Shown in pieces: positions 1 to 64,000 of a DNA stretch of 64,000 nucleotides (positions within the stretch are counted from its first letter, which is position 1; each line of letters starts with the position of its first letter). The notes beneath the pieces are model-generated. The model worked only from the letters and a program-made list of their open reading frames with translations, had not been told where the DNA came from and ran no database searches. The DNA comes from Candidatus Electrothrix communis. GTDB lineage: Bacteria > Desulfobacterota > Desulfobulbia > Desulfobulbales > Desulfobulbaceae. Position numbers and translations under genes: made by a program. Where the stretch lies: the NCBI GenBank assembly GCA_030644725.1, contig CP130629.1, positions 434,001 to 498,000 on the forward strand, read 5' to 3'.

Positions 1-351
1 CTGCCGAGGCATGTTTAGCAGAGCTGGTTTTTTGAGCAAGATAATGTTCAACCCTATGCCTCGGCAGGTTTACTCCTCCTTTTTTTTCCTGCCGAGGCAT
101 GTTTAGCAGAGCTGGTTTTTTGAGCAAGATAATGTTCAACCCTATGCCTCGGCAGGTTTACTCCTCCTTTTTTTTCCTGCCGAGGCATGTTTAGCAGAGC
201 TGGTTTTTTGAGCAAGATAATGTTCAACCCTATGCCTCGGCAGGTTTACTCCTCCTTTTTTTTCCTGCCGAGGCATGTTTAGCAGAACTGCTTTTTTGAG
301 TAACATAAGGTTCAACCTATGCCTCGGTAGGTTTGCTCCTCCTTTTTTTCC
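1..351. repeat. Tandem array of four 88-bp hairpin units
   Basis: Units begin at 1, 89, 177 and 265, an exact 88-bp period. The first three are essentially identical and the fourth has diverged. Each unit opens with CTGCCGAGGCAT and closes its hairpin about 65 bases later with the exact reverse complement ATGCCTCGGCAG. A pyrimidine tract (TTTACTCCTCC plus eight T) separates the units. Read on the minus strand the same tract is an A-run followed by GGAGGAG, which resembles a ribosome-binding site. Because 88 is not a multiple of three, the array does not encode a protein repeat. It lies downstream of priA and is cut by the window edge, so the copy number is unknown. Confidence 0.9.
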
Positions 352-379
352 TACCGGGGTGTTTTTATAGTTGGACAGG

Positions 380-410
380 ACACCCCGTTTCGGGGTGTTT
401 CTTTTTTTGT
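380..410 (+). terminator. Rho-independent terminator closing the repeat array
   Basis: ACACCCCG (380-387) and CGGGGTGT (391-398) form a perfect 8-bp stem with a TTT loop, followed by TTTCTTTTTTT. The T-run lies on the plus-strand side, so it would stop transcription coming from the repeat array rather than from priA on the minus strand. That hints that the array is transcribed rightward. Confidence 0.7.
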
Positions 411-425
411 TCTCCCTCGTCACAA

Positions 426-2930
426 TCACATCATATTCTCCGGATCCACATCGATACCCATCCTCACGCCAGCTCGGCAAACGTGTTTTTTTTCTGTAAG
501 AATCAGATCGCAGAGCCGATGCAGCCTTTCCGGTTCACGGCTTTTGAGCAGTAATTGCCAACGAAAACGTCTTTTTATCATAGATAATGGTGCCGGAACC
601 GGCCCCATAATGTCTACGGCGATTTCTTTGAGACTGCGGAGGAAGTCAGCTGTTTGTCGAGCAGTTATTGCCACATCTTCTTCTTTCTCGCCGCTGAATC
701 TTATATTTATCAGTCTGCCGAAAGGTGGGTAGGAAAGAGCGTCCCGAAATGCTACTTCCTGCTTATACAACTCCTTGTATGCATGGGAGCGGGCAAATTC
801 GATGACATAATGTTGCGGCTGATGGGTTTGAACAATAACCCTGCCCGAATGCTCGCCCCGTCCTGCCCGTCCGGTCACCTGAGCAAGAAGCTGATAGGAA
901 CGCTCTGCCGCCTTGTAATCGGGAATCCCGAGGCCGCTGTCCGCCCATATAATACCCACCAAGGTCATTGCAGGAAAATGAAGGCCTTTGGCAACCATCT
1001 GGGTGCCGATTAGAATATCCACTTCATGGTTGCGCACCTGGTCTAAAATGCGCAGGTATGCTTTGCGATCTCTTGTCGTGTCGCTATCTAGGCGGGTAAC
1101 ACCGGCAGCAGGAAAGAGTCGGCGCACCTCCTGCTCAATCCGTTCCGATCCCACCCCAAGGCCGACAACCGAGCCGGAGCCGCAATCTGGACAGACAATA
1201 TTCGGGGTTGTTGAATAGCCGCAGTAATGACAGAGCAAGCGATTATCACCCTGATGATGGGTCAGAGATACCTTGCAGTGGCGACACTGGATAATGTGCC
1301 CGCAGTCTTGGCAGAGCATGAAAGCTGCATAACCTCGGCGATTGACAAAGAGCAAACTCTGTTGCCGGTTCTCTAGGTTTTTCTGTAAGGCATTGAACAG
1401 CTGATGAGAAAAAAAGGCGTTTTTTCGATCCTGCTGTTTTTCTCGAAGATCGACAACAATGACCTCGGGCATGATTTGATCATGTATCCGCCTGGTCATG
1501 GTGAGAAGGCGATACTTCTCCTGTTCAGCATGATAAAAACTGTTTACAGAGGGGGTTGCCGAGGCAAGGAGAACCGGGCAGTCGGCAAACTTTGCTCGTA
1601 AAACCGCCATGTCCCGTCCGTTATAGCGAAGCCCGTCGTCCTGCTTATAAGCGGGTTCATGTTCTTCATCAACAATGATCAAGCCGGGCTTGGCAAGCGG
1701 GGCAAAGACCGCAGAACGGGCACCGATAACAATACGGACTTTTTCTTGAAGGACGCGCTGCCATTGGTCGAATCGTTCGCCGCTTGAGATACCGCTGTGC
1801 AGGATGGCCAGGGTGTCACCGAAGCGAGAATAGAAATGCCCTTCTAGTTGGGAGGACAGGGCTATCTCCGGCACCAAGATCAGGACGGTTTTTTCGCAGG
1901 CCAGGCAATGTTCCGTAGCCCGCAGGTAGACCTCGGTTTTTCCGCACCCGGTCACGCCGTGTAGGAGAAAGGGTTGGAAACCGCCGGTATCAAGTGCGAC
2001 CTTTATTTGGCCGATGACCTGGTCCTGTTCTGTGGTCAGGGTGTCCGGTTTTGGAAAAAAAGGCGGAACCTTACCAAAGGGATCTCGATACACCCGCTGT
2101 TCTTCAAGGGTCACTAAGCCTGTTTCTGCAAGGCTGTGCAGGGCCTTGCCCGCTCCAGAATACTGTCGGGTCAGCTCGGCACGAGGCAGAAGAGGATGTC
2201 CCTTGCAAAGACGGAAAAACAGGTCTAAGGTTTTGTGCTCAGATTTTTTCAGTCCCTCCTGGGTGACAGCCGGGGTAACAGCAGTTTCCTCCTGATTCTC
2301 ATTTTTTTCTGTCTGGTAACGGTCAAGGCTTTCCTGAAGCGCAGTATGTAGTCTAACAACAGTTTCGGTTTTTTCCTTGACCTTAGAGCCGACGATTACC
2401 TCGTTGATATCTATCCACCCTTCAGTCTCCCATGTCCGCAACAGGCCCTGCGTGGTTGATTTTCCCCGAATGGTTTTTACTGTTCCTGGTAGCAGCTTCC
2501 CCTTATCTAACAACCGGTCCATCCAGGCAGCCCGATTTTTTAAGGTATGCAGAGCTGCTGGCAGTTGCTGGAGACCAGCTTCGGTCAGAGTAATTTCATG
2601 GCCGGAACCGGCTCGGAGACCCGATGGTAGGGCGGTTTGAATGACCTCGCCCAATGGATAATGATAATAGTCTGCAATCCAGCGAAAGAAAGGTATAAGT
2701 TGCTCTGGAAAAAGGGGGGTAAGGTCAAGTCGTTCAATGATGGGCTTGATCTGATAAGGGAGATCAGGGGGAGAGCTTGAAGAGGACAGGATATAACCGG
2801 TTATAGAGCGATTTCGTAGGGGAATTAGCACCCGAATGCCCAAGGGTAAAGGGTCGGGGAGGTCGATGGGTTGAGCGTAGGTCAGGGTGCCGAAAAGAGG
2901 GGCCGCGACAGCAACTTCATAGACGATCAT
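426..2930 (-). CDS. priA: Primosomal protein N' (replication restart helicase PriA)
   Basis: This superfamily 2 DNA helicase reloads the replisome at stalled forks. The 834-residue product has the PriA order: an N-terminal 3'-end-binding domain, Walker A GVTGCGKT (about residues 325-332), a DEEH Walker B box (about 421-424), and a zinc-binding cysteine cluster (about 540-583) with repeated CxxC pairs, set before the C-terminal helicase lobe. The length is slightly above the usual 730-ish residues, from an insert around 200-240. It lies 26 bases after galU on the same strand, probably in one transcript. The hairpin array follows its stop. Confidence 0.96.
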   Translation of the reverse strand: MIVYEVAVAAPLFGTLTYAQPIDLPDPLPLGIRVLIPLRNRSITGYILSSSSSPPDLPYQIKPIIERLDLTPLFPEQLIPFFRWIADYYHYPLGEVIQTALPSGLRAGSGHEITLTEAGLQQLPAALHTLKNRAAWMDRLLDKGKLLPGTVKTIRGKSTTQGLLRTWETEGWIDINEVIVGSKVKEKTETVVRLHTALQESLDRYQTEKNENQEETAVTPAVTQEGLKKSEHKTLDLFFRLCKGHPLLPRAELTRQYSGAGKALHSLAETGLVTLEEQRVYRDPFGKVPPFFPKPDTLTTEQDQVIGQIKVALDTGGFQPFLLHGVTGCGKTEVYLRATEHCLACEKTVLILVPEIALSSQLEGHFYSRFGDTLAILHSGISSGERFDQWQRVLQEKVRIVIGARSAVFAPLAKPGLIIVDEEHEPAYKQDDGLRYNGRDMAVLRAKFADCPVLLASATPSVNSFYHAEQEKYRLLTMTRRIHDQIMPEVIVVDLREKQQDRKNAFFSHQLFNALQKNLENRQQSLLFVNRRGYAAFMLCQDCGHIIQCRHCKVSLTHHQGDNRLLCHYCGYSTTPNIVCPDCGSGSVVGLGVGSERIEQEVRRLFPAAGVTRLDSDTTRDRKAYLRILDQVRNHEVDILIGTQMVAKGLHFPAMTLVGIIWADSGLGIPDYKAAERSYQLLAQVTGRAGRGEHSGRVIVQTHQPQHYVIEFARSHAYKELYKQEVAFRDALSYPPFGRLINIRFSGEKEEDVAITARQTADFLRSLKEIAVDIMGPVPAPLSMIKRRFRWQLLLKSREPERLHRLCDLILTEKKHVCRAGVRMGIDVDPENMM

Positions 2931-2956
2931 AGTGGCTGTCGCGTGACTATCTGAAA

Positions 2957-3844
2957 TTATTGAGGACAGTTTTTGCGATCGCAGACAGATTGAAGATGAT
3001 TCCGAAGCGGTTCGCCAAGGGTGGGGTGATCCATGGCGATATCGATAATCGCCTTGAGATAGCCCAGTTTGTCCCCGGCATCATACCGTTTTCCTTCAAA
3101 CTCATAGGCATACATGCCGCGCTGGTCAGCAAGGGACTGAAGGGCGTCAGTCAGCTGGATCTCGCCGCCATGTCCCGGAGTTGTTTTGCCGAGGGCTTCA
3201 AATATTTCCGGCATCAAGAGATAACGTCCGATGATGGCCATGTCTGAATCGGAGGTACCCGGAGCTGGTTTTTCCACCATCTGTTCCACTTTGAAGGTGC
3301 GCTCTAGATCAGTTTTCTCCCCTTCAACAATACCGTATTGACAGGTCTGCTCCATGGGGACACGCTGGATCGCAACGATAGATTCATTGACCTTCTCATA
3401 GAGATCAATCATTTGTCGGCAACATGGGGTTTGACTGCGAACAAGGTCATCTCCCAGTAGCACCAGAAACGGTTCATCCCCCACCACATTGCGAGCCATC
3501 CAGATGGCATGCCCCAAACCGAGCGGTTCTTTCTGGCGCACTGAAACAATATCAATGAGAGAGGAGGTTAAAGACAGCTCTTCCCGTAACGCATGCTTGT
3601 TTTTGTCTTTCAGGATGGTATCAAGCTCATAGTTATAGTCAAAATGATTTTCAATCGCCGATTTTCCTGCCGAGGTGATGAGGATGACCTCTTCTATTCC
3701 AGAAGCCACCACCTCTTCGACAATGTACTGGATCGTCGGACGATCAACTATGGTGAGCATCTCTTTAGGGATGGCCTTGGTTGCTGGCAGAAATCTGGTG
3801 CCGAGCCCGGCAACAGGAATAACGGCTTTACGAATTTTCTTCAT
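2957..3844 (-). CDS. galU: UTP--glucose-1-phosphate uridylyltransferase
   Basis: The product makes UDP-glucose from UTP and glucose-1-phosphate for envelope polysaccharide synthesis. It has the nucleotidyltransferase signature VAGLGTRFLPATKAIPKEML near the N-terminus and the GalU sugar-binding segment GHGGEIQLTDAL. The frame is open further upstream to 3925. I chose the ATG at 3844 because AGGAG sits a few bases before it and the product then begins MKKIRKAVIPVAG as in the family, at 295 residues. priA follows on the same strand. Confidence 0.95.
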   Translation of the reverse strand: MKKIRKAVIPVAGLGTRFLPATKAIPKEMLTIVDRPTIQYIVEEVVASGIEEVILITSAGKSAIENHFDYNYELDTILKDKNKHALREELSLTSSLIDIVSVRQKEPLGLGHAIWMARNVVGDEPFLVLLGDDLVRSQTPCCRQMIDLYEKVNESIVAIQRVPMEQTCQYGIVEGEKTDLERTFKVEQMVEKPAPGTSDSDMAIIGRYLLMPEIFEALGKTTPGHGGEIQLTDALQSLADQRGMYAYEFEGKRYDAGDKLGYLKAIIDIAMDHPTLGEPLRNHLQSVCDRKNCPQ

Positions 3845-4472
3845 GTTTCTCCTATGAGTTGACAGGGGAGCGAGCCCTTCCTTCCTACTGAATAACGGGA
3901 AGGAGTGGTGCATTTTTTCGTTCATGACGCATTATCTGTGCAGAACAACACAACCCGCGATTATACCTGACCGTCTTACTTGCCGATGATCCGCCGTGAG
4001 GTTGAGAGCGTACAATAAATTTAACAATTAACTGTAATATTCTTGTGAAGTTTTTTCAAGGCGAAAGAGGGATGAGAAGAATACCTGTTCTTCAAAAAGA
4101 AGGTGATGTATTCATTTATTAAAATAAAAGATTGAAATCGAGCTGAATGCCGGGGTGTTTTCCTGGTGAAGTTCTCGCTCTGTTCTTCATCTCCTGATAA
4201 AACAAGAAGGAATATTTGTTGAAAAGTTGTAAGTACAGTTTTTTACTCAGCCGTTCCTGGGGAAAGCGTACAATTGAGAGATGATTTGAGAGATGATTTT
4301 TTTTCATATGCTGGTATGATGACGGAGGAATACTGCGAATATTTTTGGGGGTGTCCCTGTTGTTTGTTGTAGAGTGGAGAAAGTTCGAAAAAACAATTCA
4401 GTTCGATGCTTCCCCCTCCCTGAGGGTGGATGGTTTATTGTTCTTTATATACAAGAAAAACGAGGAAAAACC
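3845..4472. other. Divergent intergenic region between galU and proC
   Basis: This 628-base AT-rich stretch separates galU (minus) and proC (plus), so it should carry promoters for both. A 12-base direct repeat GAGAGATGATTT occurs twice near 4275-4300, and TATGAT at about 4315 could be a -10 box for proC. A 62-codon minus-strand frame at 4119-4307 shows no recognisable domain. I see no RNA gene. Confidence 0.4.
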
Positions 4473-5285
4473 ATGAAAGAAACATTATCTGTAGGCATGA
4501 TCGGTGGTGGCCAAATGGGAGAAGCCCTGATTCGCGGTATGATAGAATCTGGGTTGACAAAGGCGGAAAATATTACCGTTGCCGAGCCCATGGTCCGGCG
4601 GCGTGAGTACCTGGGAAGTACCTATCAGGTCAAGGCCGTGGAAACAGCAGCCGAGGTTGCTGAGAAAAGTCGTGTCATTATTTTGGCGGTAAAACCGCAA
4701 ATCATGGAACCGGTTCTCCGCCAGTGCTGCGCCCATCTCACGGACGACCACTTGCTTATTTCCATAGCTGCCGGTATCCCTCTTTCTTTTATCGAGCAGG
4801 TGGCTGGTGACAAAAGGCGTATTGTCAGGGTAATGCCGAATACTCCGGCCTTAGTGTTGGCTGGTGCTTCTGCTATGAGCGGCAATGAGAATATTCGGCA
4901 GGAGGATATGGAGATTGCCCAGCAGATTTTTGCCTCTGTGGGCACCTGTATCGAAGTGCCGGAGAACCTTCTTGACGCAGTCACCGGGCTGAGCGGCTCC
5001 GGGCCGGGCTATGTGTTTACTTTTCTTGAGGCTCTGATTGACGGCGGAGTGCTGGCCGGACTTCCGCGTCCAATAGCTGAGCAGTTGGCAACCCAGACCC
5101 TGTACGGCTCTGCCAAGCTGGCCATGGAAACCCGGGAGCCCGCAGCGGTCCTCAAGGGTAAGGTTACCTCGCCTGGTGGAACAACCATTACCGGGATTCA
5201 GGTTCTGGAAGAAGGCTGCATGCGAGGTACTGTTATGACCGCTGTGGAAGCGGCAACAGAGCGTTCCAGAGCCTTGGGACAATAA
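4473..5285 (+). CDS. proC: Pyrroline-5-carboxylate reductase
   Basis: ProC catalyses the last step of proline synthesis, NAD(P)H-dependent reduction of pyrroline-5-carboxylate. The 270-residue product starts with the Rossmann motif GMIGGGQMGEALIRGM and contains VRVMPNTPALV and the C-terminal family signature VTSPGGTTITGIQVLEE. The frame is open upstream to 4374, but the ATG at 4473 is preceded by GAGGAAAAACC and gives the normal family length. nadK follows after 27 bases. Confidence 0.96.
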   Translation: MKETLSVGMIGGGQMGEALIRGMIESGLTKAENITVAEPMVRRREYLGSTYQVKAVETAAEVAEKSRVIILAVKPQIMEPVLRQCCAHLTDDHLLISIAAGIPLSFIEQVAGDKRRIVRVMPNTPALVLAGASAMSGNENIRQEDMEIAQQIFASVGTCIEVPENLLDAVTGLSGSGPGYVFTFLEALIDGGVLAGLPRPIAEQLATQTLYGSAKLAMETREPAAVLKGKVTSPGGTTITGIQVLEEGCMRGTVMTAVEAATERSRALGQ

Positions 5286-5312
5286 TTTCTGTGTGCGACG
5301 GATAAACATAAT

Positions 5313-6173
5313 ATGCATATTCGCTATGCCGGGATTATCACCCGCAAGGATTCGCCTGAAGTCCTCCAGGTGGGCCGGGAGCTGGTTGGCTGGTACCAAA
5401 AGCACTCGATAAAAGCAGAACTGGATCGGATTGATCCGGAAATGGACATGCTGACCATCCTGGGCGGCGATGGTACCCTGTTGCATGTGGCGGATCAGGC
5501 TGCGCGGCATGGTATCCCGGTGGTCGGCATCAACCTCGGTAATCTTGGTTTTTTGACCGAGGTAGCTGCTGAGGAGATGTATCAGGCCCTTGAAGAGATC
5601 CTCAACAGCGGAGTCACCATTGAGGAGCGGATGATGCTCCGGGCCGAGCTGCTGGATGAAAACGGCGAGTCTGCCGGGCCGCCTATGTTTGCCCTCAATG
5701 AGGTGGTGATTGTCAAGAGCAGCACCGAGCCGATGATGCGGCTCGGCTGTTGGGCGGATCGGGAATACATCACCACCTATAAGGCGGACGGCCTGATTAT
5801 TTCCACCCCCACAGGCTCTACCGCCTATAATCTCTCCGCAGGCGGCCCCATCGCCCATCCTGAACTCCGCACTATCCTTGTAACCCCGATTTGTCCTTTT
5901 ATGCTGGAATCCCGGCCTGTTCTTCTTTCTCCTCGAACTCGGGTGACAGCTCAGCTGGCCCCGCCCTCAACCAATGTCAAAATCATGGTGGACGGTCGCC
6001 TGGGTTGGACCATGCGGGCCAATGATTTTCTTTCTATTGAAGCAGCAGCCAAACCGCTGCTCCTGATTAGTTCCCCCCATAAGGGGTATTTCGATATCCT
6101 CCGTAATAAGTTGAACTGGGGCGGGCGTGATCCTGGCTATCCCTTGCCCGAGGTTATGCAGCAGGTACTCTAG
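5313..6173 (+). CDS. nadK: NAD kinase
   Basis: NadK phosphorylates NAD to NADP. The 286-residue product carries the catalytic GGDGTLL motif, the NLGNLGFLTEV block, ALNEVVI, and the substrate-binding segment DGLIISTPTGSTAYNLSAGG. The start at 5313 matches family length, although its ribosome-binding site is weak. It is probably cotranscribed with proC. Just after the stop is an imperfect GGGCGAAC...GTTCCGCCC hairpin without a T-run. Confidence 0.95.
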   Translation: MHIRYAGIITRKDSPEVLQVGRELVGWYQKHSIKAELDRIDPEMDMLTILGGDGTLLHVADQAARHGIPVVGINLGNLGFLTEVAAEEMYQALEEILNSGVTIEERMMLRAELLDENGESAGPPMFALNEVVIVKSSTEPMMRLGCWADREYITTYKADGLIISTPTGSTAYNLSAGGPIAHPELRTILVTPICPFMLESRPVLLSPRTRVTAQLAPPSTNVKIMVDGRLGWTMRANDFLSIEAAAKPLLLISSPHKGYFDILRNKLNWGGRDPGYPLPEVMQQVL

Positions 6174-6268
6174 GGGCGAACCTCTATGTTCCGCCCTGTT
6201 GTTCCGGGCAGACACGCTGTTCTGCTCTCGCAGCCCAGCCGCTTTCCTCAAAGAAACAATAAGAGACG

Positions 6269-6607
6269 ATGAAAACACAAAAAAGAACATTTAGCGCAAT
6301 ACAAGCCCTGTTGATGTTGTGCCTGCTATTGTCAGCAGCAACCGCCTCAGCGGAGCGCAGTAAGGTCGCCTTTCAGCATGTGCGCGATAAAACCCTGAAG
6401 ACCGACTGCGTGGAGATCAAGGGTAAGCACGATGTCGTGCCGCATTACACCTGTTATGATGATGAAGGCCTTGCCCAGCCCATCACGCCCGATACGGAGT
6501 GGCGGCTGGTGGAAGCGGAAAAAGTCTGCTTTATCCACAGGGTCCGCGACACCATCCGGGTTTGTATGGAAATTACTCCGCTGATGGAAAACGGGTCGTC
6601 CTGCTAG
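6269..6607 (+). pseudogene. 5' part of a secreted two-repeat protein, split by IS66
   Basis: The frame encodes a signal peptide (MKTQKRTFSAIQALLMLCLL... ending near ATASA) and a small secreted protein with several cysteines. It stops at a TAG created at the IS66 junction (6605-6607). Removing the IS and one copy of the target duplication joins this frame exactly to 8390-8564 and gives a single 170-residue protein. That protein has two similar units, YTCYDDEGLAQP...W.LVEAEKVC here and YTCKIGDEAPKS...W.KLSADDKRC in the 3' part. The function is unknown. A truncated 112-residue product with an intact signal peptide may still be made. Confidence 0.85.
6598..6606. repeat. Target-site duplication, left copy
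   Basis: GTCCTGCTA abuts the left IS end and recurs at 8381-8389 directly after the right end. IS66 elements usually make 8-bp duplications, so the ninth matching base may be chance. The perfect duplication means insertion was recent and not followed by rearrangement. Confidence 0.9.
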
Positions 6608-8380
6608 TATCCTCTCCAAAAACCAGGGTAACAGGAATATTTTCAGGCGGGGTCGGAAGCAGTATGCTGAGATTGAGATGAAATGATGGATGCCAAGGAG
6701 GGCATTTCGTACTTTTTGCTGATACGGTCATGGATGTATTCAAACACATTGACCGACATTTTTTTTGCAGTTTCGACCACAGTCATCATGGTGTCTTTTG
6801 CTTGAGTCCCTTTTTCGTTTTTCGTCTGGAAACTGACATCCCGTTTTCGTGCCTGAACTCTGGCACCAAGTTCCGCAGAATTATTATGCAAAGGAATGTG
6901 CGGATATTGCAGGACAAGCAGAAGATTATCCTTCTTGGCCCATGTTTTCCGTAAACGGTCATCTAGCTGATCATAGCCTGTTGTTTGCAGGAATAAGGTG
7001 TCGAACTGCTCGGAAAGACGTTCAGCTTCAGCCTTGGAGGGAGCCTCTTTATAGCTCCGCAGGCAATGGTAATAATCCCAAAAGTCACTGAGCACTTTTG
7101 CCAGTTTCTCGCGATTATTTTCCATGAACGGCTGCAGTTTCTTGTAATGCCTGCCTTCGTGGACCCAGCATAGACCAAGATGTTCGGTGATCCCCTTAAA
7201 CTGAGGGGCATCATCACAGATAAGGATCGGAAACGGGCGGCCCTGATGACGAAACGCTGTCACAGCACAGGCTTCCAAAATGCGTTGACGATTCGTTTTC
7301 TGTTTGCCAGGGTCAGGAAACAGCCTACTCAACAAAGCATCCATTTCAGAACGCTCCATTATGCGTTCACTTAAAAATGGTGTCAGACGTTGCCGCTGTT
7401 TTTCAGACAGGTTAAAGTCACTTAACAGTTCAATGGTTTGCGAGTTTAGCTGGAAGGTCAATTCGCCTTCACTGAATATTTCCAGCAGAGTCAGGCGATT
7501 CTTCTTCGCTCTGGTAAAATATGCTGTATAATAGGGGCTGCAGAGTACATGGTTGTAGAAATTGGCGCCATTGACACGAGCACTGGTATCATCAGCATTC
7601 TGATAATTCGTTGCTTGAAGACCAGCCGAGACAATTTCAGATTTTTCGTCGTGAAAACAGGTAACATCGTCTGTTATTATGCGAGAAATTGTTGCTGGTG
7701 AGATTTCAACACCGACTGTCTGCAACAAGCTATGGATTTTAGGCTGACTCATGTTGGAGTCATTATATAAGCAGAGGACCAATGTCCTGATGCCGGGGCC
7801 GAAACCACCTTGATATTCAATGGGTAATGCGCCGATGATTCGTCGGTTTTCTGATGCTGAATAATAGACTTCCCGCTTAAAGGCGGTGTTTTTCACCTCT
7901 ATAATAATATCCTGAACAACAACGGTATCGTGTCCTTTTGGTACAGCATCAGCGGGTAATTTTTCCTTATCCACTGGGCAGCTTTTTTTCTCATGGATAA
8001 CAAGATTGCGTTTTTTCCGTTTGGGTTGCTTTGTTGTTTTTTTCTTTTTACGGTCCGACTCCGATGAAATATCACCAGATTGTGTTTTGGGTCGAATTAT
8101 CGGACACCCCTGCTCTCCTTTGAGACGGTTGTTCTCGTCTTTGAGCAATTTGACAGTTTCCTTGAGTTCTTGGTTCTCCTGGGCTAACTGCTCAACGATG
8201 TTTATCAACAGCATGATTTTATCCTGCACCCCATTGTCGGGCAGTGAGTCAAAATCAATATGAAGCTGTTGTAAGGTTTTCAGACTATCTGCATTCATGA
8301 GGCATATATTCTTATAAATTGAGCCATATTGCAAGCTTTGAAAAATTTTATTTAGCTACCCTGGATTTTGGAGAGGATAC
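6607..8380 (-). mobile_element. Complete IS66-family insertion sequence (1774 bp)
   Basis: The 24-bp terminal inverted repeats at 6607-6630 and 8357-8380 both begin GTATCCTCTCCAAAA and differ at one position. They are flanked by the direct repeat GTCCTGCTA. The element carries only one gene, the large transposase. The small tnpA and tnpB genes of classical IS66 are absent, as in the single-gene (ISBst12-like) subgroup. The insertion split a secreted-protein gene. All parts look intact, so it could be active. Confidence 0.93.
6643..8298 (-). CDS. IS66-family transposase (TnpC)
   Basis: This transposase of about 551 residues has an N-terminal leucine-rich coiled coil (LAQENQELKETVKLLKDENN), a basic linker, a zinc-finger-like segment (CPVDKEKL), and the DDE catalytic core. 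The acidic residues are visible in ADDTSARVNG, ICDDAPQFKG and NNSAELGARVQARKR. The frame extends upstream to an ATG at 8334. I prefer the ATG at 8298 because it starts just before the coiled coil, but neither has a clear ribosome-binding site. No frameshift or stop breaks the gene. Confidence 0.92.
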   Translation of the reverse strand: MNADSLKTLQQLHIDFDSLPDNGVQDKIMLLINIVEQLAQENQELKETVKLLKDENNRLKGEQGCPIIRPKTQSGDISSESDRKKKKTTKQPKRKKRNLVIHEKKSCPVDKEKLPADAVPKGHDTVVVQDIIIEVKNTAFKREVYYSASENRRIIGALPIEYQGGFGPGIRTLVLCLYNDSNMSQPKIHSLLQTVGVEISPATISRIITDDVTCFHDEKSEIVSAGLQATNYQNADDTSARVNGANFYNHVLCSPYYTAYFTRAKKNRLTLLEIFSEGELTFQLNSQTIELLSDFNLSEKQRQRLTPFLSERIMERSEMDALLSRLFPDPGKQKTNRQRILEACAVTAFRHQGRPFPILICDDAPQFKGITEHLGLCWVHEGRHYKKLQPFMENNREKLAKVLSDFWDYYHCLRSYKEAPSKAEAERLSEQFDTLFLQTTGYDQLDDRLRKTWAKKDNLLLVLQYPHIPLHNNSAELGARVQARKRDVSFQTKNEKGTQAKDTMMTVVETAKKMSVNVFEYIHDRISKKYEMPSLASIISSQSQHTASDPA

Positions 8381-8564
8381 GTCCTGCTATACCTGCAAGA
8401 TTGGTGATGAAGCGCCCAAGTCCTTTGACCCAACTGCGAAATGGGAGAAGCTTTCCGCTGATGACAAGCGTTGCGCCCCGCGCCTGCAATCCTTTGAAGT
8501 GTCCAGGACTATGGTGATTCAAGGTTTGCCTGATTGGGGAGGGAATGATGCAAAACAAGAATAA
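8381..8564 (+). pseudogene. 3' part of the split secreted protein
   Basis: After the right-hand target copy (8381-8389) the frame reads YTCKIGDEAPKSFDPTAKW...CAPRLQSFEVSRTMVIQGLPDW to a TAA at 8562-8564, in phase with the 5' part once the IS is removed. It holds the second of two YTC...W...C units and overlaps the start of the next gene. It has no signal peptide or start of its own; a frame beginning inside the IS at 8319 is fortuitous. Confidence 0.83.
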
Positions 8565-9243
8565 TCCCTTTCCTTTGGCCGGTCTGCTTGATGCCGGAGC
8601 CATCACCGGTATTGTGGTGGCCCTGCTCTACACAGCGGGCTGGTCCTATGCCTATCATTATTTTTCTCTTTTTCATATCAGTTTGACCGAACTGGGGATC
8701 ACCAAGGATACTCTGTTTATTTACAGCCTTTGGGTGCTTACGGACAGCATCCCTGCTCTTGTTTCCTGTTTTGGTACTATCGGGCTTTATTTCCTCCTTC
8801 GTTTTGTCTGGCGTAAGAAGGCTGTTGTCGAGCAGGTAGATCCTGCTGAAGGGGAGGGCGATGAACCGGTTCAGGTGGTTAGGCATCCAGTCTGGCTTTG
8901 GGTGCTCACTCTGGTGGGCTCGCCGCTCTATCTCCTCTTGTTGTTCATCTTTTTTTATCATCTCGGTTCTAAAGAGGGGTGGGATGATTTTTTTCAGCAG
9001 CAGAGAAATGATTTTCCTTCCTATCCACGGGTCAAGGTCTGGCTGAAAGGGGAGCAGAACCTGATGACCGAGGAATGGGCCGGGGGCTGTTATCGCTTGC
9101 TGCTGCGCAATAAGACGCAGTTGTATATTTTTCCGGCGGACGGGATCAGTGAGAAAGCGCCGACAGAGGTGATTCCCAACAGTCGGGTGGATGCGTTACG
9201 GGTGCTGCCTTTGTATCAGAGTTCGGAGGAGTGTCAGTTATAG
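8548..9243 (+). CDS. Membrane protein of unknown function
   Basis: The 231-residue product has three predicted membrane segments (residues about 15-38, 55-85 and 115-140) and a C-terminal soluble domain of about 90 residues on one face. I do not recognise the family. Two ATGs (8545 and 8548) are possible; 8548 is better spaced from GGAGG at 8538-8542. The gene overlaps the 3' end of the secreted-protein gene now split by IS66, so the two were probably translationally coupled. The IS may now reduce its expression by separating it from the upstream promoter. Confidence 0.75.
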   Translation: MQNKNNPFPLAGLLDAGAITGIVVALLYTAGWSYAYHYFSLFHISLTELGITKDTLFIYSLWVLTDSIPALVSCFGTIGLYFLLRFVWRKKAVVEQVDPAEGEGDEPVQVVRHPVWLWVLTLVGSPLYLLLLFIFFYHLGSKEGWDDFFQQQRNDFPSYPRVKVWLKGEQNLMTEEWAGGCYRLLLRNKTQLYIFPADGISEKAPTEVIPNSRVDALRVLPLYQSSEECQL

Positions 9244-9255
9244 GTTTTCATAATG

Positions 9256-9610
9256 CCCTGAAGGGGCTGTATCTATCAGCTCAGGGTAACACCCTGAGTA
9301 CAGGATTCCTTCGGGCTGATTGCACGGGTGTTATCCCGTGCTGTGGAATTGCATAACCCCCTTGGGGTATCGATGAGATGCATCTGAAAAATATCTACGC
9401 CGAAATCGAACGGGAAAAATGCACCTGCGTTTGCAGATGGAAAATTCGGATTCTCTACCGGAATAAGAGAACATAATCGGCAGGCTAAAAGGTTGCAACG
9501 GTGACAAGCCACCCTCTGCCTCCTCCTGGAAATGCTTTTGATAATCACGAGTAAATGGTATGTTATACTCAGAGGGTTGCCCTGAGCTGATATTGAGGAC
9601 CCTTTCAGGG
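9256..9610. repeat. Gene-free element with 45-bp imperfect terminal inverted repeats
   Basis: The left end (from CCCTGAAGGGG at 9256 to about 9300) and the reverse complement of the right end (about 9566-9610) share CCCTGAA, TATCAGCTCAGGG and CTGAGTA blocks, roughly 36 of 45 positions. The interior has further small palindromes (such as CACGGGTGTTATCCCGTG) and a minus-strand frame of 90 codons with no recognisable domain. It resembles a non-autonomous mobile unit. A single related end occurs at 17115-17160 behind moaA. Confidence 0.6.
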
Positions 9611-9729
9611 TTCTTTGGCCTGGAGACCGCCCCGAGGCGACCTAATATACCTGTTTGGGGGACATTCCCGAATATTTCTTTTTTTAAGAAAAAGCATTGA
9701 AAATCTATTAATCACCCAGGAGGATATTT

Positions 9730-11091
9730 ATGATAACACACCGTTTTTTCGCGATGATTTCCCTTTGTCCGTTTCGCATGGTACCGCTGCTGGTTGCCTT
9801 GCTGCTGACGCTACTCTGTTCCGGGATTGCTCTATCCGGCCCTTTACAACTCCATGCTTCCTTTGATAATATTACGATTTATGCTGAACAGCCAGCACCC
9901 CATTATCTGGAAGTCTTGGTGACCGCCTCCCCAGAAGCTGGCACCGTGCGGAAGCGTTTGCCGCTCAATCTTGCCCTGGTCATTGATTCATCAGGTTCCA
10001 TGCGGGATGAGAACAAGCTCGAATCGGTCAAGCAGGCAGCCCTTGCCTTGATGAATCGTCTCCGACCCGAGGACCGGCTCGCCATCATCAGCTATAACAC
10101 CGAGGCCAAGGCGGTACTTCCTTTAAGTCCTGTGCGGATGGAACAGGAGGCTCGATGGTTGGTCCAGTCCCTGCGAGCAGATGGCGGTACCAATCTCGGT
10201 GCCGGACTCATTGAAGGGTATCATCAACTCCGGGAGTTTGTCGGACCAAAAAGTATCAGTCGGGTGCTCCTGCTCTCCGACGGCAAGGCCAATGTGGGTA
10301 TCACTTCCTCAGCTGAGCTTTCTCGTATGGTCTTGCAAGAGGCAGATGCCGGGATCTCCCTGAGTAGCTTTGGCGTGGGGCTGGATTTTAATGAGGACCT
10401 CTTGGCTGCTCTTTCTGAAAGCGGACGGGGAATGTATTATTTTATCGATCGTCCAGAAAGTATGGAGGCAATCCTGGCCAAGGAATTTAATTCCGTTGAG
10501 CGATTGGTTGCAGCGGATATCAAGGCGACCATCACCTTGGCCCCAGACTTGCATATTGAGCAGGTCTTTGCTAATACGTTTGCAGTCAACGGCAATACTG
10601 TCTCTGTTCGTTTCGGGGATCTGGCTGTCGGAGAGCGACGACGTATGCAGATCCGTTTTCAGCCCCAGCAGCGCGGGCCGGGAGCGGTTAATAATGCCGC
10701 GATGGTCCAGGTCGTGTACATGAGTCCCGGCGGTGACGGATCCGGTTCCCTGTCTCAGAGTATCGGGCTAGCCTATATAAAGAGCCAGCAGGCAATAGCG
10801 GGTAACTTGGACAAGGGGATTGCCGAGCGGTCTGCTGTTTTTGAAGCGCATCTTGCCCGCAAGGAAGCAGCTCTGGCTGTTGACCGAGGAGAAACAAAAC
10901 GCGCTGACAGTATCTTGGATTTGGTCAAGAAGAAAATCGAAGGTCTTGCGGGTTCCAGCAGTCGGGTGCAGCAGGAGGTCTCGGAGATGGAGAGCTATCA
11001 GAAGGGTCTTGAGCAGCCCATGCCCGCTCGCGAACGGGCCTTGATGCAGAAGCGGGTCAAGCATAAGAGTCAGGCCATTGAGGGCTGCTGA
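9730..11091 (+). CDS. Secreted von Willebrand factor A domain protein
   Basis: The 453-residue product has a long signal peptide or anchor (residues about 1-37), a short beta-rich stretch, and a VWA domain (about 75-250). A perfect MIDAS is visible: DSSGSM, then T in DGGTNLGAG, then D in LLLSDGKANVG. A C-terminal helical region follows (about 345-450). VWA domains bind ligands through a divalent metal, and the domain order resembles the YfbK-type VWA proteins found in the cell envelope. The ribosome-binding site is strong (CCAGGAGGATATTT). The following gene is 200 bases away. Partner and function are not evident. Confidence 0.88.
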   Translation: MITHRFFAMISLCPFRMVPLLVALLLTLLCSGIALSGPLQLHASFDNITIYAEQPAPHYLEVLVTASPEAGTVRKRLPLNLALVIDSSGSMRDENKLESVKQAALALMNRLRPEDRLAIISYNTEAKAVLPLSPVRMEQEARWLVQSLRADGGTNLGAGLIEGYHQLREFVGPKSISRVLLLSDGKANVGITSSAELSRMVLQEADAGISLSSFGVGLDFNEDLLAALSESGRGMYYFIDRPESMEAILAKEFNSVERLVAADIKATITLAPDLHIEQVFANTFAVNGNTVSVRFGDLAVGERRRMQIRFQPQQRGPGAVNNAAMVQVVYMSPGGDGSGSLSQSIGLAYIKSQQAIAGNLDKGIAERSAVFEAHLARKEAALAVDRGETKRADSILDLVKKKIEGLAGSSSRVQQEVSEMESYQKGLEQPMPARERALMQKRVKHKSQAIEGC

Positions 11092-11292
11092 AGCCGGATT
11101 GTTCGTTTTTTTGCCGCAGAAATACGCCCTGATGATCTCTTCACGCAAACATATTTTGCAAGGAATTGCTTGACGACATAAAATATAACAGAATATTTTC
11201 AGGGGCACCTTGGAAGGCAGTATACTTCGGCCGGATTGACTCCGGCATTCTTTTGAAGGCCCATCAAAGTAAATTTCGTGTGAGGAAATGTC

Positions 11293-11916
11293 ATGTGGAG
11301 AAATATCATTATGATATGCGGCTTGCTCTTGCTTGTCGGGGGGATGTATCTTGCCTACGGCGGGTTGAAAAAATCCGTCCCGGAACGAATGACGGTTGCT
11401 GAATTCGCGATAGATGATCGTTCTCCCGGAGCAGTCCTGCTGACCGATGCCAGGTTGAATCTGCTCAAAGCAGTCGTTGTGACGGAAGGGGAAGAGGGGA
11501 AGATAAAGAAGCTCTATGTGCCTATTGAATCTATAGAGTTTCTTCAGGAGGACAAGATTGACCTACTCCTTGATACAAATGATGAAAAGCTGCTGCGGAT
11601 TGCTTCGGAGCTCTATCAGATGAATAAGGAAGAGCAGATGAAGCATGTGGTCTATCATCGTAACACCTTGCTCCATGAAATAGAGCTCTCCGGGATCATG
11701 CTTGATAAAGCCTCTATGCGGGCAAGTCGGTTGCGTGAGATCAGTACCGTTGTTCCGGATCTGGCTGATGATTTTTTTGTCCTCCGGCATCATGCAAAGG
11801 TTAATTTGATTCGAAGCCTGGTTATCTCGGTGCTCGGTCTCTTTGTCCTTATCTTTGGCTTATTCCGTGATGAAAAAGTCGATCCTTCCCCTGAAATTGA
11901 TTCCGCTCCAGCCTGA
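11293..11916 (+). CDS. Membrane protein of unknown function with two terminal membrane spans
   Basis: The 207-residue product has a hydrophobic N-terminus (about residues 4-24), a soluble middle of about 145 residues rich in charged amino acids, and a C-terminal membrane span (about 172-190). The middle would therefore face the periplasm or cytoplasm as a loop. The ribosome-binding site GAGG precedes the ATG at 11293. I recognise no family. Confidence 0.7.
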   Translation: MWRNIIMICGLLLLVGGMYLAYGGLKKSVPERMTVAEFAIDDRSPGAVLLTDARLNLLKAVVVTEGEEGKIKKLYVPIESIEFLQEDKIDLLLDTNDEKLLRIASELYQMNKEEQMKHVVYHRNTLLHEIELSGIMLDKASMRASRLREISTVVPDLADDFFVLRHHAKVNLIRSLVISVLGLFVLIFGLFRDEKVDPSPEIDSAPA

Positions 11917-12014
11917 TCAAGCTGCTTTAGCAGCGTACGTGCAAGAATATTTCAACTTTGCTCTCCTGTCCGCTTGGGACGGGGGATTATTTTCTGGATT
12001 TATATTATTATATT

Positions 12015-12671
12015 ATGAAAGTAGCAATTTTTAGCGATACCCATACCTCACATTGGAAAGTCAAGATCCCTGATGCAGATATACTCATTTTTGCCGGTGA
12101 TATGACCCATTGCAGAACTGATCGTGAGGTAGCTGATTTTAATGATTTCCTGCGTAGCGTGCCCCATAAGCATAAAGTCGTGGTTGCTGGTAATCACGAT
12201 CATAGACTTACCGATGATCCAGAAAAGGCCAAATATCTTCTCTCGGCGGCCATATACCTTCAGGATGAAGCTGTTGTCATTGAGGGGATAACCATCTACG
12301 GGGCACCTTGGAATCCGCTTTTTAATGATTATGCCTGTGATGCCTTTTCCTTGCCGCGCGGCAAGGTGCTGAAAAAAAAATGGGATATGATCCCATCGGG
12401 TATTGATATTTTGGTAACCCATACGCCGCCGTCCGGTATTCTTGACCGCAACGGCCCGGTTTCGCACGGCTGTACGGACTTAGCAGCCGCTGTTGCAACC
12501 CTTAAGCCGAAATACCATATTTTTGGTCATATCCATAATCGACACGGCGCGGTCAAGCACGGTGAGACATGGTACATCAATGGCAATGTTCAGGGAAAAA
12601 ACGGCGTGCTCCGTTCTCCGCTCTTGCTTGATTATAATTCTGGAGAAATTTTGGAGGAAAAAAGAGGATAG
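12015..12671 (+). CDS. Calcineurin-like metallophosphoesterase
   Basis: The 218-residue product has all five metallophosphoesterase blocks: SDTH near the start, FAGD, GNHD, VTHTPP and GHIHNRHG. These bind two metal ions and hydrolyse phosphate esters. The arrangement is closest to the MPPED/239FB-like cytosolic group, and the natural substrate is unknown. The frame is open from 11958, but the ATG at 12015 starts MKVAIFSDTH as expected for the fold. The upstream site is AT-rich with no strong ribosome-binding site. Confidence 0.87.
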   Translation: MKVAIFSDTHTSHWKVKIPDADILIFAGDMTHCRTDREVADFNDFLRSVPHKHKVVVAGNHDHRLTDDPEKAKYLLSAAIYLQDEAVVIEGITIYGAPWNPLFNDYACDAFSLPRGKVLKKKWDMIPSGIDILVTHTPPSGILDRNGPVSHGCTDLAAAVATLKPKYHIFGHIHNRHGAVKHGETWYINGNVQGKNGVLRSPLLLDYNSGEILEEKRG

Positions 12672-12824
12672 GCGAGAAGAGGGCGGGATAACCGGTTACG
12701 TTTCTTGTTGAAAATATCAATCGACCCTGTTAGTTTGCTTATGGTGATGAACAGTGCAGGTTTATTATGCAAACTTATGCATTTCGGAACCTGTCTTTGA
12801 TGAATCATAAGCATGGAGGTTTTG

Positions 12825-13226
12825 ATGAAGTTTTTTATCTGGCTCATGAGTTGTTTTGCCCTGTTGCTGTTGAACGGCTGCTATTATCCCGGCCATCCTC
12901 CTCAGCATCCTCCTGTCACCCCGCCTCCTGTTGTCACTCCACCTCCTGTTGTCACTCCACCTCCGGGTGTCTGCGGAGGTATAGCAGGATGGGGCTGTCC
13001 TTCAGGGCAGTACTGTGATTTTGGCCGTGGTCAGTGTAATATGCTGGATGCCCAGGGGACCTGCAAGACGAGACCGGAAATGTGTCCGCGCATTTATAAA
13101 CCTGTTTGCGGCTGCGACGGCAGGACCTATGGAAATCGTTGCGAGGCTCAGCGGGCCGGTGCCACTATCAGGCATAAAGGACCATGTAGGATTGTACGTC
13201 CCGTTCATCCGATCAGGCATCGGTAG
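12825..13226 (+). CDS. Kazal-type protease-inhibitor-like lipoprotein
   Basis: The product is about 133 residues. It has a lipoprotein signal peptide ending in the lipobox LNGC, a proline-rich spacer made of repeated PPPVVT units, and a Cys-rich region. That region includes the Kazal signature CPRIYKPVCGCDGRTYGNRC followed by ...C. Kazal domains inhibit serine proteases, so an outer-membrane-anchored inhibitor against foreign proteases is plausible. The ATG at 12825 is used because GGAGG lies 7 bases upstream; the ATG at 12813 overlaps that site. An 18-bp DNA repeat underlies the proline spacer. Confidence 0.88.
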   Translation: MKFFIWLMSCFALLLLNGCYYPGHPPQHPPVTPPPVVTPPPVVTPPPGVCGGIAGWGCPSGQYCDFGRGQCNMLDAQGTCKTRPEMCPRIYKPVCGCDGRTYGNRCEAQRAGATIRHKGPCRIVRPVHPIRHR

Positions 13227-13376
13227 GAAAGATCAGGCCGAAGTCTGTTTGGCACTGAGTTCTAGGGGCAATCCTGGTAGTAGGGGCACGATGCGCCGTG
13301 GCCCATCCAGCACCTTGCAAGAATGACAATTTCGTAATAGAAAGGGCAGGCCTCTGTGGTCTGTCCTTTTTGTATT

Positions 13377-14234
13377 TTACAACCTCGTCTTGATAACCTG
13401 AGCAAGCCGAACAAATTCTTCCAAGGTCAGCTGCTCTGCCCGGACTGTGGGGAGAAGTTTGGCTTCTGCAACACATTCTCTTAACGCATCCTTACTGAGT
13501 AAGCCAGTGGCGGCAAGTCCGTTGAGCAGGGTTTTTCGTCGTTGACCAAAGGTGTTGTTAATAATGGTCTTGAGGAGCTTGCGATCAAACACCCCCAATG
13601 CGGCTGCTCTTGCTGGCAGGGGATGAAAGGAGAGCCGAATCACCGCAGAGTCCACCTTGGGTCGAGGATGAAATTCTTCCGGTCCTACATGCATGAGCAT
13701 CTTCACCGTTGCAACAGTTTCCAGCATCACCGTGGGTACTCCGTATGCCTTGGTCCCCGGTTGAGCAAGCAAGCGCAGGGCCACCTCTTTTTGGAGCATG
13801 ACCACAACAAAGTCGATCAGGTCGTGGTGCTCAATAAGCTTGAAAAGAAAGGGTGAGGAAATGGAATAGGGCAGGTTGGCAACAATTTTCAAACGCTTTC
13901 CCCCTGAGAGGCGCACCAGCTCGTTGAAATCCGTTTTAAGGACATCCTGATGGATCAATCGGACATTATCCGGGAGATTTCCCTGTTCCTCGTGGAGACG
14001 GATGATTCCGGAATCAGCCTCCAATCCCAGAACTTGGCCCGCAGCGTCGGCCAAGGGGCCTGTTAGGGCTCCCAGTCCTACCCCGACTTCCAGCACGGTA
14101 TCCTCTTTACTGAGTTCGGAAAAATCAACAATGCGTTCCGCTGTGTGTTGGTGAACAAGAAAGTTCTGCCCTAATTTCTTTGATGCTGCCAGTCCTTGTT
14201 TTTTGAGGAGGATTCTGCTCTTCTGATACACCAT
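13377..14234 (-). CDS. rsmA: 16S rRNA dimethyladenosine transferase
   Basis: RsmA (KsgA) dimethylates two adjacent adenines near the 3' end of 16S rRNA. The 285-residue product shows the family start KKLGQNFL, the SAM-binding VLEVGVGLGALTGPL, the catalytic NLPYSISSPFLFKL, and HPRPKVDSAVIRL. It is the last gene of a minus-strand run tsaD - DUF2062 - rsmA with gaps under 20 bases, probably one operon. Confidence 0.95.
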   Translation of the reverse strand: MVYQKSRILLKKQGLAASKKLGQNFLVHQHTAERIVDFSELSKEDTVLEVGVGLGALTGPLADAAGQVLGLEADSGIIRLHEEQGNLPDNVRLIHQDVLKTDFNELVRLSGGKRLKIVANLPYSISSPFLFKLIEHHDLIDFVVVMLQKEVALRLLAQPGTKAYGVPTVMLETVATVKMLMHVGPEEFHPRPKVDSAVIRLSFHPLPARAAALGVFDRKLLKTIINNTFGQRRKTLLNGLAATGLLSKDALRECVAEAKLLPTVRAEQLTLEEFVRLAQVIKTRL

Positions 14235-14249
14235 AGCCTTATGTTTGCC

Positions 14250-14765
14250 TTATTTTTTTTTATTATTGAGTTTTTGTTTCCGTAGGCGGTGAGCCCGAAG
14301 AGTGCGAAAGAATTTAAGGGCGAAAAAATAACTGATAAGACCAGCCGGGATACCTATCAATACTCCTCCGGTGAGCAGGACGGTGATGGTTTTGATCCCG
14401 AGATGGCTGAACGAGGCAATACCGTTAACCAGGCCTTCATTACTGATAGCCAGCAGCACCTCTTCCAGATGTTCCCAGGAAATCCTGCCGGGCAGAACGG
14501 CATTACCCAGTTTCCAGGTGATGTAATATTGGGGCATAAAGGTCAGCGGGTTGCTGATCATCGTGCCCGCAATAACTGCGGCAAGGGTGCTGACTCGAAA
14601 GGTCATGCTGAGAGGAATGATTAGGAGTGTCTGGATAGGCACCAGTGGCAAGACCCCCATGAAAACCCCAAAGGCGAACCCCCTGGCCAGATAGACCGGA
14701 TCCCCTTTCAGGCGTCGTATCTGTAAAAAATAATATCTGGGCAGGCGAAAGATATTTCGTAGCAT
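14250..14765 (-). CDS. DUF2062 membrane protein
   Basis: The 171-residue product has several hydrophobic segments and the DUF2062 hallmarks: GFAFGVFMGVLP near the N-terminus, then the conserved TMISNPLTFMPQYY motif. The C-terminus is strongly basic. The family's biochemical role is not established. It sits between tsaD and rsmA, 13 and 15 bases away, suggesting cotranscription. Confidence 0.85.
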   Translation of the reverse strand: MLRNIFRLPRYYFLQIRRLKGDPVYLARGFAFGVFMGVLPLVPIQTLLIIPLSMTFRVSTLAAVIAGTMISNPLTFMPQYYITWKLGNAVLPGRISWEHLEEVLLAISNEGLVNGIASFSHLGIKTITVLLTGGVLIGIPAGLISYFFALKFFRTLRAHRLRKQKLNNKKK

Positions 14766-14778
14766 AATCAGTTCAGCG

Positions 14779-15801
14779 TTAGTTCAACGGGGAGCGGGAA
14801 AAAGCATCAGCATCCAGGGCAACCGTGGAGCCCATGGCAAACTGAAAATAACCAGCCAGGCCGATCATTGCTGCATTATCAGTACAATATTCAGGAGACG
14901 GGGTGAAGCAGCGCAGGCCCTCTTCGGTACAGCGGGCCTTGAGCTGCTGGCGTAGCTTTGTATTGGCAGCAACACCGCCGCCGATGACGACCTGTCTATG
15001 ACCGGCTTTCTCGGCAGCATAAAGGGTTTTTTCTACCAGCACATCCACCACTGCCTGTTCAAAAGAGGCGCAGATGTCTTCAATGGGGACAGGATTGTTT
15101 TTTTGTCGGCATTTATGCACATAATTCGCCACTGAGGTCTTGAGGCCGCTGAAGCTGAAATCAAGGCTTTCTTTGTCCAGCCAGGCACGGGGGAAAGGAA
15201 TTGCGTTTGCATTGCCCTGATGGGCCAGTTTGCTGACCATCGGTCCACCGGGATAGCCCAGGCCCAGCAGCTTCGCCACCTTATCAAAGGCCTCCCCGGC
15301 TGCATCATCACGGGTGCGCCCAAGCAGACGGAACTCGGTTGTGCTGTCCACAGCAAAGAGCGAGGTGTTGCCGCCAGAGACCACCAGGGCGGTATAGGGA
15401 AATAGAGGCCGGTCCTCTTCTTTTTCCAGCAGAATAGCCAGTAGATGCCCGGTCAGATGATCCACACCAGTGCAGGGGATCTGCTGAACCAGAGCCACTG
15501 CCTTGGCAAAGGTGAATCCCACCAGGAGAGACCCGACCAGGCCCGGTCCTTGGGTGGCTGCAATCAGATCAATATCCTGAAGAGACACGCCAGCTTCAGC
15601 CAAGGCTTGGTTCACCACCGGCCAGATTGCTTCGATATGGCAGCGGGAGGCCAATTCCGGGACAATGCCGCCAAACTGGGCATGCACCTCGAACTGGCTA
15701 CTGATCACATTGGACAAAACCCTGGAAAAAACCCGGCGATCGGCTTCAAGGACAGCTGCCGCAGTGTCATCGCAAGAACTTTCTATAGCAAGTATAAGCA
15801 T
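14779..15801 (-). CDS. tsaD: tRNA N6-adenosine threonylcarbamoyltransferase
   Basis: TsaD transfers threonylcarbamoyl to A37 of ANN-decoding tRNAs. The 340-residue product is full length and shows the ASKHA-fold start LAIESSCDDTAAAV, the metal-binding DHLTGH, SGGNTSLF, the FSGLKTSV block and GGGVAANTKLRQ. It opens a minus-strand operon with the DUF2062 gene and rsmA, and is divergent from moaA across 202 bases. Confidence 0.96.
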   Translation of the reverse strand: MLILAIESSCDDTAAAVLEADRRVFSRVLSNVISSQFEVHAQFGGIVPELASRCHIEAIWPVVNQALAEAGVSLQDIDLIAATQGPGLVGSLLVGFTFAKAVALVQQIPCTGVDHLTGHLLAILLEKEEDRPLFPYTALVVSGGNTSLFAVDSTTEFRLLGRTRDDAAGEAFDKVAKLLGLGYPGGPMVSKLAHQGNANAIPFPRAWLDKESLDFSFSGLKTSVANYVHKCRQKNNPVPIEDICASFEQAVVDVLVEKTLYAAEKAGHRQVVIGGGVAANTKLRQQLKARCTEEGLRCFTPSPEYCTDNAAMIGLAGYFQFAMGSTVALDADAFSRSPLN

Positions 15802-16003
15802 AGGAATGAAGAGGATATATGTTCTATATAAGAAAGCCGGAAGTTGTCAGGCGGAAGTTTTCAGATTAAGGGGCGACAGGAACAGCAAATCCTTTCGCAA
15901 AGAGGTGCATTGCTTTTTCCTGTCCGACTTGTAATACTGTACAGTATAAGAATATCAAGCTGGTTTATACGTCAAAATCCAATAAGGTCAATATTAAAAA
16001 AAT

Positions 16004-17062
16004 ATGCATGCAAGAAAAAACAGCTTGTCCAACGTTGAGTCGTCGGACAGTACGGAATTAAAGGATTTGTTTTCCAGGACCGTTTCGTATCTGCGTCTGT
16101 CTCTGACTGATCGTTGTAATCTGAAATGCCTTTACTGTGTACCGGAAAAGGATCGTTCCGAATGTTCTTCCCGTCTTGATCATAATGAGCTGCTCAGCTA
16201 TGAGGAGCTGCTGCGGGTTGTGCGGGTGGCTGTTTCTCTGGGAATCTCCAAATTGCGTCTCACCGGAGGGGAACCGCTTGTCCGCAGAGACATCATGCAT
16301 TTTATAGACCAATTGGCCGGAATTGACAACCTCAACGATATAAGAATAACAACGAATGGGGTTCTGCTGGAAAAATTCGCAGAGCCCTTGGCTGCCGCTG
16401 GTATCAGGAAGATTAATATTAGTCTGGATACGCTGAAGCCGGAGCGGTTTGAGCGCATTACCGGGGTGGACTGTTTTGCCCAGGTTTGGAAGGGCATTGA
16501 GCGGGCCCTGGCCGCTGGTTTTTCCCCAATCAAGTTGAACACGGTGGTTATGCGGGGCATTAATGATGATGAACTGGGCGATTTTGTCAGGATGTCGCAG
16601 GAAACATCGATGCAGATCCGTTTTATCGAATTTATGCCCATCGGCTCCTCTTCAAGCTGGGATAAAAAGGCCTATATGTCCTCGGATCAGATCATGGACC
16701 GCATCAGTGAGCTGGGAGAGTTGATCCCGATGTCTAAGGGAAGGGCTGATGGGCCAGCATCCATGTTTAAGATTGGGCAGGGTGCCAAGGGAAGGATCGG
16801 TTTTATCAGTCCGATCAGTCACCGCTTCTGTGAACACTGCAACCGGCTGCGTTTGACCTCTGAGGGGATGCTTCGTTCCTGCCTGCTTGATGACCGGGAG
16901 ACCGACCTTCGGTCGGTTCTCCGCCGGGGAGGCTCTGAGCAGGATATTCAGCAGGCCCTGGTGGACGCTGTTCGCAATAAACCCAAAGGGCATCAGATGG
17001 AGGAGCGGCTCAAGAACCAAGGCGAGAATTGTCATGGGCGGATGTCGCGTATTGGGGGCTGA
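16004..17062 (+). CDS. moaA: GTP 3',8-cyclase (molybdenum cofactor synthesis)
   Basis: MoaA is a radical SAM enzyme that starts molybdopterin synthesis from GTP. The radical SAM cluster motif is CNLKCLYC, followed by LRLTGGEPLVRRD. The second Fe-S cluster ligands are in FCEHCNRLRLT...LRSCL. The C-terminus ends in the Gly-Gly tail (MSRIGG) that the enzyme needs. The 352-residue length is slightly long because of an N-terminal extension before LFSRTVSYLRLS. An alternative internal start is possible. Confidence 0.95.
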   Translation: MHARKNSLSNVESSDSTELKDLFSRTVSYLRLSLTDRCNLKCLYCVPEKDRSECSSRLDHNELLSYEELLRVVRVAVSLGISKLRLTGGEPLVRRDIMHFIDQLAGIDNLNDIRITTNGVLLEKFAEPLAAAGIRKINISLDTLKPERFERITGVDCFAQVWKGIERALAAGFSPIKLNTVVMRGINDDELGDFVRMSQETSMQIRFIEFMPIGSSSSWDKKAYMSSDQIMDRISELGELIPMSKGRADGPASMFKIGQGAKGRIGFISPISHRFCEHCNRLRLTSEGMLRSCLLDDRETDLRSVLRRGGSEQDIQQALVDAVRNKPKGHQMEERLKNQGENCHGRMSRIGG

Positions 17063-17114
17063 TGAAGTTGCGTAGGTCTTGATTGAGTGCAACGAAATCA
17101 GACTGATGCCGATG

Positions 17115-17160
17115 CCCTGAAAGGGCAAGAGATACCAGCCCAGGGGAACACCCTGGGCAA
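17115..17160. repeat. Single copy of the CCCTGAAAGG repeat end
   Basis: This 46-base block runs from CCCTGAAAGGGC to CACCCTGGGC. It matches the terminal repeat of the element at 9256-9610 in order and spacing (CCCTGAA, then CAGC-CAGGG, then AACACCCTG). It lies directly after moaA. A shorter relative, CCCTGAAGGG...TTCAGG, occurs at 61221. It is an interspersed palindromic repeat, not a typical terminator, because no T-run follows. Confidence 0.55.
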
Positions 17161-17178
17161 GCCTGTTCCCCTGATTTT

Positions 17179-17487
17179 CTAAAATGCAGCAGGTTTACTC
17201 TGTGGCTTTTTGGTTCGACGCCCCGGCTTGACCAGAATTTCCAAATAAAAAGATTCCAGTTCTTTTGTTTCGGCCTGAGAAATGTATTTGTTAATTTCAG
17301 CCGGATGAATCACTTCACATGTTGCCTCGTCAGCACCAAAGCGACAGTCAAAATCCCAAAAATCGACATCTTTGGGGAGCGGTTTTCTCCGCTCTCTTTT
17401 TATATATTTTTTCACCTCGTATTTGATGGCTTCAACAAGTCGTGGCAGTTTGATTTTTGGATGGGTCAATATAAACGTTTTTTTCAT
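17179..17487 (-). CDS. Small conserved protein (DUF6172-like)
   Basis: The 102-residue cytoplasmic protein begins MKKTFILTHPKIKLPRLVEA and contains KKYIKRERRKPLP and FWDFDCRFG. I recognise this from memory as the DUF6172 family. No catalytic motif or known function is apparent. It is convergent with moaA and separated from it by a palindromic repeat. Confidence 0.65.
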   Translation of the reverse strand: MKKTFILTHPKIKLPRLVEAIKYEVKKYIKRERRKPLPKDVDFWDFDCRFGADEATCEVIHPAEINKYISQAETKELESFYLEILVKPGRRTKKPQSKPAAF

Positions 17488-17943
17488 AGTTATTCACATA
17501 AAGTGGGAAGTGGAAAATGCGTTGATTTGCTGGGCTGGAGATTATCTGCACAATGTAGGGGCTGGTCCCTGTGTCTGCCCGGTATATAAGGGCGAACATA
17601 GAGGTTCGGGTCCTACCGCGCCCGGCATAAAGGGTAAGATCTTATCAGAGTCCGTTCTATCGAATATTTTGAAACGGAACTGCCAAGTATAACTTAATTA
17701 CTAGCTGATGGCAAGGGTTGTAGCAGGAAGAGAAGGGTGGAAGGCAGACTCTGGGGCTGATATCTGACAAAGAATGGTGAGTGAAAATGCAAGGGTTCAG
17801 GCTTGCCTATTTTCTTGTTTACCGTATACTGCCTCCCGGAATATATTCTATTTTTTGGCCTCAAGGTTTTTTTTTGCCTGTTCCATATTTTTCACAACAA
17901 GGCAATGTCTAACCCTTCAAGAGAATTCCTTTAAGAGAACCCT
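17488..17943. other. Intergenic region with palindromic repeats
   Basis: This stretch holds no convincing gene. At about 17580-17640 it has a GC-rich palindromic segment (GGGCGAACATAGAGGTTCGGGTCC followed, after a short gap, by GCGCCCGGC) like other dispersed repeats here. The rest is AT-rich. A 65-codon plus-strand frame at 17774-17971 has no coding signature. Confidence 0.4.
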
Positions 17944-18027
17944 ATGGATACAGCTGTACATAATAGATTAGTCTCCTTTATCTGGTCCATCGCCGATGAT
18001 GCCCTCAATATTCCCCTACTTTGTTGA
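17944..18027 (+). pseudogene. Remnant of type I restriction methylase HsdM, N-terminal 27 residues
   Basis: From the ATG at 17944 the frame reads MDTAVHNRLVSFIWSIADD and then runs into an unrelated tail and a TGA at 18025. The sequence (H/N)N+(L/I)VSFIW(S/G)IADD is the characteristic beginning of HsdM-type N6-adenine methylases. The rest of the gene (about 480 residues) is missing. It joins a TPR fragment directly, so the locus is a deletion scar. Confidence 0.7.
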
Positions 18028-18284
18028 GGCTGAACAAAAACAACGTGCAAGCCAACGGAAACCTTGACATATGCTATGCCTTTTTAGGGCAACGAAAAAA
18101 GGCTTTAGCTTTTTTTGATCAGGCCTTGGAGATTGATGCGACATATGAACCTGCAAAGACAAACATGGCCGCTGTGCTGTCGTTGAAGGAAGGCGAAAAA
18201 TTATCAGATAATCAAACCAAAACGGTTGAATACTGCAGAGAGGTTGTTGAACAGATGGACGATAACAACAACCAGCGGCAGTAG
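18021..18284 (+). pseudogene. Tetratricopeptide-repeat fragment
   Basis: The 87-codon frame contains one recognisable TPR unit: NLDICYAFLGQRKKALAFFDQALEIDATYEPAKTN, with the usual A8, G/Y11 and A20 pattern. It has no proper start (an in-frame TTG only) and overlaps the HsdM remnant in another frame. It looks like the C-terminal end of a larger TPR protein whose 5' part was lost. Confidence 0.65.
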
Positions 18285-18471
18285 CCTGAAATATTATCGA
18301 GATCTGAAGAACTCTCTTGATACCGCGTTTGATGAAGGACGTGCGAAAGGACGGAAAGAACAGAAGCTTGAGATCGCCAGGGAAATGCTGGCAGAGGGAG
18401 AACCGGTGGAAAAGATAGTGAGATTTACCGGGCTTGAGCCTGCGGTTGTGGAGGAATTGAGGGGGAATTAG
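18283..18471 (+). pseudogene. C-terminal tail of a PD-(D/E)XK (Rpn-like) transposase-associated nuclease
   Basis: The segment SLKYYRDLKNSLDTAFDEGR followed by a charged helix and REMLAEGEPVEKIVRFTGL is typical of the C-terminal tail of Rpn/PD-(D/E)XK 'nuclease family transposase' proteins. The catalytic domain is absent. It begins abruptly where the TPR fragment ends, which suggests a recombination junction near 18283. Confidence 0.65.
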
Positions 18472-18538
18472 GGGGCTGTGACCATAATTAACTCCTTGGC
18501 CGTCAGCGCTATCGCAAAATACAGTAAGGAAAAACAAT

Positions 18539-19729
18539 ATGAACAACCCGAAGAGGATAGATCTACAGCCCATGAAAGAACTAAAACTGGCAGGGACAAT
18601 CCCATTGGTTCCCGCTGTTAGTCTTGATGATGCCCCTTGCTGAGGGCCAAAACCTGATCCCAGGTCGGGGATCCACGATTTACCCGGATACGCCCTCCAG
18701 CCCTATGTTGCAGGGTTTCTAGAAACAGCTGCCGGTGCTGTCCCCAGAGTCAAGACCGTGTTGGGGTTCCGGGATCGTCTGGGAACGATCCGGGCACGTA
18801 CCGGCATTACCCGCAACCGCTACAAGGTCAATCCAGGCTTATATGGGGTGGGGAGTCCTTCCCCGGAGTCACCGGTGTTTGTTACCGCCAACTACAAACT
18901 CAGTTTTGATGGGCTGCGCAGGGAATTAACTGGCCTGGACGGTTGGATACTGGTGGTGGATACCAGGGGCATCAATGTTTGGTGTGCAGCGGGCAAGCGA
19001 ACTTTTTCCACGGATGAGGTCGCTTGGCAGGTGCGACAAAGCGGGCTGGAGCGGGTCGTCTCTCACCGGGAGGTAATTCTGCCCCAGTTTGCGGCCATCG
19101 GTGTCGCCCTGCATGAGCTGAAAAAGCAATGTGGATTCAAGGGCGTTTTCGGGCCGATCCGTGCCGATGATATTCCGGAATTTATGCGACAGAACCGCAA
19201 AGCGGACGAGTCCCAGCGCTCGGTCACCTTTACCCTGGCTGAACGGCTGACCCTGGTCCCGGTGGAAATCATACTTATCTGGAAACAATTTCTCTTGGCA
19301 GCCCTTGTCGGTTTTATCCTTTCCGGTATCGGCCCGGATATCTATTCCCCGGCTGCGGCCTGGGCCAGAGGCTGGACAGCTGTCAATGCCACAGCACTGG
19401 CTGTCTTGACCGGTGCCTTGGCTGTCCCCACTCTGCTGCCCTGGATTCCGGGCCGTCAGTTCTGGCTCAAGGGAGCCCTGACCGGCGCAATTGGGGGCAT
19501 GGCCTATCTGTTGACTCTTATGGCGGAAGCCGGGCTTGGGGAAAAAATCGGAATTTTGCTCTGGATTATGGCCGGGTCATCCTATATGGCGATGAATTTT
19601 ACCGGAGCAACCCCCTTTACCTCCCTTTCCGGGGTGGAACAGGAAATGCGCAAAGGGTTACCGATCCAGTGCGGCAGCGTCCTCTTTGCTCTGCTGCTCT
19701 GGATTCTCTCTCCCTTCATAGGAGTATAA
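18539..19729 (+). CDS. hgcA: HgcA corrinoid membrane protein for mercury methylation, putative selenoprotein
   Basis: HgcA passes a methyl group from its cobamide cofactor to Hg(II). The cap-helix motif INVWCAAGK (Cys149, the expected lower axial ligand of cobalt) is intact, preceded by SPVFVTANYKLSFDGLR. Five membrane spans follow (about residues 235-396). hgcB starts 4 bases downstream. The frame starts at ATG 18539 after TAAGGA, and codon 35 (18641-18643) is TGA, directly after Cys34 and before GPKP. The conserved N-terminal part (ETAAGAVPRVKT...) lies after the TGA with no ATG, GTG or TTG before GTG 18758. So the TGA is probably read as selenocysteine; a nonsense mutation or sequencing error is the alternative. 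Length is 396 residues. Confidence 0.9.
18656..18673 (+). promoter_or_regulatory. Putative bacterial SECIS hairpin in hgcA
   Basis: GATCCC (18656-18661) and GGGATC (18668-18673) form a perfect 6-bp stem with loop AGGTCG. The loop begins 18 nt after the TGA at 18641-18643. As I recall it, the E. coli fdhF SECIS has an AGGUCU loop 17 nt after its UGA, in which the second and third loop bases matter for SelB. Spacing, size and loop bases all fit, although the bulged U of fdhF is absent. Confidence 0.75.
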
Positions 19730-19733
19730 AACT

Positions 19734-20027
19734 ATGCGTGATTTTCGATATATTGACGGTGCCGCCATTCTCAAACTGAACGAGCAGGCCTGTATCGGCT
19801 GCGGTATTTGCGTAACCGTATGCCCGCACCGTGTTTTCACCCTGGGTAAGAACAAGGCATCAATTACAGATTATAATGGCTGCATGGAATGCGGGGCCTG
19901 CGCCACCAACTGCCCGACCAAGGCCATTTACGTCAACCCAGACGACGGCTGCGGCTGCGCCGTCCTGATCATCAACAGATGGCTGTCCAGGATCATGAAA
20001 AAAAGAGTCGATTTGGGCTGCTGTTGA
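19734..20027 (+). CDS. hgcB: HgcB ferredoxin-like protein of the mercury methylation pair
   Basis: HgcB is thought to return electrons to the cobalt of HgcA. The 97-residue product has two 4Fe-4S motifs, CIGCGICVTVCP and CMECGACATNCP, a further cysteine pair CGC, and the C-terminal vicinal cysteines (LGCC) that are a family hallmark. AGGAG precedes the start, and only 4 bases separate it from hgcA, so the two are cotranscribed. Confidence 0.93.
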   Translation: MRDFRYIDGAAILKLNEQACIGCGICVTVCPHRVFTLGKNKASITDYNGCMECGACATNCPTKAIYVNPDDGCGCAVLIINRWLSRIMKKRVDLGCC

Positions 20028-20096
20028 ACAAAGAGTGATGATCAGCGATGCGGATGCGAGTGCGAGCCCTGGATCGAAATGGTGGTCTACAAGCTG

Positions 20097-20825
20097 TTAC
20101 GAAAAATCGCAGACAAGCGGGGCGTGATCGGAAAATATAACGTCAGGAATGAAGAATTTCTCCACTGTCAGGTCCGGGCTATAAAGAATGAAATCCAGCT
20201 GACGTTTCGGTGAGCGGCTCGGGTGAGAGGGTTGGCCTTGATCGTTGGCATTGCGGAGATGGGTTGCAGCAAGAAAGAGTTCGAGTTCTTGGTCGCCCCA
20301 CAGGACATTGAAGTCTCCTGCCACGATAACAGGGCCCTGCGTTGTTTTTACCAATTTATACAGTTGCTGGAGCTGGCTTTGTCTGTTGTAATAGGTCAGG
20401 GAAAGATGGACGAGGAAAACAGTCAGGTTTGCTGTTTTGGCCTCAATGGCAAGCCGTTTGATCCCTTTGCTGAAAAAATGAAACTGATGATCAAGAAACT
20501 TTTCCTTGCTCAGGAGAGCATTGCCCTGTTTGGCAAGGACCGGAACTCGTCGGGGCAGGGAGCCACAACGGTATTTTGATTCAACGATATGATCATACTC
20601 CAAGCGACGAGCCAGTAATTCTGCCTGACAGCAGTTTCCTGTTCGGAAAGAACCGGAATCGACTTCCACCAGCCCGACAAGGTCAGGAGCCAACCTGCTG
20701 ATAAATTCAGTAATTCGTCGATAATTCTCTGTTGAGCGCTTCAAATATCCCGCATAGGGAACCGGCAAATGGAATTGGGTTCCGATGCCGGTCCCATAGC
20801 GGATATTGTAGAGGAGGAAACGCAA
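20097..20825 (-). CDS. Endonuclease/exonuclease/phosphatase family protein
   Basis: The 242-residue protein has the DNase-I-like fold motifs: LLYNIRYG at the start, LVEVD (metal-binding Glu), VHLSL, VAGDFNVLWGD and the C-terminal SDHAPLVCDF. The substrate (DNA, phospholipid or sugar phosphate) cannot be told. It starts 2 bases after the pcnB stop, so it is translationally coupled to that gene. Confidence 0.87.
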   Translation of the reverse strand: MRFLLYNIRYGTGIGTQFHLPVPYAGYLKRSTENYRRITEFISRLAPDLVGLVEVDSGSFRTGNCCQAELLARRLEYDHIVESKYRCGSLPRRVPVLAKQGNALLSKEKFLDHQFHFFSKGIKRLAIEAKTANLTVFLVHLSLTYYNRQSQLQQLYKLVKTTQGPVIVAGDFNVLWGDQELELFLAATHLRNANDQGQPSHPSRSPKRQLDFILYSPDLTVEKFFIPDVIFSDHAPLVCDFS

Positions 20826-20827
20826 CC

Positions 20828-22237
20828 TTACCCCTTGAGTAGTCCAAACACTCCGTGTTTTTCACTGCTAAAGGCCGGGTTGTTGCCGCCTCTTCTCCCC
20901 CCGCGATGCGGTGTTTCTGGTGTGCTCGTCCCAGCAAGTATCGCAGGCGACTCCTGAACCTTTGTAACGTTTTTTGGAGCTTCTTCAATAAATTGCTTGA
21001 AATCGGTCAGTTTTTCCCCGGCAATTGCTTCCTGGTACAGGGCATAGAATCGGGAACAGTCAGGGAAGTAGCTCTTTTTTCGGAGCCAAGCTGGCCAAGT
21101 GTCATTCTTGCGATTTTTTTGTAAGGAGGACATATTCACGAACAGGGTAGTGATGTTGTCCTTGATCGCACGTTTGAGGTTAAGCCGGCGGGCAAAAACC
21201 TGATCAAGCTCACCTCGGATAGATTTTGATAAGCGGTGATATACCGGTCCCTTGAGTTCCTGGTTGAGCAGGTCGAAATGGCGCAGTGCCCAGGGAAAGA
21301 GTAGGAGAGCAAAGAGCATGGAATCTTCAAGAACTACCCGTCCATTTTCTTTGCCTTGGCAATATATCTTGTCTAACGCGCCCAGCAAGGACAATAATTC
21401 GCCTTTAACGGCCTCTCCCTTGGTCTCGTCGTTGAAGAGCTCGTTATAAAAGGGGAAAAGGGTAGAAAAGACACCTGTTTGGAGAGCCAGGTTGGCCCAG
21501 GCCTTACTGTGGCCGCCGCGCAGATCCTTGAGCAGCTCATCTCTGATCCGAGAGGTGGGGCAGAGATCAAGTTTGTCCGCATGGTTTTTGATGGCCTCCA
21601 GGGTTTTTTTCTCAATACTGAAGTCATTACGGGCAGCGTGACGAATCGCCCGAAGCATGCGGACCGGATCCCGAATAATACGTTGCTCAGGCTCGCCAAC
21701 AATGCGGATAATGCCGTCCGTCAGATCCTGAACACCACCGACATAATCGATAAGCGTTTTGCTTTCAATCTCATAAAAAAGAGAATTGATGGTCAGGTCG
21801 CGGCGATAGGCATCCTCTTCCAAGGTGCCAAAGGTGTTGTTTGCAGGCAGCACCTTGTCCGGTTCATCGCTGTCATATTCACTTCTGGAGCGTAGGGTGG
21901 AGACTTCGATGATTTTATTGCCCTTGAAAAAGACCTGTACGAGACGAAAGCGTCTTCCTATGGTCCGGGAGTTGCGAAAAAGTTTGCGCAATTGTCCCGG
22001 TCGGGCATTGGTGGATATGTCAAAATCTTTCGGCTGATTACCGAGGTAGAGGTCGCGTACACCGCCGCCGACCAGATACCCTGAGTACCCTGCATCCCGT
22101 AAACGATAGAGGACCTTGAGGGCTTCAGGTTCAATATCCTTCTCCAGGATGGGATGTTCTTCCAGTGAAAGTATGGTGTGTTTGCTTTCTTCTTTTTCTT
22201 CCGTCAGTGGCGAATCATTTTCTCTGGTGCCGTTCAT
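20828..22237 (-). CDS. pcnB: Poly(A) polymerase / CCA-adding-type nucleotidyltransferase (PcnB-like)
   Basis: This class II nucleotidyltransferase adds 3' adenosines to RNA. It shows LVGGGVRDLYLGNQPKDFDI (catalytic Asp pair), a GRRFRLVQVFF block typical of PcnB, FGTLEEDAYRRDLTINSLF, and RDPVRMLRAIRHAAR. At 469 residues with a basic C-terminal arm it matches poly(A) polymerase rather than a plain CCA enzyme, but these are hard to separate by sequence. The N-terminal 30 residues are acidic and unconserved. Confidence 0.88.
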   Translation of the reverse strand: MNGTRENDSPLTEEKEESKHTILSLEEHPILEKDIEPEALKVLYRLRDAGYSGYLVGGGVRDLYLGNQPKDFDISTNARPGQLRKLFRNSRTIGRRFRLVQVFFKGNKIIEVSTLRSRSEYDSDEPDKVLPANNTFGTLEEDAYRRDLTINSLFYEIESKTLIDYVGGVQDLTDGIIRIVGEPEQRIIRDPVRMLRAIRHAARNDFSIEKKTLEAIKNHADKLDLCPTSRIRDELLKDLRGGHSKAWANLALQTGVFSTLFPFYNELFNDETKGEAVKGELLSLLGALDKIYCQGKENGRVVLEDSMLFALLLFPWALRHFDLLNQELKGPVYHRLSKSIRGELDQVFARRLNLKRAIKDNITTLFVNMSSLQKNRKNDTWPAWLRKKSYFPDCSRFYALYQEAIAGEKLTDFKQFIEEAPKNVTKVQESPAILAGTSTPETPHRGGRRGGNNPAFSSEKHGVFGLLKG

Positions 22238-22394
22238 GGTTGCATACTGGTCTCAAATAACTTTATCACAGAGTTTACGCTCTGATACGAGAAGCCTTCC
22301 TTATGAGTCTGCTCAGGACAGCCCGGACCGGATTGTGTACTCGGCAATGACAGTTTGAGGAGGTTGAAGAAGGCTCTATGGGGTTTCACTGCGG

Positions 22395-23396
22395 TCAGGT
22401 GGTCTCTGTGTTTCCTTCTTGATGCTGCATTGTGTTTTCCTTGTACACGGATTCCGCATCACGAACAAATCTTCTGAAGATTTCCTTGACCGGCAGAATT
22501 TCCTTCATTTTATAGGCATTAGCCCCGCAGAAAACTAACCCGTTATCAACATCACCCTCGCAAGAAGCAACAAGGCGATCATTAATGCAGTACTTGTAAC
22601 TGCATTTTTTCAGGCATTTGAATTTGCATTTCTCTGGGGAAACATCTTCGCCCTGCTCCATCTGCCTGATGAAGTCTGTTTTAATGGCTCGGCCTGTCAT
22701 GCCCACCGGTGACTGCACATTAATAATATCTTCTTTTTGTGCCCCTAGGTAGGTTTCTTTAAATTCTTGAGAGACAGAGCATTCTTCGCTCAGGACAAAA
22801 CGGGAAGCGATCTGTACACCGTCTGCACCGTACTTATCCATCATCTCAGCCATTTCAAAGCCGTCGGTGACACCGCCTGCTGCAATCAAGGGTACTTTGG
22901 AAACCACTTTGCGGATCGTAGGGAAGATTTCCCGCAAAGGCTTGTCCGTGCCCAGATGTCCGCCAGCTTCAGCTGCCTCGACAATAATGGCAGCAGCTCC
23001 GAGTTTTTCAGCTAGCCGAGCAAATGACGGTGAAGAAACAATGGAGACGATGGGGGTATTATATTGTTTGCCGATTTTAAAAATATCTCGGGAAAATCCG
23101 GCCCCGGTTACAATCATATCGACACCGGCCTCAATGGATGCTGTGACCAAATCATGAAAATTTTTCATGGCATACATGATGTTTACCGCAATAATGCCGT
23201 CCGTGGCAGATTTGGCCTTACGGATATCTTCTTTCAGTTCGGGAACCGGAATGCCGGAGCCACCAATGGTGCCGATACCGCCGCAAGCCGCTACAGGAAT
23301 TGCCAGTGCCGAGGTTGATACCCGTACAGACATTCCCCCTTGAAGAAGAGGGATTCGTGCGGTGAAAGAACCGATTTTAAGTTCAGGTAATTTCAT
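22395..23396 (-). CDS. Nitronate monooxygenase-like flavin oxidoreductase with a Cys cluster
   Basis: The 333-residue TIM-barrel flavoprotein carries IPLLQGGMSVRVS, VTGAGFSRDIF, EAAEAGGHLG and PLIAAGGVTDG, which bind FMN in the NMO/enoyl-reductase II family. Near residues 270-285 it has an unusual cluster, CKFKCLKKCSYKYC, plus later cysteines (ASCEGD, VFCGAN), which might hold an Fe-S centre. The reaction is not certain; family members oxidise nitronates or reduce enoyl thioesters. Confidence 0.82.
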   Translation of the reverse strand: MKLPELKIGSFTARIPLLQGGMSVRVSTSALAIPVAACGGIGTIGGSGIPVPELKEDIRKAKSATDGIIAVNIMYAMKNFHDLVTASIEAGVDMIVTGAGFSRDIFKIGKQYNTPIVSIVSSPSFARLAEKLGAAAIIVEAAEAGGHLGTDKPLREIFPTIRKVVSKVPLIAAGGVTDGFEMAEMMDKYGADGVQIASRFVLSEECSVSQEFKETYLGAQKEDIINVQSPVGMTGRAIKTDFIRQMEQGEDVSPEKCKFKCLKKCSYKYCINDRLVASCEGDVDNGLVFCGANAYKMKEILPVKEIFRRFVRDAESVYKENTMQHQEGNTETT

Positions 23397-23674
23397 TATA
23401 TTCTCTTTTTTTTCATTATATTCTCTCCGTATACAAATGACAGGGACGCCGGAAGAGTTTGCATTATATCCATAATGCTACGCCATGATAGCTTTGTCAA
23501 GTATCCCCCGTCAAGCCGTAGTCAAAAATTTTTTCTAGGGTACCATATTCCTACGAGATCGGCTTGACTTTTCCAGGCTAAATGAATTAAGTTTGAACTT
23601 TTTCTTTCCTTGTTTAGCTGTAAGGAAAGATTGCACCCTATGCACCCTAAGACGGATAAATTGAGGAGTACACG

Positions 23675-24931
23675 TTGAAAATCAAGGCCATTAACGGAGT
23701 AAAAGATATTCTGTCGGACGAGATCGTTTTTTGGCAGAAAATCGAGAAAGCAGCTCGCGATATTTTTCGCCGTTTCGGCATTTGTGAAATTCGTTTGCCT
23801 ATTCTGGAAAAAACCGAGCTTTTTGCCCGCACCATTGGTGAGGCCACGGATATTGTCGAAAAGGAGATGTATACCTTTGTTGACAAAGGGATTACCATGC
23901 GACCGGAGATCACAGCCTCGTTGCTGCGTGCCTATGTTGAGCACGGTCTCCATGTGCAGCAGCCGATACAGCGTCTGTTCAGTATTGGGCCGGTGTTTCG
24001 TCACGAACGTCCGCAAAAGGGTCGGCAGCGTCAGTTTCATCAGGTTGACGTAGAGGTCATCGGGGCGCAGGAGCCGCAGGTTGATGCCGAGTTGATGGCT
24101 ATGGGGCAGATGCTGCTGAATGAGCTGAACCTGGATGTCAGCCTTGAAATCAACTCTCTTGGCTGTCCGGAATGCCGACCTGATTTCCGAGAAAAGCTGA
24201 TTGCCTACCTCCACGAGCGTCACGAGAGCTTATGTGATGATTGCAAACGGCGGATCGAGAAAAATCCCCTCCGGGTCTTAGATTGTAAGCAGCAGGGCTG
24301 CCGGGCAATGGTGCAGGAAGCCCCGTCTATTATAGATAATCTCTGTTCTGCCTGTGAAGAGCATTTTGCCGCAGTGCGGCAGCAGTTGGACCGGCTTGAG
24401 GTTGTGTACACCCTGAATCGTTTCATGGTGCGTGGCTTGGATTATTATAATCGCACCACCTTTGAGTTTTTGACAACCGATCTCGGTGCTCAGGCCGCAG
24501 TTGCAGCCGGTGGCCGCTATGATGGTCTGGTTGAGCAGCTCGGTGGCCCGAAAAAGACCCCTGGCATCGGTTTTGCGATGGGGATGGAGCGACTCTGTCT
24601 CCTGATGCAGCAGCAGGAAGGACAGCAGGAAGAGCAGAGCGGAGCAGATATCTTTACTGCCGCACTTGGTGAGCAGGCTATAGAGTTCGCCGCACCTCTT
24701 GTTCATCAGCTGCGCCAGCTGGGTTTACAAGCTGCAATGGATTACAGTAACCGCAGCCTCAAGGCCCAGATGAAGCAGGCAGGGCGAGTTAAAGCGGGCT
24801 TTACCCTAATCGTTGGTGAGCAGGAGTTAGAACAGGGTAAAGGGGTTTTGCGGAACATGAACACCCAGGAGCAGAGCGAGTTTTCCCTTGAGGGAGGTGC
24901 ATCGGCGTTGGCAGGGGTGATTGCCGGATAA
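23675..24931 (+). CDS. hisS: Histidyl-tRNA synthetase
   Basis: This class II aminoacyl-tRNA synthetase attaches histidine to tRNA-His. The 418-residue product shows motif 2 (FRHERPQKGRQRQFHQVDVE), the histidine-specific blocks LDYYNRTTFEF and GGRYDGLVEQLGG, and the C-terminal anticodon-binding domain. The start is a TTG at 23675 with GAGGAG 6 bases upstream. No ATG in the frame gives the conserved KIKAINGVKDIL beginning. Confidence 0.96.
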   Translation: MKIKAINGVKDILSDEIVFWQKIEKAARDIFRRFGICEIRLPILEKTELFARTIGEATDIVEKEMYTFVDKGITMRPEITASLLRAYVEHGLHVQQPIQRLFSIGPVFRHERPQKGRQRQFHQVDVEVIGAQEPQVDAELMAMGQMLLNELNLDVSLEINSLGCPECRPDFREKLIAYLHERHESLCDDCKRRIEKNPLRVLDCKQQGCRAMVQEAPSIIDNLCSACEEHFAAVRQQLDRLEVVYTLNRFMVRGLDYYNRTTFEFLTTDLGAQAAVAAGGRYDGLVEQLGGPKKTPGIGFAMGMERLCLLMQQQEGQQEEQSGADIFTAALGEQAIEFAAPLVHQLRQLGLQAAMDYSNRSLKAQMKQAGRVKAGFTLIVGEQELEQGKGVLRNMNTQEQSEFSLEGGASALAGVIAG

Positions 24932-24951
24932 AAGATATCGTTGCTGGAACA

Positions 24952-24972
24952 GGGCGATCACAAGGATCGCCC
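24952..24972. repeat. GGGCGATC palindrome after hisS
   Basis: GGGCGATC (24952-24959) and GATCGCCC (24965-24972) form an 8-bp stem with a 5-base loop, followed by CCTACG and a short T-rich run. It may act as a terminator for hisS but resembles a dispersed palindromic repeat. Confidence 0.5.
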
Positions 24973-25017
24973 CCTACGTTGTTTTGAATTTTTTCCGAAT
25001 ATAAAAAAGAGACACAC

Positions 25018-26802
25018 ATGGAATCAATGGGAGCGCTGCGGCGCACACATGACTGCAATACCCTCGGCCTAGACAACCTGGATCAGGAAGTCGTCCTGAT
25101 GGGCTGGGTTCTTCGTCGCCGTGACCACGGCGGAGTTATTTTTATCGACCTGCGCGACCGCTACGGCATTACCCAGGTTGTTTTTAATCCGGAAATCAAC
25201 CCGGACGTCCATGAAAAGGCACATCAGCTCCGTTCTGAATGGGTCTTGGCGATCAAAGGAAAGGTGGAGCGGCGTCCGGGCGACATGGCCAATTCCAAGC
25301 TGAAAACTGGTGCTATCGAGGTATTGGTGAGTGATCTCAAGATTCTTAATACCAGCAAGACCCCGCCCTTTCCTCTGGATGAGGCCAGCGAGATCTCGGA
25401 TAATCTCCGTCTTCAGTACCGCTATCTTGATCTGCGACGGCCGGAAATCGCCAACAACCTGATCATGCGCCATAAGGCGGTCCAGACCGTCCGTAATTAT
25501 CTCACGGAAAGCGACTTTCTGGAGATTGAGACACCCATGCTCACCCGGTCCACCCCGGAAGGTGCTCGTGATTATTTGGTACCCAGCCGAGTGAATGCGG
25601 GCAAGTTTTATGCTCTGCCCCAGTCGCCGCAGCTCTTTAAGCAGATGCTGATGATCGCCGGGATGGAACGCTATTTCCAGGTCGTCAAGTGCTTCCGTGA
25701 TGAGGATCTGCGTGCTGATCGCCAGCCGGAATTCACCCAGATTGATATGGAGCTGAGTTTTGTCGGTGAGGATGATATCATTGGCATCAGTGAAGGCATG
25801 GTCAAAGCCGTGTTCAAAGCGACTCGGGATATTGATCTGGAACCCCCTTTCCGTCGGATGAAATACGACGAGGCTGTTGCTCGCTACGGAACGGATCGTC
25901 CGGATGCTCGCTTCGGCCTGGAGTTGAACGATTTGACCGAGACTCTGCGTGGTTGCGGCTTCAAAGTCTTTAACTCCATTATTGAAAAGGGCGGGGCAGT
26001 CAAGGCGATCAATGCCAAGGGCTGCGCGACCTTTTCCCGCAAGGATCTGGATGATTTGACCAATTTTGCCGGTACCTTCGGGGCCAAGGGCATGGCTTGG
26101 ATCAAGATAAAAGAGGAAGGGTGGCAGTCGCCCATCACTAAGTTTTTTAACGAGGACGAACTGGCCGCGATGGGTAAGGCCCTGGAGGCTGAGCCGGGCG
26201 ATCTGATCCTGTTCGGTGCGGATGATGCGTCCACGGTTAATCAGGTCTTGGCTGAGTTGCGTCTGGAGCTGGCCCGTCGGCTTGATCTCCTGGATGAGAA
26301 CACCTTTGATTTTCTCTGGATCACCGACTTCCCCTTAGTGGAGTATGATGCTGACCGGAAACGGTATTCTTCAGTACATCATCCGTTTACCGCTCCTTTT
26401 GAAGAGCAGCTTGACATGCTGGAAAGCGATCCGGGCAAGGTCAAGAGTCGCGCCTACGATCTGGTCCTGAACGGTAATGAAATCGGCGGCGGTTCCATCC
26501 GTATCCATCAGCCGGATATTCAGGCACGGGTACTCAAGGTGCTGGGGATTGACAAGGAAGAGGCTGAGGATAAATTCGGCTTTCTCCTCAATGCGCTGGA
26601 GTTCGGGGCACCGCCCCACGGCGGTATCGCCTTTGGTGTGGATCGTCTGCTGATGATCCTGACCGGTTCCAGCTCCATCCGGGACGTTATTGCCTTTCCT
26701 AAGACCCAGAAGGCTACCTGTCCGCTCACCGAAGCACCTTCTTCGGTGGCCCGGAAGCAGCTTACTGAGCTGCATTTGCGGCCTGATTGGAAAGAGGAGT
26801 AA
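25018..26802 (+). CDS. aspS: Aspartyl-tRNA synthetase (probably non-discriminating)
   Basis: This bacterial-type class II synthetase has 594 residues: an N-terminal OB-fold anticodon domain, motif 2 ([20 protein letters not shown]), the bacterial GAD insert, and motif 3 ([13 protein letters not shown]). In the anticodon domain it has RRRDHGG; from memory a His at that position marks Asp-RS enzymes that also charge tRNA-Asn, while the discriminating E. coli enzyme has Leu. If so, Asn-tRNA-Asn would be completed by an amidotransferase elsewhere. It lies 86 bases after hisS. Confidence 0.95.
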
Positions 26803-26826
26803 GGCCGGAGCATGATACTGTAAGCC

Positions 26827-26854
26827 GTAAGGGCACGGCGTGCCGTGCCCTTAC
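26827..26854. repeat. Perfect 13-bp palindrome after aspS
   Basis: GTAAGGGCACGGC (26827-26839) and its exact complement (26842-26854) are separated by GT. No T-run follows, so it is more likely a dispersed palindromic repeat than a terminator. Confidence 0.6.
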
Positions 26855-26892
26855 CGTACCTCGTACCTTGCATACAAAAGGTAAGAAAAATC

Positions 26893-28422
26893 ATGCAAAA
26901 GCTACCCATAGGTATTCAAACCTTCACCAAAATCCGTGAAGAAGAATACCGCTACGTCGATAAAACAAAAATTGCCTTTGAGCTGATCAACAACGGTAAC
27001 TACTATTTTCTTTCCAGACCACGCCGCTTCGGCAAGAGCCTTTTTCTCTCCACCTTACAGGCTATCTTTGAAGGACGAAAAGACCTGTTTCACAATCTCT
27101 ACATTCATGATGTCTGGGATTGGCAGACAACCTATCCGGTCGTCAAAATCAGCTTTGCCGGAGTGGCCCGCAATGTTGCTGCCATGCAGCAGGATATCAA
27201 GAATATCCTCAAGGATAACCAGGATCGGCTGAACATTGACTGCCTGCACAAAGAAGATACTGGCGGGTGCTTACGGGAGTTGATCAGGAAATCATTTGAG
27301 AAATATCAGCAGAAAGTCGTTATCCTGGTGGATGAGTACGACAAGCTGATACTTGATAATTTGGATCAGCTGGAGGTCGCTCAAGAGGCAAGGGAAATCC
27401 TCAAAGACCTGTACGCAACCATCAAGGACTGCGACGAGTATATCAAGTTCGCCTTTTTTACCGGCGTCAGTAAATTTGCCAAGGTCTCTGTGTTCAGCGG
27501 CCTGAACAACCTTTCGGATATCTCCCTTGACAGCCGTTACGCCACGATCTGCGGCTATACCCAGGATGATCTGGTAACCGTTTTTGCCGACCTCCTGCGA
27601 GACGCTGATATGGAACGGGTGCGGGACTGGTACAACGGCTATAATTTTCTCGGAGAAAAAGTTTATAATCCCTTTGATATCCTGCTCTTCATCGACAAGG
27701 GCCTTGTCTTTAATAATTACTGGTTCGAGACCGGCACGCCGACCTTTTTACTGAAGCTTATCCGGCAGAACAATTATTTCCTCCCCCGTCTTTCCGACCT
27801 GCGGGTTGACAGCTCTCTGCTCGACGGTTTTGATATCGACCATATCAGGCTGGAACCTGTCTTGTTTCAGGCCGGTTATCTGACGATCAAAGAAGTTCAT
27901 GAATTGGAGTTCGGAGGGTTTGAATATACCCTGCACTACCCGAACAGAGAGGTCGCTCTTTCTTTTAATGACGCGCTTATCCGCTTTCTGACGGATGCGA
28001 CAACATACACGCCCACCAAGACCGGCCTGTTTTCCGCTTTAAAATCCGGGGATGTCGAAGCATTGAAAGATGTGCTCATCTCCCTGTTCGCCTCGATTCC
28101 GTATAATAATTATGTCAAAAACACAGTTGCCGAGTATGAGGGCTATTATGCCAGTGTGATTTATGCCTATCTCGCAAGCCTGGGAATACGCATCATCGCG
28201 GAGGATGTGACCAATACCGGGCGTATTGATTTAACCCTTTTTCTGGGTGATAACATATATATTGTCGAGTTTAAAGTTGACGGCAATGCTGATCCCCTTG
28301 AGCAAATTAAAGAACGAAAGTATGCGCAGAAGTATGCAGGCCAGGGGATAGTGTATTTGGTCGGTATCCTTTTCAGCAGTACAAAGAAGAATATAGAGAC
28401 GTTTTCCTGGGAAAGGGTATGA
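26893..28422 (+). CDS. AAA-ATPase-like / PD-(D/E)XK nuclease-like (DUF1703) protein
   Basis: The product has about 509 residues. The N-terminal ATPase-like domain (about 5-210) shows IGIQTFTKIREEEYRYVDKT, the P-loop-like RPRRFGKSLFLST and Walker B VILVDEYDKLILD. The C-terminal domain (about 400-509) shows the nuclease core GRIDLTLFLGDNIYIVEFKVDG. Families of this type occur in many copies in some genomes and are often near mobile or defence genes. I use the ATG at 26893 after AAGGTAAG, since the family begins MxKLPIGIQ; the frame is open from 26845. Confidence 0.88.
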   Translation: MQKLPIGIQTFTKIREEEYRYVDKTKIAFELINNGNYYFLSRPRRFGKSLFLSTLQAIFEGRKDLFHNLYIHDVWDWQTTYPVVKISFAGVARNVAAMQQDIKNILKDNQDRLNIDCLHKEDTGGCLRELIRKSFEKYQQKVVILVDEYDKLILDNLDQLEVAQEAREILKDLYATIKDCDEYIKFAFFTGVSKFAKVSVFSGLNNLSDISLDSRYATICGYTQDDLVTVFADLLRDADMERVRDWYNGYNFLGEKVYNPFDILLFIDKGLVFNNYWFETGTPTFLLKLIRQNNYFLPRLSDLRVDSSLLDGFDIDHIRLEPVLFQAGYLTIKEVHELEFGGFEYTLHYPNREVALSFNDALIRFLTDATTYTPTKTGLFSALKSGDVEALKDVLISLFASIPYNNYVKNTVAEYEGYYASVIYAYLASLGIRIIAEDVTNTGRIDLTLFLGDNIYIVEFKVDGNADPLEQIKERKYAQKYAGQGIVYLVGILFSSTKKNIETFSWERV

Positions 28423-28954
28423 TGCCCTCTGCGTCTTTGTCTTCGGGACGTGATTGCCGTTCTTCCGGTTTTCAATAACGAATATTTTGATTTCGTTATC
28501 AAAACGTTCTTTCTGCTTATCGAGATGTTTGATGAGCAGATCAAATTGTTCGATTTTTTTGGCTAAATTTTGATGATCTGATAAAAAGTCAGAATTTTCG
28601 TTTTTGGTGACGACAACTCAATGAGTTACGCCGCAAAAAAAAGGTATTTTGGACTTTATGCGCATCCAACAATCTTAGATAAGGGAGGCGGATGGAAAGA
28701 TGGAAATAATCATCCAGAATATTATTTACCAACAGTGTTAATGTTTTGAATATAGCCATAATTCCATATAGATACTCGCCAGAAATTATGGGCAACTGGA
28801 CAAGTATTATTTCCCGTCTCCCTAAGCTTATCTGATTTTGGGATGGGGTTGTTGATATAGGAGGATAGATTAATAGGTTGAGTTTTACGGAAGTAATGAT
28901 ATATTTATTTTTCGATAAACATTTTTTTCTTGACCGTTTAGCATTTTAAGAAAT
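28423..28954. other. AT-rich intergenic region with a possible coding remnant
   Basis: The minus strand from about 28605 to 28430 reads a charged helical peptide (LAKKIEQFDLLIKHLDKQK... then IFVIENRKNG) with no start codon after an upstream stop. It looks like a decayed coiled-coil gene. The rest becomes steadily AT-richer toward 28954 and should carry the promoter of the next gene. I see no RNA gene or clear palindrome. Confidence 0.35.
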
Positions 28955-29560
28955 ATGTATTTAAAATTAAAAATTCTATTTAAGAGATGGATGGAGTTCC
29001 TCGGAGCATCATCATTTATAACAGCCATCCTTTCTGCATTTATAATTTCACTATTTATTGCAGTACCGTTATACATATATAAAATTGATATTGAGCAACA
29101 GGAGAAAATAGATATAGAAAAGTTTAATTATCGTAATTATATTAAACAGTTTGAACAAACAGAACGGATAGCATCTAAGATACACTACTTTCTTGATCGC
29201 TTTGAAGCTCAAAAAGAAAAAATTAAGAAAAAAGAAGAAGAAATTAAATCTCTTGAAAATACTGAGAGACAATTATATAGGGATCGAGAAGCAAAAATTC
29301 AGCTACTTGAGGAAGAGAAAAAAGCATTGCATCGTATAGTTATAGATAGTCAATCTGATATAGATGAAATTTCCTCTTTTGCTCTTAACTTAAAAAAAAG
29401 AGAGGACAGATTTAGCTTCAATGAATTTTTTCTTGGTGTAGGTGCTTCTATGTTGGCTACTGTAATCATGAATGCTTTTAAGTTCTTTGACAAAAAGACT
29501 CGTGATAAAGCTATGCTTTTATTGCTGCACTTACGAGAATACTTGAGATTGAAGAATTAA
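28955..29560 (+). CDS. Membrane-anchored coiled-coil protein of unknown function
   Basis: The 201-residue product has a membrane segment at about 18-44 (ITAILSAFIISLFIAVPLYIY), a long charged coiled coil (about 85-150: KEKIKKKEEEIKSLENTERQL), and a hydrophobic C-terminal stretch near 158-172. Codon use is far more AT-rich than in neighbours (many AAA, ATA, TTA), which suggests acquisition from elsewhere. It forms a pair with the next gene, 14-23 bases downstream. I do not recognise either family; an architecture of membrane span plus coiled coil is compatible with a defence or toxin role but does not show it. Confidence 0.7.
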   Translation: MYLKLKILFKRWMEFLGASSFITAILSAFIISLFIAVPLYIYKIDIEQQEKIDIEKFNYRNYIKQFEQTERIASKIHYFLDRFEAQKEKIKKKEEEIKSLENTERQLYRDREAKIQLLEEEKKALHRIVIDSQSDIDEISSFALNLKKREDRFSFNEFFLGVGASMLATVIMNAFKFFDKKTRDKAMLLLLHLREYLRLKN

Positions 29561-29583
29561 TAGATAACAAAAACTTGGAACTT

Positions 29584-30369
29584 ATGGACTTCTTAAATAT
29601 TTTTTCTGCTGTTTTTAGTTTAGTTGCAATAATAATTGCAGCAATTATGACAACTTTATCTTTTAAGGACAAAAAGAAGGCTGAGGAGGAAAAAGTTGAA
29701 ATAGAAAAGGAGAAAAAAGAATTGGAGACAGAACTGCAATCACTGCTTTCTCCGATGGAGCATTCTTTTTTTGTTAATATAAGATATTATATTGATAATG
29801 AATGTTGGCACTCCAGTTGTAGTGAATCGGAACAGTGCAAGGTGCAAGACTATATAATTAACAATATGCTCAGAACAAAGCTATCCTTTTGGTACTGTAG
29901 ATACAGAAATTTTTTTCTACAGAAAGAAGATTTTAATATTGACTCTATTACTGAAGTTATAGAGTCAATAGTTAGAGGATACAAAAAGGAATGGAAACAC
30001 CTTGGAATACCTGAAAAGGTATACAAGGCTTTTAATGACAGACATGACCCAAGAGCTGCATATATTTTTGAAAAAATGGAGGAAATATTTAAAAATTATA
30101 AAGAGGGAAATATTGTGAAACGAGATATACTTTTAAAGCAGAAATTTCTAGATCTTTCTCTGACGCTACTTAATATTACTATTAGCGATATTAATAGTGT
30201 TGTTGAAGGAGTTGTAAAAAAGAAGGGAATTAATGCTGAAAATATAGACTTTAATAAAGAATACCAAAATGATATAAAAAATAAAAATGAAAATGAAGTT
30301 GACGAACTATGCTTTAAACTCTTTAACCATAAAATTAAAGATGACCCCGGTGAGTTTACTAACGAATAA
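29584..30369 (+). CDS. Membrane-anchored helical protein of unknown function, partner of the preceding gene
   Basis: The product is 261 residues (264 if the TTG at 29575 is used). It has an N-terminal membrane span (about 4-24), a charged coiled coil (KKKAEEEKVEIEKEKKELE), and a helical cytoplasmic or periplasmic domain of about 200 residues with a small cysteine group (CWHSSCSESEQC). Base composition is as AT-rich as its partner. I do not recognise the domain. A small hairpin after the stop probably ends the two-gene transcript. Confidence 0.7.
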   Translation: MDFLNIFSAVFSLVAIIIAAIMTTLSFKDKKKAEEEKVEIEKEKKELETELQSLLSPMEHSFFVNIRYYIDNECWHSSCSESEQCKVQDYIINNMLRTKLSFWYCRYRNFFLQKEDFNIDSITEVIESIVRGYKKEWKHLGIPEKVYKAFNDRHDPRAAYIFEKMEEIFKNYKEGNIVKRDILLKQKFLDLSLTLLNITISDINSVVEGVVKKKGINAENIDFNKEYQNDIKNKNENEVDELCFKLFNHKIKDDPGEFTNE

Positions 30370-30373
30370 AAAA

Positions 30374-30389
30374 CTTGTTGCATAACAAG
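30374..30389 (+). terminator. Possible terminator of the AT-rich gene pair
   Basis: CTTGTT (30374-30379) and AACAAG (30384-30389) make a 6-bp stem with loop GCAT, followed by CAGGTTTTCTTTC. It is a weak candidate because the stem is short and AT-rich. Confidence 0.4.
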
Positions 30390-30444
30390 CAGGTTTTCTT
30401 TCAGCTTAAACATGTTGGTTGCTCTTTTCTCTTCTTGAGCAAAT

Positions 30445-30783
30445 TTGATTACAATTTTAACCGGAAGAATCAACCATGCCAGAAAACAACGTCACCGACC
30501 AAATAGCCCAAACTCCTGGGCGTGGAATTCCCTCCTCTCTTTGATCCCTTCTGGCATAAAATCTTTGTCCAGCTGGCAGGTCGTTGTCGATAACAACATC
30601 CGCCGCATCCGCGACTTTGCCCAAGCCTTTCCAGAAATAAAGGAAGAAGGCCAGCCCCTTCTTGATTTCATAAAGGCCTTCCAACCGGGTCGGGAAAAAG
30701 AAGAGCATGAGGATGGCCGGGAGGAGGAACCTGAACAAACAAAGAATTTTTTCGACAGTAAATTATCAGGCAATTTTGCCTGA
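30445..30783 (+). pseudogene. Possibly frameshifted small helical protein
   Basis: A short frame from ATG 30476 (MPENNVTDQIAQTPGRGIPSSL) has a reasonable ribosome-binding site (CGGAAG) but stops early. The overlapping frame then carries on with VVVDNNIRRIRDFAQAFPEI and an acidic tail. Together they look like one protein broken by a frameshift near 30540. I do not recognise the product. Either reading could be wrong. Confidence 0.35.
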
Positions 30784-30813
30784 TAAAAAGCAGTACGACG
30801 AAAGGAGCACGCA

Positions 30814-30930
30814 ATGGGTGATAAAGGCGGCAGAAAAGATAAGGATAAAAACAAGAAGCAGGCGGCCAATAAACATGACCAAAAGGCTAAAAACATGAAG
30901 GCGAAACAGCCGAAGAAGGTAGAAAAGTAA
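30814..30930 (+). CDS. Small lysine-rich protein (38 residues)
   Basis: ATG 30814 is preceded by AAAGGAG at ideal spacing. The product starts MGDKGGRKDKDKNKKQAAN and is almost entirely Lys, Gln, Ala and Asn. Similar short basic proteins (M(S/G)DKGGKKDKNK...) are familiar from other proteobacteria, function unknown. It could bind nucleic acid. It is too short for standard ORF cut-offs and likely missed in automatic annotation. Confidence 0.65.
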   Translation: MGDKGGRKDKDKNKKQAANKHDQKAKNMKAKQPKKVEK

Positions 30931-31101
30931 AGGAAGATAAGTAGCTGGGCTTCTGGCTGGAAGTTCAGTAGATGGGCACCGGGCTCCGATTGTTCCAAAG
31001 CTCACAAAAAGCATAATTACTTGTGTCGTTTTTATACCGGAAAAATGAATATGATATATGCTGGAAGACTGTGAGTCCGGTACCGCCCTGCAATAAAGTA
31101 A

Positions 31102-31140
31102 AAAGGCCGCTTTCATTCTCTGTGAAAGCGGCCTTTTTTT
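31102..31140. terminator. Strong bidirectional rho-independent terminator
   Basis: A 14-bp stem (AAAGGCCGCTTTCA at 31102-31115 with its complement at 31123-31136), a 7-base loop, an A-run before it and seven T after it. It ends the transcript of the small lysine-rich gene. The 400 bases 30931-31332 hold no other feature that I can see. Confidence 0.9.
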
Positions 31141-31332
31141 ATTGGGCAGAGTAATTTTCCTGGTAACCCTCCTCCATGTGCTTGAAACGATTTGCTCTGT
31201 CTGCTAAGTAAAAAAGGTAGGCGAATCACACCCTGTGAGGTACTGTTTACTTTTTGATATCAACGTGGTAAAGTCCACTTCAATTCTGGCGATATCCCTC
31301 AGATAAAAAAGCAGTAAGTTGGAGTTCAGCAG

Positions 31333-34300
31333 GTGAAAAATATAAAGATTTTTGTGGGAGCAACTTTGCTCTTTATAGTCGTGTTGTTCGGTATCACGGT
31401 TGCCGTAATTCCCCTCCTTCTTTCCTCAAACTGGGCAAAGAACAGTCTTGTTAGCAAGGTAAACAGCAGTTCTACTGCCGAGCTTGCTCTGGGTGATTGT
31501 GCCATCGGTTGGAATGAGGGCCTCAAATGTACCGAGGTTTCCTACCATGATCAGGGCTATCAGGTTGATGCAGCCCGCTTGACCGGAACGCAAGGTTTGT
31601 TCTCCTTGCTTATGGCACCCAAGAATCTTGGGACCATCACGGTGGATGACCCTGTGGTGGTTATCACGCAGCCCCAGGCGCAATCTGCGACTGAAGGCGA
31701 AACCGTTGCTTCGCAAACCGATTCCGAAACTCCCGTAAAAAACGAGGACAGCGGCAAGAAGACGGCGAGCTCCAAAAAAGGAACGGATAAGCCCGAGACC
31801 TGGTTCTGGCATAAGATGAGCGGGAAGGTGCTGTTCAACCGAGCTGTTGTCAAGCTGCAACAGGGAGAGCAGGAACCGCAAATATTGTTGCGGCAAGGGG
31901 CCTTGGATCTAACCCTTGCCTCTGACACCCTCAATCTTAATCTTTCGCTGGCAACCGGTGCTGAGCAGGCAGAAGGACAAATAAAGGCGATTGGCTCAGC
32001 TCATCTGCCTTCGGTTAAAGGTAATCTGTTGGATCTCATGACCGCTGACATGCAGGTGAGCTTCACAGATGTCCAGCTCGCTCCCTTCCTGGCCCTGGCC
32101 CCTGCTGAGAGCAGTGTTCCGCAAGGTCAGGCAATCCTGGCCTCCGAGCTGACAGTCAAGAATACCGAGGGCGGTAATCTGGTATTGCGTGGTCCGGTCA
32201 CCCTGATCGAGGTTGATTTGACCGGCGGTTTTTTGGCCGAGGATCATCCCCGGCTTGATCAGCTTGCCTTTGAACTGCATCTCCAGCGTGATGAACAGAA
32301 AGAATGGCGATTGCCGGAGTTGAAGATGCTTTCTGATTTCGGTAGTGCAGATCTTCAGTCCAGCTACGGCAAGCAGGGATTGCAAGCCACAGGCAAGGGC
32401 CAATTCGACCTACCGATTCTGCTGAGCCAGTTACCCGGTCTTTTTAAGGTGCAGGATAATCTCCGCTTGGAGAACGGAAGTGCCTCACTCGTTTTTGAGC
32501 TGGCAGAGCAAGACAAGGTGATGCATGTTACTGCCGACGCCACTGTCGAGGATCTCGCAGGACGACAAAACAAGCAGCCCTTTGTCTGGAAGAGCCCGCT
32601 GAGCCTGAGCTTGCAGGGCAGTATGACGGGCAAAGAACCGGAGGTGGACAAGCTTGTCCTTAAGGCCGACTTTCTGGATATAGAGGGGCAGGGGAACCTG
32701 CAACATTTTACCCTCAAGGGCTCAGCAGATATTGATAAAGCTGTGCAAGAGATCAGTCGAATTATCCAGTTTGATTGGGATGCGGGTGGACGCCTGAAGT
32801 TGGACGTGGAGACAACAAAGGATGACGAGGACCGGTATACAATACAGGCCAAGGTTGATATTGCCGATTACCAGTTTTCCATGAAAAATAAAAAGGTCTT
32901 GCCGGTTCATCAGTTTCGTTTTAACGGCAAGCTGGTTGCACCTGGACATTTTCCAGAGGCAAAGGCTGAGGCTGCGGATTTGACCTTTGATCTGTCCTCC
33001 TGGGCCGGCGAACTCAAGGGCAGCCTGACCGGTGTGTATCGCGATCAGGGGCAGGTCATGGCCCATTATCAACTGGATTCGGATGTACTTATGGCTCGGG
33101 TGACGGAACTGCTCCACCGTTTTAACGCCTTGGAGCAGGAAACCAGTATTGGCGGAGATATGAAGTTGCGGACCTCCGGTTATACAGAGAAAGATAAGCT
33201 GGTGGTCAGCACCTTGGATAGTCGGATTAAGAAATTTATTCTCTATCGGCAAGGGAAAATTCTTCAGGATTCCGATTTTGCCCTCTTTACTACAAAACCG
33301 GAGCCGACCCCCAATGTGGAAGAGGCGGTGCGGCCGCTTGAAAAGGCAGATAGTAAGGATGCTTTTTTTTCCCAGGGTGGGGGGTATAACCTGATTGATA
33401 CCAAGAATCATCGGCTTGTTCTTCGCAATTTATCGCTCAATTCCGGGTTTGCTGATATCAGGGTCGAGAAAATATTTCTTGATGACTGGCAGCAGAAACC
33501 GGCTCCGGCAATCAAGGCCCTGCAAGTTAACGGCAGGTCGGATCTTGGCAAACTGACCACCTTTTTGCAGCAGCTGGGCGCGATGACGTCTGAACAGAAG
33601 TTCGGTGGTGATGCTGTGTTCTCCCTTGATCTGGCAGAGAAAAAAGAAGACATAAAGATAGCCGGTACAACGAACAAGGGTAATTCCGGCACGGTCAAGC
33701 TTGATATCGACCAATTCACCTACCGTAAAATCGGGAAGAAAGTTCGAGGAAAAAAGGCCAAGGAAGAGCTGCTTATTGAGCGCCAGAAACTGGTCTTCAG
33801 GAGCCGCCTGCATGGTGATCTTATGGCCGGTGATGTTCAGTTCACTACCTTTGATATTGAATCTGCCCCGCTGAGCCTCCAGGCGGATGGTCAATTCCAG
33901 CTGAGCGGGAAAAAGCCGCATTTTTCTTTGGATGGGCATTCAACGCCTGATTTGGCCTCCTTGGTTGCCGTTATTAACGGGATGTACCCTCTTGGTATTG
34001 AGGCAACGGGGAAAAAGAAAGAAAAATTTTCGCTTTATTATCCCCTCTCTCCGGAAGAAAAAGAAAAGGCCAAGATTAATCTTCGTTTCGCCACAACGGT
34101 CTACGCGGATTCCTTTTCCAAGTCAGGCATTGATGTCAGCAGGCTCACCCTGGACACGGATATGAAGGAAGGGGTGATGGCGAATGTGCTCAAAGGGACC
34201 TTGAATGAGGGCTGGTTGCAGTTTTCTCCCCGCATTGATTATACGCAAACTCCGCCTCTCCTGACTGTGGCTGAGGGAGAGCAGGTGCTGACAAATGTGC

Positions 34301-34914
34301 ATCTTGATGAGGCCCTGACAGAGGGGGTTCTGAAAGAAATACACCCTATCTTTGGTTCCTTGGCTAATCCTGTGGGTATCATCAATATTCGCTTGGATCG
34401 TTTTTCTCTGCCCCTTGCTGAGAAGGGAATGGAAAAAATCGATTTTAAAGTCTTTCTTGATCTGAGCGGAGTAGCTTTGGAGCCCAAGGGTGTTTTGAGC
34501 AGTATTCTGGATGTAGCAGGCTATGATGACAGAACTTTGAGCATGAAGGATAAAAGCATGACCTGTGAGGGCGTGCAGGGGCAGGTCAGCTGTACACCGG
34601 TCAAGATGACCATTGCTGATTCAGAAATGATCATCAGCGGTTCCGCTGGAATGGACGGCAGCCTGAATTATCTTATCGAGGTTCCGGTTACGCAAAGACT
34701 GCTGGGGAAAAAAGGCTATGAGCTGCTTAAAGGGACCACCCTGAAGGTCCCCGTTAAGGGCACCAGGGATAAACCGGTATACAGCCGCGAAGCCCTGATG
34801 CAGGCATCCTCGGGTCTGCTCAAGCAGGCTGCCGGTCAGGCAACCAAAAATATCCTCAGGGAGCAGGTTGACAAGGTCGTGCCTGATCTCCTGGATGGTC
34901 TGTTCGGCAAGTAA
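31333..34914 (+). CDS. Large AsmA-like envelope protein
   Basis: This 1193-residue protein has one N-terminal membrane span (about 5-30) and then a very long periplasmic beta-rich region, with a C-terminal block (SGSAGMDGSLNYLIEVPVTQ, LKVPVKGTRDKPVYS) that resembles the AsmA-like C-terminal domain. AsmA-type proteins are long grooves that probably carry phospholipids between the membranes. The start is a GTG at 31333 after TTGGAG. Near residues 120-160 there is a low-complexity Lys/Ser/Thr linker. crcB follows after 23 bases. Confidence 0.78.
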   Translation: MKNIKIFVGATLLFIVVLFGITVAVIPLLLSSNWAKNSLVSKVNSSSTAELALGDCAIGWNEGLKCTEVSYHDQGYQVDAARLTGTQGLFSLLMAPKNLGTITVDDPVVVITQPQAQSATEGETVASQTDSETPVKNEDSGKKTASSKKGTDKPETWFWHKMSGKVLFNRAVVKLQQGEQEPQILLRQGALDLTLASDTLNLNLSLATGAEQAEGQIKAIGSAHLPSVKGNLLDLMTADMQVSFTDVQLAPFLALAPAESSVPQGQAILASELTVKNTEGGNLVLRGPVTLIEVDLTGGFLAEDHPRLDQLAFELHLQRDEQKEWRLPELKMLSDFGSADLQSSYGKQGLQATGKGQFDLPILLSQLPGLFKVQDNLRLENGSASLVFELAEQDKVMHVTADATVEDLAGRQNKQPFVWKSPLSLSLQGSMTGKEPEVDKLVLKADFLDIEGQGNLQHFTLKGSADIDKAVQEISRIIQFDWDAGGRLKLDVETTKDDEDRYTIQAKVDIADYQFSMKNKKVLPVHQFRFNGKLVAPGHFPEAKAEAADLTFDLSSWAGELKGSLTGVYRDQGQVMAHYQLDSDVLMARVTELLHRFNALEQETSIGGDMKLRTSGYTEKDKLVVSTLDSRIKKFILYRQGKILQDSDFALFTTKPEPTPNVEEAVRPLEKADSKDAFFSQGGGYNLIDTKNHRLVLRNLSLNSGFADIRVEKIFLDDWQQKPAPAIKALQVNGRSDLGKLTTFLQQLGAMTSEQKFGGDAVFSLDLAEKKEDIKIAGTTNKGNSGTVKLDIDQFTYRKIGKKVRGKKAKEELLIERQKLVFRSRLHGDLMAGDVQFTTFDIESAPLSLQADGQFQLSGKKPHFSLDGHSTPDLASLVAVINGMYPLGIEATGKKKEKFSLYYPLSPEEKEKAKINLRFATTVYADSFSKSGIDVSRLTLDTDMKEGVMANVLKGTLNEGWLQFSPRIDYTQTPPLLTVAEGEQVLTNVHLDEALTEGVLKEIHPIFGSLANPVGIINIRLDRFSLPLAEKGMEKIDFKVFLDLSGVALEPKGVLSSILDVAGYDDRTLSMKDKSMTCEGVQGQVSCTPVKMTIADSEMIISGSAGMDGSLNYLIEVPVTQRLLGKKGYELLKGTTLKVPVKGTRDKPVYSREALMQASSGLLKQAAGQATKNILREQVDKVVPDLLDGLFGK

Positions 34915-34937
34915 CAGGTTTTTGCTCTTTACGAGAT

Positions 34938-35324
34938 ATGGACTCCCTGCTTAGGCTTTCACTCATCGGTGCTGGCGGTTTCACCGGGGCTGTGCTCCGT
35001 TTTCTGGTCAGTTCCTGGGTACAGGGACGTTCCGGCTCTATTATGTTTCCCTTTGGCACCCTGGCTGTGAATATGATCGGTTGCCTGCTGATCGGTTTCC
35101 TGAGTGCTTTGGTCGAAATTAAAGCCATGTTTTCTCCGGAAACGCGAAGTTTTATTCTCATCGGTCTGCTGGGAGCTTTCACCACCTTTTCCACCTTTGG
35201 CAACGAAACCCTGAACCTGATTCGGGCAAGCAGAATAGAGCTGGCCCTGCTCAATGCAGGAGGGCAGGTGCTTGTCGGTGTGTTCCTGGTGTGGTTAGGG
35301 CGGATTCTTGCGGGGTTGCTTTAA
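34938..35324 (+). CDS. crcB: Fluoride channel CrcB/Fluc
   Basis: The 128-residue membrane protein has four spans and the family motifs GAGGFTGAVLRF, GTLAVNMIGCLLIG and GLLGAFTTFSTFGNE, which line the fluoride pore. Fluc works as an antiparallel dimer that exports F-. The gene follows the AsmA-like gene closely, leaving no room for a fluoride riboswitch. The long frame of the next gene overlaps its 3' end, but that gene's true start is downstream. Confidence 0.93.
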   Translation: MDSLLRLSLIGAGGFTGAVLRFLVSSWVQGRSGSIMFPFGTLAVNMIGCLLIGFLSALVEIKAMFSPETRSFILIGLLGAFTTFSTFGNETLNLIRASRIELALLNAGGQVLVGVFLVWLGRILAGLL

Positions 35325-35437
35325 AACTGGTTGTTTTTTTAATATATAGCAACCAGCTCCCCCTCTGGGGCGGGATAAAAAATAAAAGTTGCTCGGTGAG
35401 TCGAACAAACCATCCCACCGGGCTGGGACAACAAAAA

Positions 35438-37069
35438 ATGAAAGTTTATCGAGCAGCTCAAATGAGTTTCCCCCGACATTTTCATAGACAAAGAGTCATC
35501 TTGAAGAGGCGAGGCATCTTGTATCAACAATCACTGATTAATCCTGTAAGCGATATTGTTACTATCCAAGGAGCCTTTTTAAACTCTAAGGCATTAGAGG
35601 AGCGAAGGAATCTTGGGCAATTTTTTACAGGTCTGGTTGTCTCTGATTACATGGCCTCGCTTATAGAGCTACCTGATGAGAAAACAGTTCGTATTTTAGA
35701 CGCCGGTGCTGGAACAGGTATTCTGACAGCGTCTGCGGCCTTGCATTGCTTGAAGATAGGATGTAATTCCGTCCATGCAGTGCTGTATGAGCTGGATGAA
35801 AAAGCTCTTCCTGCTCTTGAACAGACATTACATATCATCAGAAAGATATTTCAGAGCCGCCAAGCATCCTTTACCTGTGAGATTTATTGCGAAGATTTTG
35901 TTCTTGCCAGACCTGATAAGAACACCAGTGTTCAATCGTTTGATGTGGCGGTAATAAATCCCCCATATTTTAAATATAATGTAAAATCTTCACCGTATGC
36001 CAAGGCGACAGCTGATCTGTATCATGGTGACCCGAATATTTACGCTTCATTTATGGCAGTGGTCATGGCCTGTCTGAAGCGCGACGGACAAATGATTACG
36101 ATTACTCCGCGCAGCTTCACAAATGGGCTTTATTTCAAGGGGTTCAGGTCGTACTTGCTGACTGAATCTTCCTTGAAATCCGTCCATATTTTTAAACATA
36201 GGGATAAGGTTTTTAAAGACACGGCCTCAGCAGTCTTGCAAGAGAATATCATTTGTCGCTTTAAGAAAGGTGATCGGACTGGAAGGGTTACTGTGAGTTC
36301 AAGCAACTGCGATGCCGATATTCAGCATGGAACGAAAGAGATTTATCCTGCTGCCTTGATCATTGATTTGTCCAATGAGCAGAACATGATCCGAATCCCG
36401 GAATCAGCTTATGAAGCAGAGATACTTCAGCAGGCTGAAATGTTTGAAACCACCTTTCAGGATGCCGGTTATTTTATTTCAACAGGTCGCATTGTTGAAC
36501 ATCGTACTCGGGAGTATATCACCGATAATACGGGAGCAGAAAATTCAGTTCCCCTGTATCGTCCCCATAATGTAACGCCGTTGTCAGCAACTTGGACTGG
36601 AGAGCATGAAAAAGATGTATCCTTTATGCTGAGTAACGGGCATGAAAAACACACTATGAAGAACGGAACATATGTGCTTTTGAAGCGTTTTTCATCGAAA
36701 GACGAAAAACGCCGTTTGGTTGCAGCTGTGCATCTTGCGGAAATGCATGATTGTCAATTGATCGGCTTTGGCAACAAGACAAATTATATCGGTCTAAAGG
36801 GCGAGGTTTTGTCCTCAGCAGAAGCCTCCGGGATCGCAGCTGTTTTTAACTCCTCATTCATGGATAGGTATTTCAGGTCTGTTTCGGGCAATACCCAGGT
36901 AAATGCCACAGAAATTCGAGTGATGAAGTTTCCATCGCGGAATCAGGTGAAAAAAATAGGTGAACAAATACAAAAAATGGCTCTGTTTAATCAAAGTGAA
37001 CTTGATGGTATTGTTCATCCCATTCTCGGGGTAATGAATGAGCGGGCAGATGAATCCAGTGCTTCTTAA
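35438..37069 (+). CDS. N6-adenine DNA methyltransferase of a PstI/BsuBI-type system
   Basis: The 543-residue enzyme shows [17 protein letters not shown], the SAM-binding motif [13 protein letters not shown], and the catalytic motif IV NPPYFKY, as in Eco57I-like N6-adenine methylases. The next gene is a broken PstI/BsuBI-type endonuclease, so the target is probably CTGCAG (inference). The start is uncertain: ATG 35438 has only GGGA upstream, and a TTG at 35514 lies just after GAGGCGAGG. If the endonuclease is dead this is now an orphan methylase. Confidence 0.85.
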
Positions 37070-37074
37070 TTAAA

Positions 37075-37383
37075 GTGAAATTTACAAAAAAACAAGAGCG
37101 GAAACTCCAAGAAGCCAAATCGTTATTGACCGCTTTAGGTCTTCCAAAAGCCCAATGTAATGACCGTTCGGCATGGGTCTTTTTGGCCTTAGCAGATGTT
37201 AGGCCTTCCGATGCGTGGAGTTCTGCAACCGCGCCACTGTTGCCAACAGTAAGCATTATGGAATTTATCCGTAATGAATACAGTATGGACTATAAGCCGA
37301 ACAGCAGGGAAACCATTCGAAGGCAAACTAAAGTGGACCCCATAAGAAAGATGATGAAGAAAATAAACAGATTTGAGCAGTAA
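37075..37383 (+). pseudogene. Truncated BsuBI/PstI-type restriction endonuclease (N-terminal domain only)
   Basis: From a GTG at 37075, five bases after the methylase stop, the frame reads [20 protein letters not shown], then [10 protein letters not shown]. Both are landmarks of the N-terminal winged-helix domain of BsuBI/PstI endonucleases. After RRQT the sequence changes to [17 protein letters not shown] and stops at 102 residues, whereas the family is about 310-320. The catalytic C-terminal domain is absent, so cleavage should be lost. No downstream remnant is visible before the next gene at 37404. Confidence 0.8.
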
Positions 37384-37403
37384 CTCTGCTCTAAGAAAAG
37401 AAT

Positions 37404-38348
37404 ATGCAAACCGGTGAAAGCCCAGTCCGGGATATCCTGCGCCTGATCGTCTGGTATCCTCTGCGTTGGTTCCTGCTTGCTGTGTCCCCTAAGATCGCCT
37501 TGGCAACATTACGGTTTATGGGTGATCTGCATTATGGAGCTGCCAAGGGAAAACGTCGAATGCTGACAGAGAATCTGCAACGGATGGGCATCAGTGAAAC
37601 CCATCATGCTGAGAATATCCGTCTCTATTTTCGTAACCATTATCAGGATCAACTTTTCCCCCTTGTCTTTCCGAAGTTCAATAAGGAGAATATTGTTGAT
37701 TATGTCAGCTTTCAGGGGTTGTCTCACCTGGACAAGGCCTTGGAAAAAAAGAAAGGCGTTGTGCTGGTGCATGGTCATTTCGGTCCGGTTCATCTCCCCC
37801 TGGTATCCCTCGCCCTGATGGGATATCCGATGAAACAGATCGGCAATCCTTCAGATAAGGGCCTGAGTTGGATAGGCCGTCATGTGGCCTTCCGCCTGCG
37901 CATGCAGTACGAGGAGCGTATCCCTGCTGACATTATCCAGGCTGGCTCCTTTCTTCGCCCGATTTTTCAGGCGCTCCGCAGTAATCAGATCATCATGACA
38001 ACCGGTGACGGCTCAGGAACAGAGGAGACTTTCGGTAAGCAGGCATGCTTTCAATTTCTTGGCCAACAGGCTGTTTTGCCTCTTGGTCCGGCAATTCTTT
38101 CCCAAAAGACCGGTGCCTCTCTGCTCCCCCTTTTTATTCTGCCTGGTGACCAGACCTTATTTACAGTGATCATTGAATCAGAAATCACCTCTGACTTACC
38201 AGGAGAGCAGGGCGTTCATGACTGCACAAGGCAATTCCTTGTCCGTTTGCAAGAGTACATCCGCACCTCTCCTGGGTACATGCATTTCCTTGATCGTTTT
38301 GTTCCTGGGCAATTCATTTGTGCAGAACAAGGCGAGGAAAAGAAATAG
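37404..38348 (+). CDS. Lipid A acyltransferase-like protein (LpxL/HtrB family)
   Basis: The 314-residue product has an N-terminal membrane anchor and the lysophospholipid acyltransferase fold: VVLVHGHFGPVHLPL, then MTTGDGSGTEET and RPIFQALRSNQIIM. LpxL-type enzymes add secondary acyl chains to lipid A. The usual HxxxxD/E catalytic pair reads HFGPVH here, with His in place of the acid, so activity or acceptor may differ. It opens a run of envelope genes with short gaps. Confidence 0.8.
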   Translation: MQTGESPVRDILRLIVWYPLRWFLLAVSPKIALATLRFMGDLHYGAAKGKRRMLTENLQRMGISETHHAENIRLYFRNHYQDQLFPLVFPKFNKENIVDYVSFQGLSHLDKALEKKKGVVLVHGHFGPVHLPLVSLALMGYPMKQIGNPSDKGLSWIGRHVAFRLRMQYEERIPADIIQAGSFLRPIFQALRSNQIIMTTGDGSGTEETFGKQACFQFLGQQAVLPLGPAILSQKTGASLLPLFILPGDQTLFTVIIESEITSDLPGEQGVHDCTRQFLVRLQEYIRTSPGYMHFLDRFVPGQFICAEQGEEKK

Positions 38349-38365
38349 ATAGGTAATAGGTCTGC

Positions 38366-39544
38366 ATGTATAAAATCATTAATCGCAAAAAACGCATTGT
38401 CACGATCATTGCGGATCTCTTCGGCAATCTTCTCTTTTTTCCGCTACGCTTCATTCGGAAACAGGAAGCCATCACCCTGGACCGGGTGAAAACGATCTGT
38501 ATTATACGGACTGCCTACATCGGCGACGTTATCATGACCCTGCCGATCTTGCCTGCACTGTATAAAAGATATCCTGAGGCTAAGATCACCTTTTTGACCT
38601 CAACAGCCTCGGCAGCAGTATTACAGCATAATAAATATATCGATAAGATATTAACCTTTAATCCTTTCTGGTTCTATCCCGGATCCATCAAAGATTGGTT
38701 TGCCTTTATCAGGAAACTGCGCTCGCTCCGTTTTGATCTCCTGATTGAAACCAGGGCTGATATACGGGAACTCGCCCTGCTGGCTTTCTGGATTCCGGCC
38801 CGATTCAAGGTGAGTTATGATGTGGGCGGCGGCGGGTATCTGCTGACGCATAAAGTCCCCTATCCCGGCCTTTGTCATAAAGTAGACTACCATCTTCATA
38901 TTGCCCGCTATCTCGGTTGTTCTGTCGAGGGTGCGGAGGCGGAACTTTTTATTACCTCAGAAGAGGATCAAGAGGTTGCTTCTCTGTTGGATAAAAAAGA
39001 AATAACAGGCCCTTTTATCGTTGTCCATCCCGGTTCTCGTTTGGTCCTGAAACGTTGGTTCCCGGAGCGTTTTGCCCAGGTTTGCGAAAATCTCTTTCAG
39101 CAATATAGATTGCCGGTCGTGCTTGTGGGGGGAGCGGATGAATCTCCATTGACTCAAGGTATTCAGACCACTCTTCAAGCTCAGCAATGTCAAGCTGTTT
39201 CGCTGGCAGGAGCGCTGAATATCCGCCAGTTGGCCGCACTGTTGGGGCGGGCTGCCCTTTTTCTTTGCAATGACAGTGCGCCTATGCATATTGCTGCGGC
39301 AATGAAAACACCAACTCTTGCCATATTCGGTCCTTCCAAATCCGTGGAAACAGCCCCGTATAGCCCGGTGGGTCAGGTGGTGGAAAAAGACTTTCCCTGC
39401 CGTGTTACCTGTGATGAGAGTCGATGTTGCTCTCCCGAACACGGCTCTGACTACCATGCCTGCCTGCAAGAAATCACTGTGCAAGATGTGCAACAGGCCG
39501 CAGAAGAAATTCTTAACCGTTCATATCAGCCCATCCTATCATGA
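38366..39544 (+). CDS. Glycosyltransferase family 9 (heptosyltransferase-like)
   Basis: The 392-residue product carries CIIRTAYIGDVIMTLPIL near the N-terminus, VVHPGSRLVLKRWFPERFA in the middle and LCNDSAPMHIAAAMKTPTLAIFGPS, the family 9 nucleotide-sugar site. Such enzymes add heptose or related sugars to the LPS inner core. Its stop overlaps the start of the next gene by 4 bases (ATGA). Confidence 0.9.
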   Translation: MYKIINRKKRIVTIIADLFGNLLFFPLRFIRKQEAITLDRVKTICIIRTAYIGDVIMTLPILPALYKRYPEAKITFLTSTASAAVLQHNKYIDKILTFNPFWFYPGSIKDWFAFIRKLRSLRFDLLIETRADIRELALLAFWIPARFKVSYDVGGGGYLLTHKVPYPGLCHKVDYHLHIARYLGCSVEGAEAELFITSEEDQEVASLLDKKEITGPFIVVHPGSRLVLKRWFPERFAQVCENLFQQYRLPVVLVGGADESPLTQGIQTTLQAQQCQAVSLAGALNIRQLAALLGRAALFLCNDSAPMHIAAAMKTPTLAIFGPSKSVETAPYSPVGQVVEKDFPCRVTCDESRCCSPEHGSDYHACLQEITVQDVQQAAEEILNRSYQPILS

Positions 39545-40788
39545 TAAAAAAATATCACGCAAACATCATCCAGTGCCGATCGTTTGAGGAAATCAAAACC
39601 CGCCTTGCTGAAGTCTTGGCAGGATACACTTCAGTCCTGCCTGCTGATCGGAATGCACGCATCCTGATCAAGCCGAACCTGAATAGCAATATGAATGCCC
39701 TGACCGGCAACACCACCGACCTGCGTTTGCTGGCCGCTGTTATCCTCTTTTTGAAAGAAGCTGGGTATGGGAATATTACAATAGGAGAAGGAACAAATAG
39801 CGGTTTCTACCGAACTAATATTAGCGTCATTACCCGACTCCGGGTGGATGAGTTGGCAAAACATTACGGCGTCAACTGCATTGATCTGAATTACTCTGAG
39901 CCTTTTCTTATCCCCTTTGAAGACGGGGTGCAGGCGGGCATTGCCAGGGAATGCACAGAGGCTGATCTGCTGATCAATATGCCCAAGCTTAAAACCCATT
40001 TTGAAGCAGGTATGACTGTTTGTCTGAAAAATCTGATCGGTTGCTTAGTGGGACAGGAAAATAAGAAAAAAACTCATCTCTCTCTTGCAGCAAATATTGT
40101 CAATATAACGGAAAATTGTAGCCCTCATCTCCATATTGTGGATGCGCTTTTTGCAATGGAAGGGCTGGGGCCGACCAAGGGCACCCCGGTGAAAACTGAC
40201 ACAGTCTTTATCGGCACAGATCCGTATTTTCTTGATCTTCTGGCGGCCCGATTCGCTTCCTGTGATCCTGGCAAGATTTCTCCCTTACAGATTGCCCGCC
40301 AACGAGGCATCATCAAGCAGGAGCTATTTGCAGCAGCACAAGATTTTCCGATCATCCCATACGAGCGCCCCTTTGCTCCACCCAAGGCCGGGCCTATCGC
40401 CACCTTTATCCATCATCCCAAACGACAGAAATACTTTCTTGCTGTCCGGAATACGGCGTTTTTTAATTATCTCTGCAATACAGAGTTGTTTGCCAAACTC
40501 CTGTTTCTCACCGATCTGCGCCAGGATGTTTTTTTGGAAACAGAAATGGAATGGGAAGGGCTGGCACTTGCAGAGGAAAAATGCAACCAATGCGGCAAAT
40601 GTCGTGATTACTGCCCAGTCGATTTGCCCCTACCCCAGGCCTTAGCTGAGCAGGATCTGCAACACTGTATTCACTGCCTCTACTGTTTCTGTGTCTGCCC
40701 GCAGGATGCTATTCAATTTCAAGGAAAGCTGGGCTTTATGGAAGAACAGATGAAGCAGTACGACACTATGATTCGCAGTATGGCCTAA
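39541..40788 (+). CDS. DUF362 domain protein with C-terminal ferredoxin domain
   Basis: The 415-residue product has a DUF362 domain (about 1-300; ILIKPNLNSNMN, MPKLKTHFEAGMTVCLKNLIG) and a C-terminal 2x 4Fe-4S domain: CNQCGKCRDYCP and CIHCLYCFCVCP. The exact role is not known. Translational coupling with the GT9 gene places it in the envelope operon, perhaps as an Fe-S redox step linked to the radical SAM protein next door. Confidence 0.85.
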   Translation: MIKKYHANIIQCRSFEEIKTRLAEVLAGYTSVLPADRNARILIKPNLNSNMNALTGNTTDLRLLAAVILFLKEAGYGNITIGEGTNSGFYRTNISVITRLRVDELAKHYGVNCIDLNYSEPFLIPFEDGVQAGIARECTEADLLINMPKLKTHFEAGMTVCLKNLIGCLVGQENKKKTHLSLAANIVNITENCSPHLHIVDALFAMEGLGPTKGTPVKTDTVFIGTDPYFLDLLAARFASCDPGKISPLQIARQRGIIKQELFAAAQDFPIIPYERPFAPPKAGPIATFIHHPKRQKYFLAVRNTAFFNYLCNTELFAKLLFLTDLRQDVFLETEMEWEGLALAEEKCNQCGKCRDYCPVDLPLPQALAEQDLQHCIHCLYCFCVCPQDAIQFQGKLGFMEEQMKQYDTMIRSMA

Positions 40789-40885
40789 GATACATAGATA
40801 AAAAAATATCCCGGAGGGGGTGTTTTTTCATGGCGAAGCGAACAATGCCAGCAGATTTCCTTTTTTTGAATAATCGGAGCATATT

Positions 40886-42388
40886 ATGCGCGTCACCTTT
40901 CTCAACCCACCTTTTTTAAAGAATTTTTCTCGGCCTCAACGCAGTCCGGCTGTTACCAAGAGCGGGACTCTCTATTATCCCATGTGGCTGTCTTACGCCG
41001 CAGGCTATACTGAAGCGGGTGGGTATGCAATTGATCTTATTGATGCCCCGGCAGCTGATGTATCCGAGGATGCCGTCATTGAGCGTATCAAAAACTTTGG
41101 CAGTCGATTGGTGGTCGTGGAGACGAGCACACCGAGCATTTATAATGACGTGAACTTTTCTGGAAAGCTTAAGGAAAAGCTGGGCAGGGAAGGGCAGGAG
41201 CTCTTTATCGTCTTGGTCGGCACCCATGTTTCCGCCCTGCCTGAGGAGAGCCTCAGCCTGAATGCCTCGGTGGATGCGGTTGCCCAGGGAGAGTTTGATG
41301 TCACTGTCAGGGAGCTGGCTGATGCGCTGGGAACCGGGCGGGAACTTGGGCAGGAACTCGAAAGCGTAGCTGGGCTCTGGCTTCGAAATGGGGATGAGGT
41401 ACGTCATACCGGTGAACGGGTTCCCCTTGCCGATGTTGATCAGCTCCCCTTTGTCAGCTCGGTGTATAAGAGATTTCTTGATCCGCACCATTATTTTAAT
41501 CCCAATGCCCTGTTTCCTATGGTGACGATCACCACCAGCAGGGGGTGCCCGCATCGCTGTTTTTTCTGCGTTTATCCGCAAACGATGATGGGACATAGGC
41601 TGCGTAATCGTAGTGTGGATAATGTCGTGGATGAGTTGGAATACATTATTGCCAATTTTCCAGAGCTCAAGGCGATCTTTTTTGAGGACGATACCTTTCC
41701 AGCCAATAAAAAACGCTGTATCGCTATCTGCGAAGAGATGATCCGTCGCAAGATCAAGATATCCTGGACAGCCAATGCCCGGGTCGACTTGGATCAGGAA
41801 ACCATGCGCGTAATGAAAAAGGCAGGGTGTCGCTGTCTCTGTGTCGGTTTTGAGAGCGGCAATCAGCAGCTTTTGGATACAATGAAGAAAGGCATCACTC
41901 TGGAGCAGTCCCGCACCTTTATGGAGGCGGCAAGGAAGACAGGTATTCTGATCCACGGTTGTTTTATGGTGGGCCTGCCCGGAGAAACTCAAGAAACCAT
42001 GCAGGAAACCCTGGACCTTGCCATCAGCCTTCAGCCGGATGCGATACAAATGTATCCGGTCATGGTCTATCCCGGTACCGCCGCCTATGCCTGGTACAAG
42101 CAAAAGAATTTAATCACTTCAAAGGATTTCTCCCAATGGCTGACCCCGTCTGGGCTCCATAATACGGTTATCCAGGGGGAGAATCTCAGTGCAGAAGAGT
42201 TGGTTCGCTTTTGCGATCAGGCCCGGAAAAAGTTTTACTTGCGGCCCGGATATATCCTGTATAAATTTGTTCAGATGCTCCGCCATCCTACTGAAATTCG
42301 GCGAACGCTCAAATCCGTTCGTACCTTTGCAAAATATCTTTTTTTCGGCTCTGATGTCCAAAAAGAGTCCGCGATACAGGACTCCTGA
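40886..42388 (+). CDS. B12-binding radical SAM protein
   Basis: The 500-residue protein has an N-terminal cobalamin-binding-like domain (about 1-170), a radical SAM core with SRGCPHRCFFCVYP (CxxxCxxC), FFEDDTFPANKKR and GFESGNQQLLDTMKKG, and a C-terminal helical domain. This BchE/HpnJ-like class includes C-methylases and rearrangement enzymes acting on lipids or tetrapyrroles. The LPS context suggests a lipid or sugar substrate, but the sequence does not decide it. Confidence 0.87.
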   Translation: MRVTFLNPPFLKNFSRPQRSPAVTKSGTLYYPMWLSYAAGYTEAGGYAIDLIDAPAADVSEDAVIERIKNFGSRLVVVETSTPSIYNDVNFSGKLKEKLGREGQELFIVLVGTHVSALPEESLSLNASVDAVAQGEFDVTVRELADALGTGRELGQELESVAGLWLRNGDEVRHTGERVPLADVDQLPFVSSVYKRFLDPHHYFNPNALFPMVTITTSRGCPHRCFFCVYPQTMMGHRLRNRSVDNVVDELEYIIANFPELKAIFFEDDTFPANKKRCIAICEEMIRRKIKISWTANARVDLDQETMRVMKKAGCRCLCVGFESGNQQLLDTMKKGITLEQSRTFMEAARKTGILIHGCFMVGLPGETQETMQETLDLAISLQPDAIQMYPVMVYPGTAAYAWYKQKNLITSKDFSQWLTPSGLHNTVIQGENLSAEELVRFCDQARKKFYLRPGYILYKFVQMLRHPTEIRRTLKSVRTFAKYLFFGSDVQKESAIQDS

Positions 42389-42390
42389 AC

Positions 42391-43392
42391 ATGGCCTCTC
42401 TCTCAGTTATTGTTCCGGCCTGGAATGCGGAAAATAGTCTTGCGCTCTGTCTCCAGAGCTTAATGGGGCAGACTCTTTCCAGAGATAGCTATGAGGTTAT
42501 CGTGGTGGATGACGGTTCAACTGATCAGACTGCTGAGATCGCCCGCCGATTTTCGGTGGTTTATCATTATCAGGAAAATCAAGGGCCAGCAGCAGCGCGA
42601 AATGCTGGGGTCTTCCTGGCAAAAGGAGATTTAATATTTTTTACAGATGCGGATTGCGTACCTGATCCGAATTGGCTGGAAGAGATGGCGGCCCCTTTTG
42701 CACGACCTGAGGTTACAGCTGTTAAAGGCGTTTATCGCACGGAGCAGAGGGATATTATCGCCCGTTTTGCTCAGGTTGAGTTTGAGGAGCGTTTCAGTAT
42801 GCTGAAACAGAGGGCCTCTATTGATATGGTAGATACCTATTCTGCCGGTTTTAGAAAAGAAATATTCCTTGCTTTAGGCGGATTTGATACTCGTTTTCCC
42901 AAGGCCGATAATGAGGACACCGAGTTTTCCTATCGGATGGCTGCGCAAGCCTATATGATGGTTTTCGCCCCCCGTGCAGTGGTGCGCCATCTCAATCACC
43001 CTGATTCGGTTCTCCGCTATTTTCGACTTAAATTTGGCAGAGGATTCTGGAGGCTCATGGTCTACCGGATGCATCCCGAGAGAATGGTCAAGGACTCCTA
43101 TACCCCACAGACCCTCAAGTTACAGATAATTGTTCTGTTCCTGGGGTTGATTGGGTTATTTGTCCTTTTTGCCTCACTTTTTTTGGGTACCATCTTGTTG
43201 GTGGGTTCCTTCCTTTTTTTCTTGGCTCTCATTTTTCCTTTTTTTCGTATAGCCTACCGGCATGATAGGAGTGTGGCTTTCCTTTCTCCCCTTTTGCTGG
43301 CGCTCCGGGCCGTGGCCATTGGCAGTGGTGTCGCGTGGGGGGCGATTCAGCTTTGGTTAGAACGTGATGTCTTTGAGTCCCGGAAAAAATAG
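42391..43392 (+). CDS. Glycosyltransferase family 2
   Basis: The 333-residue product begins 2 bases after the radical SAM gene. It has the GT-A motifs SVIVPAWNAENSL, VVDDGSTDQT, FTDADCVPD (DxD-like) and the acceptor-site ADNEDTEFSYRM. Two or three C-terminal membrane spans (about 245-320) anchor it, so it probably acts on a lipid-linked acceptor at the inner membrane. The sugar specificity is unknown. Confidence 0.9.
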   Translation: MASLSVIVPAWNAENSLALCLQSLMGQTLSRDSYEVIVVDDGSTDQTAEIARRFSVVYHYQENQGPAAARNAGVFLAKGDLIFFTDADCVPDPNWLEEMAAPFARPEVTAVKGVYRTEQRDIIARFAQVEFEERFSMLKQRASIDMVDTYSAGFRKEIFLALGGFDTRFPKADNEDTEFSYRMAAQAYMMVFAPRAVVRHLNHPDSVLRYFRLKFGRGFWRLMVYRMHPERMVKDSYTPQTLKLQIIVLFLGLIGLFVLFASLFLGTILLVGSFLFFLALIFPFFRIAYRHDRSVAFLSPLLLALRAVAIGSGVAWGAIQLWLERDVFESRKK

Positions 43393-43410
43393 ATCCATTT
43401 TAGGATAAGA

Positions 43411-43641
43411 GTGGAAGCAGGCCATGAGGTCTTCAGCCGTATTGTATGGGACAGTTGTTATCGTTTGGCAGGTTTGTTGGACAGATCTCTTTGGGGCAAC
43501 AGCTCTTCTTTATCTGCCTTGTTTTTCTTTACCCTGAGAGATAAATGGGCTATGCTCAAGCGTGCTTCAGGGAATTTCGGCTGTTTTTTACAGATGACTC
43601 CACAGGTGATTCTCTATGGCGTCTGGAGCGTTGCCGGGTGA
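43411..43641 (+). CDS. Doubtful small ORF (76 codons) in the GT2-fabZ gap
   Basis: A GTG start at 43411 lies 6 bases after TTAGGATAAG, and the frame is open for 76 codons with no recognisable domain, moderately hydrophobic. It fills the 299-base gap between the GT2 gene and fabZ. It may be chance. Confidence 0.25.
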   Translation: MEAGHEVFSRIVWDSCYRLAGLLDRSLWGNSSSLSALFFFTLRDKWAMLKRASGNFGCFLQMTPQVILYGVWSVAG

Positions 43642-43691
43642 AGCAGAGTTGAATAAATATGCAATGATAATGAGAAAAGGAGAAGAGCTGA

Positions 43692-44144
43692 ATGACTGAG
43701 GACAAAAAGGTGCAGTTGCCTATGGGGATCAAGGAAATTCTTGACCTCTTGCCGCACCGATATCCTTTTATTATGCTGGACCGGGTGCTGGAATTTGAAC
43801 ATGATAAAACAATAACCGGCTTAAAAAATGTATCCATGGGAGAGCCTTTTTTTCAGGGACATTTTCCCGGTGAACCTGTTATGCCCGGAGTCTTGATTCT
43901 TGAGGGTATGGCCCAAGCCGGAGCAGTGTTGGCCTATCTGTCCACAGAGGACATTGCCGGGAAACTGGTCTATTTTGCCGGAATGGACAAGGTCCGTTTT
44001 CGTAAGGTGGTGCGACCGGGTGATCAGCTTATCTATAAGGTGGAAATGGTTCGCCGAAAAAGCAAACTCATCAAGGTCCAGTGTAAGGCCTATGTTGATG
44101 ATATACTGGTGACCGAAGCTGAGCAGCTGGCCACCTTTTCTTGA
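43692..44144 (+). CDS. fabZ: 3-hydroxyacyl-ACP dehydratase FabZ
   Basis: FabZ dehydrates hydroxyacyl-ACP in fatty acid synthesis. The 150-residue product has the hot-dog signature LPHRYPFIMLDRV (active His), FFQGHFPGEPVMPGVLILEGMAQAG (catalytic Glu) and a full-length C-terminus. It precedes lpxA as in many Gram-negative genomes; both use the same hydroxyacyl-ACP pool. Confidence 0.95.
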   Translation: MTEDKKVQLPMGIKEILDLLPHRYPFIMLDRVLEFEHDKTITGLKNVSMGEPFFQGHFPGEPVMPGVLILEGMAQAGAVLAYLSTEDIAGKLVYFAGMDKVRFRKVVRPGDQLIYKVEMVRRKSKLIKVQCKAYVDDILVTEAEQLATFS

Positions 44145-44249
44145 TGGTGTTCCGTCGTTGTCATAGAGGACAAGGATGTAGTTCATACGCACATGATGCT
44201 GCTTATTAGACTGTCGGCCTGCATAGAGGCTAACAAAGGAATAGTATAA

Positions 44250-45050
44250 ATGACTATACATGCTACTGCCGTGGTTGACCCGCAGGCGGAAGTTCATGAA
44301 ACCGTTTCAGTTGGTGCATACAGCGTTATCGGCCCCAATGTCTCCATCGGCCCAAACACGGTTATCGAAGCACATGCTGTGATCTCTGGGTATACAAGTA
44401 TCGGAGCTGATAATTATATCGGTTCCTTTTCTTCTCTTGGTACGCCGCCACAGGATAGCCATTATCAAGGTGAACCGACAGAGCTGATTATCGGAGATGG
44501 AAACAGGATACGGGAGTATGTTTCTATTCACCGAGGGACGGCCTCTGGAGGAGGCAAGACGGTTATCGGAAATAATAATATGCTGATGGCCTATTGCCAT
44601 GTAGCCCATGATTGTGTCCTCCATGACCATGTGATCATGTCCAATGTGGCAACCTTAGGTGGCCATGTAGAGGTGGGCAGTTATGCCAATCTCGGCGGGT
44701 TAGTGGCTGTGCATCAGTTTTGTCGGATAGGAGCTTATACCTATGTCGGTGGCATGTCAGGTATCTCTCTGGATGTACCGCCCTATGTTATTTTGACTGG
44801 CACCAGAAATCGGATGCGTATTGCCGGGGTCAACAAGATTGGTATGCGGCGTAATGGTATGGCCCGAGAGGCTATCAATGAGGTTGATCAGGCCTTTAGA
44901 ATAATTTTTCGTTCCTCACCGCAGGTCTTGGTGAAGGAAGCTCTGGCCCAGGCAACCCAGGAATTTCCTGATTCTAAAGAGGTTCGTGTCTTGGTCGATT
45001 TTTTCCGGGAAAGTAAACGTGGTGTTGTAAAACGCACTGAAGACAGCTGA
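44250..45050 (+). CDS. lpxA: UDP-N-acetylglucosamine acyltransferase LpxA
   Basis: LpxA begins lipid A synthesis by transferring a hydroxyacyl chain to UDP-GlcNAc. The 266-residue product is a left-handed beta-helix with hexapeptide repeats ((I/V)GPNxxIG), the catalytic-region MAYCHVAHDC with its His, GGLVAVHQFCRIGAYTYVGG, and a C-terminal helical cap. fabZ is upstream and lpxI 12 bases downstream. Confidence 0.95.
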   Translation: MTIHATAVVDPQAEVHETVSVGAYSVIGPNVSIGPNTVIEAHAVISGYTSIGADNYIGSFSSLGTPPQDSHYQGEPTELIIGDGNRIREYVSIHRGTASGGGKTVIGNNNMLMAYCHVAHDCVLHDHVIMSNVATLGGHVEVGSYANLGGLVAVHQFCRIGAYTYVGGMSGISLDVPPYVILTGTRNRMRIAGVNKIGMRRNGMAREAINEVDQAFRIIFRSSPQVLVKEALAQATQEFPDSKEVRVLVDFFRESKRGVVKRTEDS

Positions 45051-45062
45051 AACGCATTACGC

Positions 45063-45896
45063 ATGTCAACACCGATTGGACTTATTGCTGGCGGAGGGCA
45101 GTTTCCTCTGCTTTTTACTGAGGCGGCCCAGGAACGCAAACGTAGGGTTGTTGCTGTTTGCCATCAGAATGAGACGCAGGCGGAGCTTGAGCAACGTGCT
45201 GATATTTCTTGCTGGGTGAAATTGGGTCAGTTGGGCAAGATTATTCGTTTTTTTCATGAGCAGGGGGTTCGTGAGACCGTCTTTTGCGGTACCATTACCA
45301 AGACCCGGATGTTTAGGGATATCTTGCCGGATTTTAAGGGCCTGAGTCTGTGGAATAAAATTGATAGGAAGCTGGATGATGCTATCCTGCGGGCGGTTGC
45401 CGGAGCCCTTGAGGACGAAGGGATCAAGGTGCTGGCCTCAACCTGTTATCTTGATCATCTTTTTTTTCCAAAAGGGATCATAGGCAAAAGAAAACCCTCC
45501 CAAGAGCAACTGACTGATATCCGCTTTGGTTGGAAGATTGCCCGTGAGATAGGGCGATTGGATATAGGGCAATGCGTTGTGGTCCGCGAGGGGGCTGTGT
45601 TGGCTGTTGAGGCTATTGAAGGCACGGATGCCGCAATTCTTCGGGGCGGGCAGCTCTCAGGCTCAGGGGCCGTGGTTGTTAAAATGAAGAAACCGGGCCA
45701 GGATTTTCGTTTTGATTTGCCTGCCACCGGGACCAAGACCATTGATACCATAGCCTCTGTGAAAGGCTCGGTTCTGGCAGTTGAGGCTGGGCAGTCTCTT
45801 CTTTTTGATCGCGAGGCCATGATTGCTGCTGCTGATCGGGCCGGTATTGTGGTGATCGGGGTACAGGAGGATGAGGCTGGGGAATTGATTTTCTGA
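45063..45896 (+). CDS. lpxI: UDP-2,3-diacylglucosamine pyrophosphatase LpxI
   Basis: LpxI cleaves UDP-2,3-diacylglucosamine to lipid X and is the functional replacement for LpxH in many bacteria. The 277-residue product shows GLIAGGGQFPLLF, FCGTITKTRMF, FGWKIAREIGRLDIGQ, VEAIEGTDAAILRGG and the C-terminal RAGIVVIGV. It follows lpxA by 12 bases, an order I associate with other lpxI-bearing genomes. Confidence 0.93.
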   Translation: MSTPIGLIAGGGQFPLLFTEAAQERKRRVVAVCHQNETQAELEQRADISCWVKLGQLGKIIRFFHEQGVRETVFCGTITKTRMFRDILPDFKGLSLWNKIDRKLDDAILRAVAGALEDEGIKVLASTCYLDHLFFPKGIIGKRKPSQEQLTDIRFGWKIAREIGRLDIGQCVVVREGAVLAVEAIEGTDAAILRGGQLSGSGAVVVKMKKPGQDFRFDLPATGTKTIDTIASVKGSVLAVEAGQSLLFDREAMIAAADRAGIVVIGVQEDEAGELIF

Positions 45897-45918
45897 AAAT
45901 TATCTGAAGGATAATGCG

Positions 45919-47205
45919 ATGAAGAGCACCACTGCTCAGAATGCTCAGAGTTTACTGAAAGTGCTCCTGCTCACGACCTCCTTTCCTTTAACCAAGGAAT
46001 CAAGAAGCGGCATCTTTATCCAAAAAATGGTCAACCACCTGCCTGACAATATTCAGGTGACGGTACTGACCCCGGATAGTGCTGAAGCGGACAGCCAAGC
46101 CTTCTCTGATTATTCTGTTGATTACTCCGTCATTCCATTCCGCTATGCCCTGAAACATTGGCAGCAACTGGCCCACGGATCCGGTGGAATCATAGCTGCT
46201 CTTTCACGCAATAAACTCCTTTTTCTCCTGCTTCCCCCGTTTCTTCTCTCCAACCTGCTGACCTGTTGTTACCTTACCCGCAAGATGGATGTCCTGCACG
46301 CCAATTGGTCGATCAACGGTGTCATCGTCGGAATGAGCGGATTGCTTTTTGGTAAACCGGTCATGACAACCTTACGGGGCAGTGATGTCAACTTGATAGA
46401 AAAATCAGCCTTGATGCGTCAGTTGGTGCATTTTTCTCTCCGTTTCAGTGATGTTATTATTACTGTCAGTCCATCATTGCAAGAAAAACTTGTTGAGCAT
46501 TTTCCTCAATACAGCGCAAAGATCCAGGTGATCTGCAACGGTATTGAGCAGGCCTTTTTCGATGCCGGTAATGGTAAGTATGCTGCGGATGCCGATGAAA
46601 AAGATATTTCTCCAGAGGAGACCAGAACGACTCCAGCTCCAGTCCGTTTTCTGTATGTGGGCAATCTGACTGCTGGTAAAGGAGTTGATGTCATCCTGAA
46701 GGCAGCAGCTTCCTTACCTGTTGAGAATTGGTTACTTGATATTATCGGTGACGGACCGGAACGGGAAGCCTTGGAGATGTATTGTCAGGAACAGGCCCTG
46801 AACGACAAGGTGACTTTTCACGGTTCAGCCCCACCGGAAGATATACCGCTGTTGATGGCAGGGGCTGATGTTTTTGTCTTTGCCAGTTTTGCCGAGGGAA
46901 GACCAAATGTCGTGCTTGAAGCGATGGCGGTTGGCCTGCCGGTCATTGCCGGAGAAATTCCCGCTGTATCGGATCTTATCCAAGATGGACAACAGGGCCT
47001 CCTCTTTCCGCCAGGTGATGTTAGCGCATTGGCGGAACATATGCTTTTTTTATTGAGCCACCCGGCGGAGCGACAAAAGCTGGGAGGAGGGGCTAGGGAC
47101 TACCTTGTATCCCTAGCCTTGAGTTGGCCTGAGTCTGCCCGAGCCTATGCCTTGCTTTATACAGAAGTTGTAGGCAGGGGCAGCGGAAGAGAGTCTTTTT
47201 TTTAA
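45919..47205 (+). CDS. Glycosyltransferase family 4
   Basis: The 428-residue GT-B enzyme shows TTSFPLTKESRSGIFI at the start, HANWSINGVIVGMSG, RGSDVNL, and the C-terminal donor site FASFAEGRPNVVLEAMAVGLPVI. It is the last gene of the plus-strand envelope run. Its 3' end overlaps the next, oppositely oriented gene by 4 bases, so the two transcripts converge here. Confidence 0.9.
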   Translation: MKSTTAQNAQSLLKVLLLTTSFPLTKESRSGIFIQKMVNHLPDNIQVTVLTPDSAEADSQAFSDYSVDYSVIPFRYALKHWQQLAHGSGGIIAALSRNKLLFLLLPPFLLSNLLTCCYLTRKMDVLHANWSINGVIVGMSGLLFGKPVMTTLRGSDVNLIEKSALMRQLVHFSLRFSDVIITVSPSLQEKLVEHFPQYSAKIQVICNGIEQAFFDAGNGKYAADADEKDISPEETRTTPAPVRFLYVGNLTAGKGVDVILKAAASLPVENWLLDIIGDGPEREALEMYCQEQALNDKVTFHGSAPPEDIPLLMAGADVFVFASFAEGRPNVVLEAMAVGLPVIAGEIPAVSDLIQDGQQGLLFPPGDVSALAEHMLFLLSHPAERQKLGGGARDYLVSLALSWPESARAYALLYTEVVGRGSGRESFF

Positions 47206-47546
47206 TCCGGCTGTGCTGTGACAGCAGCAATTACTTCCTTCAGCTTTTGGACGATCTGTACCGTCCCCTCAAAGTTATCCTGTTCTTCAATCATAACCTG
47301 CTCATAAAACGCACAGTCGTAACAGCTGCTGCTGCCCATGAGGCACGCAAAGGAACCCTGTACTTTCTCTGCTGGGCCGGACATGGTTCCGGTTAATGCC
47401 CAACAGGCCCGGCCTCCATTTATTCCGTTATTGATACCGGTAACCGCCATTATTGTGGATGCCGGGCAGATTCCCTGCTTGTGTACCTGGTTACCGCCGG
47501 GTTGCCGACCGCATTTTTTCACTTCCCAGCAATTTTTTCTTCGCAC
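47202..47546 (-). CDS. Two-CW domain cysteine-rich protein
   Basis: The 114-residue protein begins (GTG start) with KNCWEVKKCGRQPGG and contains ACWALTGTMSGPAEKVQG, FACLMGSSSCYDCAFYEQV, giving repeated CW and CxxC patterns. Proteins of this shape are common near signalling genes in anaerobic bacteria; a metal or Fe-S site is likely but unproven. GGGGAGGG lies just upstream. It is the last gene in the minus-strand regulatory run. Confidence 0.75.
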   Translation of the reverse strand: MRRKNCWEVKKCGRQPGGNQVHKQGICPASTIMAVTGINNGINGGRACWALTGTMSGPAEKVQGSFACLMGSSSCYDCAFYEQVMIEEQDNFEGTVQIVQKLKEVIAAVTAQPD

Positions 47547-47582
47547 CCGGACCCTCCCCGTAGTTAGGAGTTGTTTTTCAAC

Positions 47583-48119
47583 TCAAGTGAGTAATAGATT
47601 GTCAAATGCGCTGTCTATATTGTCGTTATCTAAAGAATTTTTTATTTCCTCTAGGTTTTTAGGTTTTATTATCTCTTCTTTCTTCACTCTGTCATCATGA
47701 TGGCGGCTTGCATTTGATTCCAGCTCGGGTGTTCGAAAGTTCTCTGCCAGCGATTCTATAATCTTGCTGATCTCAAGCTTTGCTATGCCGAAACTACTTG
47801 GATTGTCAACAAGAAGAATAAGGTGGATATGGCATTTTCCGGGCTCTGGACCCAGAGGATTTTTCCCTTCATTCAGGCAACGCATCAGGACCAATGCCTT
47901 TTCTGTATGCATGAAGGTGAAATGGCAGCGTCCGAATCCCATGTCACGGGAGGCCTTTTCTGCCGTTCGCAGTACGTTATTGGCAAGGGCACTGATCAGC
48001 TCGATGTTGATATCTGTAGGCTCGCATTTCAGCAGGACGCGACCGTTTGGTGTCAACACAGCTGCTCCGGCAAAACCGTCAATTTCTGCAAGTTGAGAAA
48101 GTTTTTCCTGAATGTTCAT
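47583..48119 (-). CDS. Roadblock/LC7-like protein with charged C-terminal tail
   Basis: The 178-residue product has a Roadblock/LC7-like domain (about 1-115; FAGAAVLTPNGRVLL, then ALVLMRCLNEG) and a polar tail. In bacteria such domains often bind small Ras-like GTPases (MglB/MglA) or form dimeric scaffolds. No MglA-type GTPase is in the window. It lies 36 bases upstream of the two-CW gene on the same strand. Confidence 0.65.
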   Translation of the reverse strand: MNIQEKLSQLAEIDGFAGAAVLTPNGRVLLKCEPTDINIELISALANNVLRTAEKASRDMGFGRCHFTFMHTEKALVLMRCLNEGKNPLGPEPGKCHIHLILLVDNPSSFGIAKLEISKIIESLAENFRTPELESNASRHHDDRVKKEEIIKPKNLEEIKNSLDNDNIDSAFDNLLLT

Positions 48120-48208
48120 AGCGTATTCTTATGCTGCATAGGTCGTCCGTTTCTCTGGGTATAGTATCGTAACATCCGTATCGTAACATCCGGTAACTTC
48201 TTGTTTAG

Positions 48209-48610
48209 TTAGGTAAGAGTCTCGGCCGGATAGGCCTTCAGCATGATGTTAAGAAGTTCCGTTTCAAAGGATTGCATCACCATCTTGGTCCTGCCGAGCC
48301 ATTCGTCACGGTCGGTCATAACAAAGAGGAAAAAAGGGAGGTTGTTCAGATCTCTGATAATAAAATGATATTGTCCTGTACTGATGATGATGTCGTCGGT
48401 CGCCTCATTGCTGGCAAGCAGTTTGATCGCCTTGCGGTTTGATTTCACGATGGAGGAGAGATAGGCTGCTGCCGCACCCGCTTCAATCTCGGGTTTTACG
48501 CTGAGCTCGGTCAGCGAAAGACCGTCGTCACAGTTCACAACCGCAGCTGTTAAAAAACCGGGGAGTTCTTTTTTCAGTCGCTCCAGTAAGGAAGGAAGTT
48601 GTTTTATCAT
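48209..48610 (-). CDS. Roadblock/LC7-domain protein
   Basis: The 133-residue protein is nearly all one Roadblock/LC7 fold (FLTAAVVNCDDGLSLTEL, DDIIISTGQYHFIIRDL, PFFLFVMTDRDEWLG). It probably dimerises. It is paralogous in fold, not in close sequence, to the gene at 47583-48119 and to the C-terminal domain of the response regulator at 51565-52713. Confidence 0.75.
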   Translation of the reverse strand: MIKQLPSLLERLKKELPGFLTAAVVNCDDGLSLTELSVKPEIEAGAAAAYLSSIVKSNRKAIKLLASNEATDDIIISTGQYHFIIRDLNNLPFFLFVMTDRDEWLGRTKMVMQSFETELLNIMLKAYPAETLT

Positions 48611-48716
48611 CGTGTAGATCCTGTCAGAAATTTAAGGCTATACTTATACTGCTTGCTGCTCTACTGATTGCGAGGCTCCTCGCATACTCACCCCTGTGGT
48701 ACGGGAAAATTTATTT

Positions 48717-49490
48717 TTATGCATTGCTGAACAGAGAGAACTGGCGGGCTGGCTGTTCTTTGTGTTTGTTGAGCATTCTGGCGTCAAACATGAAACCGGT
48801 CCTTGCCGGAAGGCCGTCTGTAATTGCTGATCTCCCAAAGGTCTTACGGAGGAAAAGGTAACGCGATGAAAAAAACAGGGCACCTAGTTCACCGTCCCAA
48901 TGCACTGAAACAGGATTTTTGTATTTTAACAGAAAAACAGAGTACGGCAAAGCAGGATTCACATAAAGAATGACGTAGGAACCGATAACTTCCTTGGAAA
49001 CCCGGTAGAGTTTGTTGCCGTATGAGGTAGAGCCCATATCAGCAGAAATGCTGTCGAGCAGGGCGATAACAGCCTCGCTGTCCACTGAACCGATGCGGTC
49101 CTCGATTGCTTGCCGGGCAAAGATGAGGTCGTCATTGGTGATCGTGCCGTTATGTACTCCGATAATATTACCCCGAATAATGGGATGATTATTGGCATTT
49201 TTCCGGGGAGAGCCCTTGGTCGGTTCCCTGGTATGCCCCAGCAGAACGGTTGTGTTCTCGGAGAGAGCATCCAGCACTCGGAGATAACCAGGGGAATGAA
49301 TGAATTGGCTCGCTGCTACCGGAGCCTTATTCATCCGTATGCTGGAATCCTTGTTCAGGAGAGCAATACCGGTTGCCTCCCGTCCCCTGTGTTCATTGGC
49401 CACTAGGTTTGCGGCGAACAACTCCCTGATCCGGAGAAGTTGGGAAGGGGATCTGCCGGGGCTGATCAGTATGCCGTTGATTCCGCACAT
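48717..49490 (-). CDS. Class II glutamine amidotransferase
   Basis: The 257-residue protein starts MCGINGIL, with Cys2 as the N-terminal nucleophile after Met removal. It then shows HRGREATGIALL, GHTREPTKG and IGVHNGTITND, all landmarks of Ntn-type glutaminases. There is no synthetase or isomerase domain, so ammonia must be handed to a partner. The amidoligase gene 22 bases upstream is the obvious one. Confidence 0.88.
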   Translation of the reverse strand: MCGINGILISPGRSPSQLLRIRELFAANLVANEHRGREATGIALLNKDSSIRMNKAPVAASQFIHSPGYLRVLDALSENTTVLLGHTREPTKGSPRKNANNHPIIRGNIIGVHNGTITNDDLIFARQAIEDRIGSVDSEAVIALLDSISADMGSTSYGNKLYRVSKEVIGSYVILYVNPALPYSVFLLKYKNPVSVHWDGELGALFFSSRYLFLRKTFGRSAITDGLPARTGFMFDARMLNKHKEQPARQFSLFSNA

Positions 49491-49512
49491 GAGACGATTA
49501 TCGTTTCTATGA

Positions 49513-50799
49513 TCAGCGGAGAAAGTTCATGCTGCCCAGTTCTTTCTGCCAGACCGGCGACCGATTCTTATAGCCCCGTAAGCGTTTGCTGATCTCGTTT
49601 TTCGGAAGATGCAGAAATCGTGCTGCCGCTTCAAGCCAGCAGGACTTATTAGCGAGACCTGTCAATAATCCTAATTCAATGATTTTGATCAACTCATAAT
49701 CCGTGCTGTCCAAAGCCGGATGGGGGGGAATATGACTGAGAAGTTCGTTTTCAATTTTTTCCCAGTTTTGCCCCTGACTTCTTCGCAAAGAAACCGGCTC
49801 TGAAGCGAGCTGTTGCAGGATGAGTTCACCGGAGTTATCAAGCAGGAGGAAAATAGACTTGAGGAAAAGTAATAAGCTCTGAGCATTGTTGCGATATTCT
49901 TCCAAGGTCGTGTCATCAACAGCGCTGGTGTCGCTGGTAGCCAGTTTGCCGTTGTTATTGCTGATCATATCCATCAGCCGATTGTTGGTCTCCAGAGAAC
50001 CGCTGTCAACCTTGAGAAGACCGAATTTGGAGATCTCAACAGCTTTGAGCATCATGGTCATGAACAGGAAGGTCTTGGCGGTGATTGATACCGGGCAGAG
50101 GTCGCCGTCCGGGAAACGAAATTCCAAGTGAAAATTTGAAATATTGCCGGACGCATTAAAGCAAACATGCTCGATATTAAAGAAATTTTGATGTTCTGGG
50201 ACAATTATGCTTTTTTTGAGCACAGCCTGAATTTCCGCCATAGATTTTTTTTCCGGAGACAGGCGCATGAATTCCTGATGGGCATTATTCTGCCGTCTGC
50301 GACAAAGTGCCTGTCGATTTTCACCGGCAGAGGTGATAAATTTGAGGCCGGGAGCAAAAAGCCGAGCTATATTCCAGAGATTTGCCAGGATAATTTCAGG
50401 AATCTCTTCCGCTAGACCTGTTCCGAGGATATGGAAATGGAGACCACAGGTAGGTCGCATCCTGATTTTTTCCGCCAGCAAAGGAAGGATGATCCGGTTG
50501 TATTGATTGAGCAGGGCATCCCAGTGGGGATGCCGACCTATCACCAGAATCTCAATACCGCAATGTTCTCTGATTACGTCATAGACCCCCAGCTCCCCCA
50601 GTTGATTCATATCGCCTGAGGGTTGCAGGGCCTCTACAATGCGTGGTTGAAATTCTTGGCGCAGAACCCCTTTGGGTAGGGCAAATTCCAATTCGGTGCC
50701 GATTTTGACGGCTCTGTACAGGAGATCCTGGAAATAACGGGCATCCGGTAAAGTCAGGCTGTCCGGGCGACGGAGAAAATCGGGACGGAAATTGAGCAT
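49513..50799 (-). CDS. Amidoligase-family protein
   Basis: The 428-residue protein carries the landmarks I expect of the amidoligase (COOH-NH2 ligase) fold: KIGTELEFALP early on, CGLHFHILG, and HLEFRFPDGDL, which supply acidic metal- and ATP-binding residues as in glutamine synthetase and GCS2-like enzymes. Such enzymes form amide bonds in peptides or proteins. It has a helical C-terminal domain with a basic tail. Assignment rests on motif memory, not a search. Confidence 0.68.
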   Translation of the reverse strand: MLNFRPDFLRRPDSLTLPDARYFQDLLYRAVKIGTELEFALPKGVLRQEFQPRIVEALQPSGDMNQLGELGVYDVIREHCGIEILVIGRHPHWDALLNQYNRIILPLLAEKIRMRPTCGLHFHILGTGLAEEIPEIILANLWNIARLFAPGLKFITSAGENRQALCRRRQNNAHQEFMRLSPEKKSMAEIQAVLKKSIIVPEHQNFFNIEHVCFNASGNISNFHLEFRFPDGDLCPVSITAKTFLFMTMMLKAVEISKFGLLKVDSGSLETNNRLMDMISNNNGKLATSDTSAVDDTTLEEYRNNAQSLLLFLKSIFLLLDNSGELILQQLASEPVSLRRSQGQNWEKIENELLSHIPPHPALDSTDYELIKIIELGLLTGLANKSCWLEAAARFLHLPKNEISKRLRGYKNRSPVWQKELGSMNFLR

Positions 50800-50927
50800 A
50801 AGACCTGCGCCGGGGGGCAGCCGATATCGAAAAGGTGATGCCGAGAAGGTGATACCGAAGAAGTGACGGGCAGGAAGGGTATCATTTCCGGTCCGCAGTC
50901 ACTTCCCCGGTGTTCTTGTTGGTTCTG

Positions 50928-51404
50928 CTATTGCTCTATCATGGTGAAGGTAATGGTGGAACCGTGGGTTTCCGGAATAGGAGAAATAGCCTTCTGGGCT
51001 GGTTTCCCCATGCGGATTAATGCGGCTTGACAGACATTCATAATCGGACAGGTAAAAGGGACTTCTACCCCTGTCTTTAAAATGGCTTGGGTCAAATCCC
51101 AGCCCTGGCAGTGGCTGACGGTCAGGGCGATTTTATTACCTTCTTGTTCGGTGCTGAAGGATTCTATGAAACCCATTTCGTCGGCAAAGATACGACCGAT
51201 TTCGGTAATGACATTCTTGGGATCTTCTCCTTCAATCTCAAGCCCCATTTCCTTTTCCATGATCTCCAGTGTGGATTTTCCGACCTCGCTCATGGTGGCG
51301 AAAGCTGTTTCGCCGAATAAATCGTAGAGCGCCTTGGCCATGCCTACGATCATTAAGGTCATCAGGCGCATCATGTTCTTTTTTTTCTGCTCTTCGGTAG
51401 ACAT
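50928..51404 (-). CDS. 158-residue sensor-like protein, family uncertain
   Basis: The product has a helical N-terminal half (LMIVGMAKALYDLFGETAFA) and a compact alpha/beta C-terminal half with VSHCQGWDL and CPIMNVCQAAL, so cysteines sit where a ligand- or metal-binding pocket might be. It resembles V4R-like or related small-molecule-binding domains, but I cannot name the family. It lies between amidoligase and response-regulator genes on the same strand. Confidence 0.6.
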   Translation of the reverse strand: MSTEEQKKKNMMRLMTLMIVGMAKALYDLFGETAFATMSEVGKSTLEIMEKEMGLEIEGEDPKNVITEIGRIFADEMGFIESFSTEQEGNKIALTVSHCQGWDLTQAILKTGVEVPFTCPIMNVCQAALIRMGKPAQKAISPIPETHGSTITFTMIEQ

Positions 51405-51564
51405 AAGGTCCCCCCCCTTCTCATTACTCAGTACAGGTCACCAACTGGGATGGCGGCCTTTCTTTTGTTTTTATTTCGATGGATTATTGATCATTGTTTT
51501 CTCCGCCGTCCTGCCGTTTTCTCGTTTTTTAATCCCGATTAAGGGTAACGCCAGCGATAAAAAA

Positions 51565-52713
51565 TTATAATGTCTTGCGGAGCTGATCAATATAACGCTG
51601 GGCAACCAGGCGAACGTTGCCCAAGGTGCCGTCCCTGCTCACCGCGATCCCGACATAATATTGCGGTGTGATGAATCTGGTGAGAATCCAGGCATTTTGA
51701 GACTGGACCAGGTTTTCCTCGAAGTCTCCCATCCCCTTGAGTGAGTCAATAGATTTTTCGACAAGTTTCATGACCATAGCAAATTTTGCTGAAAATGCTT
51801 CAACGTCTGTTCCGGTTGGATTATGCAGGGCGATTGTGATACCGTCCATACCTGTTACCTGAATTGCAAGTACGCCGTCCATTTCGCCAGCCATTTCTTT
51901 AAGCAGGTCTTTGATTCCGGCCATTTTTTTTTCTCCTGTAGGTGGTGGTGTTTTTTGTTGTGGTTGCTTTTTTTTCTGCTGTTGTTGTATACGGATGAAT
52001 TCCTGTTTGACCAAATCCAGAGGCTTCTCTTCAATGGACGTATCCTTGCGGTGTGCGGCCTCAAGAAGGAGCGACATGAGTTCGGATTTAATTTTGGGAT
52101 CCGGCAGCGGCGGTGATAATTTTGTCATGCTCAACCGGATATTTTCCCAAGTCAGCATTTCGAAAACCGCTTCTTCGCCGACTATATAATCATAGGTTGC
52201 ATTAATCAGCTTGCCTGCTGCGAAAAAGAGATGGCCTGTTTTTCCGTTTGGATGAGCAACCTTTAATGCCGCTGTTTTTTGTTCCATGGCGACAATCTGA
52301 AGGAAGTTGGCAAGCGAGATCCCAGCGAGTCCGTCATTTCGATGTTCATGGAGGTCTAAGGCTTTATTGATAGCCTGTTCGAGCGCATCAATATCAAAAG
52401 GCTTTTCAAGCACCTCCATGGTACCAGCCTTTTTCAGCTGTTGCTCCATCACAAGTGTACCAAAAGCCGTCATGACAATATTCGGAACCTTGGGGTAAGA
52501 TTCCGTCATGGCAGCTAATAATTCCACCCCATCCATAACCGGCATCCTCAGGTCGGTAACCACAAGGTCCATGGGTTTTTTTGATAAAATATCAAGAGCT
52601 TCTCGGCCGTTATGGGCAGTTGTCATCTGAAAACGGGCATTTTTTTCAAAACCGGAGCCGATACTGAGAAGCAGTTCCGGTTCATCGTCAACAATGAGTA
52701 CTTGCTGTTTCAT
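51565..52713 (-). CDS. Response regulator with DUF4388 and Roadblock-like domains
   Basis: The 382-residue protein has a receiver domain (1-120; phosphorylated Asp54 in VVTDLRMPVMDG), a DUF4388 domain (about 130-225; SLANFLQIVAMEQKTAAL, GHLFFAAGKLINATY), a Gln/Lys-rich linker (about 245-265), and a Roadblock-like C-terminus (about 270-382; GVLAIQVTGMDGITIAL). There is no DNA-binding domain, so the output is likely protein-protein. It follows its paralogue by 19 bases. Confidence 0.85.
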   Translation of the reverse strand: MKQQVLIVDDEPELLLSIGSGFEKNARFQMTTAHNGREALDILSKKPMDLVVTDLRMPVMDGVELLAAMTESYPKVPNIVMTAFGTLVMEQQLKKAGTMEVLEKPFDIDALEQAINKALDLHEHRNDGLAGISLANFLQIVAMEQKTAALKVAHPNGKTGHLFFAAGKLINATYDYIVGEEAVFEMLTWENIRLSMTKLSPPLPDPKIKSELMSLLLEAAHRKDTSIEEKPLDLVKQEFIRIQQQQKKKQPQQKTPPPTGEKKMAGIKDLLKEMAGEMDGVLAIQVTGMDGITIALHNPTGTDVEAFSAKFAMVMKLVEKSIDSLKGMGDFEENLVQSQNAWILTRFITPQYYVGIAVSRDGTLGNVRLVAQRYIDQLRKTL

Positions 52714-52732
52714 GGATTACCCTATGACAGTA

Positions 52733-53482
52733 TCAGTTCCGGATATGATTCTGCTCATTTTTTTTTTGTAACCGATTAAATTCATCTCTGATTTTATCTA
52801 GGGGATTGACGTCTCCAGTTTGCTCCTTGTGATAGGGCATCCCGAAAAGGAGAGGCGTCAGCTGAGATTTTTTATCAGATGGAAGTGCTGAGGGGCAGAA
52901 TTCTTTCATACTCAATCTGATCCCATGCCACTCCAGCATCTCCAAGACTGCTTCGTCACCAGTCAGGTCTCCTTGTTCTGCATCAATGAGGTAGCCTTTG
53001 CGGAAAAAGAAACTGCCGTGTCGGTTATCAAAATCAAAAACCTTTAAGTGAGCTGTTTTTTTCTCCATCGCAACAAGCTGGAGAAAAATATCCAGATTCG
53101 GTCCTCCTACACTATTTTGATAAAAATCTAAGGCCTTATTTATTGCCTGCTCAAGGGTGTCGATATCTAGAGGTTTTTCTAGAAGATTGAGCGTCCCGGC
53201 CTTTATGAGTTGTTGTTCCAGGCCGGAAGTCCCAAAGGCCGTCATGACAATACTGGGGATCTCGGGAAAGGACTGGCTCATGGCGGCAAGGAGTTCTATC
53301 CCATCCATTTTTGGCATTCTGAGGTCAGTTACGACCAGATCAACTATGTTGTTGTCGAGAATGTCAAGCGCTTCCATACCGTTTTCTGCTGTCATCAGCT
53401 GAAAACGATCATTCCTTTCAAATCCGGCCCGGATACTGAGGAGCAGATCCGGTTCATCATCAACAATGACTACGTGTTTCAT
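52733..53482 (-). CDS. Response regulator with DUF4388 domain
   Basis: The 249-residue paralogue of the next gene has a receiver (1-120; Asp53 in VVTDLRMPKMDG, then SIVMTAFGT) and DUF4388 (about 130-225; LDIFLQLVAMEKKTAHL), but ends before the Roadblock part. The close similarity over the first 220 residues indicates a tandem duplication followed by loss or gain of the C-terminal domain. It opens the minus-strand run, facing the hybrid kinase. Confidence 0.85.
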   Translation of the reverse strand: MKHVVIVDDEPDLLLSIRAGFERNDRFQLMTAENGMEALDILDNNIVDLVVTDLRMPKMDGIELLAAMSQSFPEIPSIVMTAFGTSGLEQQLIKAGTLNLLEKPLDIDTLEQAINKALDFYQNSVGGPNLDIFLQLVAMEKKTAHLKVFDFDNRHGSFFFRKGYLIDAEQGDLTGDEAVLEMLEWHGIRLSMKEFCPSALPSDKKSQLTPLLFGMPYHKEQTGDVNPLDKIRDEFNRLQKKNEQNHIRN

Positions 53483-53809
53483 AATTTTTTCTTTTTTTCC
53501 TTTCTACGTGTACGAAAAGGGACACTATCAATACTTCCATTACACAACGAATAATATGCCACCTGTCTTGAGACGGGAGACGAATAAATCTTGTTTCTCA
53601 AAACATTCCATGTTAGCAATAACAGTGTCTGAAATAAACAAAAAAATGTATTGTTAGTCCGGTCAGATGTGCTCCAGTATGGCTACGTCTATTGGGTGTG
53701 GTGCTGTGATTAGTTGTTCCATGCATTTCAACCAAATGTTTTCTCTGTACATATTGACGGGAGCTGTTGTTGACCGTATCTTTTGTTCTCTGCTATTTTT
53801 ACATGATTT
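53483..53809. other. Divergent intergenic region
   Basis: This 327-base AT-rich stretch lies between the response-regulator run (minus) and the hybrid kinase (plus) and should carry both promoters. No gene or strong palindrome is visible; short frames inside it have no coding signature. Confidence 0.4.
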
Positions 53810-55864
53810 ATGAAAACCGAAAAGGCCTGTATTCTCCTCATTGATGATGATCCTCTGATTGTAGCTATTTTGCGATATATTCTGGAACATGAACAGTATA
53901 AGGTTTTGGACGCGCAAAACGGTCGAGATGGGTTGCAACTTGCGGAAGATGAACAACCTGATCTTGTCCTGCTTGATATTAATCTCCCTGATATTAATGG
54001 ATTTTTGGTATGTAAGCAGCTGAAACAGCATGGAGAGACCAGCGGGATACCGATTATTTTCCTGACCGCAACAGGGGTAGAAGGAAACGAGTATCGAGGC
54101 TTTGAAGAAGGAGCGGTCGATTTTTTACGTAAGCCGGTGAATAAGGCCCAGCTTTGTGCTCGGGTCAATAATGCGCTGGATATGCAAACTGCTCGGCAGA
54201 AGCTGGAACAACAAACTCTGGACCTGGAGCATGCAAACAGGCTCTTAAAGGAATCCCTTGCTGCCCAACAGAGAACGAGTCGCAACCTGCAGCAGCGGGA
54301 CCATATTTTGAGTTCTGTGAATTATGTGGCAAAATCTTTTCTAAAAACAGATAATTGGGAAGAGATTATAAAAGATGTGCTGAAGTATCTGGGTGAGAAT
54401 GTCGACAGTGAGCATGTTTACTTGAAGACCTTTGAATCCCAGATCGCTCAGCGACGCCATTACACCTGGTATAAAACCAATAACACCATTACTTGCTCAA
54501 GTATTGATTTACTGGCAATGTGGAAGCCGCCGATCGAATTGCTGTCTGACAATGCGATAACAGGGCCGAACTCTAATATTCCCTCTTCCCTTTGGGGGGA
54601 GTTTGAAAATAATAACATTCGTACCTATCTTATCCTGCCTATTTACGTCTATAAGCAGCTCTGGGGATGTATCGGATTCGATTGCAGTCTTTCAGGGCGA
54701 TCTTGGGATGAACCACTTGTTGAGGCGATGAAGACCTCTTCCGACATCATAGGGACTGCTATCCAGAGAACCTTTGAGTCCAGAGAGCGCACTCGGTTGG
54801 CAGCGGCAATCAATGAGTTTGCTGACTGTGTGCTTATGACAGATAAGGTCGGAACCATATTTTATGCCAATCCCGCCAGTACACAGGTCACTGGATATCT
54901 GCCGGAAGAGTTGGTCGGGCTGAAGTTGAGTCAGGTCCAGCGTGATGAACAGAATCGGTTTACCTGCCGTGAGGTGTTGAGCTCAGCAGCAGAAGGGGCG
55001 CAATGGCATGGAGAGATCAAAAATCGCCATAAGAATGGAACATTTTACGATGAGTCCATTGCCATTATTCCGGTAAAAGGACAGGCTGACAGGGTGAACA
55101 GCTTTTGTGTTATTAAGCGTGATCAGACGGAGAAAAAACGACTTGAATCTATTGGTGAAGCCGCGAATCTCATGGATAATGTAGGGTTTGTTTTTTCCGG
55201 GATCAGGCATGAACTGGGGAACCCGCTCAATTCGTTAAAGATGGCGATCAGTGTCCTGCTCAGGCAACTGGATGATCTTCCTCATGGTAAAATTAAGGAA
55301 TTTCTTGATCGTTCTATGGGAGAAATTAAACGGATGGAGTATTTACTCTATTCGTTGAAAAATTTTAATGTTTTGGAAGAGCAAGAGCTTGCTTTGACTG
55401 ATCTTGCCGTTTTTTTGGAGAATTTCAAGAGAGTTCATGAGAAGGATCTGTCGGGAAATGGTGTGAAAATGGAGGCGCATATAGAGGCGACTGCCAGCAG
55501 TTTGGTTGATGAACGGGCCTTGCATCAGGTTTTTCTGAACCTGCTGACGAATTCAGTGAATGCCCTTCAAAAGACTGTAACACCAGTTATCTCTATTTGT
55601 CTTCTGCGAAAGGATAGTCATTTTGCCCAGATAATTTTCCAGGATAACGGTTGCGGAGTTCCTGATCAGGTCAGAAAACAGCTTTTTAAACCTTTTTTTA
55701 CCACCAGGGCTAAAGGAACAGGCTTGGGGCTGACCATTGTAAAAAAAATGCTTACTTCTATGAACTGTACCGTGAGTATCGAAGGAAGGAAAACAGGGAA
55801 GGGGACCAGTATCATTATCACCTTACCAACTCAAGAAAGCATCATCCGAGGAGTCGAAGGGTAA
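53810..55864 (+). CDS. Receiver-GAF-PAS histidine kinase
   Basis: The 684-residue soluble kinase has an N-terminal receiver (5-120; Asp56 in LVLLDINLPD), a coiled coil (about 125-165), a GAF-like domain (about 175-325), a PAS domain (about 330-440), a HisKA-type helix with His467 (FSGIRHELGNPLNSL), and an HATPase domain (N-box LNLLTNSVNAL, DNGCGVP, GTGLGLTIV). It is divergent from two DUF4388 response regulators that it may phosphorylate. Confidence 0.9.
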   Translation: MKTEKACILLIDDDPLIVAILRYILEHEQYKVLDAQNGRDGLQLAEDEQPDLVLLDINLPDINGFLVCKQLKQHGETSGIPIIFLTATGVEGNEYRGFEEGAVDFLRKPVNKAQLCARVNNALDMQTARQKLEQQTLDLEHANRLLKESLAAQQRTSRNLQQRDHILSSVNYVAKSFLKTDNWEEIIKDVLKYLGENVDSEHVYLKTFESQIAQRRHYTWYKTNNTITCSSIDLLAMWKPPIELLSDNAITGPNSNIPSSLWGEFENNNIRTYLILPIYVYKQLWGCIGFDCSLSGRSWDEPLVEAMKTSSDIIGTAIQRTFESRERTRLAAAINEFADCVLMTDKVGTIFYANPASTQVTGYLPEELVGLKLSQVQRDEQNRFTCREVLSSAAEGAQWHGEIKNRHKNGTFYDESIAIIPVKGQADRVNSFCVIKRDQTEKKRLESIGEAANLMDNVGFVFSGIRHELGNPLNSLKMAISVLLRQLDDLPHGKIKEFLDRSMGEIKRMEYLLYSLKNFNVLEEQELALTDLAVFLENFKRVHEKDLSGNGVKMEAHIEATASSLVDERALHQVFLNLLTNSVNALQKTVTPVISICLLRKDSHFAQIIFQDNGCGVPDQVRKQLFKPFFTTRAKGTGLGLTIVKKMLTSMNCTVSIEGRKTGKGTSIIITLPTQESIIRGVEG

Positions 55865-55942
55865 AAATAAACCAGGATGGTTTTTTTGTTGGGAAAAGGG
55901 CATGGTTTCTTTTATGTTTCGTAAACTGCGATACAGGTGTAG

Positions 55943-55964
55943 GGTCAGGCCCCCGTGCCTGACC
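55943..55964. repeat. GGTCAGGC palindromic repeat
   Basis: GGTCAGGC (55943-55950) and GCCTGACC (55957-55964) make an 8-bp stem with a 6-base loop, followed by a C/G-rich stretch (CACCCTCCGGGC, GGGGGGTACCC, GCCCCCCGGC). It resembles the other GC-rich intergenic repeats and lacks a T-run. Confidence 0.55.
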
Positions 55965-56059
55965 TGAACCGTCACCCTCCGGGCAAACCCAGGGGGGTAC
56001 CCTTACAGCCCCCCGGCATAAAAAATGCGAAGAGATTAAACTTTAACGTGATTTAAGAC

Positions 56060-56791
56060 ATGTTTTTTGAAGCCAGCTCAACCGGTTATGAACGTCTTCA
56101 TACGATTGTGATTTCACTTGGGATGGAAATCTCTGATTCTATTCTTGCTGCTTTGCGTCATGAAGTTAAAGCTTGTCGTCAGGAACAGGCGGAACAGCTG
56201 GCAGTCGTTGGCCCGGTCCTCTTGGGGATTGATGCGGTGGCTAGGCATATTGATGAGGTCGGCGTACTCACCGATGTCCGGGCATTCAGCCTTCTCAATG
56301 AGCTTGTTGAGGCTTATCGGCAGATGACTGTGGAGCAATCTACTGTAGAGCAACAAGAGCGACAGAAAGCTTGGTCCATCGCATCGGAAGCCTTGAGTAA
56401 GGTGCTTGCTTGGCAGCATAGCTGTCTTTTGGAGGGCCTGAAAAAGGTGCCAAATGCAGTTGTAAACACAGAAGCTGTTTCCCCGGTAAAAGAAGAAGTT
56501 CCAGCCGTTGATATGCAGCAAGATATGCAAGGCCTGCTTGGTGTAATGCGGCAAGAAATTGCAGCAACTGGTATGATGGCTATCCGGGAATCAGCCGCAT
56601 TGCTGGAGCTTGTTCATGTGCAGAAAGAGGGAGCAGGTTCTGGAGCTGCTGATGCAGAGGAAATTTCAGAGGAACCCGGAGTGGGAGAAAGCGAAAAATT
56701 CAGCTCTGTAGTTCGGGAAAATATTTCTTCCTTGCAGCAGGTTCTTCATCAGGAGGTGGGGCGGTTGCGCCATGAATTTGTCCGAGATTGA
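56060..56791 (+). CDS. Helical protein of unknown function
   Basis: The 243-residue product is predicted to be mostly alpha-helical with no membrane span: an N-terminal helical domain (1-130), an acidic and Ala/Gly-rich linker (about 190-215), and a final helix. Two segments (around residues 20-40 and 155-175) look related (ALRHEVKAC, VMRQEIAAT), hinting at a repeat. I recognise no family. It lies between the kinase and rlmKL. Confidence 0.6.
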   Translation: MFFEASSTGYERLHTIVISLGMEISDSILAALRHEVKACRQEQAEQLAVVGPVLLGIDAVARHIDEVGVLTDVRAFSLLNELVEAYRQMTVEQSTVEQQERQKAWSIASEALSKVLAWQHSCLLEGLKKVPNAVVNTEAVSPVKEEVPAVDMQQDMQGLLGVMRQEIAATGMMAIRESAALLELVHVQKEGAGSGAADAEEISEEPGVGESEKFSSVVRENISSLQQVLHQEVGRLRHEFVRD

Positions 56792-56921
56792 TTTCCCCTC
56801 TCCCTTTTTACCTGCTTTTTCTTGATTATATTAAAAATATTTTATTCTTACAAAACATCCGGCACCCAGTTTCCTGTAATGGTGGTCGGTTTATTCTCTA
56901 CGAGGTTTTTATACTAATTTT

Positions 56922-59174
56922 ATGCATGCTCATGGAATCACCGGTCGCTCAGTTCGATCAAAAAGAAGGCGAAACACAAAAGAGCCGTATTGCTTTGTTG
57001 CCACCTGCGCCGCAGGACTTGAAAATTTAGTCCAGGAAGAAATCTCTTCGTTGGGTGGTATTGAGCCGGTAACAGCACCAGGTGCGGTTACATGGCAGGC
57101 GAGTTCTTTGAAAACCGCCTACCTTGCCTGCCTCTGGTCAAGGTTCAGTTCGCGCATTTTGCTGCGTTTGACCCAGTTCGAAGCACCTACACCGGACGAA
57201 CTCTATGAAGAGGCCAGTAAAATTGATTGGAGCAGGCATTTTAACGGCGATACCAGTTTTGCTATCTCTACCACTCTGGTCAAATCTTCGCCCGAGCTGA
57301 ACCATAGTCACTACGCCTCGTTGAGAATTAAAGACGCTGTTGTGGATCAATTTCGCAAGCGGACAGGAGAACGGCCGGATGTGGATGTTCGTACACCCGG
57401 TATTCGGCTTAATCTGCATGTGGAAGGCATAACCGCAACGTTGTCTCTGGACCTGTCTGGGGAGAGTCTCCATCGACGGGGATACCGAACCGGAGTCGGT
57501 GAAGCGCCTCTGAAAGAAACGCTGGCAGCAGCCATTGCGCATCTTTCTGGAGTTCGGGTTGGCATGCCCCCAGAGACCTGTTTGCTGGATCCCATGTGCG
57601 GTTCTGCCACTCTGCTTATCGAGGCAGCCCTGATTGTTGGAGATTCGGCTCCGGGTTTGTTGCGGGATACTTTCGGTTTTCAGCATTGGTTGGGGCATAA
57701 TGAAAAAATGTGGGAAGCCTTGGTTGAAGCGGCGGTGCAGCGAGAAGATCAACATGCTGACACTCCTTGGCCGATGATTATCGGCTATGACGCTGATCCG
57801 CACGTTGTCGCTGTTGCCCGTAAAAATATCACCAATGCCGGACTGGGAGATCGTATTACGATTAAGCAGCGGCAGCTTGCCCGCTTACATCCCCCGACCG
57901 CCGAGGGTATACTGCTGACCAACCCTCCTTACGGCGAACGTCTGTCAGAGAAAGAGGCGGTTAAATATCTGTACCGTGCTTTGGGACGCCTTTATCGGCA
58001 GAATTTTTCTGGGTGGCAGCTGGGCTTTTTTACTTCTAATCCTGATTTTGCCGATATGCTCGGGGTGAGCTGGCAGGAACGTCACCGACTGTATAACGGT
58101 CCCCTAAAATGTCGTTTACTGACAGCTGCTTCTCCTGGCCCTTTTGAGGAGTCTGATGAGGGGATGCGGCGGTCTCTTCAGGATGCTCTTCAGGAAAGCG
58201 ACCCGGCCTTGCCTGCGCAAGACTTTGCCAATCGACTGCGCAAGAATTGTCAGCGCCTTTTCCCTTGGGCAGAAGCACATAATATTACCTGCTTCCGTAT
58301 TTATGACGCTGATATTCCGGAGTATAATGTGGCGATTGATGTGTATGAACAGTGGGTCCATGTTCAGGAATACGAGCCGCCAGCAACGGTGCCTTCGGAA
58401 AAAGCAGAAGAGCGATTTAATCAGGCCTTACAGGTTATTCGTCAGCTGCTTGATGTGCCGCATTCCCAACTTTTTGTGAAGAAAAGGCGGAAGCAGCGAG
58501 GAAACGAGCAGTATCAGAAGCGTCCTGACACAGCAGGTAAAGCGAAGGCGGGGAAGCTGTACGAGGTGCGTGAAGGAGGTAGTCGTTTTCTGGTGAATTT
58601 TACCGATTATCTGGATACCGGGTTGTTTCTTGATCACCGTAAAACCAGGGCGTTGCTGGCCGAGCTTGCTGACGGCAAGACCTTTCTTAATCTGTTTGCC
58701 TATACCGGCTCGGCAACGGTCTATGCGGCCAAGGGCGGTGCTGTTTCCACCCAGACCGTGGATCTTTCGGAAAAGTATCTTGTTCGAGCTCAGGCCAATC
58801 TTTCGCTGAACGGATTCGGCGGAGCCTTGCATCAATTCAGCGAGGCTGACTGCCTGCAATGGCTCAGATCTTGTCGGGATCAATACGGGGTGATTTTTGT
58901 TGATCCGCCGACCTTCTCCAATTCCCGACATAAGAACATTGTTTTTGATGTGCAGAAGGATCATCCGGAACTGCTGCGGCTTGCCATGAATCTTTTGACG
59001 TGGGATGGTGCGCTGGTCTTCTCGACAAATTATAGGAAATTTCAGCTGGATGCTGAGCTGGAGGAGGAGTTCGTTGTCAAGGAGATAACAGCTCAGACCC
59101 TGCCTGAAGATTTTCAGGAAAAGGGGAAAATTCATCGCTGCTGGCGGTTCAGGCATCATAGCGACGAGGAATAA
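56922..59174 (+). CDS. rlmKL: Bifunctional 23S rRNA methyltransferase RlmKL
   Basis: This fusion makes m2G2445 (RlmL half) and m7G2069 (RlmK half) in 23S rRNA. The 750-residue product has a THUMP domain (about 25-180), the first methylase with LLDPMCGSATLLIEAAL (about 222-238) and TNPPYGERL (about 334), and the second with LNLFAYTGSATVYAA and FVDPPTFSNS. Both halves look intact. The start is uncertain by a few codons; the first 20 residues are basic. The Nudix gene overlaps its stop by 1 base. Confidence 0.95.
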   Translation: MHAHGITGRSVRSKRRRNTKEPYCFVATCAAGLENLVQEEISSLGGIEPVTAPGAVTWQASSLKTAYLACLWSRFSSRILLRLTQFEAPTPDELYEEASKIDWSRHFNGDTSFAISTTLVKSSPELNHSHYASLRIKDAVVDQFRKRTGERPDVDVRTPGIRLNLHVEGITATLSLDLSGESLHRRGYRTGVGEAPLKETLAAAIAHLSGVRVGMPPETCLLDPMCGSATLLIEAALIVGDSAPGLLRDTFGFQHWLGHNEKMWEALVEAAVQREDQHADTPWPMIIGYDADPHVVAVARKNITNAGLGDRITIKQRQLARLHPPTAEGILLTNPPYGERLSEKEAVKYLYRALGRLYRQNFSGWQLGFFTSNPDFADMLGVSWQERHRLYNGPLKCRLLTAASPGPFEESDEGMRRSLQDALQESDPALPAQDFANRLRKNCQRLFPWAEAHNITCFRIYDADIPEYNVAIDVYEQWVHVQEYEPPATVPSEKAEERFNQALQVIRQLLDVPHSQLFVKKRRKQRGNEQYQKRPDTAGKAKAGKLYEVREGGSRFLVNFTDYLDTGLFLDHRKTRALLAELADGKTFLNLFAYTGSATVYAAKGGAVSTQTVDLSEKYLVRAQANLSLNGFGGALHQFSEADCLQWLRSCRDQYGVIFVDPPTFSNSRHKNIVFDVQKDHPELLRLAMNLLTWDGALVFSTNYRKFQLDAELEEEFVVKEITAQTLPEDFQEKGKIHRCWRFRHHSDEE

Positions 59175-59710
59175 TGTATACTCCGGGGGAGGAAATCGTC
59201 CAGATTGTGGATGAACACAACAGGGAGCTGGGCGAGCTGCCCCGTCGTTTGATGCGTGAGCAACGTCTTATTCATCGGGCCAGTTATATCCTGGTCTTTA
59301 ATGCCGTTGGAGAACTCTTTATCCAGAAGCGTACCACGACCAAGGATGTCTACCCCGGTTACTGGGATGTGGCAGCGGGCGGGGTTGTCCAGGCCGGGGA
59401 AACCTATGAACAATCAGCAGAACGGGAGTTGGCTGAGGAGTTAGGGGTGGGGCCGGTCAAGCTGAACGTTCTCTTTGATCAGTATTATGAGGATCAGGAA
59501 AATCGAGTTTGGGGCCGCATTTTTACCTGCGTTCATGAGGGGCCGTTCATCCTGCAACCGGAAGAGGTGGAAGAGGGACGTTTTATTCTCCCAAGCAATG
59601 CCCTTGATGACAGCAAATTAGAACCCTTTACACCGGACGGAATACTTGTATTGGAGAAACTTCTGGCCCGGAAGGAAGAAATTTCTGCGGTAGCGGAGCA
59701 GGTCTGTTGA
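59174..59710 (+). CDS. Nudix hydrolase (YfcD-like)
   Basis: The 178-residue product has a full Nudix box, GGVVQAGETYEQSAERELAEELGV, preceded by GYWDVAAGG. The N-terminal VDEHNRELGELPRRLMREQ and the overall layout resemble YfcD and isopentenyl-diphosphate isomerase-like Nudix proteins. The substrate is unknown. Its ATG overlaps the rlmKL stop (TAATG), so it is translationally coupled. Confidence 0.88.
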   Translation: MYTPGEEIVQIVDEHNRELGELPRRLMREQRLIHRASYILVFNAVGELFIQKRTTTKDVYPGYWDVAAGGVVQAGETYEQSAERELAEELGVGPVKLNVLFDQYYEDQENRVWGRIFTCVHEGPFILQPEEVEEGRFILPSNALDDSKLEPFTPDGILVLEKLLARKEEISAVAEQVC

Positions 59711-59816
59711 ACCTCTTTTCTCTTTGCTGACATTCCGGTGGACACAGGGCGGAGAATACTTGTATTATTTGTAGTATAAAGAAAGGAGGGTAAACGAAAA
59801 AATAACGAGGTGATAC

Positions 59817-60722
59817 ATGGGGAGAAAAATAAGCATTCCGTTAAAGTTTCTTGCTGTTTTTACTCTGACGATGCTGTTGACTGCCGGAGCCTTTATGACC
59901 ACTCTATCCTCTTTAAGGACCTACACGGCCCGACATGAGGCCGGTGCCGTGGCAGACCAAGTTCTTGCCTTCCGTGCTTGGGTCTCGCAAACCGGTATGG
60001 TGTGGGTCAGGAAATTGATCCCAGGTTATCACGACTTTCTTGCCCGGGAAAATGCTGCTGATGGAGGGGCGTTTTACGGGAAAAATCCTGCCTTGGCCAC
60101 AAGAGAGCTGTCAATGATCGCCAATAAGGAGGCGACCCGGGCTTTCTTTCGGGTAACCAGTGACGACTACCGGCATGAGGATAATATTCCAGACGAGTTT
60201 GAGGCTTCGGCTATCAAGGCCTTCAAAGAGGATAAGTTGCTTGAATTTGTTGAGCGACATGAGGACGGAACGTATCGATACGCCCGCCCCATTCTGGTAC
60301 AGCAGGAATGCCTGAAATGCCACGGTAATTCTGAGGATGCGCCGCCAGTTGTTATTGCCAAATACGGTTCTGAAAAGGCTTTTGGATATAAAGTCGGTGA
60401 GGTGCGTGGTGTTGTCAGTGTCAGTTTGCCTGCTGTCGGGGTCCGTGAGGTTCTCAAGTCGTTGATCAATCCTTGGACTCTGTTCTTTGTTTTGATTATT
60501 TTTGTCATAAATCTCCTCTTTATCCACTCGGTGGTGATTCGTTTGGTCCGGCTGACCAGAAGTGCTGAGGCCATCGCAGCAGGCAAACTTGATACGGAAT
60601 TGATCTACACCAACCCCTCTGAATCCAATGATGAACTGGATCATCTCTATCATGCAACGAATCTGTTGAAGCGGAGTTTGATTATTCTCTTTAAGAGGCT
60701 TGATCAGCAGGGGAAACGCTAA
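59817..60722 (+). CDS. DUF3365 (heme-binding sensor) and HAMP protein
   Basis: The 301-residue protein has an N-terminal membrane span (about 12-32), a periplasmic DUF3365/Tll0287-like domain (about 40-210) with a c-type heme motif CLKCHG, a second span (about 220-240), and a HAMP domain (RLTRSAEAIAAGKLDTEL). It has no kinase or methyl-accepting output. The next-but-one gene is a histidine kinase, so a split sensor is plausible. GAGGTG precedes the start. Confidence 0.85.
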   Translation: MGRKISIPLKFLAVFTLTMLLTAGAFMTTLSSLRTYTARHEAGAVADQVLAFRAWVSQTGMVWVRKLIPGYHDFLARENAADGGAFYGKNPALATRELSMIANKEATRAFFRVTSDDYRHEDNIPDEFEASAIKAFKEDKLLEFVERHEDGTYRYARPILVQQECLKCHGNSEDAPPVVIAKYGSEKAFGYKVGEVRGVVSVSLPAVGVREVLKSLINPWTLFFVLIIFVINLLFIHSVVIRLVRLTRSAEAIAAGKLDTELIYTNPSESNDELDHLYHATNLLKRSLIILFKRLDQQGKR

Positions 60723-60770
60723 GGAAAAAAACTCTTATACGTCTTGCAAGAGGTTTTTGAGGAGATAGTC

Positions 60771-61211
60771 ATGCGTATCCTTGTTGCTGATAGCCAAAGA
60801 CGGCTGGTGTTCATCTGGTTCACCGGTTCAGGTTTTCTCCTTGCCTTGCTTCTGCTGCAAACATTTTTTGGACAATACGGCAGTGAAGCAAGAGAGGCTT
60901 GGGGACTGATGCTGCCAACCTTCGTACCAACGCTATTTTTGATTATCGGGACCCTGCTTGCTGATGCAACCAGCTCAGCAGATCCTGAGGCATCCGTCAC
61001 TGTTGATCGCTTTTTCTTCCGCCTTGCTGATTTTCTCTCCATTGCTTATTTGGCAACAGTTGTCTTGATCATTCTTCTCAGCCCGTTTTCCAAGCTTTCT
61101 CAGCCGGAGCTGATCAAACTTTCCAACCTCTGGCTGGCACCCTTTCAGGGGTTGGTCACTGCCGCCCTCGGGGCATTTTTTGTTTCTAAGAATAAGACAA
61201 CGGATTTTTGA
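60771..61211 (+). CDS. Small membrane protein of unknown function
   Basis: The product is about 146 residues with roughly four hydrophobic segments (about 14-32, 50-66, 85-108 and 120-138). The ATG at 60771 is preceded by GAGGAG 6 bases upstream; the frame is open from a TTG at 60744. It lies between the heme/HAMP gene and the histidine kinase, so probably belongs to that sensory operon. A CCCTGAAGGG palindrome follows at 61221. Confidence 0.7.
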   Translation: MRILVADSQRRLVFIWFTGSGFLLALLLLQTFFGQYGSEAREAWGLMLPTFVPTLFLIIGTLLADATSSADPEASVTVDRFFFRLADFLSIAYLATVVLIILLSPFSKLSQPELIKLSNLWLAPFQGLVTAALGAFFVSKNKTTDF

Positions 61212-61286
61212 CGTTTCTATCCCTGAAGGGATTCAGGCTGTCCCAATGGGTATCATCAACATCCTCATCAACCCAAGATATCCGAT

Positions 61287-63056
61287 ATGAAGTTGTCCAG
61301 ATTTTCTCTTCGTGTGTATCTGGTTCTTATGAATTCGGTACTACTCTGTCTGCTCTTTCCCTTGCTTACTATTATTTTTATTGAAAAAACAACAGAATTC
61401 CGTGATGAGCACCTACGGGAAAATATCAGCGGAATGCGGAAGGCAATGGAAAACCGCAGTGCTGCGTTGGTGCGCAGTATCGGTTTAAGTGTGGGGCAGG
61501 CAGCTGCTGGCTATGATTTTACTTTTCTCTCCGATCTGATGGCAGAGGTGGTTAGAAATGATCAGGAGATGGTTTATTGCTTGGTTATGGATGATAAAAG
61601 GCAGGTTTTGGCTCATCCTGATAAAAATAAGTTGGGTACACGTTTGGAGGATACGATGGCACGAGGAAACACAGAACAGCTGTGGCCGAGTTTTCCGAAG
61701 ACATACTCTGACAGACAGGTATTGGAGGTCTTTTTTTTGGAAGAAAAGGATGTTCTCGGGAAAACTTCGCTTTTGGAGGCGGTTCTTCCTGTGTATAACG
61801 GAGATAAACTCTGGGGCGTCTTGCGTTGCGGTTATACAATGCATTTTTTGAACCATAAAATGAATCAGGAATATCTCCGCTGGGATAAACAGATACACGC
61901 CATGAAGGTGTATTTTATCAGTATGATGGCTGTTCTTCTCTTAATATCTGTTTTTGTCGCTGTGCTCTTCACCCGGCCCCTGCTGCGTGCCCTTGATGTC
62001 CTGAGGCGAGGAGTGCATCAGGTTCGTGATGGCGATCTTGAGCATAAGATCAGGAAGGATTTGGTCTGTAATGAGTTTTCCGACCTGGCGGACTTATTTA
62101 ACGGTATGACGATCAGTCTCGGAAGCAGCCGAAAGAAGTTGGCGGACTATAATAAATCCCTTGAAAACAAGGTGGATGAGCGAACCCGTGAACTCAAGGA
62201 AGCCCAGGATATTATGATTCGGCAGGCCCATGAGGCAGGAATGGCTGAAATGGCTGTCGGGGTGCTCCATAATATCGGCAATGCCATCACCCCGGCGAAA
62301 ATCAGCGCGTCCATGCTGATTACCCGTTTGAAAAACAGCCCGTTACGGAATAATTTGGCGCGGGTTCTGCATTCGTTGCGGGATATGCTGGAGTTGTCTC
62401 AGGGCGATGTCGGCGAAGATCGGAGTCTGAGAATGCAAAAGATCCTTGAGCTTATTCCGAAATCCATTACCGAAGAGTACGGGCAAGTAGAAACCGCGTT
62501 GGAAAAAATTTGCGATAAGCATAACCATATCGAGGATATTATCCGTTTGCAAAGGCAGTATGCCCGCATTCCTCTGGGGGCTCAGCAGCATCTTGATATC
62601 AACCGGGTAGCTCGGGACGCTTTGGAAATGCTTCAGGAGTCGTTGCAACAACGGGACGTAGACGTGGAGCTGGTGTTCCAGGATGTTCCTCTGGTGCGAC
62701 TTGAGGAAGTGCATTTTTTACAGATCCTTGTCAATTTGATTAAAAATAGTTATGAGTCTTTTGATGGGGGTAATGTAAAAAATAAAAAGATAATATTGAC
62801 TTCCTTTTTAGAGGGTAACGAGTCGCATAATGTGGTACTTTCGATTAAAGATAATGGCTGTGGCTTTACGGAAAAAGAAAAGGAAAACTTTTTTCGTTTC
62901 GGCTACAGCACCAAGGCCAGAGGCTCAGGATTCGGGCTCCATTCCTGTGCCAACTATCTCATCGCCAACAACGGTTCCATTGACGCCTTCAGTGCCGGTC
63001 CCGGTATGGGCTCCGAGTTTATCTTACGCTTACCGACTGACACCTCCCTGGAATGA
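61287..63056 (+). CDS. Membrane histidine kinase with HAMP domain
   Basis: The 589-residue kinase has an N-terminal membrane span (about 8-32), a double-PAS-like periplasmic sensor domain (about 35-205), a second span (about 208-229), HAMP (about 230-285), a coiled coil, and a HNxGN-type histidine box with His328 (VLHNIGNAITPAKIS). The HATPase domain shows NLIKNSYESFDGG, DNGCGFTEKEKENFF, STKARGSGFGLHSCANYL. It is followed after 24 bases by a response regulator-PAS gene, its probable partner. Confidence 0.9.
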   Translation: MKLSRFSLRVYLVLMNSVLLCLLFPLLTIIFIEKTTEFRDEHLRENISGMRKAMENRSAALVRSIGLSVGQAAAGYDFTFLSDLMAEVVRNDQEMVYCLVMDDKRQVLAHPDKNKLGTRLEDTMARGNTEQLWPSFPKTYSDRQVLEVFFLEEKDVLGKTSLLEAVLPVYNGDKLWGVLRCGYTMHFLNHKMNQEYLRWDKQIHAMKVYFISMMAVLLLISVFVAVLFTRPLLRALDVLRRGVHQVRDGDLEHKIRKDLVCNEFSDLADLFNGMTISLGSSRKKLADYNKSLENKVDERTRELKEAQDIMIRQAHEAGMAEMAVGVLHNIGNAITPAKISASMLITRLKNSPLRNNLARVLHSLRDMLELSQGDVGEDRSLRMQKILELIPKSITEEYGQVETALEKICDKHNHIEDIIRLQRQYARIPLGAQQHLDINRVARDALEMLQESLQQRDVDVELVFQDVPLVRLEEVHFLQILVNLIKNSYESFDGGNVKNKKIILTSFLEGNESHNVVLSIKDNGCGFTEKEKENFFRFGYSTKARGSGFGLHSCANYLIANNGSIDAFSAGPGMGSEFILRLPTDTSLE

Positions 63057-63080
63057 AAAAATGTACGGAGATCTCTCAAG

Positions 63081-64000
63081 ATGATAAACGGCAATAACCG
63101 AATATTGATCATTGATGATGATCAGGATATATGGACGTCATATCAACTCGTTTTACAACCGAACAGCCAGGATGAAACATCCAGTCTCAGTCAGCTTAAT
63201 GCTCTGCTTCTGGCAGAGAATCCGCTGGAGAACCTGATTTCTTCTGAAGAGACCCCTGATTTTGAGCTCTTCTATGCCTCTCAAGGCCGGGACGGCTATG
63301 CAATGGTCAAGCAGGCTATTCATGATAAACAGCCGTTTGCCATCGCCTTTGTGGACATCCGGATGCCCCCTGGTTGGGATGGTATGGAAACTGCGACTCG
63401 CATTCGGAAATTTGATCCGGATATTGAAATTGTTATTGTAACGGCCTATTCTGACCGTTCGCGTGAGGAAATTGCCAGGGCTGTTGGAACGCTTCATAAG
63501 CTACTTTTTTTTCGTAAGCCTTTTGATCCAGAGGAGCTTATGCAGGTGGCAGTTTCTCTTTGTTATAAATGGAATACGGGGAAAAGGGAAGACGAGCAGC
63601 GGAGGGAGTTGCAAACTATTCTCGACACCAGTCCGGCAGCTATTTTCAGTATTGATCAGAAGGATCGGGTCATTGCCTGGAATCAGGCGGCTGAAAAAAT
63701 CACCGGTTTTTCAGCTAAGGAAGTTAAGGGGAAGGCATGTGTTTTTCGGGAGATCTCTGAAGATTCCTTTTGTCATACCTGTGAAGCGCGAGGCAATCCT
63801 CAGAGCCGGGTACCGGATCGTGAGGTGAAGATCACCGCAAAGGACGGCACCTCGAAGATTATCTCTCTCTATGTTGCTCAGGTTGCCTTGGAGAGAGAGA
63901 ACGGTGCAATGACGATCTGCAGCTTTTGGGATATCACGGCCCTCAAAGAGGGAGAAAGAGCCCTTTCTGAAAGCAACCAACAGTTGAAAGAAAAGATAGC
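63081..64000 (+). CDS. Response regulator with PAS domain, cut by the window end
   Basis: The frame is open from ATG 63081 to the window edge with no stop (306 codons visible). The receiver domain starts RILIIDDDQDIW and has its phosphorylation site in FVDIRMPPGWDG, then VTAYSDRS and FRKPFD. A PAS domain follows (about 178-295) starting LQTILDTSPAAIFSID, with a Cys-rich insert FCHTCEARG. A coiled coil starts at the edge; a kinase or other output must lie beyond. Confidence 0.9.
   Translation, partial: MINGNNRILIIDDDQDIWTSYQLVLQPNSQDETSSLSQLNALLLAENPLENLISSEETPDFELFYASQGRDGYAMVKQAIHDKQPFAIAFVDIRMPPGWDGMETATRIRKFDPDIEIVIVTAYSDRSREEIARAVGTLHKLLFFRKPFDPEELMQVAVSLCYKWNTGKREDEQRRELQTILDTSPAAIFSIDQKDRVIAWNQAAEKITGFSAKEVKGKACVFREISEDSFCHTCEARGNPQSRVPDREVKITAKDGTSKIISLYVAQVALERENGAMTICSFWDITALKEGERALSESNQQLKEKI

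What the first reader, a model, noticed from the sequence alone, without database searches (positions are those of the whole stretch)
18539..18760. HgcA appears to be a selenoprotein: in-frame TGA35 with a SECIS-like hairpin
The hgcA frame starts at ATG 18539 after TAAGGA and meets TGA at 18641-18643 between Cys34 and Gly-Pro-Lys. It stays open with conserved HgcA-like sequence (GFLETAAGAVPRVKTVLGF), and no start codon exists between the TGA and GTG 18758. GATCCC-AGGTCG-GGGATC begins 12 nt after the TGA and its loop is 18 nt after it. Bacterial SECIS elements use this spacing and a G at the start of the loop; as I recall, E. coli fdhF has AGGUCU. From memory many HgcA-like proteins have a CCGP-type motif here, so Sec would replace the second Cys of a vicinal pair near the mercury-handling enzyme. 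I know of no described selenocysteine HgcA.
Basis: partly seen in the sequence, partly recalled or inferred. Interest (0 to 1): 0.95.

Follow-up and report, generated by a model that had tools for sequence, protein, structure and literature searches.

The report
Selenocysteine form of mercury-methylating protein HgcA
This bacterium's mercury-methylating protein HgcA is made by reading a stop codon as selenocysteine, which is real and widely conserved in its relatives but was already predicted in the literature in 2023; close relatives suggest that the much-studied laboratory version of the enzyme may be missing the same selenium-bearing tail.

Summary
hgcA (ATG 18539 to TAA 19729) has an in-frame TGA at 18641-18643 (codon 35, APC-U-GPK) and a hairpin 12 nt downstream. 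The single-sequence fold is no better than shuffles. The proof is comparative. Of 139 distinct HgcA loci, 49 have TGA and 46 have Cys (TGT/TGC) at the same codon; the rest lack the motif or were not classed. TGA loci keep a hairpin at +13 to +30/31 with GG at +20/21 (44/49, against 1/46 in Cys loci). In a 29-sequence subset 172/174 stem pairs are kept, with compensatory changes. The genome has tRNA-Sec(UCA), selA, selB and selD. UGA is also an ordinary stop in hgcB. Sec insertion is close to certain. The novelty claim fails: Haft & Gwadz 2023 predicted Sec in HgcA and HgcB, and a 2026 review lists HgcA with motif 'CU'. A less obvious consequence: all 20 readable Pseudodesulfovibrio HgcA genes carry this UGA, 22 codons before the position where the 338-aa ND132 reference HgcA begins. 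The reference enzyme probably lacks a Cys-Sec tail. The tail's function (Hg handling) is inferred.

The parts
18539..19729 (+). hgcA, mercury-methylation corrinoid protein with N-terminal Cys-Sec tail (396 aa with TGA35 read as Sec; TAA stop)
   Evidence: translation; NCBIfam NF040863 HgcA_corrinoid 413 bits, E 6.7e-124, from residue 68 on; alignment of 75 full-length homologues
18525..18530 (+). TAAGGA, possible ribosome-binding site for ATG 18539 (alternative start ATG 18572, Met12)
   Evidence: sequence; nearest relative shares only Met12
18641..18643 (+). in-frame TGA codon 35, read as selenocysteine (motif APC-U-GPK)
   Evidence: 49 loci with TGA and 46 with Cys codon at the same site
18656..18673 (+). 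bacterial SECIS hairpin GATCCC-AGGTCG-GGGATC
   Evidence: conserved in TGA loci and not in Cys loci; 172 of 174 pairs kept in 29 loci with compensatory changes
18974..18997 (+). NVWCAAGK cap-helix motif; Cys149 (18983-18985) equals ND132 Cys93, the corrinoid-cobalt ligand
   Evidence: invariant in the alignment; role from PMC7305189 and PMC11588087
19734..20027 (+). hgcB, dicluster ferredoxin with C-terminal Cys-Cys and ordinary TGA stop; Cys (not Sec) in its GCGC motif
   Evidence: NCBIfam NF040864 106 bits, E 6e-31

Best explanation
hgcA at 18539-19729 is a true HgcA gene whose UGA35 is decoded as selenocysteine by SelB and tRNA-Sec, directed by the hairpin 12 nt downstream. The product carries a Cys34-Sec35 pair on an N-terminal tail about 22 residues before the position where the ND132 reference protein begins. 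Shown by comparison: the Cys/Sec exchange at this codon, the conserved SECIS, and the machinery in the genome. Inferred (about 50%): the Cys-Sec pair is a soft-metal thiol/selenol pair that takes part in handling Hg(II) or CH3Hg+ next to the corrinoid centre, as the C-terminal Cys-Cys pair of HgcB is thought to do. The confidence given is for Sec insertion.
For: TGA in frame with conserved protein on both sides. 49 distinct loci with TGA and 46 with TGT/TGC at exactly this codon, the flanking Cys34 and Gly36 invariant in 75 aligned proteins. Local hairpin energy -9.55 against -4.37 kcal/mol in TGA and Cys loci (p 3e-12), and z against synonymous recoding -1.75 against -0.25. Stem pairs 172/174 in 29 loci, partner slid by one gives 110-116; pair 14-29 occurs as A-U, C-G and U-A, and pair 15-28 as C-G and U-A. 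tRNA-Sec with anticodon UCA, 74.8 bits; selB 374 bits, selA 629 bits, selD 343 bits, itself with an in-frame TGA. 45 of 50 genomes of related loci have tRNA-Sec above cut-off. Same TGA and hairpin in an independent genome of the genus. UGA is an ordinary stop in the adjacent hgcB, which argues against a changed genetic code.
Against: No protein or 75Se evidence. Single-sequence folding is not significant. The exact start codon is not settled. Many HgcA lack the tail, and the ND132 construct without it was active in E. coli lysates (PMC11588087), so the tail is not essential for basic activity and its role is a guess.
Confidence: 0.94

Rival explanations
1. The UGA is a real stop: a 34-aa leader peptide is made and HgcA starts again downstream, for example at GTG 18758, giving a 323-aa protein.
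For: Gene callers see exactly this ORF, and the NCBI HgcA model begins at residue 68. The ND132 reference protein lacks the tail and works.
Against: The sequence between TGA and GTG is conserved protein, shared with 46 loci that have Cys instead of TGA and are open throughout. Cys34, the codon-35 Cys/Sec and Gly36 are invariant in 75 proteins. The hairpin is kept only where the codon is TGA.
Confidence: 0.03
2. Sequencing error or pseudogene: TGA stands for TGC/TGT or the gene is decaying.
For: One base distinguishes TGA from TGC/TGT.
Against: Single-contig genome; 49 loci from independent genomes share the TGA; the rest of the gene is intact, and the same-genus copy differs mainly at third codon positions.
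Confidence: 0.01
3. Sec35 serves redox chemistry, not metal transfer: Cys34-Sec35 forms a selenenylsulfide that is cycled by thiol reductants and keeps the corrinoid or HgcB thiols reduced (compare the C-terminal Gly-Cys-Sec-Gly of thioredoxin reductases, from general knowledge).
For: Vicinal Cys-Sec followed by Gly on a tail. Most known selenoproteins are redox proteins.
Against: The corrinoid is thought to be reduced through the HgcB clusters (PMC11588087). No redox partner gene was looked for or found here.
Confidence: 0.25

Closest known systems
Selenocysteine HgcA (NF040863, motif 'CU', example WP_250697417.1), Haft & Gwadz 2023 J Bacteriol, listed in PMC13188914
   Same: Same family, same Cys-Sec dipeptide, predicted by Cys/Sec alignment
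   Different: Nothing found that separates this gene from that class. The original paper is not held, so its member list and start sites could not be compared
HgcA of Pseudodesulfovibrio mercurii ND132 (338 aa, the biochemical reference; model 9a0b)
   Same: Same corrinoid and membrane domains: VIA-align Z 21.9, 321 residues, rmsd 5.7, 50% identity
   Different: The reference begins near window residue 57, after the Cys-Sec motif; close congeners carry the UGA upstream
HgcB with Sec in the GVGU motif (ND132 Cys73 position)
   Same: Also a Sec at a mercury-handling position of the HgcAB pair; seen here in 21 loci
   Different: Different protein and clade; in this sample never together with Sec-HgcA. 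The window's HgcB has Cys there
CFeSP large subunit (PF03599; 2ycl, 2h9a)
   Same: Corrinoid domain fold (Z 17.6, rmsd 1.3 over 128 residues)
   Different: No membrane domain like HgcA's, no Cys-Sec tail; a different enzyme of the Wood-Ljungdahl pathway

Membership tests
HgcA (NF040863) | score above the curated cut-off of the HgcA model | tested here: met
   413 bits against cut-off 275
HgcA (NF040863) | N(V/I)WCAAGK cap helix with the cobalt-ligand Cys | tested here: met
   N146-K153 with Cys149; N146, W148-K153 invariant in 75 homologues
HgcA (NF040863) | C-terminal five-helix membrane domain | tested here: met
   predicted model, five long helices in 233-394, aligned to 9a0b along the chain
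HgcA (NF040863) | hgcB next to it | tested here: met
   19734-20027, 106 bits against cut-off 99
HgcA (NF040863) | mercury methylation activity | not testable with these tools
   needs culture and assay
bacterial selenoprotein gene | in-frame UGA aligned with Cys in homologues | tested here: met
   49 TGA, 46 Cys loci at the same codon
bacterial selenoprotein gene | SECIS hairpin just downstream with G in the loop, conserved | tested here: met
bacterial selenoprotein gene | selA, selB, selC, selD in the genome | tested here: met
bacterial selenoprotein gene | selenium in the protein | not testable with these tools
   needs 75Se labelling or mass spectrometry
Sec-HgcA of Haft & Gwadz 2023 | 'CU' motif in an NF040863 protein | tested here: met
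   Cys34-Sec35; motif as tabulated in PMC13188914

The most novel reading that the evidence does not exclude
The reference enzyme of the field, HgcA of P. mercurii ND132, is itself a selenoprotein whose first 50-60 residues, including a Cys-Sec pair, were cut off by gene calling at a UGA. The mutagenesis numbering, the published structural model and the E. coli-expressed complex would then all describe a truncated protein. I could not read the ND132 gene here, nor check whether Haft & Gwadz already said so.
Probability: 0.75. Interest if true: 0.72.

Novelty: new member of a known kind. Interest (0 to 1): 0.42.

Why it matters
Selenium binds mercury more tightly than sulfur, so a Cys-Sec pair in the enzyme that makes methylmercury bears on how Hg(II) is delivered and CH3Hg+ released. 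It could also link selenium supply to methylmercury formation in sediments. In practice, gene callers and mutagenesis or expression constructs that begin after the UGA omit this tail. The Sec form is not a curiosity: it is the main form in one large HgcA clade (Desulfobulbales and Pseudodesulfovibrio in this sample).

Tried and rejected
(1) Hairpin as stand-alone evidence: rejected, z 0.19. (2) UGA read as Trp or a changed code: rejected; the aligned residue is Cys in every open homologue of the motif class, tRNA-Sec is present, and hgcB ends in TGA. (3) Read-through of the hgcB TGA (20025-20027) into a 61-codon frame with CGCECE: the frame is not conserved in other loci. In the nearest relative the sequence differs right after the stop and only the last ~155 nt match; these overlap the antisense 20097-20825 gene. 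No Pfam match. Rejected as coding. (4) Viral contigs: no relatives. (5) Finding ND132 itself among 36 Pseudodesulfovibrio genomes by published residue numbers: none fits all. (7) Solved structures by sequence: only CFeSP subunits; the profile search at 1e-20 found none. (8) Predicted fold: the tail (residues 31-40) has pLDDT about 70; no coordinates are returned, so its distance to the corrinoid site could not be measured. (9) The original Haft & Gwadz paper and its 2025 sequel are not held; prior art is taken from the review and the PNAS paper.

Full report
OBSERVATION. The window lies in a single-contig genome of 4.85 Mb (window = C1:434001-498000). hgcA begins at ATG 18539 after TAAGGA and meets TGA at codon 35; read as Sec the frame runs on to TAA 19729 and gives 396 residues. 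The NCBIfam HgcA model scores 413 bits (cut-off 275), and the next gene, 19734-20027, is hgcB (106 bits, cut-off 99). As a single sequence it folds no better than shuffles, so the case must rest on comparison.

COMPARISON OF THE CODON. A scan of genome contigs gave 80 loci, and a search of 258 genomes of the order gave more; 40 further stretches were taken out. After removing duplicates there are 139 distinct HgcA loci. At the codon aligned with TGA35, 49 have TGA, 46 have TGC or TGT, and the remaining 44 lack the motif or were not classed: three have CUPP and three are cut short. No other residue occurs at the site in the motif class. In an alignment of 75 full-length proteins Cys34, residue 35 (Cys/Sec) and Gly36 are invariant and Pro41 nearly so, although the tail is otherwise variable. 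The nearest relative (same genus, 91% identical core) has the same TGA and an identical hairpin. Its differences fall mostly on third codon positions on both sides of the TGA, but it does not share Met1, only Met12. This excludes a base error or a decaying gene and leaves the start codon slightly open.

THE SECIS. In the 45 nt after the codon, TGA loci carry a hairpin at +13 to +30/31 with GG at +20/21 in 44 of 49; Cys loci have GG there in 1 of 46 and no common hairpin. Local folding energy is -9.55 against -4.37 kcal/mol (p 3e-12); against synonymous recoding the mean z is -1.75 against -0.25. In 29 loci chosen by clade, 172 of 174 stem cells pair; sliding the partner by one gives 110-116. 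Pair 14-29 is seen as A-U, C-G and U-A and pair 15-28 as C-G and U-A. The PR(S/A)G protein motif typical of TGA loci (PPxS in most Cys loci) is probably imposed by the hairpin.

MACHINERY. tRNA-Sec with anticodon UCA (74.8 bits, gathering score 47), selB, selA and selD (itself with an in-frame TGA) are present. UGA is also an ordinary stop: hgcB ends with it. Of 50 genomes behind related loci, 45 have tRNA-Sec above cut-off, so Sec decoding is general in this group; Cys-HgcA genomes have it as well.

DISTRIBUTION. On a quick tree of 138 HgcA cores the TGA state needs three changes: one clade of 42 rows (Desulfobulbales with Desulfovibrionaceae rows), one clade of 6 in another family of the order with a shorter tail (SCUGPKIPPRAG), and one Desulfovibrio row. 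A CUPPK variant with a hairpin at a similar place occurs in Desulfuromonas-like loci L058 and L081 and in L096, and CUPP in L229. HgcB has TGA at the ND132 Cys73 position (GVG-U) in 21 loci, none of which has Sec-HgcA, while all 44 Sec-HgcA loci with a readable HgcB have Cys there. HgcB-Sec is one clade, so the exclusion is a pattern and not a statistical result.

PRIOR ART. A 2026 review (PMC13188914) tabulates HgcA (NF040863) as a selenoprotein with motif CU, example WP_250697417.1, and HgcB with GVGU, citing Haft & Gwadz 2023. PMC11588087 also cites that prediction. The original is not held. The kind is therefore known, and the finding's novelty claim fails.

THE REFERENCE ENZYME. ND132 HgcA is described with Cys93 as cobalt ligand and a corrinoid domain from residue 15; its length of 338 aa is from general knowledge. 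In window numbering the same Cys is 149, so ND132 residue 1 equals window residue 57. The deposited model's chain starts at window residue 66, which fits ND132 residue 10. In 21 hgcA loci of 36 genomes of the genus of L050 (labelled Pseudodesulfovibrio), 20 are readable through the tail and all 20 carry the UGA (CUGP or CUDP) with the hairpin; L197 is cut at the contig end. The codon at 'residue 1' in ND132 numbering is GTG in many of them, in the sequence VDGFVDTP, with 338 codons to the stop in several. Published ND132 residues fit these proteins well but none exactly, so ND132 itself was not found. If ND132 had Cys, gene callers would have extended the ORF to about 395 aa. I therefore expect an upstream UGA there as well, and a missing Cys-Sec tail in the protein that was mutated, modelled and expressed. 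This is inference until the ND132 locus is read.

HOW IT PROBABLY WORKS. Shown by comparison: UGA35 is decoded as Sec. Inferred: the tail offers a vicinal thiol-selenol pair near the corrinoid domain. HgcB's C-terminal Cys94/Cys95 is proposed to bring Hg(II) and carry CH3Hg+ to Cys73 (PMC7305189). The HgcA pair may take the role of docking, exchange or exit ligand; selenol has higher affinity for mercury and faster exchange (general chemistry). It cannot be essential in all HgcA, since many lack it and the tail-less ND132 construct made MeHg in lysate. A purely redox role is the main rival. The predicted model places the tail with moderate confidence (pLDDT about 70-86 for residues 21-50), but no coordinates were available.

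VERDICT. A real selenoprotein gene, a new member of a known kind. Interest is moderate; it would rise if the ND132 reading proves right.

Noticed in passing
L052, L042, L085, L034, L046, L064, L053, L055, L059, L062, L063, L067, L072, L074, L075, L078, L079, L080, L082, L088, L090 (hgcB after hgcA): HgcB with in-frame TGA in GVG-U-A at the ND132 Cys73 position, a residue essential for methylation; one clade, never together with Sec-HgcA in this sample.
   Followed up: partly
L178-L196 and L198 (20 Pseudodesulfovibrio hgcA loci): All readable congeners of ND132 carry CU(G/D)P with a SECIS-like hairpin upstream of the start used for the 338-aa reference protein.
   Followed up: partly
L058, L081, L096, L229: CUPP(K/V) variant of the tail with TGA outside the main clade; a hairpin at a similar place was seen in L058, L081 and L096.
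   Followed up: partly
20025-20212: The frame after the hgcB TGA stop stays open for 61 codons with CGCECE; its 3' part overlaps the gene 20097-20825 on the minus strand and it is not conserved as a frame.
   Followed up: yes
L046, hgcB: A second in-frame TGA, KENASC-U-DSGCC, near the C-terminal Cys pair in addition to GVG-U; possibly a second Sec, possibly an error.
   Followed up: no
L132 (own genome C1:1791388-1792317): selD of this genome is itself a Sec gene (GLARTCG-U-AAK) with a downstream hairpin; a further selD-like match at C1:1480453-1481394 is split in two pieces.
   Followed up: no
L095 / L027: A Cys-type hgcA with an in-frame TGA inside the core (open frame ends after about 41 codons from residue 68); possible error, pseudogene or further recoding.
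   Followed up: no
18021-18471: Upstream of hgcA are short frames in two registers (TPR-like piece and an AREMLAEGEPVEKIVRFTGL-type end); the region just before hgcA differs completely from the same-genus relative, suggesting a recent rearrangement.
   Followed up: no
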